DNA of 46,159 bases, taken from positions 1 to 46,159 of the forward strand of contig JAFDBS010000105.1 of assembly GCA_019313185.1 (NCBI GenBank), read 5' to 3'. The notes beneath the pieces were generated by a model, which was not told the origin of the DNA, made no database searches, and saw only the letters and a list, made by a program, of their open reading frames with translations. Position 1 is the first letter of the stretch. Every line of letters begins with the position of its first letter. Both the position numbers and the translations under genes were made by a program. Shown in pieces: positions 1-46,159 of this stretch. The stretch is from Deltaproteobacteria bacterium. Lineage in GTDB: Bacteria; Desulfobacterota; Desulfuromonadia; Desulfuromonadales; BM103.

Positions 1-149
1 GCGGCGACGATTGAACCAGACTTGGCATTGCTGCGCATAGCTGAGATTTGTAATTCGGCTAAACCAAGGAGGCCTATGGCCAGGATGACAATTGCTATCA
101 GCATCTCTATCATCGAGAAACAATCTTCTCTGTTTTTTTTGTTGGACAT
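1..149 (-). CDS. Type IV prepilin-like protein (PilV-type), 5' part only; gene runs off the window
   Basis: Minus-strand reading from ATG at 149: MSNKKNREDCFSMIEMLIAIVILAIGLLGLAELQISAMRSNAKSGSIVAA. Short charged leader, FSMIE motif and hydrophobic N-terminal helix typical of prepilins. Confidence 0.8.
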   Translation of the reverse strand, partial: MSNKKNREDCFSMIEMLIAIVILAIGLLGLAELQISAMRSNAKSGSIVA

Positions 150-275
150 AACTTTCTCCACGCTTAATGGTTGATCATAGAGTCAAGCAAGACACATACC
201 AAGAAGACAAAGAAAGAAACACTTCTAATACGTTGATTTTACTTGATTTAAAAATTTCTTTCTGCGATTCAGGCC

Positions 276-304
276 GTCAGTCATGCAAATTTTGCACGAC
301 TGAC
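276..304. other. Imperfect hairpin in intergenic region
   Basis: GTCAGTC (276-282) pairs with GACTGAC (298-304), with further inner TGC/GCA pairing. Confidence 0.5.
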
Positions 305-364
305 TGCGCACGAATTACACCTATTCTTGAATGCTCATCCAGGCGAAAACGGGTGACGGTTCCA

Positions 365-1729
365 TCAGAGCTGGTAATCTTTGATCTTATAGATCAGTGA
401 GCGCAAACTGATTTCCAGGATTTTAGCCGCCTGGGTCTTATTGCCCTCTGTCAGGGAGAGGGCTTTAGCAATGTAATCGCGCTCGAGGGCGGGAATGGCC
501 TTCTTTAATGACAGATCGGCAGGGTTGGGCATCGGTGCCGGCCGAGCATCAATAAAAGCAAGTGCCGATTCGTCAATCAGGTCGTCTCGGCACAACACCA
601 GGGTTTTTTCCAAGGTATTGATCAGCTCGCGGACATTCCCTGGCCAATCATGCTGCTCGAGCGCTGAAATGGCCTGTTCTGATAATTTTGGGGTGGGACG
701 CTTATGACGCAGCGCGAGAACCGGTAGGTAACAATCAATCAAACGGCGAATATCTTCGCGGCGGTCACGCAATGCGGGCAGCGAAATCGTGACCACAGCA
801 AGCCGATAGAAAAGATCTTCTCGAAAACGACTGCTTTGCACTGCCTGCTGAAGATCCACTGCCGTTGCAGCGAGAACCCGGACATCTATCTTACGAGATC
901 GGCTCTCACCAACACGGCGGATTTCCTGCTCCTGGAGAACTCGCAACAACTTCGGCTGAAGGTCCAGCGGCAGATCACTGATTTCATCAAGCAGCAGCGT
1001 CCCCCCTTCAGCCGCCCCGAACATGCCAGTTCGATCCCGATCCGCTCCCGTATAGGCCCCCCGGACATGCCCAAACAGTTCACTTTCGATCAACCCGGGA
1101 GGGATCGCGCTGCAGTTCACCGCCAGAAAGGGACCATCTTGTCGCGCACTTTCCGCATGAATAGCGCGGGCTATCAACTCCTTCCCCGTCCCTGTCTCGC
1201 CGGTAATCAATACGGAGACTGGAGCAGCAGCAACCTTGTTAAGAGTGTCCACCACTTGAGACATCAAAGTGCTTTCATAAACAATGGCTGCCATGCCTTG
1301 GGGCCGTTCAGACCGTTCGATGTTTTTTTTCAGCCTGACATTTTCTTGGCGCAACTGGAGTCTTTCCTCTGCTTTGCGCACAGCCAACAAGACCTCGTCT
1401 GGTCGAAATGGCTTAGCAATATAATCATAAGCACCTTGTTTCATACATTCCACAGCCGTATCCAGGGTTCCATACGCACTCATCATGATCACCGTGCCCT
1501 TGAGGTGGAACTTCATCTTTTCTTTAAGAAAATCCAGGCCGTCCATGTCCGGCATTCGAATATCACACAATATCAAGGGGTACTGTCCAGACTGAAGACG
1601 GTCGATTCCTTGACGACCATTGGTCGCTTCCGTGACCGTATAGCCATCACGGCTGAGGACTAACCTGATCATGTGACGCATGGATTCTTCATCGTCGACG
1701 ACCAAAACATGACGCTGTGATTTGTTCAT
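365..1729 (-). CDS. Sigma-54-dependent response regulator (receiver - AAA+ - Fis-type HTH), NtrC/PilR family
   Basis: Receiver (VVDDEESMR, CDIRMPDMDG), Walker A GETGTGKE, GAYTGA sigma-54 contact loop, C-terminal Fis-like HTH (NKTQAAKILEISLRSL). Confidence 0.95.
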   Translation of the reverse strand: MNKSQRHVLVVDDEESMRHMIRLVLSRDGYTVTEATNGRQGIDRLQSGQYPLILCDIRMPDMDGLDFLKEKMKFHLKGTVIMMSAYGTLDTAVECMKQGAYDYIAKPFRPDEVLLAVRKAEERLQLRQENVRLKKNIERSERPQGMAAIVYESTLMSQVVDTLNKVAAAPVSVLITGETGTGKELIARAIHAESARQDGPFLAVNCSAIPPGLIESELFGHVRGAYTGADRDRTGMFGAAEGGTLLLDEISDLPLDLQPKLLRVLQEQEIRRVGESRSRKIDVRVLAATAVDLQQAVQSSRFREDLFYRLAVVTISLPALRDRREDIRRLIDCYLPVLALRHKRPTPKLSEQAISALEQHDWPGNVRELINTLEKTLVLCRDDLIDESALAFIDARPAPMPNPADLSLKKAIPALERDYIAKALSLTEGNKTQAAKILEISLRSLIYKIKDYQL

Positions 1730-3216
1730 TTTGGAATCTCCGCATCAGGCTGAGAAAGTGTGGGCAGGCTGACGGTAAATGCTGCGCCGTGTCCCGGCTG
1801 AGTGGACATGACGATACTGCCTCCAAGTTCTGTAATGATCTGCTGACAAATCGCGAGACCGAGGCCAAAGCCGCGGCCATGACTTTTAGTGGTAAAAAAG
1901 GGTTCAAAAATATGCTTGGCAGCCTCTTCGGAAATGCCAGAGCCCTGATCAGCGATGGTTAATGCGATTTCTCCTGGTTGATGAGTTGTGGTCAATTGAA
2001 TTTCCCCACCGTGGAGCATCGCATCGCGCGCATTCAGCAAGAGATTGACCCAAACTTGTTGAAGCCTGCGGCGATTGCTGCAGACCGGAGCCCGCCCGCC
2101 ATGGCAGCAGTCCCTGATCCGGACTTTGTCGAATTGTCCTTGATGAGTAAGCATTTCAACGGCCTCACGCAATGAGTCAACGGCGCAAAAGGTCTCAGAT
2201 GGCATCTTCCCAGGACGGGCGTAGTCAAGCAACTCACGGACGAGGGCATCAATGCGTCCGGCTTCCGCCAGGCAACGTTTGAGCAATTCAGAGGTGCTCT
2301 GGTCATGAGCTTCACTTTCAAGAATCCCCAAGTATCCGATTAATGCACCGAGGGGATTGCCGACTTCATGAGCCATACCTGCTGCCAGGTGCCCCACAGT
2401 GGCCATTTTTTCGGAACGGATGAGATCGTCACGTACCTGTTTCAGAGCGAGATTAGCTTCCTGCAGAGACTGAATATGGCGATCAGTCTCACCACGACTC
2501 TCCTCTAGGGCAACGATCATATGATTGAAACTGGCTGCAAGATCTGTAATCTCAGCTGGAGCGCGTACGATATTGACTTGTGCGAGTTTACCAGCAGCAA
2601 CGTCAGCTGTGGCGGCATGCAGTCTTTGTATCGGCAGCACCACTTGACGGTTAAGAAGGACCACACCAAAAGCCAAGAGGATTCCGCCGTAGACGCAGAC
2701 GTAGATCAAGATCATTTTTTGAGCGCGGTGAATGCGACGCGCCAGGTCCTCAAGGGAAAAACGCACCTGAAGAAGATAGTTTGTATTGTCATCTGAGCCG
2801 ATTGATGTTGACAGGTCGATAAAGCTTGGGGTTGTCCTTGTGCCTGGCAACCATTCCGACGAGTAAGAAAGGTCTTCCAAGATTCGACCAGCAGAGGGCA
2901 AAACAGCTGGCAACGAATCAAACGCGGGAGAACCATCTTGATTTGCCTCGGCAACAAGCAAGAGTTGATTGTTTAAAAGCCGCCAGCTGACAATTTCATC
3001 CAGCTGATCAAACGCGGCATAAAACTGACTCGGATTTGCTTTTGCCGTCTCTATCAATTTGGCCAAAATGATGAGTACAGATCTTGCCTGATCCCGTTTC
3101 TGAGCCAAAAGTTCCTGCTCAGTCAGTTTGAGCAAAAGAAACCCAGCAAAAAGGAGAGCGGCTCCAAGCAATATGCAAATGCTGACAACTATTTCGGTTC
3201 GTAACCCGGTTTTCAT
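1726..3216 (-). CDS. Sensor histidine kinase (two TM, HAMP, HisKA, HATPase)
   Basis: H-box GHLAAGMAHEVGNPLGAL, N-box LLNARDAM, G boxes DQGSGIS and GFGLGLAI; stop overlaps the start of the downstream regulator (ATGA). Confidence 0.95.
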   Translation of the reverse strand: MKTGLRTEIVVSICILLGAALLFAGFLLLKLTEQELLAQKRDQARSVLIILAKLIETAKANPSQFYAAFDQLDEIVSWRLLNNQLLLVAEANQDGSPAFDSLPAVLPSAGRILEDLSYSSEWLPGTRTTPSFIDLSTSIGSDDNTNYLLQVRFSLEDLARRIHRAQKMILIYVCVYGGILLAFGVVLLNRQVVLPIQRLHAATADVAAGKLAQVNIVRAPAEITDLAASFNHMIVALEESRGETDRHIQSLQEANLALKQVRDDLIRSEKMATVGHLAAGMAHEVGNPLGALIGYLGILESEAHDQSTSELLKRCLAEAGRIDALVRELLDYARPGKMPSETFCAVDSLREAVEMLTHQGQFDKVRIRDCCHGGRAPVCSNRRRLQQVWVNLLLNARDAMLHGGEIQLTTTHQPGEIALTIADQGSGISEEAAKHIFEPFFTTKSHGRGFGLGLAICQQIITELGGSIVMSTQPGHGAAFTVSLPTLSQPDAEIPK

Positions 3217-3399
3217 GTTGACCTTGGCAAGACCAGTCTCTTAAAGATTCTGGCAATGATAGCGAAAAAGACCTTGAGTAGAAAGAAAAACCTGCCGGTT
3301 TCAATCCCTTGGATTGCTTTGATTTGAGCTCTGGAAATTGTGGCCAAACCCTGACAACCCTGCTATGATGTGGGCAAAATTGTTGCCGAAGGAGGCCCT

Positions 3400-3612
3400 A
3401 TGGCCAAAAGCCCAGTTGTCGATCAAGATTGCTGCATCGGCTGTGAAGTCTGCGTTCAGCTCTGCCCGGAAGTGTTCCGTATGGAAGGTGACGAAGGCAG
3501 CGGTCATGACCACGATCACAAATCGATTGTCTACAATCCTTCTGGAGCGTCTGTAGAACGGATCGAGGTGGCCATGGACAGCTGTCCTGCTGCCTGCATC
3601 TACTGGGATTGA
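3400..3612 (+). CDS. Single-cluster 4Fe-4S ferredoxin
   Basis: CCIGCEVCVQLCPEVF ... DSCPAACIYWD; GGAGG ribosome-binding site just before ATG 3400. Confidence 0.9.
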   Translation: MAKSPVVDQDCCIGCEVCVQLCPEVFRMEGDEGSGHDHDHKSIVYNPSGASVERIEVAMDSCPAACIYWD

Positions 3613-3616
3613 TTCC

Positions 3617-4873
3617 TTGAATGAGCACGCTCAGCACGATGTGAGCGGGACCAAAGCTTTCTCGCCTTTCCCACCGAGTCCTGAGCCAGGGGCATTCGCT
3701 AAAAATATTCCCTTCCTTAATGCGTTCGCCTTTTTAAAGATGGCCCTGTTGCCTATGGCCATTATCACGTTGTTTTGGAAAGACCAGATCGGCTTGTCGC
3801 TAACAGAAATTCTCTTCCTGCAGGCGATATTCTCTCTGGCAACCGTGATCATGGAATTTCCTTCGGGCTACTTAAGCGACCGAATCGGTTACCGTAAAGC
3901 GCTCTTTCTTGCCTCTCTTCTCGGCATCAGCGGTTGGACTTCATACACCTTGGCCACCTCATTTACAGGGGTTTTGGTTGCCGAAATCCAGTTGGGTATG
4001 TCTTATGCTTTTGTCAGCGGCGCCGACAGTGCTCTGCTTTATGAAACCTTGCGTCAGGATGGACGCGAGGAAGAGTATGCAGCTTATGACGGTCGGATGA
4101 CCGCCTGGGCTCAGGTCGGTGAAGCCAGCGGTGCCATCGGCGCAGGGGTATTCTATGCTTGGTTTCCCCTCTTGCCTTTCTTGCTTCAAATTGGCATTTG
4201 GTTGACAGCTCTTGTTGTCTGTTACCAATTGAAAGAAACTCCGTCGGAACCTTTCGAAGCCACCCACTCGCATCTTCGGCATGCGATTGAAATTGCACGA
4301 AAAGCTTTTTGGGGTCACCCGGGGTTACGTTGGTCTATTATTTTAGCTGCTTTCCTTGGTTTGGCATCGTTTTATCCAGTTTGGCTGATTCAGCCCTATA
4401 TGCAAGAGCATGGCGTTCCCTTGGCTTGGTTCGGCCCGGTTTGGGCGGTCGCTAATTTGAGTGTCTCGCTCGGCTCGGTCACCAGTTACCGCTTGCAATT
4501 TCATCTTGGCCCCGCCGGAATCCTTTGTCTCTGTGCAGTACTGATCATAGCCGGCTACGCAGGGCTCGGCTTGACAGGAACGCTGTGGGGGTTTGCGTTT
4601 TATTTTCTTTTGACCTTCATGCGGGGGATTCAGGGCCCATTTCTGCGGCTGGTGTTACAGAAACAAAGCGCTCGGCCTGAGAGAGCGAGCATCTTGTCAC
4701 TCAAATCCCTGGCCTTCCGCTTGGCATTCGTTATAACCGGTCCTTTGGTCGGTGCGCTCGCTGACAATCTCGGGCTTCAAACAGCCATGATCATCATGTT
4801 GGGATGTTTCGGCGCATTGCTGCTTCCAGTCATGTTGGTTTTTCATAAACGCACTGTACCGGTTTGGCAATAA
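3617..4873 (+). CDS. MFS transporter
   Basis: 12-TM-like hydrophobic protein with GYLSDRIGYRKAL motif (MFS loop 2-3); TTG start. Confidence 0.85.
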   Translation: MNEHAQHDVSGTKAFSPFPPSPEPGAFAKNIPFLNAFAFLKMALLPMAIITLFWKDQIGLSLTEILFLQAIFSLATVIMEFPSGYLSDRIGYRKALFLASLLGISGWTSYTLATSFTGVLVAEIQLGMSYAFVSGADSALLYETLRQDGREEEYAAYDGRMTAWAQVGEASGAIGAGVFYAWFPLLPFLLQIGIWLTALVVCYQLKETPSEPFEATHSHLRHAIEIARKAFWGHPGLRWSIILAAFLGLASFYPVWLIQPYMQEHGVPLAWFGPVWAVANLSVSLGSVTSYRLQFHLGPAGILCLCAVLIIAGYAGLGLTGTLWGFAFYFLLTFMRGIQGPFLRLVLQKQSARPERASILSLKSLAFRLAFVITGPLVGALADNLGLQTAMIIMLGCFGALLLPVMLVFHKRTVPVWQ

Positions 4874-4883
4874 GCGAGGTATA

Positions 4884-5474
4884 ATGTTAAATAGCCATGC
4901 AAAAACATCCCTAATCTGTTTACCGACCATCATGTGCCTACGCGACGCTTTGATTGTTTCTGTTTTGTTTCTGCTTTGCTCGACAGGATGTACCGGCAGT
5001 TCTAAAACGAATCCCAGTTCATCCCAGAAAGTTGGCATGCACATCGATGCGATGCTCGAATTCGCAATGGAGTACCCGTTGAGCTGGACCAAGACCCGTC
5101 AACAAAACCGGGCTGCAGGGTGGGGTGTGGTCCGTTGGGCAGACCCTGAACATCCCGAAGTCAAGCTGTCAGTGAGTTCAAAATCAGTTCCGCCGCCCGT
5201 CGTTCCTGAACATCATGTTGACCAACTGGTCACCGAGTTGCCAGGTTTTGAATTCAGTTCCCGCGAAACAACGTTTTTGCAAGATGTCTCGTCTCTGCAC
5301 GTTCTCGGTTATACACCCCAACTGACTTACGATATTCATCTGTTGAGCTCACAAAACCGCCTTTTCATTGTGATGTTCTCTGCCCCACCGGATTTGTTTG
5401 ATGCGTACCAGTCCGCTCTTCGCGAATCACTGGATTCTTTTACGATTTTGGAAAACTACAATGGATCAGGCTGA
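4884..5474 (+). CDS. Predicted lipoprotein of unknown function
   Basis: Signal peptide with lipobox-like FLLCSTGC; remainder resembles small PsbP-like secreted proteins. Confidence 0.65.
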   Translation: MLNSHAKTSLICLPTIMCLRDALIVSVLFLLCSTGCTGSSKTNPSSSQKVGMHIDAMLEFAMEYPLSWTKTRQQNRAAGWGVVRWADPEHPEVKLSVSSKSVPPPVVPEHHVDQLVTELPGFEFSSRETTFLQDVSSLHVLGYTPQLTYDIHLLSSQNRLFIVMFSAPPDLFDAYQSALRESLDSFTILENYNGSG

Positions 5475-6003
5475 CTTGATAGCCCTTGTCTACGCGGGTC
5501 ATCCCAAAGCCCGGGAAGTCTTGGTTGACCATTGCCGAAAGGTTGCCGACTTTGCGAAATCGATTGCGCTGAGGGCGAGTGAAACGGCTGACATTGACAT
5601 TTCTTTTGTTGAAGAAGCCGCCCTGCTTCACGATATCGGCATGATCAAAACCAAGGCCCCCAAGATCTATTGCAGTGGCACCGAGCCTTACATCTGCCAC
5701 GGCGTGCTTGGCGCTGAGCTGCTACGTTCTGTTGGCCTTGATCGCCATGCGCTCGTGTGTGAGAGACATATCGGCATCGGGCTGAGTGTTCATGATATCT
5801 TGAGTCAACACCTACCATTGCCGTTAAGGGAGATGCGCCCACAAAATATCGAGGAAGAAATTATCGCCTATGCCGATTTGTTCTTTTCGAAAACGAAGCC
5901 CCAAAAAAAAACACCTGAAGAGGTCAGACGTTCTCTTTCCAAATATGGTGAGGAAAAGATAATAATTTTCGAACGCTGGCACAGTCAATTCACTTCATAT
6001 TAA
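5461..6003 (+). CDS. HD domain phosphohydrolase-like protein
   Basis: HCRKVADFAKSIA...LLHDIGMIKT...CHGVLGAELL...ERHIGIGL; ATG 5461 overlaps the end of the preceding lipoprotein gene. Confidence 0.85.
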   Translation: MDQADLIALVYAGHPKAREVLVDHCRKVADFAKSIALRASETADIDISFVEEAALLHDIGMIKTKAPKIYCSGTEPYICHGVLGAELLRSVGLDRHALVCERHIGIGLSVHDILSQHLPLPLREMRPQNIEEEIIAYADLFFSKTKPQKKTPEEVRRSLSKYGEEKIIIFERWHSQFTSY

Positions 6004-6014
6004 GGAGTTGCAGT

Positions 6015-6668
6015 CTGTCATTCGAACACTGGCTTTATAATTTCTTCGACCTGATCCCCAGTGGGCAAGCACTGACCTTAGCGGTGTTTGTCATTGCTTT
6101 TTTGGAGGCATTGGTCGGGATCGGACTGATCATGCCCGGCAGTGTGTTGACAGTGTTCAGCGGTTGGCTGGCGTTTCAGGGCAGGGGTTCAATCCACCAA
6201 GTTATGATTGCCGCAGCCATTGGAGCACTGCTCGGAGACCTTTTAAGTTATTGGATTGGAGCCCGTTTTGGGCCCCGTATCTGGCATTGCGGTTTTTTGA
6301 AAAAACGGCAGGAATTATTGAAAATCGCCGAGCTGGTTTTTTTCGAACATGGTGGCAAGAGCGTTTTTTTTGGAAGATTCCTGGGGCCAATTCGCGGATT
6401 GGTTCCATTTGTTGCCGGGGCAAGCATGATGCCGCCAAAAGCCTTTCTTCTCTTTTCACTGATCAGCGGGCTGCTTTGGGGCATCAGCTATCCAGGGATT
6501 GGTTATCTTGGCGGATCCAGCTGGCAGCAAGCAGAGACAATCCTTGGGCGTCTCAGCTTGCTGCTGCTGATTGGTCTGGCCGCCACGGTGATATTAACCT
6601 TGCTGCGCCATCATTTTTTACCGAAACACAATTCCAGACATCGGCGCAACCGTACCAAGATGAAATAA
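6015..6668 (+). CDS. DedA family (SNARE-associated/VTT domain) membrane protein
   Basis: FLEALVGIGLIMPGSVLTVFSGWLAF...GALLGDLLSYWIGARFG...FFGRFLGPIRGLVPFVAG; ORF track starts at GTG 6084 but the family-like N-terminus (LSFEHWLYNFFDLIPSGQALTLAV) extends in frame to CTG 6015, preceded by AAGGAG. Confidence 0.85.
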   Translation: MSFEHWLYNFFDLIPSGQALTLAVFVIAFLEALVGIGLIMPGSVLTVFSGWLAFQGRGSIHQVMIAAAIGALLGDLLSYWIGARFGPRIWHCGFLKKRQELLKIAELVFFEHGGKSVFFGRFLGPIRGLVPFVAGASMMPPKAFLLFSLISGLLWGISYPGIGYLGGSSWQQAETILGRLSLLLLIGLAATVILTLLRHHFLPKHNSRHRRNRTKMK

Positions 6669-6729
6669 AACAAGTTCAGCACTTTTTTAACCGAAGCATT
6701 TTGCTTTCAACAAAAAACGGCATTTCAAG

Positions 6730-8025
6730 ATGACACTGACCGACCATAACTGGCAAACATTCGAACATACCCATGTCTGGCACCCTTATGCGCCCTTGGA
6801 AGGGGCAACCCTCAGCTATCCTGTAAAAAGTGCTCAGGGGGTCCATCTAAGACTGGAAGACGGCCGTGAACTGATTGATGGCATGTCATCCTGGTGGTCG
6901 GTTATCCACGGTTACAACCATCCTGTTTTGAACGCCGCAGCCAAAGCCCAAATAGACAAGATGGCCCATGTTATGTTTGGCGGACTGACACATCGCCCAG
7001 CAGCAGAACTTGCCGAACGACTGATTCTGGTTACGCCAGAAGGCCTTGATCGGGTGTTCTTTTGCGATTCGGGCTCTGTCAGTGTTGAAGTCGCCATTAA
7101 AATGGCCATTCAATTCTGGCATGCTATGGGACGCTCAACAAAACAACGACTTTTGACTATTCGTCATGGATATCATGGCGACACCTGCGGAGCCATGGCC
7201 GTCTGTGACCCGGATACCGGCATGCACCATCTTTTTCGGCATGTTCTGCCACAACACTTTTTCGCCGATGCCCCACTATCTCGTAATGATGAGGAATGGA
7301 ACGAGAAGGACATAGCAGAGCTTCAGACAATTATCGAGCAAAACCATACCCAAATCGCTGCCGTGATCCTTGAACCGATTGTGCAAGGAGCAGGAGGGAT
7401 GCGCATTTATGCACCTGAATATCTCCGGCGGGTCCGCTCCCTTTGTGACAGGCTAGAGGTGCTTTTAATTGCCGATGAAATTGCAACCGGTTTCGGCCGT
7501 ACTGGAACCATGTTTGCTTGCGAGCAAGCCGGAATCGTTCCAGATATTCTTTGTGTCGGCAAGGCATTGACCGGCGGTTACCTCAGTATGGCCGCGGTAC
7601 TGACCACTGGCATGATCAGCAGAGGAATTTCTTTACAGCCGCCAAAGGCTTTCATGCACGGGCCAACTTTTATGGCCAACCCACTCGCCTGTGCAATCGC
7701 AAACGCCAGCATTGACTTGTTGATCAACGGCCCATGGCAACAACGCGTTGCCGCCTTGGAAACTGCATTTCATCATCATCTTGGGCCTTGCCGGGAGATC
7801 CCTGGGGTTGCTGACGTTCGCATCAAAGGTGGGATCGGCGTTCTCGAACTTGTTGAACCCGTCGATATGCGCTCGATCACCAAGCGGTTTGTCGACAAAG
7901 GTCTCTGGTTGCGGCCATTTGGAAAACTGGTTTACCTGATGCCTCCCTACATCATTGAAAAACAAGACCTGGAACTTTTATTGGCCGGGACGGTTGAGGC
8001 TGTCCGGGAGGAATTGGCCGACTGA
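6730..8025 (+). CDS. bioA: Adenosylmethionine-8-amino-7-oxononanoate aminotransferase
   Basis: HVWHPYAPL, DGMSSWWSVIHGYNHP, IADEIATGFGRTG, GKALTGGYL, HGPTFMANPLACA. Confidence 0.95.
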   Translation: MTLTDHNWQTFEHTHVWHPYAPLEGATLSYPVKSAQGVHLRLEDGRELIDGMSSWWSVIHGYNHPVLNAAAKAQIDKMAHVMFGGLTHRPAAELAERLILVTPEGLDRVFFCDSGSVSVEVAIKMAIQFWHAMGRSTKQRLLTIRHGYHGDTCGAMAVCDPDTGMHHLFRHVLPQHFFADAPLSRNDEEWNEKDIAELQTIIEQNHTQIAAVILEPIVQGAGGMRIYAPEYLRRVRSLCDRLEVLLIADEIATGFGRTGTMFACEQAGIVPDILCVGKALTGGYLSMAAVLTTGMISRGISLQPPKAFMHGPTFMANPLACAIANASIDLLINGPWQQRVAALETAFHHHLGPCREIPGVADVRIKGGIGVLELVEPVDMRSITKRFVDKGLWLRPFGKLVYLMPPYIIEKQDLELLLAGTVEAVREELAD

Positions 8026-8094
8026 TCTCATCAGCCAGGAACGTAAGCGTAGTTCGTTATTCTTCCTAAAAATAATCATTTTGGGGGTTGCGTT

Positions 8095-9018
8095 ATGAAT
8101 CAAGAGTTTCGACTTCTGTCCATGCCAAACGTTCCCATCGGGCAGGCAGACCTAATTGTTTTGCCCATTCCTCTCGAGCGTACGGTGTCTTTCAAACCAG
8201 GGACTGCCTCTGCTCCTCATGCCATTCTGGAAACAACCGACCAATTGGAATTTTACGATGAAGATGCGAACTGGTCGCCTTTTAACCACATCAAACTTTG
8301 TGTCCTACCTCCCTTTGATGACAACCCTTCCCTCTCTGATGACGATTGGCACCAGAGCCTACGTCAGCATGTCGCCAACCTCCCATCGAATAACATGTTG
8401 ATCAGTCTTGGCGGCGAGCATTCGATTACACCCTCTTTGGTTGATGCCCGGATGAAAGCACCTGGAACGGTACTCTTTTTCGATGCGCATGCCGATATGC
8501 GAAGAACCTATCAAGGGAGTAAATATAGTCATGCTTGTCCAGTCTTCAGACTCATTGAACAAGGTCATAGGATCATCACGGCTGGTATTCGTTCGATATG
8601 CGAGAGTGAGGCCGCTCTTGTCCACCATGAGCCCCAAATTACTCAATTTAAAGACCGGGAGTTACAAGACCAACAAACCTGGACCAGCTTTTTGCAAATT
8701 GTTCACGAATTGAAAGGCCCTGTCTATCTGAGTATTGACATGGACGTTTTCAACCCTGCAGAAGTCCCGGGTGTCGGTACGCCACAGCCTGGTGGACTGT
8801 CTTGGAGACAAATGATCGAAATCCTCGAAACCTTATTCTCCAATCCAGAACTTATGTTGCGTGGTGCCGATATTGTGGAACTGGTGCCAGAACCGAGCCG
8901 GGTTTCCGAGATGGTCGCAGCCAAGCTTTTGCATCGGATCGTATCCTTATGGGGCAAAAACCAAGGTTACGACTCAAGGCCTCTAGTTGGAAGTCAGACG
9001 CAGGTCGATTGTGAATGA
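8095..9018 (+). CDS. Agmatinase / ureohydrolase family protein
   Basis: SLGGEHSITP, FFDAHADMR, SIDMDVFNPAEVPGVGTPQPGGL metal-binding motifs of the arginase/agmatinase family. Confidence 0.9.
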   Translation: MNQEFRLLSMPNVPIGQADLIVLPIPLERTVSFKPGTASAPHAILETTDQLEFYDEDANWSPFNHIKLCVLPPFDDNPSLSDDDWHQSLRQHVANLPSNNMLISLGGEHSITPSLVDARMKAPGTVLFFDAHADMRRTYQGSKYSHACPVFRLIEQGHRIITAGIRSICESEAALVHHEPQITQFKDRELQDQQTWTSFLQIVHELKGPVYLSIDMDVFNPAEVPGVGTPQPGGLSWRQMIEILETLFSNPELMLRGADIVELVPEPSRVSEMVAAKLLHRIVSLWGKNQGYDSRPLVGSQTQVDCE

Positions 9019-9094
9019 TTTTGGGCGTCTTTGCATGGGGGCAGACTGAACATTTTCAACAAAGGCTGGCTGGAAGACTCAACTTGTGGAGCGA

Positions 9095-10537
9095 TTATCT
9101 GCGCAAGAGATGCAATCTGAAATGCGCACTCAAGAACTCCTGGAATTCATCAACTTCTTCAAAAGCCAATTTCAATCGCCCTTTTTCCATATGGTTAAGC
9201 TTGGCGAGCGTAATATAGTTGGTCGGGTGCTGATTAGCCCGAATTGCTTCAACCTGGCAACGAAGACGTAAAAAGACCAGAAAATTGTAACTTGCCTCAA
9301 GATCGTCAGCGAAACTTTGCTTAAACATACCTGCTTTGACCAAGGCATGCAGCCGTTCACGGGTTCCCCCATTTGTAATCCCTGCTTCCAAAGCCAGCGC
9401 TTTGATCCCTTCGGTAATCGCAAATATCCCAGCCTTTTTGACATCCAACTGTCCGCGATGTTCTCCATCCCGTTCGGTCTTGATGCGACCGAAAAAACCA
9501 ACGGGCGTTTTAAAGCGAACGGCATTGGCGGCGGAATGAACCAAAAATGCTTTCTCTTTTTGAAAATAATCGGACAACCATGCCTTCAAGTTATGCTCCA
9601 GCTTTGGGTCACCGTAAATTGTGCGAAGGTCAAAAAACATGCTGCCCTTGAGAATGTTTTCTGGAGTTGGAGTGGCCAACCATTTTTTGAGGGCCTCATT
9701 CCATTCTCCGTAACTCCGACGCCATGTATCGTTTTTGGCCATAATCCCGCCTGGACATGGCGGCACTCCAATTTCAATCAAAGAATCAATCAGTGCTTGC
9801 GAAAACGAAACAATCCTATTGATTTCTGCATCAGTTAAATCGTCGTCATATATAATGGCATTGTCTTGGTCCGTCGTCAGGGTCTGCTCGCGGCGGCCCT
9901 CACTCCCCAGAACAATAAAAGCAAAACGATCCGTTAAGTCTGAAAACTGTTGTGCCCTGAGTAATGTAATTAGGCGCAGCAAAAGTTGATCGTTGAGATG
10001 GGCGATCATGGTTACCAGATCACGGGTCGGCACACCCGTTCCGACCAGATGCAAAACGAGGCCCTGAATCTGTTTGTGACGTTCTTTCAGTTCATTGATT
10101 GTTGCCGCTTCTTCAATGTCCCGCACGAGTTTTTGCGGCGAATGTGTCTGCAGGCGAAGGATGTCCGAATCCGTGATAATTCCGGTAAGACGATTATCTT
10201 TGTCGACAACACAAACCCGATGGATGTTGTTACGCGAAATCAGGTAGAGCGCCTCAAAAATAAAATCATCTTCATCAACCGTAATCAGTGGTGCATTCAT
10301 GATGTCTGCCGCAGTAATGATCGCAGGGTCAACCCCTTGGGCAACCACCTTGTTGCGCAAATCACGGTCAGTGAGAATCCCAACCGGTTGGCTGTCTTCA
10401 CAAACGACCATACTCGATATGCCGCGCTGGCGCATGGCTATGGCAACATTTTGAACGGTATCATTCAGTGAGCAAGTTGCCACCGTGTGAGAACAATAAT
10501 TTTTAATCGGTTGGAAAAGAAGATTGCCTTCAGCCAT
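9095..10537 (-). CDS. CBS-pair / DUF294 nucleotidyltransferase-like protein
   Basis: Two CBS repeats (GILTDRDLRNKV, GIITDSDILRL) followed by nucleotidyltransferase-like GSEGRREQTLTTDQDNAIIYDD; upstream alternative start at 10573. Confidence 0.85.
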   Translation of the reverse strand: MAEGNLLFQPIKNYCSHTVATCSLNDTVQNVAIAMRQRGISSMVVCEDSQPVGILTDRDLRNKVVAQGVDPAIITAADIMNAPLITVDEDDFIFEALYLISRNNIHRVCVVDKDNRLTGIITDSDILRLQTHSPQKLVRDIEEAATINELKERHKQIQGLVLHLVGTGVPTRDLVTMIAHLNDQLLLRLITLLRAQQFSDLTDRFAFIVLGSEGRREQTLTTDQDNAIIYDDDLTDAEINRIVSFSQALIDSLIEIGVPPCPGGIMAKNDTWRRSYGEWNEALKKWLATPTPENILKGSMFFDLRTIYGDPKLEHNLKAWLSDYFQKEKAFLVHSAANAVRFKTPVGFFGRIKTERDGEHRGQLDVKKAGIFAITEGIKALALEAGITNGGTRERLHALVKAGMFKQSFADDLEASYNFLVFLRLRCQVEAIRANQHPTNYITLAKLNHMEKGRLKLAFEEVDEFQEFLSAHFRLHLLRR

Positions 10538-10668
10538 CTCATCATCCTTGTCAGGACGTTTATGAAATATCAAACGCTAACGGCGGGCAGAAGTTCACCT
10601 CTATAAATTTAACTGGCTCCCTTAAGGTGCGCAAGAAGAAATAATCCTCGCACTTATGAGTACCATGT

Positions 10669-10707
10669 GAACAAGGCCGGCCCATTTATTATGAGCCGGC
10701 CTTGTTC
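10669..10707. terminator. Perfect 13-bp stem-loop 3' of acnB
   Basis: GAACAAGGCCGGC (10669-10681) / GCCGGCCTTGTTC (10695-10707), 13-nt loop; no strong U-tract on either side. Confidence 0.55.
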
Positions 10708-10732
10708 AGCAAAAAACTTCGTCAGCTTTACG

Positions 10733-13273
10733 TCATGCTGATTGCTGGTAACCTACCATTTCATCAAACTGCAAATATTGGTACACCTGGCTTTTCTTCG
10801 GGGCAACTTTTTCTTTATAAACACTCAAGTACTCCTCTGGTGTCGGTAATTTGCCAAGGTTGGCGGTCACTGCGCCAAGTTCTGCCGATCCGAGATAGAC
10901 TTGCGCACCATCGCCAATACGATCATCGAAATTTCGCGTCGATGTTGAAAACATATTGACCCGATCAGGCACACGGGCTTGATTGCCCATACAAAGCGAA
11001 CAACCGGCAATCTCAAGCCGCGCTCCAACCGCACTGAAAACAGAGAAATAGGCCTCTTCTTTTAACTTGTCCTGGTCCATGCGCGTTGGCGGACAAATCC
11101 AGGTACGGACGTTGGGGTTGAATTTCTGACCTCTCCATATTTCCGCCGCCGCCCGGAAGTGACCGATATTGGTCATGCAGGACCCAATAAAAACATCTTG
11201 GATTGAAGTCCCTGCCACCTCACTTAAAAGCTTGACGTCGTCAGGATCATTTGGACACGCCAGAATTGGCTCGGTGATCTCAGACAGATCAATTTCAATG
11301 ACGGCCGCATATTCTGCATTTTGATCAGCTTTGAGCAAATTCGGACTTTTCAACCAGTCTTTGACCGCCGAGATCCTTTTGCGCAAGGTGTCCGGGTGTT
11401 GATAGCCCTCATCAATCATTTTTTCCATCAAAGCCACATTGGAGCGAAGGTAAGTCGACACTGACTCTTCAGACAGCTGAATACAGCCGGCTGCTGCAGA
11501 CCGTTCAGCGGCTGCATCTGTCAATTCAAAAGCCTGCTCAACGGTTAACTCAGGCAACCCTTCCATCTCCAAAATGCGCCCATTGAAGATGTTGATTTTA
11601 TTTTTCTTGGGGACCGTCAACAGCCCTTGTTTGATCGCAAAATAAGGGATCGCGTTGACAGCATCTCGCAAGGTGATGCCGTCATTGAAACTGCCTTTGA
11701 AACGGACCAAAACCGACTCGGGCATATCCAGGGGCATGAAACCCATGGCTCCGGCAAACGCAACCAGGCCGGAACCTGCAGGAAAACTGATGCCGATTGG
11801 AAAACGCGTATGGGAATCACCGCCTGTTCCGACCGTATCAGGCACCAGAAGACGATTCAGCCAGCTGTGAATCACGCCGTCGCCAGGGCGGAGAGCGACC
11901 CCTTCACGTTCGGCAATAAACGCCGGTAATGTTTGGTGCATCTTAATGTCTGCCGGTTTGGGATAGGCAGCCGTGTGGCAGAATGATTGCATAAACATGG
12001 GTGCCTGGAATTTCAGGCAAGCCAATTCTTTAATCTCATCGGCAGTCATGGGGCCGGTTGTATCCTGGGAGCCAACGGTGGTCATTTTTGGTTCACATGC
12101 GGTTCCCGGCAAGACGCCTTCAATACCACAGGCTCGGCCGACCATTTTCTGGGCTAAACTATAGCCTTGTCCAGCCTTGGGTGAAGGATTTTCGGGCCTT
12201 GCAAACAGATCAGTTTCATCCAAGCTCAGAGCATCGCGCGCTTGGACCGTCACTGAACGACCGATAATTAAGGGAATTCGTCCACCCGCACGGAACTCGT
12301 CAGGAACGGTGTTTGGCTTGATTTCAAAAGTTGACACCACCTGGCCATCTTGATTAGTGACTTCACCTGAAGCGGTATTGATGGTGACAATGTCGCCCAT
12401 GTTCAGGTTGGTCACATCCATTTTCAAAGGCAAGGCCCCAGAATCCTGGGCTGTATTAAAGAAAATTGGTGCGATTACGTTACCAATAATCACCCCACCA
12501 CGGCGCTTGTTCGGAACGAACGGAATATCGCTACCAATGTGCCATAGAACGCTATTGCATGCTGATTTCCGCGAAGAACCCGTTCCGACAACGTCGCCGA
12601 CAAAAGCAACCTGATGTCCCTCTTGGCGCCATTTGGCAATTTCGTCAATCCCTCCGGGAAAGCGGGTTTTACCCATGGCCAGAGCATGTAACGGAATATC
12701 GGGACGACTCCAAGCATCTCCAGCCGGTGAGAAATCGTCGGTATTGATCTCACCCTCTACCTTGAAAACCTTCACAGTGATGGTCTGAGGAATTTCTGGT
12801 TTGTTGGTGAACCATTCAGCATTGGCCCAACTTTCAACCACTTTTTGAGCGAACTTATTGTTTTGGGACAACTTGATCACTTGCTGGGCAGCATCATAGA
12901 CATACGTCAGACCGGACAGGGCACATGCAGCATCGTCGGCCAGTTTCGGGTCATTCAAAGAATCGATCAGCGGCTGAACGTTATAACCACCTATCATTGT
13001 GCCTAAAATCTGCACGGCTTTTTGCGCATCGATAAGAGGCGAAGAGTTCGAACCGTTAAGAATACCGGCCAAAAAGTCAGCTTTAACTTCTGCTGCTGGA
13101 TCAACTCCTGGGGAGATACGCTCGGCAAAAAGCTTCATTAAAAACTCTTCTTTGCCTTCGGGTGGTTTTTGCAGAAGAAGACATAGTTCTTTGGTCTGCT
13201 CAGGGTTTAATGGTAAAGCAGGGATTCCCTGTGCGTTTCTCTCCTGTTCATGGCGTAAATACGCATCAATCAT
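10733..13273 (-). CDS. acnB: Aconitate hydratase B (bifunctional aconitase/2-methylisocitrate dehydratase)
   Basis: Full-length AcnB-like protein (MIDAYLRHEQERNAQGIPALPL..., GDVVGTGSSRKSACNSVLWHIG, SCMTNIGHFRAAAEIW, CSLCMGNQARV); AGGAGG before ATG 13273. Confidence 0.97.
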   Translation of the reverse strand: MIDAYLRHEQERNAQGIPALPLNPEQTKELCLLLQKPPEGKEEFLMKLFAERISPGVDPAAEVKADFLAGILNGSNSSPLIDAQKAVQILGTMIGGYNVQPLIDSLNDPKLADDAACALSGLTYVYDAAQQVIKLSQNNKFAQKVVESWANAEWFTNKPEIPQTITVKVFKVEGEINTDDFSPAGDAWSRPDIPLHALAMGKTRFPGGIDEIAKWRQEGHQVAFVGDVVGTGSSRKSACNSVLWHIGSDIPFVPNKRRGGVIIGNVIAPIFFNTAQDSGALPLKMDVTNLNMGDIVTINTASGEVTNQDGQVVSTFEIKPNTVPDEFRAGGRIPLIIGRSVTVQARDALSLDETDLFARPENPSPKAGQGYSLAQKMVGRACGIEGVLPGTACEPKMTTVGSQDTTGPMTADEIKELACLKFQAPMFMQSFCHTAAYPKPADIKMHQTLPAFIAEREGVALRPGDGVIHSWLNRLLVPDTVGTGGDSHTRFPIGISFPAGSGLVAFAGAMGFMPLDMPESVLVRFKGSFNDGITLRDAVNAIPYFAIKQGLLTVPKKNKINIFNGRILEMEGLPELTVEQAFELTDAAAERSAAAGCIQLSEESVSTYLRSNVALMEKMIDEGYQHPDTLRKRISAVKDWLKSPNLLKADQNAEYAAVIEIDLSEITEPILACPNDPDDVKLLSEVAGTSIQDVFIGSCMTNIGHFRAAAEIWRGQKFNPNVRTWICPPTRMDQDKLKEEAYFSVFSAVGARLEIAGCSLCMGNQARVPDRVNMFSTSTRNFDDRIGDGAQVYLGSAELGAVTANLGKLPTPEEYLSVYKEKVAPKKSQVYQYLQFDEMVGYQQSA

Positions 13274-13376
13274 GTGATCCTCCTGATGATTTTTGGTGGC
13301 CATCTGCACATGCAGTCTTGCCAACGATTAGCTAAAAAATAGATGCGGTTCAGCGCAATGCCCCGAGTCCGCAGCT

Positions 13377-13409
13377 GCATACTGTATACGATTTTAAAAT
13401 GCTCGTCAA
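13377..13409 (-). promoter_or_regulatory. Putative acnB promoter with GTATACAGTATGC operator-like box
   Basis: On the minus strand: TTGACG - 15 nt - TATACA, with GTATACAGTATGC over the -10 region. Confidence 0.55.
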
Positions 13410-13679
13410 CGCACAAACTCTCTAATTTCAAGGCTCTTTTTTCTACAGCTTAAACCCAGCGAATGGATCAGGAAATTTCATCTATCGTACAGCAGAGTAA
13501 TGCCCCGTTCTCACTAAATATTCCATCCTTAATCCCTGTGTTCAGGCTGAGAACTGTCGAACTGGCCTTCTATTTTTCAATCAAGCCACCCACCGCATCC
13601 TGTGCCGCAAACTGAATGTCATATTTTGTCGCAACCCTGCCTTCATATAGATTGAAACTTCAACTTAAGGAGAACAACA

Positions 13680-13933
13680 TGTTTGAACTGATGATGCTTG
13701 CATGTTTTTTGGGATGTTCATTGGTCGGGTTATTGCCTCCTCACAAATCCCCCAGGGCTCAACAGCTCGATATTCGGACGGTTGCCAAGCAGTCAGCGAA
13801 TGTCCGCCCACGTTCTGCCCTATCAACTCGGCCGCGTGGATCGCAGACAAAACGCTGCGGCGCTCACAAGGCTTACAAAGTGGAGATCTGCGCACCGGGA
13901 GGTCCAACCAGAAACGGTCTAAGCTGCCCTTAA
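13680..13933 (+). CDS. Hypothetical small protein, uncertain
   Basis: Good SD (AAGGAGAACAACATG) and a hydrophobic N-terminus, but low-complexity basic remainder and overlapping ORFs in other frames. Confidence 0.3.
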
Positions 13934-14032
13934 ATTAGCATGCCCTTCACTTTGCGATTGGACCTCGTCCTTCAGCTCTGTCATCGCCAGGGGAACAAGA
14001 TCGTTGAATAAGACCGTGAACACTCTGCATAA

Positions 14033-15493
14033 TCATTTGAGAAGCTTGATTTTCTGGCCGGGGGCAAGCATGTCTTTCAGTTGCATGGCATTCAGCCAGG
14101 CAATCCTGTCCCAATCTTGTGCATTGACACCGAAGGCCTGTAATGCGTTCTGTAACGTCATGGACTGACTCACGGCTTGAACATGGATTCGCTGCCGGCG
14201 GGGGTTGAGCTTCTGAGGATCCTTGATCAGACTAAAACTGGCCGCAGGCAGCGACAATTCCGTCCTGATTGCCGCAAACTCTTTCTCCGCACAAAGAGCG
14301 TGGAACATAAACACTTGATTGTTTTTGAGAAAATACCTCGACAGAAGTAAAAGACGCTTTCCCCCATCAATCATCAAAACCAACAGTTCTTTTGACGGCA
14401 TACCGTCAACAGTGCTGTCTTGGGAATCGAGAACCTTCCCTTGCAAAGACGAGACAAATCGACTCGAAATTTGCTCTATGTTGCCACCGCGCTCAACCCC
14501 GATCATCACAAGCCCGCGTTTGTCTGGATGAAGAATTTGAATCTGGGTCCCTTCACGCTCAAACAGCCAGCTTTGAGGGAGGAGGAACTGAACGCCTAGT
14601 TCGGGCCAATAGTAGTGATTGTCCTCACGAAAGCCTTTGCGCGGGTCATCTCCATAAACGAGTCCATCAATTCGTTCAAGATATTGGTCTTGGTTGACTC
14701 GGAAGGCTTGGTTTGACAGGCGTTTTTGCCATTCAGTGGCCATGCTACGTACGGTTTTTTGACGGTTGACGGGATTCGGATGAGTCGAAAAAAACTCCGG
14801 GAGTTGACTGGCACTCCCTGTCTGACCAAGGGTTTTCATTTGTTGCAATGAATCGAAAAAATCTGCCAGCCGGGCTGCATCATACCCTGCGCGGCTGGCA
14901 TATTCAACGCCTAGCGAATCGGCCTCCCGTTCATTGTCGCGACTGAATTTCAGAAACAACAAGCCGGTGCCGGCATCCATAAGGGGTCCCAAAGCAGCAC
15001 CGTAATTGCCAAGCAATGTTTTGCCAACGCCGAGGCCAACATTGGCAAGCATCATATTGCTGTACTGTGAAGCGGAGTGGCGAGCCGTTACATGCCCGAT
15101 CTCATGGCCTAGAATTCCGGCTAGTTCTGCTTCGTTATTGACAGACGCCAGCAGGCCACGGGTGACATAGATATAGCCCCCTGGAGCAGCAAAGGCATTG
15201 ACCACTGGCGAATCCATCACTTTGAATTTCCATGCCAGGTCAGGCCGGTGCGAGATACGCGCAATTGGCATGCCTACAGAGGGAAGGTATGATTGCAAAC
15301 CACCATCTGCATAAAGTCCGTATTGCTGAACGATCGATTGATCTGTTTGAGCGCCGAGATCAACTTCACCCTGTTCAGTTAATAACATTAACTGATGTTT
15401 ACCAGTTACCGGATTGACCGCACATGCAACAAGACCCCAAAGCAAGGCGGCGAATGAGACCATGTAAATACTCTTTCGGTAAATCCGTGTCAA
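14033..15493 (-). CDS. M48 family metalloprotease lipoprotein with C-terminal LysM-like segment
   Basis: HEIGHVTARHSA zinc motif, NEREADSLGVEYASRAGYD; AAGGAGG before TTG 15493; lipobox-like LVAC. Confidence 0.9.
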   Translation of the reverse strand: MTRIYRKSIYMVSFAALLWGLVACAVNPVTGKHQLMLLTEQGEVDLGAQTDQSIVQQYGLYADGGLQSYLPSVGMPIARISHRPDLAWKFKVMDSPVVNAFAAPGGYIYVTRGLLASVNNEAELAGILGHEIGHVTARHSASQYSNMMLANVGLGVGKTLLGNYGAALGPLMDAGTGLLFLKFSRDNEREADSLGVEYASRAGYDAARLADFFDSLQQMKTLGQTGSASQLPEFFSTHPNPVNRQKTVRSMATEWQKRLSNQAFRVNQDQYLERIDGLVYGDDPRKGFREDNHYYWPELGVQFLLPQSWLFEREGTQIQILHPDKRGLVMIGVERGGNIEQISSRFVSSLQGKVLDSQDSTVDGMPSKELLVLMIDGGKRLLLLSRYFLKNNQVFMFHALCAEKEFAAIRTELSLPAASFSLIKDPQKLNPRRQRIHVQAVSQSMTLQNALQAFGVNAQDWDRIAWLNAMQLKDMLAPGQKIKLLK

Positions 15494-15739
15494 CAAAAGA
15501 GCCTCCTTAAAGAGTTGTGATGCTAAAATGTTATAAATTCTAACGATATAATATAAGCCGGCAACGTTGAACAGCACTCTAAATTCAGCAGATGAATTTA
15601 ACTTTAAGCTACGATAGGGCCCTGTCAAATGGCTCACAGGCATTAAAAATCTTCTCGACAAGCCTTTTCGGAAACTTTGTGCCTATGCTAATGTTGTTAT
15701 GGTCAATCATACTTTTGCCAATACGGGGAGATCGTCATC

Positions 15740-16900
15740 TTGATTCATTTTAAAATTGTTAGACCGTTGCATGTCTTTCTTTTGGCGTTGGTTTTTTCAT
15801 TGGCCTCGGCACACTTGGCCCTTGCAAACGAAAAACTGACCCAGCGCGACTGGATGGTCACCCTTGTTGACACTCTCGGGCTCTCTTTTGGACTTCCCGA
15901 TGAGCCACAAGATCCAGATTATATCAACCTCCTCTTCGGGACACGCAGCTTTCGCTTTGAAGCGGAAACAGTTTATAGCCCAGAGGAAGATGAAGTCTCA
16001 ACAATGACCTTTAATAACTTTGGCGCCTTCAGCGGGGAGGGGTGGTTACAGGGATTGAATGTGCCAAGCGACGTCCATTTGCGTTTTGTGCTCCCCCTGG
16101 CTGGGACATACCAGTTGTATGCTGCTGTCCGCAATGGGGAGCATGACTTCAACATTGAGCAAGAGCAATGGCATGTGAAAAGCGAAGAACGATTTACGCG
16201 AGTCAATATTGGCGAAGTCACCTTGAGTGCCGGCCCTCAGGAAGTGTTGGTCACTTTAGCCCCCGGGGGTGCTATTGACTATATCGAGCTATTAGCCCCG
16301 GCCTTAAAACCAATCATGCCAAGAGCAGGCTGGGATCCTGACGAAATTCTTCAGTGGGAAGATATTGAAACAACATTGCTGCAGGTTTTCGATTTAGCAG
16401 GAATGTTACCTTTTCAACAGGCACCTGAAGTTTTCGAAGTAGAATCTGGGTTTTCCCAGGAAGAGTCCAATGCCTCAGTGGTGGACATCGCCCATTTTGG
16501 TAGCCCCAGTGGCGGCAAATGGGTCAGGGCCAGCTCCGAAAAAACTGAGTTGACCATTCCCATCGATCTGCGCCAAAACGGCTTCTACTTGGTTACCCTC
16601 AGAATCATGGGTCAACCAATCCGTGTTTCGCTTAACAACCACTCAACCACTTTTATTCAGGCAGAACAGTATCTAGAGGATTATCCGCTGGGAGTTTTGT
16701 ATTTCTATTCAGGAATAAATAACCTTCAGTTGTCTTTACCCATCGGCGGCGGCATTGACCAGATCACTCTCATGCCGATAGAGCATTCCGAAGAAACTGT
16801 GGCCACATTGTTAGGCTTTACAGCGGGTGAGAGAAACATGACTGAACAGCTGTTTAACCATCTCACAAATTTGCTGGCTGCCTTTGGTGATTCCCGTTGA
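15740..16900 (+). CDS. Secreted protein with two carbohydrate-binding-module-like beta-sandwich repeats
   Basis: Signal peptide (HVFLLALVFSLASAHLALA); two regions each ending in a GG-x-ID-x-I-x-L motif (GGAIDYIELLAP, GGGIDQITLMP). Confidence 0.6.
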   Translation: MIHFKIVRPLHVFLLALVFSLASAHLALANEKLTQRDWMVTLVDTLGLSFGLPDEPQDPDYINLLFGTRSFRFEAETVYSPEEDEVSTMTFNNFGAFSGEGWLQGLNVPSDVHLRFVLPLAGTYQLYAAVRNGEHDFNIEQEQWHVKSEERFTRVNIGEVTLSAGPQEVLVTLAPGGAIDYIELLAPALKPIMPRAGWDPDEILQWEDIETTLLQVFDLAGMLPFQQAPEVFEVESGFSQEESNASVVDIAHFGSPSGGKWVRASSEKTELTIPIDLRQNGFYLVTLRIMGQPIRVSLNNHSTTFIQAEQYLEDYPLGVLYFYSGINNLQLSLPIGGGIDQITLMPIEHSEETVATLLGFTAGERNMTEQLFNHLTNLLAAFGDSR

Positions 16901-17235
16901 TGCACACTGAAAATCCTGGAGCGATCAACGGGCAAAGTTGATACATGCAGTCAACCATGCCATGTCAAATTGTTTCGCTTGACCATCTTATCATTCTCTA
17001 TTCACATCACAATTTGACCGTTTCGCCAAATTCTCCGCAGTGGTTATGCGCAAGGCCAATGATCCTGACAATCGAGGGCGCGTGCTTGATGCACTTCAGT
17101 TCAAAGAAAACACAGATTGAATTGGCAATGGAATTGAGACTGTGTTGCCGTTCAAACCGGAGGGTGGTTGTCGGCTTTAGACATTGACAGAACCTAGAGA
17201 TTCTGTTAGGTTAGGGTACTTTTTAGGGGTGTCCA

Positions 17236-18612
17236 ATGTCGAAACCGACCATCCTCGTGGTAGATGACGAAGCCTTTTTTCGTCAGCTATTTGCTGACAT
17301 GTTGACTGAAGACGACCGTTATCAGGTCGAAACTGTCAATTCCGGTGAGGATGCTCTAAGACGTCTTGATCAGGGCGGCATAGATGTTGTCATCACCGAT
17401 ATGGTCATGCCAGGCACTTGTGGCCTCGAACTACTGCGCAGGTGCCGCTCATACGACAGCCCACCCGATGTCATTCTTGCAACGGGAAACGCAACAGTCG
17501 AAACTGCCATCCAGGCACTGAAAAGCGGAGCCAGAGACTACCTTGTTAAACCATGCAATCCTGACCAGCTAAGGCACACGGTTCATACCTGCTTGGAACA
17601 AAGACGCTTGTTGAGTGAAAACTCTCTTCTTCGAACTCAAATCCGTCTTTATCAACGCGGACAGCAACTGGCCTCGCAACTTGAAGTTTCTCAATTGTTT
17701 CGGGAAGCGCTCAGCGCTATTGTCTACGAAATTGGTTCGGGGCGTGGCCTGGCCTTCGCATATACTCAAAACGGGATCGAGAACCTCGCTTACACTCCCA
17801 ACTTAACCGAAACAGACGCTAGGGGCCTTGCGGGTTTCCTAGGGCCCCAAATTGATCAATGCAAGACCACAGCGATTTTGACCTCAGACCAGTTCGCTGA
17901 ACTGAAGAACCCGTTTGAAGATTTACGTTCAATCTGGCTGATACCGTTGCAGAGCGCCCAAGATAAGTCCGGCGCCATAGCAATTTGCAATGATCCCGGC
18001 ATCAGCCTGCCTGACTCTCTGCCCACAAAGGAGTTGCAATTCCTCATTGACCAGGTCCTGCTGGGTTTCCAAAACGCATGCCAATATCTGGACGCGCAGG
18101 AACTGATCTATACGGATGATTTAACTGGGCTATACAACCACAGATACCTTCATGTTGCCATGGAACAGGAAATCCGCCGGGCTGAGCGATACGGCCTTGA
18201 ATTTTCTGTCGCATTTATCGATTTAGACCTGTTTAAAAACATTAATGATGCGCATGGGCACTTGGTCGGCAGCAGAATACTCAGAGAAGTTGGTGAACTT
18301 TTGAAGTCATGTATGCGCGATACCGACATGCTCTTTCGCTATGGCGGCGATGAATACACTGCCCTTCTGGTTGAAACCGACAGTCGTGGTGCTAACGTGG
18401 TCACTGATCGACTTCGTGGAAAAATCGCGGAACATATTTTTAAATCAAATGATGGCGTCAATTGCCGCCTAACGGCGACAATCGGCTATGCCACCTACCC
18501 TATTCACGCAACCAGCAAAAACGATCTGATCGATTTGGCTGATAAAGCAATGTATCGAGGCAAACAAGAACGAAACACGACTTGTTCTGCAAATGAAATC
18601 AGGCCCACATAA
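17236..18612 (+). CDS. Response regulator with GGDEF diguanylate cyclase domain
   Basis: Receiver (LVVDDEAFFRQL, ITDMVMPGTCG), spacer, then DDLTGLYNHRYL ... RDTDMLFRYGGDEYTALL (I-site RxxD present). Confidence 0.93.
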   Translation: MSKPTILVVDDEAFFRQLFADMLTEDDRYQVETVNSGEDALRRLDQGGIDVVITDMVMPGTCGLELLRRCRSYDSPPDVILATGNATVETAIQALKSGARDYLVKPCNPDQLRHTVHTCLEQRRLLSENSLLRTQIRLYQRGQQLASQLEVSQLFREALSAIVYEIGSGRGLAFAYTQNGIENLAYTPNLTETDARGLAGFLGPQIDQCKTTAILTSDQFAELKNPFEDLRSIWLIPLQSAQDKSGAIAICNDPGISLPDSLPTKELQFLIDQVLLGFQNACQYLDAQELIYTDDLTGLYNHRYLHVAMEQEIRRAERYGLEFSVAFIDLDLFKNINDAHGHLVGSRILREVGELLKSCMRDTDMLFRYGGDEYTALLVETDSRGANVVTDRLRGKIAEHIFKSNDGVNCRLTATIGYATYPIHATSKNDLIDLADKAMYRGKQERNTTCSANEIRPT

Positions 18613-18740
18613 ATTTTTCGTCAATTTTTCGCTGATCGTAAAAAACAATTTTTCCCAAGCTTCACTGGTTCATTCGCCGATGTTAGTTCAGTGGTTTGAG
18701 TCTGATGTATATTCTTTTACACCAGAAACAATTGTTATAC

Positions 18741-18772
18741 CTTCGCGTTATAATCTCTTCGCGTTATAATCT
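18741..18772. repeat. Perfect 16-bp tandem duplication
   Basis: CTTCGCGTTATAATCT repeated twice back to back (18741-18756, 18757-18772). Confidence 0.95.
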
Positions 18773-19320
18773 GTTTGGGCCCGTTAACCCTGATGAGTAA
18801 ATGGGTTGATCTTGTCTTGACCATCGCAGCTGGGATTTGCCTGACATGAAATTTTCCAGCCAAAAACTTCGTTATGAGTCTTGCCAATTCTTGTGTTAAA
18901 TTCACTCAACCGATACAGCACATTAAGTTTACATAAGGCAGTTTCATGCCATCATTCATTTCGATTCATTGCCGGTTTGGAGTATTTATTCACTAAATCC
19001 GCTGTTGCATACTTTGCTCTGTCAAAAACCTTTGTGAAGATCAAGCAGCATCCTGATGACCTTCACTTTATAAATGACGTGTTCAACTCAGAATGTTGGA
19101 TGGCAAGTTGTCTCGAAAAAGAAGAGATCTTATCAACACGCAACACCAGTCCAGGCTTCAGGTTCAAAGGACCTGACAGATGGTCAGAGCCTACCTGAAA
19201 AATTGAACTCAACAAGTTTAACGGGTTGACGCCCAGTCTAAGAACGAGTAAAAAGCCTAATTCACTCTTAAAGCAACATATAAAAAGTTAGCCATACAAT
19301 GACAGTCTGGAGCAATTACT

Positions 19321-20589
19321 GTGAGCATCACCGGCATTAAAGGCATGAATGACATTTTACCGGGTGAAATAGAAACCTGGCAATTTCTGGAAGAACAGGC
19401 CAGACGCGTTTTTAACGCTTTCGGTTTCTCAGAAATCAGGGTTCCGATTGTTGAAAAAACTGAATTGTTTTCCCGGTCGATTGGTGAGACGACCGACATT
19501 GTCGAAAAGGAAATGTATACGTTCGAAGATAAAGGGGGCACGTCAATAACCTTACGCCCGGAAGGGACAGCCCCGGTCATGCGAGCGTTTATTCAAAATA
19601 AACTTTACAATAAAGACTCAGTCTCTAAACTATATTATCTGGGGCCGATGTTTCGGTATGAAAGACCCCAAAAAGGCCGCTATCGACAATTTTATCAAAT
19701 CGGAGCAGAAATCATTGGAGTTGACGACCCGAAAATTGATGCTCAGATTTTGGCAATGCTTAGCCACTATTTTGAAACGTTACAGGTCCCGGACGTTGAA
19801 CTGCAAATCAACTCCCTAGGCTGTCAAGAATGCCGACCAATCTACCGCAAAGCCCTGATCGATTTCCTTGAATCACAGATTGACTCGCTATGTGAAGACT
19901 GTGTACGCCGTTATCAGACTAACCCTTTGAGAACACTGGACTGCAAATCAACCGGATGCAAAAACGCAACCCTTTCCGCACCGGATATGCTTGGACATCT
20001 TTGTTCTGGCTGTAAAGCACATTTCGATTGCCTGTGCGAGTACCTTCATAGCCTTTCGGTCCCTTATCAAATTAATCCTCGTATGGTCCGTGGCCTTGAT
20101 TATTACACCAAAACCACTTTTGAAATGGTCACTAGCACCCTTGGCGCACAAAATGCCGTAGCCGCTGGCGGCCGCTACGACAAGTTGATCAGTGATCTCG
20201 GTGGCCCTGCTCTGCCGGGCATAGGATTTGCCGTTGGCCTAGAACGTCTGGCCTTGATGCTAAACGAGCAGTGCTCTCGTCTTCCACGCCTGGAACTGTT
20301 TATTGCAACAATCGGCGAAAAGGCATCAAGAATGGGTCTGACGCTGTTGACCCAGTTGCAACGCCAAGGGATAAGGGCTGATATGGATTATAGCGGCAAA
20401 AGTCTGAAGGCCCAACTCCGTAGAGCTGACAAGCTTGCAGCAAAGCGGGTGTTGATCGTCGGCGAAGAAGAACTACAGAAAGGTCTAGGCCAGTTGCGTT
20501 ACATGGATGAGAGCAGCCAACGAGAAGTCAGCTTAAATGGACTGGAGAAAAGTCTTGCCGAAGAAATTTCTCTTAACTTGACGCCTTGA
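19321..20589 (+). CDS. hisS: Histidyl-tRNA synthetase
   Basis: GTG start; GMNDILPGE, RPEGTAPVMRAF, GPMFRYERPQKGRYRQF, MVRGLDYYTKTTFE, AAGGRYDKLI. Confidence 0.97.
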   Translation: MSITGIKGMNDILPGEIETWQFLEEQARRVFNAFGFSEIRVPIVEKTELFSRSIGETTDIVEKEMYTFEDKGGTSITLRPEGTAPVMRAFIQNKLYNKDSVSKLYYLGPMFRYERPQKGRYRQFYQIGAEIIGVDDPKIDAQILAMLSHYFETLQVPDVELQINSLGCQECRPIYRKALIDFLESQIDSLCEDCVRRYQTNPLRTLDCKSTGCKNATLSAPDMLGHLCSGCKAHFDCLCEYLHSLSVPYQINPRMVRGLDYYTKTTFEMVTSTLGAQNAVAAGGRYDKLISDLGGPALPGIGFAVGLERLALMLNEQCSRLPRLELFIATIGEKASRMGLTLLTQLQRQGIRADMDYSGKSLKAQLRRADKLAAKRVLIVGEEELQKGLGQLRYMDESSQREVSLNGLEKSLAEEISLNLTP

Positions 20590-20675
20590 AATCTCAAGGA
20601 TAAGATTAGCAATTACCTCATCACAGCTACCTGGCAACATTCAACTTGCCCTGCGAATTTAAGGAGATAAGAATT

Positions 20676-22469
20676 TTGAACGACATCCTTGGTGACTGGA
20701 AACGCTCAATCTATTGTGGCGATTTACGTAAAAATCATATTGGACAGCAAGTCTGCCTTATGGGATGGGTGCATCGCCGCCGTGACCATGGTGGGCTTAT
20801 TTTTATAGATCTACGTGACCGGACTGGCATTGCCCAGTTAGCTCTTGACCCGGACCGAGACCCTGAGGCCCATAGTAAGGCAGAAAATGTCCGCAATGAA
20901 TTCGTCATTGCTGCAGTTGGAACAGTATCGCCAAGGCCATCTGGGACAGTCAACCAAAAGATGGCAACCGGTGAAGTTGAAGTCGAAATCAATGAACTGC
21001 GTATTCTCAGCACCGCCCAAACACCACCATTTATGCTTGACGAATTTACAGAGGTTGCCGAGAACCTAAGATTGAAACATCGCTATCTTGATTTACGCCG
21101 TGAGGGGATTCAGAAAAACCTTATTCTTCGCCACAAAGTTGCGCAAACTGTGCGCAACTATCTGAGCAATCATGACTTTCTGGAAATAGAAACTCCTTTT
21201 CTGACGAAAAGCACCCCTGAAGGGGCACGTGATTATCTTGTTCCAAGCCGTGTCAATACCGGACAATTTTATGCGTTACCACAGTCCCCACAGATTTTCA
21301 AACAGTTGTTAATGGTTTCAGGGTTTGACCGCTACTTCCAGATTGTAAAATGTTTCCGGGATGAAGATCTGCGTGCAGATCGTCAACCAGAGTTCACCCA
21401 AATCGATTGCGAACTCTCCTTTGTCGACCAAAATGACGTGATGGCAATTATGGAAGGAATGATCGCTTCGATCTTTCAAGAAGCTCTTGGCGTAAAATTG
21501 TCATTGCCGATGCCTCGTATGACTTTTCCTGAGGTCATGGATCGCTATGGTGTTGATAATCCAGACCTCCGATTTGAAATGGAGTTGGTCAATATCACCG
21601 AACTGGTTAGAGACTGTGGCTTCAAAGTTTTTGCAGATGTTGCCAGCAAAGGTGGATTGGTTAAAGCACTTAATGCTAAGGGGTGTGCAACGTTTTCCCG
21701 AAAAGAGCTTGATGACTTGACGGAATATGCAGGCATTTATGGTGCGAAGGGGCTGGCCTGGGTCAAAATTCAAGATGACCATGCCTGGCAATCGCCTATA
21801 GCAAAGTTCTTTAAAAATGAAGAATTGAATGCTATCGCCGATGCATTGGATGCATCTCCCGGAGATTTGTTGCTGTTTGTTGCTGATCAATCATCCGTTG
21901 CCAATGAATCCCTTGGCCGATTGCGTGGCCACCTCGGCCAAAAACTGGGCTTGACGAATCCAAACGAATATCGATTTGTGTGGGTTACTGAATTCCCATT
22001 GCTGGAATGGGATGGGGAAGAACGCCGCCATGTCGCGGTACATCACCCTTTTACTGCCCCCATGGATGAAGATATTCCATTGCTCGACTCAGATCCTGGA
22101 AAAGCTCGTGCGAAAGCCTATGATTTGGTTCTTAACGGTTCCGAAATTGGTGGAGGCAGCATTCGTATTCATAACCAGTCCATACAGAATCGCATGTTTG
22201 ACCTTCTTGGAATTGGCGAACAAGAAGCCCGGGTAAAATTCGGCTTTCTTCTCGATGCTCTTGACTTCGGGGCGCCACCACACGGCGGCATTGCTTTCGG
22301 CCTTGACCGTGTGATGATGATCCTTACAGGAGCAGAATCAATTCGAGATGTGATCGCATTCCCGAAAACTCAAAAAGCAACCTGCCTGATGTCTGAAGCG
22401 CCCGGACCGGTCGAAGAGAGGCAGCTTCGAGAACTCGGCATCAGGTTGGCCGTTCGGCCAAAGCCCTAA
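20676..22469 (+). CDS. aspS: Aspartyl-tRNA synthetase (AspRS/AsnRS type)
   Basis: [74 protein letters not shown]; probable TTG start at 20676 behind AAGGAG (ORF extends to 20646). Confidence 0.97.
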
Positions 22470-22487
22470 AGGAGCGGGCTAATCTAC

Positions 22488-23192
22488 GTGATTGGACGAT
22501 ACTTGGTTATTGCTTTCTGTAGCTTTCTAAGTTTGGTTGGCTGTGCCAAGCCACCGCAACAGCAACTCGAAGCAGCAGAATACATGGTTGCCAAAGCTTA
22601 CGCAGCAGACGCAGAGACTTACGCCGCTGCAGAATACCAGGCTGCGAATGCTGCCCTCCAGGCTGGCCAGGCTGCCATTGAAAGCCGCAGTTATTCATCC
22701 GCCGAAGAATCACTAGAATTTGCTCTTCAACATGCCAGGCGGGCAATCAGCCTCACGATTGATACAAAAGAAAAGTTGGCTGCTGAACAAGAAGCTCAGC
22801 GGAGAATTGAAGCAGAGCGCGCAGCGGCCATGGAACGTGAAGCCCAGAAGGCACGTAAGGCTGAACCAGCTATCCCTTTTAAAAAACCCAAGCCAACGAT
22901 GGCTCCAACCCCGCCCACCCCCCCTGCAACAACATACACTGTCAGGGAAGGAGAAAATCTCTGGATTATTTCAAATCGCGAAGTTGTCTATGGCGATGGT
23001 TTTCTTTGGCCCTTGCTTTATCAAGCCAATCGAGACCAGATAAAAGACCCACAGCAAATCTACCCTGGCCAAGTGCTCAACATTCGCAGAGACCTGACTG
23101 AACAAGAGATGGAGGAAGCTCGAATCAAAGCCAAAGAATCGGACGTTTTTCCTATCCCCGATCAATTCAAACCTGCTCAGAAACTGCCTTAA
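22488..23192 (+). CDS. LysM-domain lipoprotein (DUF4398-like N-terminus)
   Basis: Lipobox SLVGC; Ala-rich helical region; YTVREGENLWIISNREVVYGDGFLWPLLYQANRDQIKDPQQIYPGQVLNI LysM. Confidence 0.85.
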   Translation: MIGRYLVIAFCSFLSLVGCAKPPQQQLEAAEYMVAKAYAADAETYAAAEYQAANAALQAGQAAIESRSYSSAEESLEFALQHARRAISLTIDTKEKLAAEQEAQRRIEAERAAAMEREAQKARKAEPAIPFKKPKPTMAPTPPTPPATTYTVREGENLWIISNREVVYGDGFLWPLLYQANRDQIKDPQQIYPGQVLNIRRDLTEQEMEEARIKAKESDVFPIPDQFKPAQKLP

Positions 23193-23211
23193 AAGGATCC
23201 GCACTTTTTGC

Positions 23212-23245
23212 TTGACACCCCGAAGGCCATTTGTATACTGTATAC
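23212..23245 (+). promoter_or_regulatory. icd promoter with palindromic operator-like box
   Basis: TTGACA (23212-23217) - 16 nt - TATACT (23234-23239); GTATACTGTATAC at 23233-23245 covers the -10. Confidence 0.75.
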
Positions 23246-23441
23246 ACCTTTCAACGGGGGGGTTGGGGCTGTTTGCTGACCCACAGATTAGGCGTTCAAT
23301 ACCCCTCACAAAAGCCGCCATATCAAGGTTAAAATGTTTCTAGTGAAACCTAGGGATATCTATCACACGATTGCAGTTTAATTTTATATTGCCCTTGCGT
23401 TTTTAGTTATTGACAATCAACATCAATTTAAGGAGAGATTC

Positions 23442-25664
23442 ATGTCAGCTAAGATTATCTGGACAGAAATTGACGAGGCCCCGGCGTTGGCCACTTATGC
23501 TTTTCTGCCGATCGTGCAGGCGTATACTAAAGGCACGGGGATCGAGGTCGGAACACAAGACATTTCCTTGTCCGGTCGCATTATTGCCAACTTCCCTGAA
23601 AACCTGACTGAAGACCAAAGAATTCCTGACCATTTGTCACAGCTAGGCGAATTGGTCAAAACCCCTGAGGCCAATGTCATAAAGCTTCCCAATATCAGCG
23701 CTTCAATCCCCCAGTTGCAGGCAGCGATCAAGGAATTGCGCTCGAAGGGTTATGATGTGCCCGAATATCCCGAGGAAGCAAAGACTGATGAAGAAAAGGC
23801 TATTCAAGAAAGATATTCGAAAGTCTTGGGTTCGGCAGTAAATCCCGTTTTACGAGAAGGAAACTCCGATCGCCGGGCAGCGGCTTCTGTCAAAAAATTT
23901 GCCCAAAAGAACCCTCACAAGATGATGAAACCATGGCCTAAAGTTTCCCAATGCCGCGTAGCTCATATGGACAGTGGTGACTTCTTCGAAAGTGAAAAGT
24001 CGATCACCATGGATCAAGCTGACACGGTAAAAATTCAATTTGTCGATGAAGGCGGCAGCATAACTGTTATGAAAGATAGCCTTGCCCTTCAAAAAGACGA
24101 GGTCATCGACAGTTCAACCATGAACGTCAAGAAGCTGCGTGCTTTTTTTGAAGCCACTGCTGCCGAAGCCAAAGAAAAAGGGGTCCTGCTTTCACTGCAT
24201 ATGAAAGCAACCATGATGAAGATCTCTGATCCAATCATCTTTGGACATTGCGTTTCTGTTTATTTCAAGGACGCCTTGGAAAAACATGCCGAAACTTTGA
24301 AAAGTATCGGGGCCAATCCAAACTATGGCATGGCTGATATTTTGGCAAAACTCGACAAGCTGCCGGCAGATAAAAAAGCTGAGATCGAGGCCGACATCAA
24401 TGCCTGTTACGCGACGCAACCAGCTTTGGCAATGGTTGACTCGCGTAAGAACATTACTAACTTGCATGTACCGAATGATGTTATCGTCGATGCTTCGATG
24501 CCGAACGTCGTCAGGGACGGTGGCAAGATGTGGAATCTTCAAGATGAACTTCAAGATACCATTGCTATGGTACCTGATCGCTGCTACGCCACCACCTATA
24601 GAGAAATCATTGAAGACTGCAAACGTCACGGCCAATTTGACCCGGCAACGATGGGCAGTGTTTCCAATGTCGGTTTGATGGCTCAAAAAGCAGAAGAATA
24701 TGGCTCTCACGACAAAACCTTTACTGCGCCATCAAACGGTAAGTTCCAAATCGTCGACTCTTCCGGCAATGTTCTTCTAGAACAAATCGTTCAAACAGGT
24801 GATATTTACCGTTCTTCTCAAACCAAAGACATTCCAATCAAAGACTGGATTAAACTCGCGGTAGCTCGCGCAAAGGACTCCGGTGAGCCAGTTGTGTTCT
24901 GGCTTGATGAGCAACGCGGCCATGACACAGAAATCATCAAAAAGATCAACAAGTATCTCCCCGAACTTGACACCACAGGCTTGGACATTCAAATTTTGCC
25001 GCCTGTCGAAGCCATGAAGTTCTCGCTAGAGAGAATCAGGCGCGGGGAAAATACCATCGCCGCCACAGGCAATGTCCTCAGAGACTACCTAACCGACCTC
25101 TTCCCCATTCTGGAACTTGGCACAAGTGCCCGCATGCTGTCGATTGTCCCGCTGATTAACGGTGGTGGTTTGTTCGAAACTGGAGCTGGTGGTTCTGCGC
25201 CGAAACACGTTCAACAGTTCCTCAAGGAAGGACATCTACGTTGGGACTCGCTTGGTGAGTATTGCGCATTGGTTCCCTCGTTAGAGCATGTCGCTAAAAA
25301 TTACAATAACCAAAAAGCAGCTGTTCTGGCGGAAACCTTGGATACTGCAATTGGTAAATATCTGGAAAATCAAAAATTGCCTTCTCGAAAGGTTAAAGAG
25401 ATCGACAATCGCGGCAGCAGTTTCTGGCTTTCTGTTTACTGGGCACAGGCTTTGGCGGAGCAGGACAAGGACACCGAGCTAAAAGCAAGGTTTGTATCCG
25501 TTGCTGAAAAACTTGATGAGAATGCCGAAAAAATAGACCAAGAGCTGATTGACTGCCAGGGGGAAGCGGTGGATGTTGGTGGATATTTCCGTCCAGATCC
25601 CACCATGGCTAGTAAAGCTATGCGGCCCAGCCAAACCTACAACAGCATTATTGACACTATTTAG
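23442..25664 (+). CDS. icd: Isocitrate dehydrogenase, monomeric NADP-dependent type
   Basis: ~740 aa, monomeric IDH signature stretches ([58 protein letters not shown]). Confidence 0.97.
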
Positions 25665-26705
<1,041 letters not shown>

Positions 26706-26728
26706 ATTGATCAGTTTAAAAGAAATCG

Positions 26729-26759
26729 AAGAAGGGCAATGGCGACGTTGCCCTTCTTT
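26729..26759 (+). terminator. Rho-independent-like terminator after mdh
   Basis: AAGAAGGGCAA / TTGCCCTTCTT stem, short T run. Confidence 0.65.
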
Positions 26760-26856
26760 GCATATGAAAATCACAAAATTGCAGTTTTTATTTATTTTTT
26801 CTCAACCTTTCTCAACCCTCTCCAAAAAAGAGATGGTTAACAAAATTAATTGTGGC

Positions 26857-26869
26857 GTATGCTGAGTAC
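26857..26869 (+). promoter_or_regulatory. Candidate operator-like box upstream of kor operon
   Basis: GTATGCTGAGTAC, 10/13 identical to the icd box GTATACTGTATAC; 75 nt before korD ATG. Confidence 0.35.
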
Positions 26870-26943
26870 TTGTGCTATCTTTTCGCCGCAAAATTCGCTG
26901 TGTTCAGTAAATAAATACCTAAAGACAAAGGAGACAAACCAGA

Positions 26944-27135
26944 ATGAGTGGTGCCAGACTCGAAGTTATCGAGCGCAACTGCAAAGGTTGCAGTATCTGC
27001 GTCGAATTCTGTCCCAAGAACGTCCTGGAGATGGACGTGTTCCTGGTAACAGTTCCAAGGCCGGAAGACTGCATCAAGTGCATGCAATGTGAACTGCTTT
27101 GCCCGGACTTCGCTATCAAGGTCCATGACGAGTAA
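26944..27135 (+). CDS. korD: 2-oxoglutarate:ferredoxin oxidoreductase delta (4Fe-4S ferredoxin) subunit
   Basis: NCKGCSICVEFCPKNVLEM ... CIKCMQCELLCPDFAI; first gene of kor cluster. Confidence 0.93.
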   Translation: MSGARLEVIERNCKGCSICVEFCPKNVLEMDVFLVTVPRPEDCIKCMQCELLCPDFAIKVHDE

Positions 27136-27164
27136 TCAATTTTTAGCATAGAAGGAGAGTGAAC

Positions 27165-28298
27165 GTGGCCAAGAAAGTTGCTCTGTTACAGGGGAACGAA
27201 GCGTGTGCATTGGGAGCTGTCTATGCAGGCGCCAAGTTTTTCGGTGGGTACCCTATTACTCCATCGACCGAAGTTGCTGAGGTTCTCTCAGCAGAATTAC
27301 CAAAAGTCGGCGGTAAATTCATTCAAATGGAAGACGAGATTGGCGCTATGGCGGCGATCATAGGCGCATCACTGACCGGTGCCAAATCAATCACCGCGAC
27401 CTCAGGTCCTGGTGTTTCGTTGAAACAAGAATTAATCGGCTATGCTTGCATAGCAGAAACTCCATGCGTCATCATCAATGTCATGCGTGGTGGGCCGTCA
27501 ACTGGTATGCCGACGGGTCCCGGCCAATCTGATGTCATGCAGGCTCGCTGGGGAACGCATGGTGATCATGCAGCGATCGCCTTAGTGCCGAACTCATGCC
27601 AAGAAATTTTTGAGGAAACTGTACGTGCCTTCAATCTTTCAGAAAAATATCGTATGCCAGTTCAAGTGTTATTTGACGAAATCGTCGGGCACATGCGTGA
27701 GCGTATTGTATTCCCAGAGCCTGGTGAGCTTGAAATAATTGACCGTCAACCTCCAAGTGTCTCACCTGCGGATTACAAGCCATATGATTCGTCAAAAGGC
27801 CAAGTGCCTCCACTGGCTGCTTTTGGATCTGGCTATAAATTTCATGTAACTGGATTGAATAAAGCTGACGATGGTTTCCCAACCACCAAAGCAGAACTGG
27901 TTGATGCGGAAGAGCGTCGTCAAATTGATAAAGTTATGGATAATGTCGATGATATCCTTAAGAACGAGGAATATCTCACTGATGATGCCGAAGTTATCAT
28001 TTGGGCATATGGTTCGACTTCCCGCTCGGCCCGATATGCTGTCAATAAACTACGCGAAGATGGCATCAAAGCGGGCCTTTTCCGCCCTCTTACAATCTGG
28101 CCATTTCCAGAAGCGAGAACGGCTGAACTGGCAAAACAGTGCAAAGCAATTATTGTTGCCGAAATGAATCTTGGTCAGATGATTTACGAGGTTGAACGTG
28201 TATCCAAAGGTGACTGTGCGATCGGTGGTGTCTTCCGTGTTGACGGTGAGCCAATCAATCCTGGACAGATCGTCGATAAGGTTAAGGAGGTTCTGTAA
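27165..28298 (+). CDS. korA: 2-oxoglutarate:ferredoxin oxidoreductase alpha subunit
   Basis: GNEACALGAVYAGAKFFGGYPITPSTEVAE, QMEDEIGAMAAIIGASLTGAKSITATSGPGVSL; GTG start at 27165 better placed from GGAG than 27159. Confidence 0.95.
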   Translation: MAKKVALLQGNEACALGAVYAGAKFFGGYPITPSTEVAEVLSAELPKVGGKFIQMEDEIGAMAAIIGASLTGAKSITATSGPGVSLKQELIGYACIAETPCVIINVMRGGPSTGMPTGPGQSDVMQARWGTHGDHAAIALVPNSCQEIFEETVRAFNLSEKYRMPVQVLFDEIVGHMRERIVFPEPGELEIIDRQPPSVSPADYKPYDSSKGQVPPLAAFGSGYKFHVTGLNKADDGFPTTKAELVDAEERRQIDKVMDNVDDILKNEEYLTDDAEVIIWAYGSTSRSARYAVNKLREDGIKAGLFRPLTIWPFPEARTAELAKQCKAIIVAEMNLGQMIYEVERVSKGDCAIGGVFRVDGEPINPGQIVDKVKEVL

Positions 28299-29116
28299 TG
28301 GCTTACGATTACGAAAAATCGATTCGTCCTGGCAAACTGCCACACATTTGGTGCCCCGGTTGCGGCCATGGGATTGTCATGAAAGGCCTGATCCGTGCTA
28401 TGGACACTTGCGAATTAGACCGTGCCAAAACATCCATAGTCTCTGGAATCGGCTGTGCTAGCCGGCTGCCAGGCTATCTTGATGCATGCACCCTTCATAC
28501 TGCGCACGGTCGTGCAGCAGCCTTTGCTACTGGGGTCAAATTAGCGGATCCTGAAATGACTGTGATTGTTTGTGGGGGTGATGGGGATGGTACTGCAATA
28601 GGTGGGAACCACTTCATTCATGCATGCCGTCGAAATATAGACATGACCTACGTGGTCATGAACAACTATATCTATGGGATGACTGGCGGTCAGTTTTCTC
28701 CCTGCACACCGACCGGGGCAAAGGCCTCGACTACGCCATATGGCAATCCAGACCCTATTTTTGATATTTCTAAGCTGGCAATTGGTGCTGGGGCTACCTT
28801 TGTAGCCCGAACAACCGCTGCCCATCCCCGGGAAATTGATAAATTGATTGTCCAAGGGATTAAACACAAAGGGATGGCGGTAATAGAAGTTTTAGATGAT
28901 TGCCCAACAACTTACGGACGCCGTAATAAGTTCCGGTCGGTCGTTGACATGATGAAGGAACTCAAAAAGAATGCTGTTCCAGCCAAAGCTGCAGCGAAAA
29001 TGACCGCAGAGCAACTTCAAGGTAAGTTCTTGACCGGAGTGCTTTTTCAAGACACTGAGAAGCCTGAGTATTGCGAAATGTACCAAGAGGTCATCAATAA
29101 GGCGCAGGGCGCCTGA
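28298..29116 (+). CDS. korB: 2-oxoglutarate:ferredoxin oxidoreductase beta subunit (TPP-binding)
   Basis: WCPGCGHGIVMKGLIRA, HTAHGRAAAFATGVKLADPEMTVIVCGGDGDGTAIGGNHFIHACRRN; TAATG overlap with korA. Confidence 0.95.
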   Translation: MAYDYEKSIRPGKLPHIWCPGCGHGIVMKGLIRAMDTCELDRAKTSIVSGIGCASRLPGYLDACTLHTAHGRAAAFATGVKLADPEMTVIVCGGDGDGTAIGGNHFIHACRRNIDMTYVVMNNYIYGMTGGQFSPCTPTGAKASTTPYGNPDPIFDISKLAIGAGATFVARTTAAHPREIDKLIVQGIKHKGMAVIEVLDDCPTTYGRRNKFRSVVDMMKELKKNAVPAKAAAKMTAEQLQGKFLTGVLFQDTEKPEYCEMYQEVINKAQGA

Positions 29117-29136
29117 TCACAAAAGGAGATTGAACC

Positions 29137-29685
29137 ATGGCAGAACGTTATGAGATTCGGTTTTCCGGTGCAGGTGGTCAGGGCCTGATCACTGCCGGAA
29201 TCATTCTTGCTGAAGCAGCCTCTATCATTGAAGGGAAAAGTGCTGTCCAGTCACAAAGTTACGGACCTGAGGCTCGTGGCGGCGCTTCGAAATCAGAAGT
29301 TATCATTGCTGATGGCCCCATTGACTATCCTAAGGCCACTATCGTTGATGCATGCTTGGCAATGACCCAAGAGTCTGCAGATAAATATGCTGTGGGCATC
29401 AAAGACGGTGGGATCCTGTTGCTTGACGATGACTTTGTTCAGAAAAACCCGCAAGGCAACTTTAAACTTTATCGGATGCCAATTATGAGAATGGCGAAAG
29501 AAGATATTGGGCGAGAAATCGTTGCCAATGTCGTGGCGTTGGGTGCGATGATCGGTCTGACTGGTGTTGTTTCCAAAGAGGCCGGTGAAGAAGCTGTTTT
29601 GCGCAAAGTACCCGAAGCTTTTAAAGATCTGAATAAGAAAGCCTTTAATTTAGGTTATGAAAAAAGCAAAGAGTTGCTCAATTAA
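29137..29685 (+). CDS. korC: 2-oxoglutarate:ferredoxin oxidoreductase gamma subunit
   Basis: FSGAGGQGLITAGIILAEAA, QSQSYGPEARGGASKSEVIIA. Confidence 0.95.
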   Translation: MAERYEIRFSGAGGQGLITAGIILAEAASIIEGKSAVQSQSYGPEARGGASKSEVIIADGPIDYPKATIVDACLAMTQESADKYAVGIKDGGILLLDDDFVQKNPQGNFKLYRMPIMRMAKEDIGREIVANVVALGAMIGLTGVVSKEAGEEAVLRKVPEAFKDLNKKAFNLGYEKSKELLN

Positions 29686-29707
29686 TTTTTTATTTCTATG
29701 TGATCAC

Positions 29708-29739
29708 AAAAGCCCGGCAACACATCTGCCGGGCTTTTT
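29708..29739 (+). terminator. Rho-independent terminator of the kor operon
   Basis: AAAAGCCCGGCA / TGCCGGGCTTTT stem followed by T. Confidence 0.9.
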
Positions 29740-30067
29740 CTATTTGTAAAGATTATTAGCTGCATGCTCACATGTTGACCTACTTTCGATGTTTTCAGAA
29801 GGGTATGCATTTACCGCCAGTCTATCGCAGTGACGAAAATTGTATTTTTATGTGGTGCGAATCAAACGCTAAAGCGGCACAATGCTATACGATAGTCTTG
29901 GTTTGAACTTCACACATAGCTGAAGGGAGTCGTTAGTTTTCCTGGTTTCTTAGAAATCATCTTCCTGATTATGCTGAGTAAAACATCTGTTGGCTCAGAG
30001 CTTTACGATAAAAACTGCAATTTAGAAGTCGGGCACTTGGCTTTGGTTCATTTTGACTTCCTTAGTA

Positions 30068-31504
30068 TCACATGAGCCCAATCATTTTCCACCAGAACGA
30101 ACCAATCCCTACCCAGATAACAATATTAATAATACTTATGACCGCACCCATTACCCACCATCTCCCCATTGAGACATAACCTGTCCCAAAGACAACTGGT
30201 GCTGGACCATTGGCATAGTGAGTGAGGCTGGAAAATAGGTTGCTAAAAAAAGCTAAAACCAACGCAGCTAAGACCGGAGGAGTTCCAACTGTTAAAGCAA
30301 TAGCAAGGAATGGTGCATACATTGCGCTGATATGAGCAGTCTGGCTAGCGAACATGTAATGACTGTAGAAATAGACGAGGGAGAGAATAAGGAAGGCTGT
30401 CGTCCATTCTAATCCACTCACTTTGCTTGCCATGGTTTCACCAAACCAGGGGATGAATCCCAAGGCATTCAGTTGGGTCGCCATCATAACCAAAGCTGCA
30501 AACCAGACGATAGTGTCCCATGCGCCTTTTTCATTAAGCATGTCTTCCCAGGTGAGCACACCAGAAAGCAGCAAAACGGCCAAGCCAACCAAAGCTGCCG
30601 TTGTTGCATCAATTGACCAGGATTGACCACCGATCCAAAGGACGAGAAGAAGTATAATCGTCCCGCCTGTAAGCCATTCACCTTTACTCATCGCCCCCAT
30701 TTCCTTGAGTTTTCCATCGGCCAATTCTGGCGCTTCAGGTGTTTTTTTTATTTCGGGGCCATAAAACTTATAAACAAAGAATGGAATAATGGCCAGTGAT
30801 GCCAAACCTGGCACAAGAGCAGCTAAAAACCAGTTACCCCAAGTAATGTTGATCCCAGCCTCGCCGGCCAGCTTGGCAGCCAGAGGATTCGAAGCCATAG
30901 CGGTCATAAACATTGCACTGGTAATGATATTGATTTGAAAAGCACTCATCATCAGGAAGGAACCAATTTTCCGCTCAGTGCCCTTGGCCGGATCACTTTC
31001 ATAGACCTCTGCGACGGAGCGAATCAAGGGCATGATTATCCCACCTTCACGTGCCGTATTGCTTGGCATCGCTGGCGCCAAAATTAAATCTGCCAAACCA
31101 AGCCCATAGGAGAGCCCCAAGGTCCTTTTCCCGAGAAGTTTCATCAGATGGTAGGCAATACGCGCACCCAGTCCTGTCTTGATAACAGCTCGTGAAATGA
31201 AAAAAGCGGCACCAATTAACCAGATCACGCTGTTTCCAAAGCCACTCAATGAATCTCCAATGCTCAATGTCCCGGTCAGGCTAGTTGCCATAATGCCGAT
31301 TATCGCAACAGCTCCCATCGGGAGCGGCTTGGCTATGAACCCTGCAACAGTGGCTACAAAAATCGCGAGGAGCTTCCAAGCTTCCTCTTTCACTCCTTCA
31401 GGAGGTGGAACAAACCAGATTGCCAAACCAAGTCCCAGGACGATAAGCAATGGGAGTATTTTTGCAGGTTTGAGGACTGCATCGTTCTGACTGGAAGCGG
31501 ACAT
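30068..31504 (-). CDS. DASS/SLC13 family anion (di/tricarboxylate) transporter
   Basis: Polytopic; PMGAVAIIGIMATSLTG, LILAPAMPSNTAREGGIIMPLI, SLTHYANGPAPVVFGTGYV; GGAGGAG before ATG 31504. Confidence 0.88.
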   Translation of the reverse strand: MSASSQNDAVLKPAKILPLLIVLGLGLAIWFVPPPEGVKEEAWKLLAIFVATVAGFIAKPLPMGAVAIIGIMATSLTGTLSIGDSLSGFGNSVIWLIGAAFFISRAVIKTGLGARIAYHLMKLLGKRTLGLSYGLGLADLILAPAMPSNTAREGGIIMPLIRSVAEVYESDPAKGTERKIGSFLMMSAFQINIITSAMFMTAMASNPLAAKLAGEAGINITWGNWFLAALVPGLASLAIIPFFVYKFYGPEIKKTPEAPELADGKLKEMGAMSKGEWLTGGTIILLLVLWIGGQSWSIDATTAALVGLAVLLLSGVLTWEDMLNEKGAWDTIVWFAALVMMATQLNALGFIPWFGETMASKVSGLEWTTAFLILSLVYFYSHYMFASQTAHISAMYAPFLAIALTVGTPPVLAALVLAFFSNLFSSLTHYANGPAPVVFGTGYVSMGRWWVMGAVISIINIVIWVGIGSFWWKMIGLM

Positions 31505-31843
31505 AAATCTCCTCCTTGTCAAAATGAAACCTTAGTAAGAAGGCTGATGACATGAGTCTTTAATTTGTGGATGGGCGGCTTTTTAGCCAAACCATATTGA
31601 AATAATATTACTTAATTAACAACAGTCAATGTTTTCGCCCTAGGACAAAATCGTAGCAACTCTCAAGAATTAAGGTAGACATGTTTTTGTTAACAAATCT
31701 TCGGAGGTTGAGGACGTAATATCCACTCGGACAGGGTACTATTATGTCGCAAAGACTTTTGGGGGACATTTGGCTCTGACATCATCCGAGGATTCCTTGG
31801 TAATAAACTTGAGAAACGCTCAATTGATCATCTTATTTGATCG

Positions 31844-32242
31844 ATGTATGCTCTTTCAAAATCCCGACACGGTACGGTTGCTCTGATACCCGATAACCAA
31901 ATTGACCTTGAATTGTTGTACATGGGGGTAGTCGGTGGTCGAGATCCGCTCAGCCTAGCATTGATTCAGCGCGTTGACAGCCGGAAGATTGTCACATTGA
32001 AGCGTTCTGGAGAACTAAGCAGCATACTTTCTTCAGATGGATTAACCTTAATCAATCGTAAAGGGGAATTGATCGACACGGGGGTCATTATCGACATCTC
32101 AAAGGTCAGTGATCTTGTTACAAGTGGAGGACGAACTCCGGCAGCAACTGCTGCATCACTTTTCGGACGTGTCATCAAGGTATCAGAGGATGGTCAAATC
32201 GTACTGTTCCTCAACGGCCGCCATATATACAGTTTCAATTGA
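31844..32242 (+). CDS. Small DisA_N/DAC (diadenylate cyclase)-like protein, possibly a 5'-truncated or disrupted gene
   Basis: SRHGTVALI ... LIDTGVIIDISK ... SGGRTPAATAASLFGRVIKVSEDGQIVLF parallels DAC layout (HDGAVII, GTRHRAAIGIS, VSEExGxI); no obvious SD; in-frame TGA just upstream. Confidence 0.5.
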   Translation: MYALSKSRHGTVALIPDNQIDLELLYMGVVGGRDPLSLALIQRVDSRKIVTLKRSGELSSILSSDGLTLINRKGELIDTGVIIDISKVSDLVTSGGRTPAATAASLFGRVIKVSEDGQIVLFLNGRHIYSFN

Positions 32243-32592
32243 TTATTGAACGTCTAAATCGAACCATTATGGCGATGTTGATTGCTAACTGAAACCCCCT
32301 TTCCACGGTTAGGACACAAACCCATTGCGGAGCAAAGAACAATCCTTCAACTGGCCGGATCATAAGAAGCAGCCGACCAGTTTCGGATGGGCGACTTTTC
32401 ATGAATTAAGGAGTTTTCAAAGATTTCCATTGTTGGAGAAGTCGGGGTTTATCTCATGTCAGGTGTTGTGGTTTATGGATAACTTAAAGAGACAAATTTC
32501 ATGACATTAGGTCTTTCAAGACAACACAAATTAGTCCCTCTTTGTACAAGAATTAATGACCTGTCAAAGAGTTAAATAAGGATAATCTGAAA

Positions 32593-32970
32593 TCACATCA
32601 GATGACAGGCACTGCACAAAGCACTCCCACTGTTATCGATCACGAGACTCTGACCCTCGTGGGGTTCTGAGCCGTGACATGTCACACAGCTAACAACCCC
32701 ATTAGGTAAGAGCAATTCTGGCGGAAGATCGTAATCAGCACGTAACATCCGGTTTCGTGCTGATTGTTCCTGATAATCAATTCCAACAACGTGACTGCCT
32801 GAATGTGAACTGCTACCGGAATCAATAATATCCTCATGGCATGAGAGACATTCTGATGAAAACTGGTCCACACCTGACAAAGAAGCTTCAGCAAGACAAG
32901 GGAACTGATTGTGAAATAAGGTAATTAAAAGTAGCGCAAAACAGTTGAGACTTAATCGCAGCGTTTTCAT
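32593..32970 (-). CDS. Small periplasmic multiheme c-type cytochrome (three CxxCH)
   Basis: Signal peptide; CLSCH, CVTCH, CSACH motifs. Confidence 0.85.
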   Translation of the reverse strand: MKTLRLSLNCFALLLITLFHNQFPCLAEASLSGVDQFSSECLSCHEDIIDSGSSSHSGSHVVGIDYQEQSARNRMLRADYDLPPELLLPNGVVSCVTCHGSEPHEGQSLVIDNSGSALCSACHLM

Positions 32971-33456
32971 TATTCAACCCTCCAGACAAGTCAGTGAACT
33001 TAACTATAACGTAAAACAGTCAAACATCATCTGTAACAACGGTTGGCCTGATTGCCGATTCGATGAGTTTTTAAGCACTCAAACTTTGTTCTCCACAGCC
33101 GTTGGTGAAAGAACCCGACGGTTCAAGAGGTAACAAACCAAGGGCAAAACTTTTTTATGGAGGTTGCGGAGAGGACGTTTCGACCCGTCTGCCAAGACAA
33201 TCCGTTGATGCTCTCTACGACATCTAACTTCTCAACAAAATAATCTGTGGCAACCCGAAAAGGTCTCACCAGAAACCCATAAAACTGACTTGTGCATATG
33301 CACACTCTAACAAAAAGGGCATCTCATAACAGCCTTTCTTAAAGAATTAAAGTCGTCTCCAAAACATCAATCAAGAATAAGCCTTTTCCTCTACCCTCTC
33401 TGACATTCATCAAAGCAATCTTTAAATCTCGGCTCTTTGAACCAAACACAGGCCCC

Positions 33457-35193
33457 TTAATTGTCCCGCACATTAAGTTTGAGAACCTTCTGGTTGTAAG
33501 TTAAAAGAAGATCACTCTTTTTTAAGATACCAAGCAACTCACCATTTCTGGAGAGCACAGGAAGCGTTGAAATCTGTTTTCCTTCAAAAATTTCGAAGGC
33601 GGTTTCAAAGTTGTCATCAGGTCGAACAATCACGACCCGCTTTGTCATAATCTCTGACGCGACAACAAGCTTGCCGAGTTCACCGACTTCAGCAAGAAAA
33701 CCTTTTAGGTCACTCATCGTCAACATCCCAACCAAACCGCCTTGATAATCCAAGACAGGAAAATGCGGGTAAGAACTTTTCTCTGCTTTATCCAAAATGT
33801 CAACGAGAAGCATGTCCTGCCGAATTGATTCAAAATTCTTAATCATGAATTTGTCAACCTCCATGGAACGAAGGAGGTTGACATCTCGCCCACGAACCAT
33901 TCGTATGCCCTTACGCAAAAGCTTCGTTTCGTAAATGGAATACCCATAGAATTTTTGCACTGTAACCAAACTGGTAATGCAGCAAGTCATTAAAGGCAGA
34001 ATGATTTCAAAGTTATAGGTGAGTTCGAAAATCGTGAAAATTGCAGTGATTGGCGCCAAGGTCGTACCTGCGACAACCGCACCCATTCCAATAAGGCTGT
34101 AAGCGGCGACTGTACCAATATGCCCAGGAATGACTTGAGCAATCATCGCGCCATAAAAACCACCCAACAAAGACCCCAAAACGAGAGATGGGGCAAAAAT
34201 CCCGCCGGAAAATCCGGCGCCAACCGAACTGGCGGTCGCCAGAAGTTTCAAGCCGAGAACGGTCAACATCAATAAAACGCTCATTTGGGAGGTCAATGTC
34301 AGATTGATCGTTTCATAGCCAACTCCCAAGACATGTGGCCAGCCTATAGCTATGAGCCCAAGGAGTAACCCAGCAATGGCAGGTCGCAGTGAAAAAGGGA
34401 TCTTTGCTTTGGCGAAAAGGTCTTCTACAAATGATACCGATAGAATAAATAGAACAGACAGTAGCCCGGCGAAAAAACCGAGCAGAGCATAAAGAGGAAG
34501 CTCCCCGTAGCTGACCATTTCAAACAAGGGGACTTGAAAAGTAGGTAGGCTGCCAAGGAAATGATGTGAGACCACCGTGGCTGTGACTGCAGAGATGGCA
34601 ATATGGCTGAGATAACTGACATGAAAATCCACGAGGATGATTTCTGCTGCGAACAACATGCCTGCCATTGGTGCATTAAAAGTTGCAGCTATTCCGGAAG
34701 CTGCGCCGCAAGCAAGAAAGACTCGCTTCCACTCTGCCGGCAGTTTGATAAGTTGTGCCAAAGAGGATCCTACAGAAGACCCAATATGCACCACAGGTCC
34801 TTCCCGTCCTACAGATGCACCACATCCGATTGAAAGCGATGTGAAAATTGTTTTGAATAAGGCAGTACGGTATTTGATGTTTCCTTCCCTGTTGACAACA
34901 GCTTCAATGACATCTGGCACACCTGCTCCCCGTGACTCAGGGGAAAAACGACTAATCAATGGACCGATCACCAAGCCACCTATCGCAGGCATGGCCAGAA
35001 TAAGGAACCAAGGATAGTGCCTGTTAACGTCCAGCAAGGCCAGTGGATCCGGCCAAAAGAAGCTTGTTGTCAAAAGCAAAAGGTAACGGAAAGCGACAGC
35101 CAGAATGCCTGTGATAAAGCCAATCAGTATCGCAACGATGAGCAGAAAAATTAGATTTTCACGACTAGGCCTTGATTTCCAGGTGAATCTCAC
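33457..35193 (-). CDS. ClC chloride channel/transporter with C-terminal CBS pair
   Basis: SRGAGVPDVIEAV, GREGPVVHIGSSVGS, GFSGGIFAPSLVLG; two CBS repeats at C-terminus; GTG start. Confidence 0.93.
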   Translation of the reverse strand: MRFTWKSRPSRENLIFLLIVAILIGFITGILAVAFRYLLLLTTSFFWPDPLALLDVNRHYPWFLILAMPAIGGLVIGPLISRFSPESRGAGVPDVIEAVVNREGNIKYRTALFKTIFTSLSIGCGASVGREGPVVHIGSSVGSSLAQLIKLPAEWKRVFLACGAASGIAATFNAPMAGMLFAAEIILVDFHVSYLSHIAISAVTATVVSHHFLGSLPTFQVPLFEMVSYGELPLYALLGFFAGLLSVLFILSVSFVEDLFAKAKIPFSLRPAIAGLLLGLIAIGWPHVLGVGYETINLTLTSQMSVLLMLTVLGLKLLATASSVGAGFSGGIFAPSLVLGSLLGGFYGAMIAQVIPGHIGTVAAYSLIGMGAVVAGTTLAPITAIFTIFELTYNFEIILPLMTCCITSLVTVQKFYGYSIYETKLLRKGIRMVRGRDVNLLRSMEVDKFMIKNFESIRQDMLLVDILDKAEKSSYPHFPVLDYQGGLVGMLTMSDLKGFLAEVGELGKLVVASEIMTKRVVIVRPDDNFETAFEIFEGKQISTLPVLSRNGELLGILKKSDLLLTYNQKVLKLNVRDN

Positions 35194-35276
35194 AGCAAGG
35201 AGTTCTCCTGTTAGTCAGATTTAGTAAACCTTAGCACGGCAATTTTTGTTTGTCAGCAATTAGTCAGCTGTCGCAG

Positions 35277-35828
35277 CTAGTTGGGCTTTAAGATAACCAA
35301 AACGATTTCCCCGACCTCAAGGCCTAATTTTGACATTCTAGCTTCATTGATAAGCGTTCGCTCGTCAACGAGATACATTCTGTCATCAATCGCCACTTTG
35401 ATTGTGGAATCTTCGTAAGGGACCTCAAGGACATATCGCAAAAACATCGCATTGCCAGCGACCTCCCCTTTTGCTTCGCCTACCACATCGCCGGCCATGC
35501 CGATGAATTGCCCTTGTCCCTGGCGCATTAAAGTCCAGATTCGTTGCTGTCTTTCCCCGTCATCAAAAATGAAATCCTCAATCAGCGTTCCCACTGTTCC
35601 TTCCCAATAGGCCTGAATCTCGGCGTTAAAATAACGGACGACTTTACCAAACCGGTCTTTGACAACGCCATGGGCCGTCAAAAATCCGTTAAAAAATTCT
35701 TCGGGAACCAACTGGGGTGTTCGACCCGTATAATCCTTGACTTGAACCGTACTACAGCCTGGAAGAAGAATAACCAGTGAGATCAAGGAGACTATCATCC
35801 AGATAATGGGTTTCTTGATTGCCAGCAT
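35277..35828 (-). CDS. DUF3833-like lipoprotein
   Basis: LLPGCSTVQVKDYTGRTPQLVPEEFFNGFLTAHGVVKDRFGKVVRYF...EDFIFDDGERQQRIW. Confidence 0.75.
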   Translation of the reverse strand: MLAIKKPIIWMIVSLISLVILLPGCSTVQVKDYTGRTPQLVPEEFFNGFLTAHGVVKDRFGKVVRYFNAEIQAYWEGTVGTLIEDFIFDDGERQQRIWTLMRQGQGQFIGMAGDVVGEAKGEVAGNAMFLRYVLEVPYEDSTIKVAIDDRMYLVDERTLINEARMSKLGLEVGEIVLVILKPN

Positions 35829-35987
35829 ATAGTTTCTCTCCTCTGACTTTTTGGATTCTAAACAGCGCCGCGTCATCAAAAGATAATGGCCAGTGAACCT
35901 GACCTAAGTGCCTGCCTATCCCTGAGAAACCAAAAACAGTTTTCTGCCAGCGGAGCCTGAAATTGCGAATACGAAGGACAATGCAAT

Positions 35988-36419
35988 TCATCTGCTCTCG
36001 GTGAGAGGCGCACAAGTCCAACCCTCTTGACCTTTTTCGAGAATCATCAAACGTTCGTCAGGGATTCCTTTCTTTAGTAAATATTCATAGGTGCGTTCAG
36101 CGCCACCAGCGCCACGCGGGCAAACGATTATAACTGGATCGTTATTGTTATAGATTTGTTGGACGACCTTCTCTAGTTTCGCCCGATCAGAATCAGTCTT
36201 GACGGGATAAGCGTAAGTCGGTTCAGCTCCTTTGATATGATGTTGACTGAACTCGTCCTCAACCTGAATGTCGACAATATTGGTCGGCATTTTGGCTGTC
36301 AGACGGTTTTCAAGGTCTTTGGCGCTTATATAATTGTATTTGTCATCTTTGGCGGATAAGGCCTCAGCCAAAAGAAAAATTGATAGGAATAAAACAAAGC
36401 AGTAAAATTGTTTAGTCAT
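35988..36419 (-). CDS. Secreted rhodanese-like domain protein
   Basis: Signal peptide; NIVDIQVEDEFSQHHIKGAEPTY ... PVIIVCPRGAGGAERTYEYLLKKGI. Confidence 0.8.
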   Translation of the reverse strand: MTKQFYCFVLFLSIFLLAEALSAKDDKYNYISAKDLENRLTAKMPTNIVDIQVEDEFSQHHIKGAEPTYAYPVKTDSDRAKLEKVVQQIYNNNDPVIIVCPRGAGGAERTYEYLLKKGIPDERLMILEKGQEGWTCAPLTESR

Positions 36420-36570
36420 AATTCACTCCTCCAACTTGGCTTGTAGTCGTCAACACAAACGGTAGTGAAACATTCTTTGGAGATTAATGAAGCGCTTTAT
36501 AAAGCCAGTGTATTTGATGATTGGCTAGAAGAGCAAGGGCGACTTTTGATCAAGAGAGAGACTTGAGACG

Positions 36571-37056
36571 TTGAAATCCTCTTATGACAGATCAACAAAA
36601 TTGGAATCTCAGCCTGGCACATATGCTCTGGTCCTAAACAACAACTCAAAGAAGAAGGTGAAGATTGGTCGTTGGGGTTTTCTTCAAGTAGGCCAAGGGC
36701 ACTATATTTATGTCGGCAGTGCCCACGGTCCGGGAGGTCTTTTGTCAAGAGTGTCAAGGCACCTCCGTAGCACCAAATCCAAGCATTGGCATATAGATTA
36801 TCTTCTTGAGTACTCAACCCCCATATCCGTTTTTTACACCTATAACAGGGATCGTCTTGAACACAGATGGGCAGAGGGCATAATCAAAATGGATGGTTTC
36901 ACACCAATTATCGGATTTGGATGTAGTGACTGTAACTGTCAAACACATTTATTTTTTTGTAATGCTAACCCACCTCACGAGTTGTTTTCTAAATTGCTCG
37001 AAGGCAATGTTGAAAGGCTGGTTATTCAGTCTGCCGGCAATTCACTAAAGAATTAA
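36571..37056 (+). CDS. GIY-YIG family DUF123 protein
   Basis: PGTYALVLNNN ... GHYIYVGSAHGPGGLLSRVSRHLR ... KHWHIDYLL ... GFGCSDCNCQTHLF. Confidence 0.85.
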   Translation: MKSSYDRSTKLESQPGTYALVLNNNSKKKVKIGRWGFLQVGQGHYIYVGSAHGPGGLLSRVSRHLRSTKSKHWHIDYLLEYSTPISVFYTYNRDRLEHRWAEGIIKMDGFTPIIGFGCSDCNCQTHLFFCNANPPHELFSKLLEGNVERLVIQSAGNSLKN

Positions 37057-37215
37057 CTCAAGCCTCCCCCTTACGGTTATTCTATCAATTCTTTTACAAT
37101 TTATCTTTCACGGAAAGGTTTAGTTCCGTTTGGGTGAGAACGTTGCAGTTCTATGGTGCAATTATTCCATATTGGCCACGTTGACACGATTTGACGCTGA
37201 TACATAAAATAGATC

Positions 37216-38219
37216 ATGGATTCATTGACCCAAATAACTTTAGGTGCGGCCGTTGGCGAAGCTGTTTTAGGTAGGCAGGTTGGCCGCAAAGCAATGTTCT
37301 GGGGTGCAGTGTGCGGAACCTTGCCAGACCTTGATGTTCTCATTAAATTTGGGGACCCAGTTATGGATTTTACGTTACATCGAAGTTTTAGCCATTCAAT
37401 TTTTGTCCTGACACTGCTAACACCCTTTTTCGCCTGGTTAATCGTCAAGCTGCATCCACCTGACAGAGCGTTCAAAAGACAGTGGGCCAAACTTATATGG
37501 CTTGCTTTCATGACCCATATCTTTCTCGACTGCTTTACAGTATACGGCACTCAAATTTTCTGGCCGCTCTGGAACTATCCGATAGGCTGGGGGTCGGTTT
37601 TTATTATCGATCCTATTTATACTGTTTTTCTACTTTGCGGAGTTATTGCTGTTTTGGCAATGGGTCGTGAAAACAATTTAAAATATCGTCTGAACCATTC
37701 AGGTTTGGTGCTCAGCTCAGTCTATTTGATCTGGAGTATCGTGGCCCAGCAGTATGCCATAAAAACGGCAGAGGCCTCCCTTGCTCGCCAATCAATTCAA
37801 TATAGTCAACTGCTCGTTGTCGCCACCCCATTAAACACTTTCCTCTGGCGACTCATTGCCCTTCAATCTGATGGAAATTATTATGAGGGGTTTTACACTT
37901 TACTTGACCAGTCTCAAGATGTGTTTTTGGAAGAGCATGTTAGTCACAATGGTCTATTAGCCGAATTAGACCAACATTGGCCAGTCATGAGACTGAAATG
38001 GTTTACCAAAGGTTTTTCAAGGTCTGGCAACATTCTGATGGAATAGCGATGAGTGACCTACGCATGGGCATAGAACCAAACTATGTCTTCTCTTTTATCG
38101 TTGCCAAAAGCTCAAACCCTCATACTTTACCCATCAAGTCTGAGCGTATCAGCCAAAAGCGAGATGTGGCTTTACTGAAAAAAATCTGGGGAAGGATATG
38201 GTCCTCAGGTATGTATTGA
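37216..38219 (+). pseudogene. YdjM/DUF457-like membrane-bound metal-dependent hydrolase, apparent frameshift near 38013-38017
   Basis: MDSLTQITLGAAVGEAVLGRQVGRKA...PDLDVL...HRSFSHSI; family-like C-terminus (FFKVWQHSDGIAMSDLRMGIEPNYVFSF) continues in another frame. Confidence 0.75.
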
Positions 38220-38279
38220 AAGTTTCAAATGAATCTCTCATTATCGAATGGCCAACCAATCAATGATCAGGAGCCTGCC

Positions 38280-39227
38280 TTAATCCTCCTCCTCATAAAT
38301 AAATTTCTCAGCCATTTCAACAGCTTCTTTGGTCCCAATAAAAATAGGGGCAAGCATATCAAGCCGTTCCGGCACGATATCAAGTATACGCTGGCGACCT
38401 GTTGACGCCGCACCTCCTGCCTGCTCGATCAAAAAAGCCATCGGATTCAGCTCATACAAAAGTCGCAACTTTCCCGCAGGAGCATCAGTCAGATGAGGGT
38501 ACATGAACAGCCCTCCACGTTTAAGGAGGACTTGATTGATATCGGGAACAAAGCCTCCTGAATAGCGAAGCTTGGTACCCATTTTTTCAAGGTATTGAGC
38601 AAACTTCTTGGTGCCAGGCGTGTATTTGCTCCGTAATCCGCCCGGCGAATAGATTTTAGCGGGGCCGGCCATGCGAATATTTTCATAATTAAGAGTATAT
38701 TCCATCAGGCTGTTCATACCGAATTCATGGACGCCACGACCAGTTGAATAAACCAGAGTTGTTCGCGGTCCATAAAGGATATACATCGCGGCAACCTGAT
38801 TTCGACCGGGCTGGAGAAGATTACTGCCCTTGTAGATTGAAATAATCGTTCCGACGGCCAAGTTGACATCAACCAGTGACGACCCATCCAGTGGATCGAA
38901 TGCCACTGAGTATTTCTCTTCATTATTTGGGTCAATTTCAACCACTTGGCCACTTTCTTCAGAAACCAAATTGGCAACGACTTCGGAATGTGTCAGGCGT
39001 TTAATAAGTATCCGGTCGGACAGAACATCAAGTGCGAGCTGCTTTTCCCCGTAGAGATTGGATGTCCCGGCCATGCCAAGGTCGCCCGTTCGAATGGCAT
39101 TGATGATATATTTAGATGCGTCAGCAATTTCGCAGATCAGTCTTGTCAGGTCCCGGTCTTCGTGTTTCTCTCTCAAATGGCGGCGCAAGTCTATGTGTAG
39201 CGGGGTTCTCCCAGGGTCTGATAACAT
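38280..39227 (-). CDS. fbp: Fructose-1,6-bisphosphatase class 1
   Basis: SEESGQVVEI, SVAFDPLDGSSLVDVNLAVGTIISIY, YSGGFVPDINQVLLKRGGLFMYP, ELNPMAFLIEQAGGAASTG. Confidence 0.96.
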   Translation of the reverse strand: MLSDPGRTPLHIDLRRHLREKHEDRDLTRLICEIADASKYIINAIRTGDLGMAGTSNLYGEKQLALDVLSDRILIKRLTHSEVVANLVSEESGQVVEIDPNNEEKYSVAFDPLDGSSLVDVNLAVGTIISIYKGSNLLQPGRNQVAAMYILYGPRTTLVYSTGRGVHEFGMNSLMEYTLNYENIRMAGPAKIYSPGGLRSKYTPGTKKFAQYLEKMGTKLRYSGGFVPDINQVLLKRGGLFMYPHLTDAPAGKLRLLYELNPMAFLIEQAGGAASTGRQRILDIVPERLDMLAPIFIGTKEAVEMAEKFIYEEED

Positions 39228-39376
39228 TGGACCATCCTTTCCAAACTAAAATAAATCTAAGGCAGTTTAGAACAATCCGATCAGATGAGCAAGTCTCCTG
39301 TCTGAAACAAGTAACTTCCAACTCTTGACGTTTGTCATAGGCCTGATAAGATTTTTTAAAAAATTAAGGACTAAAC

Positions 39377-39820
39377 TTGTTTATGGAAACTCGCGAGAAC
39401 AAACCAAACAACAAAACGGGCGAAGATACAGGTCATGAATCTGTAAACAGCGATTCTGTCCAGCCAACTGAGGAACATCCTGATCGTTTCAAAGAAACCA
39501 CAGAAAAGCTTTGGGACAGCACAAGGCAGGTGTGGACAACAGCAACGTTCAAGGCTGGGCAGTATAAACTATTGGTTCAAAAGAAGATTGATCTTTCCGC
39601 AGTACACAAAAAAATAAGTGTCGCCCATGGAGACCTTGGTCGCCTGATTGATGATCTTCGCAGTCAAGGGAAAAAAAACATCATGAATCTGGGCGAGGTG
39701 AAAGAGCTTTTAAATCAAATAGACAGCCTCAAGGCGACAGCCGCCGCATTGGAGGAAGAGGTTGAAACCATCAAAACTGCTGCCCCTCCCCCATCTGGTT
39801 CGCAAGATACCGGACAATGA
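39377..39820 (+). CDS. Hypothetical coiled-coil protein
   Basis: Charged, helical 147-aa ORF with codon-like composition; no recognised domain. Confidence 0.6.
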   Translation: MFMETRENKPNNKTGEDTGHESVNSDSVQPTEEHPDRFKETTEKLWDSTRQVWTTATFKAGQYKLLVQKKIDLSAVHKKISVAHGDLGRLIDDLRSQGKKNIMNLGEVKELLNQIDSLKATAAALEEEVETIKTAAPPPSGSQDTGQ

Positions 39821-39858
39821 TTGTTTTTTAAAGTAGCCGATTTAGCCTCTGGGACAAA

Positions 39859-41103
39859 TCAGTGAATCGAATTCCGCCATTCATTTTCAATCGTTTCCCA
39901 GTTGACACCATAGTCACCATAGGATGTCTCGAACGCGACTTTTAGGGGGACGTTTTTGCTGGTTAAGATTAACAACTCCTTGAATGGATAGCTGCCGAAG
40001 TTTTCGATCAGAAATAGAACCATTGAATAACTTTGCTCATATGCAAGAGGTACTTGTGCGGTCGGTAAACTCATAAACGATTCGGAAAGTGTAGTCCATG
40101 AAAGCAGCTGATTTTGCTGCGCCGCTGATTTGAGTTGCAAAACTGGAGGATCGAAATGCTGGCGCCCGCACACTTCGGCGTACCCTTCATTTATCCAAGT
40201 GGGCACCTGGCTGTTACCGAGTTTATCAATTAATACATGGGCATACTCATGAAACAATAAAGCTTTTAATTTAGGGGTCATTGTCGACAGACCACCCAAA
40301 GGGATGCGAATTTTGCCGTCGTAAACCGCACCGGCCCAATCGGGTGAAAGGGTGACGGCATTGAAGTCTTGGCGGCTGTACAACAAAACCGGGATTTTAA
40401 ACTCTGGAAAAAAATCGAGTTCCGCCCCGACCCAGCGGTACGCGTCATTCAGGACCTCAAGGATATCTGCAATCAATTCGCTTTGTCCTTCATCAACAAA
40501 AGATAGCTCAAACAACCCTTGGTGTTCTTTTGCCATCTTTTTTTCGACTTCCCATTCACGCTGAAGTTTTTCTAAAAACTGTACATTTTTATCGCTTCCT
40601 GGCATCGCAGAGGCCTGTTCAAGAGTATCAATAGCTTTACGCAATCGCCCATTGGCATAGTGGATTTTGCTAAGCAACTCATAAAATGCGATTTGACTCG
40701 AATCCATTGCTATTGCCGTCAAGACTGCCGACTCGGAATCGTCTAGTCGTCCCAGATGAAAACTTGCGATGGCAAGGCCGAACCAAACCCGCGTGTCATC
40801 TTCCCTAAATTTTAACCCCTCGTCGAAAGACATTTTCGCTTCAATGTAACGCCCTGCTTGCAGATGCTCCTGACCGACTCCAAGGTAAGCAAGCCCAATC
40901 AACGGCCAAATATCAGCTGGTCTGAGAGCCCGGGATTCTGCTTCATGGAAATCTTCAAGCGCTTTCTGGTACTCACGGTTTTGGATATGACCGATTCCAT
41001 CGGATACCAATTTTTCAACTGAGCAATAACTTTCTGCGGGCAAAATGCACGTCAGAATAAGGCAAAAAAAGATTGAGGCCCGATGTGGAAAGCTATTCAT
41101 CAT
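39859..41103 (-). CDS. TPR-repeat protein with C-terminal gluzincin (peptidase MA-like) domain
   Basis: Signal peptide; TPR-like repeats; LLFHEYAHVLIDKLGNSQVPTWINEGYAE (HExxH + downstream E). Confidence 0.85.
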   Translation of the reverse strand: MMNSFPHRASIFFCLILTCILPAESYCSVEKLVSDGIGHIQNREYQKALEDFHEAESRALRPADIWPLIGLAYLGVGQEHLQAGRYIEAKMSFDEGLKFREDDTRVWFGLAIASFHLGRLDDSESAVLTAIAMDSSQIAFYELLSKIHYANGRLRKAIDTLEQASAMPGSDKNVQFLEKLQREWEVEKKMAKEHQGLFELSFVDEGQSELIADILEVLNDAYRWVGAELDFFPEFKIPVLLYSRQDFNAVTLSPDWAGAVYDGKIRIPLGGLSTMTPKLKALLFHEYAHVLIDKLGNSQVPTWINEGYAEVCGRQHFDPPVLQLKSAAQQNQLLSWTTLSESFMSLPTAQVPLAYEQSYSMVLFLIENFGSYPFKELLILTSKNVPLKVAFETSYGDYGVNWETIENEWRNSIH

Positions 41104-41888
41104 GAATGTGGTTTGGAGAGCCGCCGGCCCTTTTGAAGCAACGTTAACATCTGCAGATGGATATGGCCGTTTGTGGCCAAGCATTCACCTCTGTCCAGTG
41201 CCATCGGTTGACCATCAAAATCCGAGACCAAGCCACCAGCTTCTTCGACAATTAACTTGCCGGCAGCCAAATCCCATGGCTTAAGGTTCATTTCCCAAAA
41301 CCCGTCAAACCTCCCAGCTGCTACAGAGGCTAAATCAAGGCTTGCAACACCAGGACGCCGACATGCCTGGGCAACTTTTTGGAAGGTTTCGAAATTGTCA
41401 TAATTGTTGACTTCGCTATCTTTGTGGTCATAGGCAAACCCGGTCGCTAGCAATGATTGGCCTAACTGGTCAGTTTTTGAAATTGAAATCCGATGGTTAT
41501 TAAGAAACGCCCCGCGTCCCAGTTCAGCATAGTAAATTTCCCCAACATAAGGGTTGTAAACAGCGCCAAGGGTGAGCTTACCGCTTACTTCAAGTGCAAT
41601 TGAGACAGCGAACCAGGGAAAGCCATGGGCAAAATTAGTGGTACCATCAAGAGGGTCAATGATCCAGCAATAGTTTGAATTTCGCAGTCCGTAATCTTTT
41701 TCCTCGGCAATGAAATCATGGTCAGGAAAGTGGTTTTGCAGAGTTTCGACGATGTATGTTTCAACCGTCAAGTCCGCCTCTGTGACCAAATCATAGTCTC
41801 CCTTGTAGCTTATCTTTGTGCCCTGTTCAAACATCTGCATCAGAAGCTGTCCTGCGCTTTTTGTCACTTGCAAGAGAACGTTTTTCAT
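41100..41888 (-). CDS. Inositol monophosphatase family protein
   Basis: IAEEKDYG, WIIDPLDGTTNFAHGFPWFAVSIAL, KPWDLAAGKLIVEEAGG; GGAG before ATG 41888. Confidence 0.93.
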   Translation of the reverse strand: MKNVLLQVTKSAGQLLMQMFEQGTKISYKGDYDLVTEADLTVETYIVETLQNHFPDHDFIAEEKDYGLRNSNYCWIIDPLDGTTNFAHGFPWFAVSIALEVSGKLTLGAVYNPYVGEIYYAELGRGAFLNNHRISISKTDQLGQSLLATGFAYDHKDSEVNNYDNFETFQKVAQACRRPGVASLDLASVAAGRFDGFWEMNLKPWDLAAGKLIVEEAGGLVSDFDGQPMALDRGECLATNGHIHLQMLTLLQKGRRLSKPHS

Positions 41889-41908
41889 AAAAATCTCCAT
41901 TGACAGGA

Positions 41909-42712
41909 TCACTCGGGGACGGCTTGTTCGCTTGCAAGCGATGGCTTTGCCAAACCCTCCTCCTCGCACCACAGTCGCGTGGCACCAATCACTGCCAAGG
42001 GGATGCACAATAACTGTAAGAAAGGAATCGCCAAAATTGCCATGACACCCAAACCAAACCCTAGCATAAGCAATTTATGGGAGATGATAAATTGATACTG
42101 TTCTTTAAAATATTGACGTTGACGCACCATGGTAAAACTTAGGTATTCAATGCACAGAAAAAAAAGAGTCAGACTGATCGCGCAGATTGTGTAGAGAGAA
42201 TTCCCTGCCAGTGGAACCAAGTTGAGAGGTAAAATTGCCAGCATGACCACTACAAAAACCAGCATCTTTTTCGCTTCGAGAAGAAGCGTTTGCCAGGCGT
42301 CAGAAAGAAATTGCTTCAAAACAAATGGTTCGCTATTCAACCTGTCCCTCAATATCTCTTCCGTTCTTTCTGAGAGAAGGTCGTTAAAAGGCGAGGCGAT
42401 GAGGTTGCCGACGACAGTAAACGTAAAAAAAACCAACACCGCTGTCACCACAAAAGCGACACCCCAAAGCAACCAGTAAAGAACGGCCCAGTACCATGCG
42501 TCTCCGCTTGGCAGCTGGCCAACCACCAAGTTGCCGAAAACATCGAGCCCCAGATAGACCACGCCGCTGAAGACCAGCAGATTGATCAGAAAAGGGATGA
42601 CCATGTAGAGCGCTAGACGTGGATGTTGTTTAACAAGCCGAAAGCTTCTGAACGGCGTAAAAAAACCGCGGCTAAAGTTCCCGACAGGGGCTTTGATGCT
42701 CAACTTGCTCAT
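41909..42712 (-). CDS. EI24/CysZ-like membrane protein
   Basis: MSKLSIKAPVGNFSRGFFTPFRSFRLVKQHPRLALYMVIPFLINL; polytopic; NLIASPFNDLLSERTEEIL. Confidence 0.85.
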   Translation of the reverse strand: MSKLSIKAPVGNFSRGFFTPFRSFRLVKQHPRLALYMVIPFLINLLVFSGVVYLGLDVFGNLVVGQLPSGDAWYWAVLYWLLWGVAFVVTAVLVFFTFTVVGNLIASPFNDLLSERTEEILRDRLNSEPFVLKQFLSDAWQTLLLEAKKMLVFVVVMLAILPLNLVPLAGNSLYTICAISLTLFFLCIEYLSFTMVRQRQYFKEQYQFIISHKLLMLGFGLGVMAILAIPFLQLLCIPLAVIGATRLWCEEEGLAKPSLASEQAVPE

Positions 42713-42942
42713 GATCCAGTTTTCCTCCAAGGATTTTTTTATCAAGCTATCACAGTTTTCCTCGGGGAGCCAAATACAACTCATTTGTGAAGTCGGGACG
42801 CACTGCAAACAATATCGCTTGCTAGCAGAGCTATTTTGCATTGCCTAAATAGTAGGCCGAACATTGCTTAATTTTCGTACAGATCAAAAGTCAAGACAAC
42901 GAAACCAACGACTAATCTACTGAAATCACTTATTTTAAAATC

Positions 42943-42958
42943 CGGCACATGTGTTGAA
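42943..42958 (+). promoter_or_regulatory. Weak sigma-54-like promoter upstream of amt
   Basis: CGGCAC-ATGTG-TTGAA versus consensus TGGCAC-N5-TTGCA. Confidence 0.35.
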
Positions 42959-43023
42959 TAGTTATTGCGGGATACCGCGCAAAGACGCTCGGTCAAATTT
43001 AATCATGTCAAGGAGGTCATGAG

Positions 43024-44238
43024 ATGAACACTGCTGTTCAGTCCCTGACGCAGTCAGGCGATGTGCTGTTTCTGATGCTGGGTGCGGTCATGGTATTTGC
43101 CATGCACGCCGGATTTGCCTTTCTAGAAGTCGGTACGGTTCGCAAGAAGAACCAAACGAATGCCCTGGTCAAAATCTTAACCGACTGGTCAATTTCAACC
43201 GTAGCTTATTTTCTTATTGGTTACCCAATCGCCTACGGAGTTCACTTCCTTGTTTCTGCGGAAAGCCTGCTTGGCGCAAATCAGGGCTATGAACTTGTAC
43301 GGTTCTTCTTTCTGCTCTGCTTCGCTGCGTGCATACCCGCAATCATATCCGGCGGCATTGCAGAGAGAACACGGTTCTGGCCGCAGGTTTTAGCTGGGGC
43401 GGTGTTTGCCGGGTTAACCTACCCCCTGTTCGAGTCGATGATATGGGGGCAGAACAGTTCGGGCTTGCAGGCCTGGTTCGAACAAACCCTAGGTGCCCCT
43501 TTCCATGATTTTGCCGGCAGCGTGGTCGTCCACTCCATGGGCGGCTGGCTGGCTTTACCTGCAGTGATCCTGCTCGGCCCGCGAATGGGTCGTTGGGTGC
43601 GAGGGAAAAGTCATGCGATCCCTATCAGCAATATTCCTTTTCTCGCGCTTGGCAGCTGGATTCTGGCTGTCGGTTGGTTCGGCTTCAACGTTATGAGTGC
43701 TCAGTCACTGACAGGAATCTCAGGCCTCGTCGCTGTGAACTCGCTTCTGGCGATGGTTGGTGGCGTTTTGTTTGCGGTAACGTTTACAAAATGCGACCCT
43801 GGTTTTGCCCATAATGGCGCCTTAGCCGGATTGATCGCCATCTGTGCTGGATCGGATCTGGTCCATCCGATTGCGGCGTTCTTCATAGGCGGAATTGGCG
43901 CTTTGATTTTTGTATATGGCTTCCAATGGGAACAAGAAACCCTAAAAATTGATGACGTCCTTGGTGTCTGGCCACTCCACGGAATTATCGGTACCTGGGG
44001 TGGAATTGCCGCAGGAATTTTCGGATACAGTACGCTTGGTGGTCTAGGAGGTGTCAGTTTCTTCGCACAACTGGTTGGGAGCTTGATGGCTGTCGCCTAT
44101 GCCCTCGTCACCGGTTTTGTCGTTTATTTCCTGATCATCAAAACAGTCGGCTTCCGACTTAGCGAGGGCGAAGAGTTTCGCGGGTCTGACCTGTCAATCC
44201 ACCAGATTGACGCTTACCCCGAAGATGCTGTCAAGTAA
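43024..44238 (+). CDS. amt: Ammonium transporter
   Basis: FAMHAGFAFLEVGTVRKKNQTNALVKIL, DFAGSVVVHSMGGWLALPAVILLGPR, WPLHGIIGTWGGIAAGIFG. Confidence 0.95.
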   Translation: MNTAVQSLTQSGDVLFLMLGAVMVFAMHAGFAFLEVGTVRKKNQTNALVKILTDWSISTVAYFLIGYPIAYGVHFLVSAESLLGANQGYELVRFFFLLCFAACIPAIISGGIAERTRFWPQVLAGAVFAGLTYPLFESMIWGQNSSGLQAWFEQTLGAPFHDFAGSVVVHSMGGWLALPAVILLGPRMGRWVRGKSHAIPISNIPFLALGSWILAVGWFGFNVMSAQSLTGISGLVAVNSLLAMVGGVLFAVTFTKCDPGFAHNGALAGLIAICAGSDLVHPIAAFFIGGIGALIFVYGFQWEQETLKIDDVLGVWPLHGIIGTWGGIAAGIFGYSTLGGLGGVSFFAQLVGSLMAVAYALVTGFVVYFLIIKTVGFRLSEGEEFRGSDLSIHQIDAYPEDAVK

Positions 44239-44379
44239 ACCTTTTTGGTTATCGAGAGGTGCGAGTTTTGTCAAACAAACCTATCAAATTGTTCTTAACC
44301 AGAGGCTTTTAGACTTCGAGAGCTCCAGAGTGATTTATTCACAGTCCACTGAAGTTCGATGATCATGACTACGAATGGG

Positions 44380-44410
44380 CCCAGGTTTCGAAAGAAACCT
44401 GGGTTTCTTC
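44380..44410 (+). terminator. Rho-independent terminator after amt
   Basis: CCCAGGTTTC-GAAA-GAAACCTGGG then TTTCTTC. Confidence 0.85.
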
Positions 44411-44617
44411 GTGCTTTGAGATTGCCACGAGAGAATATTGTATGCGGTTGGGGATAGTAAAAAATCCTTGATAAACCTCTGACCTTTCAGTTTTTTAGGA
44501 AGCCAATGGATTGTAGGAGATTTGGAAGGCTCTTTAGAGCATGTTTTGGCAGATCTTGTATCGAATCGAAACCACAGCCGAAAGACTTAATCACAGTGCT
44601 TCTAAGCACGAAAAGAA

Positions 44618-44902
44618 TTAGCCATCATAGGTTGTGATGATGACCTTTGCTGCCTTGTCCCTGAGAGGGATGAGCGCCTGGTATTGTTGGGAAAAAAACC
44701 ATTGGTCGAGCGTCATTCGATTGGCAAACTTTATTACGACAACAAGATCATAGGGGTTCTCTCCGGCAAGGACTTCTAAACGTTTACCGCGGAAGACGAT
44801 TTGCGCGTCGAGGCCAGCCAGCGACTCCGACACCCCGTCCACGTATTGTTGCCATAACTGGGGATTTTTCACCTTGATTTGTCCGATCAGATAGGCAGCC
44901 AT
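44618..44902 (-). CDS. DUF1330 domain protein
   Basis: MAAYLIGQIKVKNPQLWQQYVDGV...GENPYDLVVVIKFANRMTLDQWFFSQQYQALIPLR. Confidence 0.85.
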   Translation of the reverse strand: MAAYLIGQIKVKNPQLWQQYVDGVSESLAGLDAQIVFRGKRLEVLAGENPYDLVVVIKFANRMTLDQWFFSQQYQALIPLRDKAAKVIITTYDG

Positions 44903-44934
44903 TCATTCCTCCCAAATGCTGGATAATAGAACCC

Positions 44935-45156
44935 TTAATTCCAACGCACCAAGTGCTCGAGGCGCAGCCACTGCTTATTAAGAAACTCTGTGCTATTGAC
45001 AACCTCAATTTTTTCAGGACCGAAGGTGTATACCTTGAAAAAGAATTTGAATTGTCCGGTCTGAATGCTGATATATATTAGAACGAAACACACCAGAAAC
45101 AGAACTGCGACAACTGAACCAAAAACAATCAATGCTTTGGTGTTTTTTTGCATCAT
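44935..45156 (-). CDS. Small single-TM hypothetical protein
   Basis: 73-aa ORF with one strong TM helix (ALIVFGSVVAVLFLVCFVLIYISI). Confidence 0.45.
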   Translation of the reverse strand: MMQKNTKALIVFGSVVAVLFLVCFVLIYISIQTGQFKFFFKVYTFGPEKIEVVNSTEFLNKQWLRLEHLVRWN

Positions 45157-45239
45157 CGGTACCTAGCTGCCCCTCTTTTTTGGTGTTTTAAACCTGCACA
45201 GCAACTTGACAAAAACTTAAAACACTTTCACCTCTCATT

Positions 45240-45699
45240 TCAACCATTGAATACAAGGTAATCCAGTTTAGGGGCCACTGTCATGAGCATTAACGCTGCC
45301 TCTGCTTGGTGGTCAAGCAACTCGAAGTCACAGAACTCGAAACCCGGGGCAACCGAGCATCCCAGAAGAACATCACCATCCGTAGGAACGGGCCTGCCAG
45401 CAACCGGCCGGGACAACATGACAGAAGGTGCCTTGCTCAGCAGAAAGAGTGATGCATCGCGGTGACCCTTGGCTGCCATCCCATTGATAGAGGTGTACGC
45501 CATGGCCCCGATACAGGTTCCAGACTTCATCGCTGGTCAACCTGTGGAACTTGCTCACTTCACCTTCTTTCAAACTATAATAAATATGCGTAATGGCCGG
45601 TTTTGTGGTTCCATCTCGGTGTTTGACAACAACGGGTGATCTGAACACCTCTTTAAAACGACCACCCTCTGGGTGGCTGAGCAGGTCAGTTGGGCGCAT
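45240..45699 (-). pseudogene. DUF985/cupin_5 family protein with an internal frameshift
   Basis: N-part LLSHPEGGRFKEVFRS...FHRLTSDEVWNLYRGHGVHLY...VVPAGCWQAR; C-part DVLLGCSVAPGFEFCDFELL in a different frame. Confidence 0.75.
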
Positions 45700-45858
45700 C
45701 GCATTTCATCCTTTTGACGTTGCAGAAGATTTTTTAGGTTTTTTCGGTCAGGGCAATGATAACCGAATCATGCATTATGCAATACCAGCTTTTTGGTCTC
45801 TCGGCCATACGGTCCGATGTCTTCTAGTGGTCAGAACACATGTTCACAAGATAGTGGC

Positions 45859-46098
45859 TCACGTCACCTCCTGTATGTTTGATAGCCAACGAAGGGACTT
45901 ATAGCCAGCCGCAATTTCAGTTGTGATCATTTCGTTCATCAGATACCCTGCGCCGATTGAGGTGACGCTCAACACCAGCGTAATAAAGGCGATGACTGTG
46001 AGGACAAAGGTATGTTGGTAAAGGGCATGTTGATAACATAGATAAGCCAGATAAAAACAAAGCATTGATAATGGGGCCGAAAATAAAACCACCATCAT
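45859..46098 (-). CDS. Small hypothetical membrane protein
   Basis: 79-aa ORF with two hydrophobic segments; no recognised family. Confidence 0.4.
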   Translation of the reverse strand: MMVVLFSAPLSMLCFYLAYLCYQHALYQHTFVLTVIAFITLVLSVTSIGAGYLMNEMITTEIAAGYKSLRWLSNIQEVT

Positions 46099-46159
46099 GG
46101 CAGATGTCTCAGGGTCTCAAATTAGAAAGAGGCCACTTCGGGGAGGTCATCCAACCAGC

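Follow-up and report, generated by a model that had tools for sequence, protein, structure and literature searches.

A palindromic box overlapping the icd promoter, GTATACTGTATAC, is highly likely to serve as operator for a self-regulating GntR/FCD transcription factor that governs a regulon for the TCA cycle and energy conservation. This regulon would comprise gltA, acnB, icd, sdh, nuo, atp and an SfrB-like NADPH dehydrogenase gene. The box was identified in a 46,159-nucleotide stretch of a Deltaproteobacteria bacterium draft genome (hereafter the window), and its proposed regulator is encoded on contig C180 and is itself preceded by an exact copy of the box.

Direct reading of the window bore out the sigma-70-like icd promoter described in the initial annotation, in which TTGACA and TATACT are separated by a 16-nt spacer, and a promoter scan gave it 11 of 12 matches to the sigma-70 consensus. 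The box encloses the -10 hexamer and is, as had been described, an exact 6-1-6 palindrome of two GTATAC half-sites around a single central base (Table 1). When chance expectations were calculated from the window's own dinucleotide composition, one exact box was observed against 0.00013 expected, and two boxes with no more than one mismatch against 0.0095 expected. The second of these two is the very similar box that had been reported upstream of acnB, which proved to be real and carries a single mismatch; here the acnB start was set at an internal ATG (13273). The weaker box reported upstream of korD is also present, but it has three mismatches, and since 5.2 such matches are expected by chance per window, it lies at background level in this genome. 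Boxes with two mismatches or fewer occur at the corresponding place, ∼320-330 bp before korA, in 8 of 30 relatives. We therefore rejected korD as a firm target here, while it is a possible target in relatives.

Table 1. Coordinates of promoter elements, boxes and genes in the window
Feature	Position	Strand	Remarks
acnB, aconitate hydratase B	10733..13273	-	TIGR00117 and NF006690 above cutoff
acnB operator box (putative), GCATACTGTATAC on the + strand, GTATACAGTATGC in the acnB sense	13377..13389	.	One mismatch; 25/28 acnB orthologs
-35-like TTGACG, acnB promoter	13404..13409	-	TTGAC 20-22 bp before box in 25/25 distinct acnB promoters
-35 hexamer TTGACA, icd promoter	23212..23217	+	Box distance 20-21 bp in 29/29 distinct icd promoters
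icd operator box (putative), GTATACTGTATAC	23233..23245	.	Exact 6-1-6 palindrome, two GTATAC; kept in 29/29 readable icd orthologs
-10 hexamer TATACT, icd promoter, within box	23234..23239	+	Sequence reading, promoter scan
icd, monomeric NADP-dependent isocitrate dehydrogenase	23442..25664	+	TIGR00178 above curated cutoff
Weak, uncertain box upstream of korD, GTATGCTGAGTAC	26857..26869	.	Three mismatches; background level here
korD, small ferredoxin-type subunit heading 2-oxoglutarate oxidoreductase genes; possible target	26944..27135	+	
korA	27159-28298		

A search of the whole 2.47 Mb draft genome (86% complete) returned four exact boxes, compared with 0.007 expected, and 11 boxes with at most one mismatch, compared with 0.5 expected, almost all of which lie upstream of TCA or energy genes. 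At the two-mismatch level, 30 boxes were observed genome-wide versus 16 expected; these are mostly background, and they were left out because their number is close to the chance figure. The boxed TCA genes are icd, acnB, gltA and sdhC, with the flavoprotein subunit gene located behind sdhC, so the enrichment upstream of gltA and succinate dehydrogenase genes that had been put forward as a check of a dedicated TCA-cycle regulon was indeed found. This part of the proposal holds, but the regulon is wider than the TCA cycle, as boxes also precede genes for complex I (rnhA-nuoABC), ATP synthase (the b-subunit gene and atpI-atpB) and the SfrB-like NADPH dehydrogenase, where the SfrB-like and atpI labels were assigned by sequence reading. 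One hit within a thioredoxin-like coding sequence (L006) was taken as background. The stretch carrying the atpI box ends both contigs C5 and C199 in near-identical form (L005 and L011), which is probably an assembly overlap or a repeat, and the two were treated as most likely a single site.

The boxed genes also include one for a protein with GntR and FCD domains (locus L004, 1548-2258), where the exact box lies 47 bp before the start codon. The N-terminal GntR winged helix-turn-helix (PF00392, 68 bits) and the C-terminal FCD domain (PF07729, 99 bits) both score above their gathering thresholds, and an AlphaFold model of the protein (pLDDT 86) features the FCD-regulator fold, with a Brucella GntR protein, PmiR, McbR and VanR among its nearest solved structures. 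A sequence search of the PDB also ranked PmiR first (E = 2e-30). None of the named NCBIfam GntR equivalogs (PhnR, PdhR, GlcC, LldR and others) reached its cutoff, the best being phnR_burk with 148 versus 271.5 bits. This FCD-type GntR protein is very probably the regulator, tied to the box by position and co-occurrence, and the earlier guess of a GntR/FCD-type operator has thereby gained a candidate regulator whose own promoter also carries the box. In several genomes the regulator gene is divergent from a TrkA-type potassium channel gene (L004, 375-1391; L319-L321), and the box between these genes might act on the channel gene too.

To relatives of this bacterium the same arrangement extends. 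Genes related to the regulator at 59-86% identity turned up on 50 named contigs, and most of 40 relatives have close orthologs. Of 80 regulator loci, 78 carry a box with no more than one mismatch 43-123 bp upstream of the gene, which places an operator in the regulator's own promoter and points to autoregulation. Some of these loci represent the same genome reached twice via two collections; the number of distinct promoters counted was 76. Of the two boxless loci, L075 lies at a contig edge and L092 holds the most distant homolog. Across 300 kb around regulator genes, all 51 boxes are at a regulator promoter, while the reversed pattern gave 0. Where the 5' end of the ortholog could be read, a box with no more than one mismatch precedes icd in 29/29, acnB in 25/28 and gltA in 29/30, and the three boxless acnB orthologs belong to genomes that lack the regulator. 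Conservation at icd and acnB orthologs had been proposed as a check, and together with the genome-wide counts these figures exclude both outcomes named as refuting the operator, background frequency and non-conservation. Inspection of seven further genomes (Geothermobacter hydrogeniphilus, Malonomonas rubra, Geobacter sp. OR-1, Geobacter argillaceus and three large-contig relatives), in which genes were named by eye, showed recurring boxes at the regulator, icd, acnB, gltA, nuoA, ATP synthase, sfrB-like and sdhC genes, with single cases at fumarase, pyruvate:ferredoxin oxidoreductase and gap. Boxes in Geobacterales mark the same targets.

The presence of boxes follows that of the regulator. 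Across 194 genomes of the class, the 164 that encode the regulator carry 6-19 boxes each (median 11), compared with a median of 1.5 boxes in the 30 that do not (Mann-Whitney P = 1.3e-15, a value that overstates the number of independent events because the genomes are related). A reversed control pattern showed no difference (median 2 with the regulator versus 2.5 without). Genome G024, where the regulator is absent, has one box, and in G022, where it is also absent, the promoters are recognisable and the boxes have decayed to two mismatches at icd and to half-sites only at acnB and gltA. The half-site surviving upstream of gltA in G022 (L326), TTGTATACAA, forms a perfect palindrome of 10 bp, as in FadR-subfamily sites of the 2-nt type, and reflects either decay or the site of another FCD regulator. 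Three genomes (G029, G064 and G152) carry 8-13 boxes, and searches of these for a regulator ortholog yielded only paralogs of ∼30% identity; assembly dropout of the regulator is possible in these cases.

The sign of regulation was assessed from the position of the box relative to promoter motifs in the sequence. In 68 of 76 regulator promoters, the start of TTGAC is 12 bp ahead of the box, and at icd and acnB the motif precedes the box by the distances given in Table 1. The box thus covers the -10 region or the spacer at all three promoters, which fits and suggests repression there. A regulator dimer probably binds GTATAC-N-GTATAC, a protein-DNA contact that we infer, and a dimer in this position at icd, acnB and its own promoter would exclude RNA polymerase, leading to repression and negative autoregulation. 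The geometry at gltA is different: TTGAC starts 21-23 bp after the start of the box in 28/29 promoters, which centres the box near -51, and the nuoA boxes of several genomes are likewise located upstream of the -35 element. Simple repression by a dimeric regulator, which the initial annotation had suggested from the icd box, therefore fits icd, acnB and the regulator but should not be presumed for gltA and nuoA; at these two, a dimer just upstream of -35 could activate or modulate transcription. It is quite possible, if short of probable, that the regulator plays a dual role instead of being purely repressive, activating gltA and nuoA and repressing its other targets. In the case of the GntR protein HypR, an upstream site has been likened to that of the activator CitO (PMC6608401). 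However, box position alone is no proof of activation, and HgtR, whose reported targets include both genes, has been described as repressing. Most gltA promoters (L171-L200) feature a second conserved element, about TTGTTAGAACNNTATTTGG, downstream of -35, which may be the -10 region or a site for another factor.

HgtR (GSU3364) of Geobacter sulfurreducens also bears on the identity of the protein that binds the box. It is described as a global hydrogen-induced regulator (PMC7726332, PMC7894505, PMC8691401), and is reported to lower gltA, atpG and nuoA (PMC7726332), all three of which are boxed here. These overlapping targets mean that the box could have another binder, and the many boxes in G029, G064 and G152, where a GntR ortholog was not found, would also fit an operator that belongs wholly or partly to HgtR, or to another protein distinct from the GntR factor. 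We regard this as unlikely, as the GntR gene has the box at its own promoter in nearly every locus and box number follows the presence of that gene. A candidate hgtR locus (L321) contains a ribbon-helix-helix-like ORF of 58-73 amino acids (16988-17209, minus strand) that adjoins cysS, along with a gene encoding a sigma-54 activator with an iron-only hydrogenase domain (17407-19791, minus strand), a candidate hydrogen sensor. In one genome, only a few genes separate the cysS-adjacent ORF and the sigma-54 activator gene from selA and from the gene for the GntR protein. Going by gene numbering, this would be the hgtR locus, in which case HgtR would be a different protein from the GntR/FCD regulator, as appears to be the case. 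The presumed HgtR, identified by neighbourhood and this numbering, is a small protein whose Pfam matches all fall below the gathering cutoff. It is very improbable that the icd box is merely an unusually good extended -10 element whose palindrome is a regulator-free by-product of promoter selection: such selection alone could keep part of the box at icd and acnB, where the -10 lies within or overlaps it, but the second GTATAC is equally invariant outside the -10, the corresponding box at gltA stands upstream of -35, and genomes without the regulator keep their promoters while the dyad decays.

The GntR/FCD regulator was compared with known systems. HgtR is a global regulator from the same bacterial class with the overlapping targets gltA, atpG and nuoA reported for it, but it is described as hydrogen-induced and is presumably of the ribbon-helix-helix-like type. 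GSU0514, a G. sulfurreducens regulator of the TCA-linked genes sucC and sucD (PMC7894505), is from the same class but belongs to the IclR family. At the regulon level, there is a resemblance to the expanded PdhR regulon of Shewanellaceae, in which a GntR-family protein controls TCA genes including sdhCDAB and gltA (PMC5343134), although PdhR comes from a different lineage, matches the regulator only weakly in sequence (E = 8e-14, under the cutoff) and has a FadR-subfamily operator whose GT and AC are 3 nt apart. AlkR/VanR and PmiR of Pseudomonas aeruginosa share the FCD-type GntR architecture, with PmiR ∼33% identical to the regulator, but have different targets. The AlkR site, ATTGTCAGACAAT, is a 6-1-6 palindrome over -10 regions, a layout comparable to that seen here, with ATTGTC rather than GTATAC as its half-site. 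FadR-subfamily operators are palindromic TKGT/ACMA boxes in which GT and AC are 2-3 nt apart. Each GTATAC half fits the GT-N2-AC form of this consensus, but the conserved unit here is longer, with two halves separated by one base, and the whole dyad does not fit at its centre. A literature search covering Desulfuromonadia found neither a GTATAC operator nor a GntR regulator of the TCA cycle; the primary description of HgtR, a possible earlier account of the box, lay outside this search.

The metal ligands of the classical FCD pocket are an Asp and three His residues. Across 26 orthologs of the regulator, H135, H139 and H183 are invariant, whereas the final classical His varies and a His takes the place of the Asp. 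PmiR senses 2-methylisocitrate, according to the title of the paper describing it, and as PmiR is also the top PDB sequence match, a tricarboxylate effector is a reasonable guess and no more; put more broadly, the guess is a tricarboxylate or dicarboxylate of the TCA cycle. A fuller proposal is tentative and, taken whole, rather doubtful: that the GntR/FCD protein, as distinct from HgtR, has master control over the TCA cycle, complex I and ATP synthase throughout Desulfuromonadia, acting as repressor of acnB, icd and its own gene and as activator of gltA and nuo from around -51, and sensing a tricarboxylate via an altered FCD pocket.

Judged from its genes and sites, the regulon appears to be of the autoregulated GntR/FCD type, an already known kind, while its double-GTATAC operator seems unusual. 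The regulator occurs in most Desulfuromonas- and Geobacter-type bacteria, and the box is very probably its docking site. Many of these bacteria live on acetate oxidation through the TCA cycle, and HgtR and GSU0514 are the only TCA regulators named for them in the literature surveyed. One self-regulated GntR protein with around ten sharply defined targets would make the joint setting of TCA flux, complex I and ATP synthase accessible to testing, for which the relatives that have neither regulator nor boxes are a natural control.
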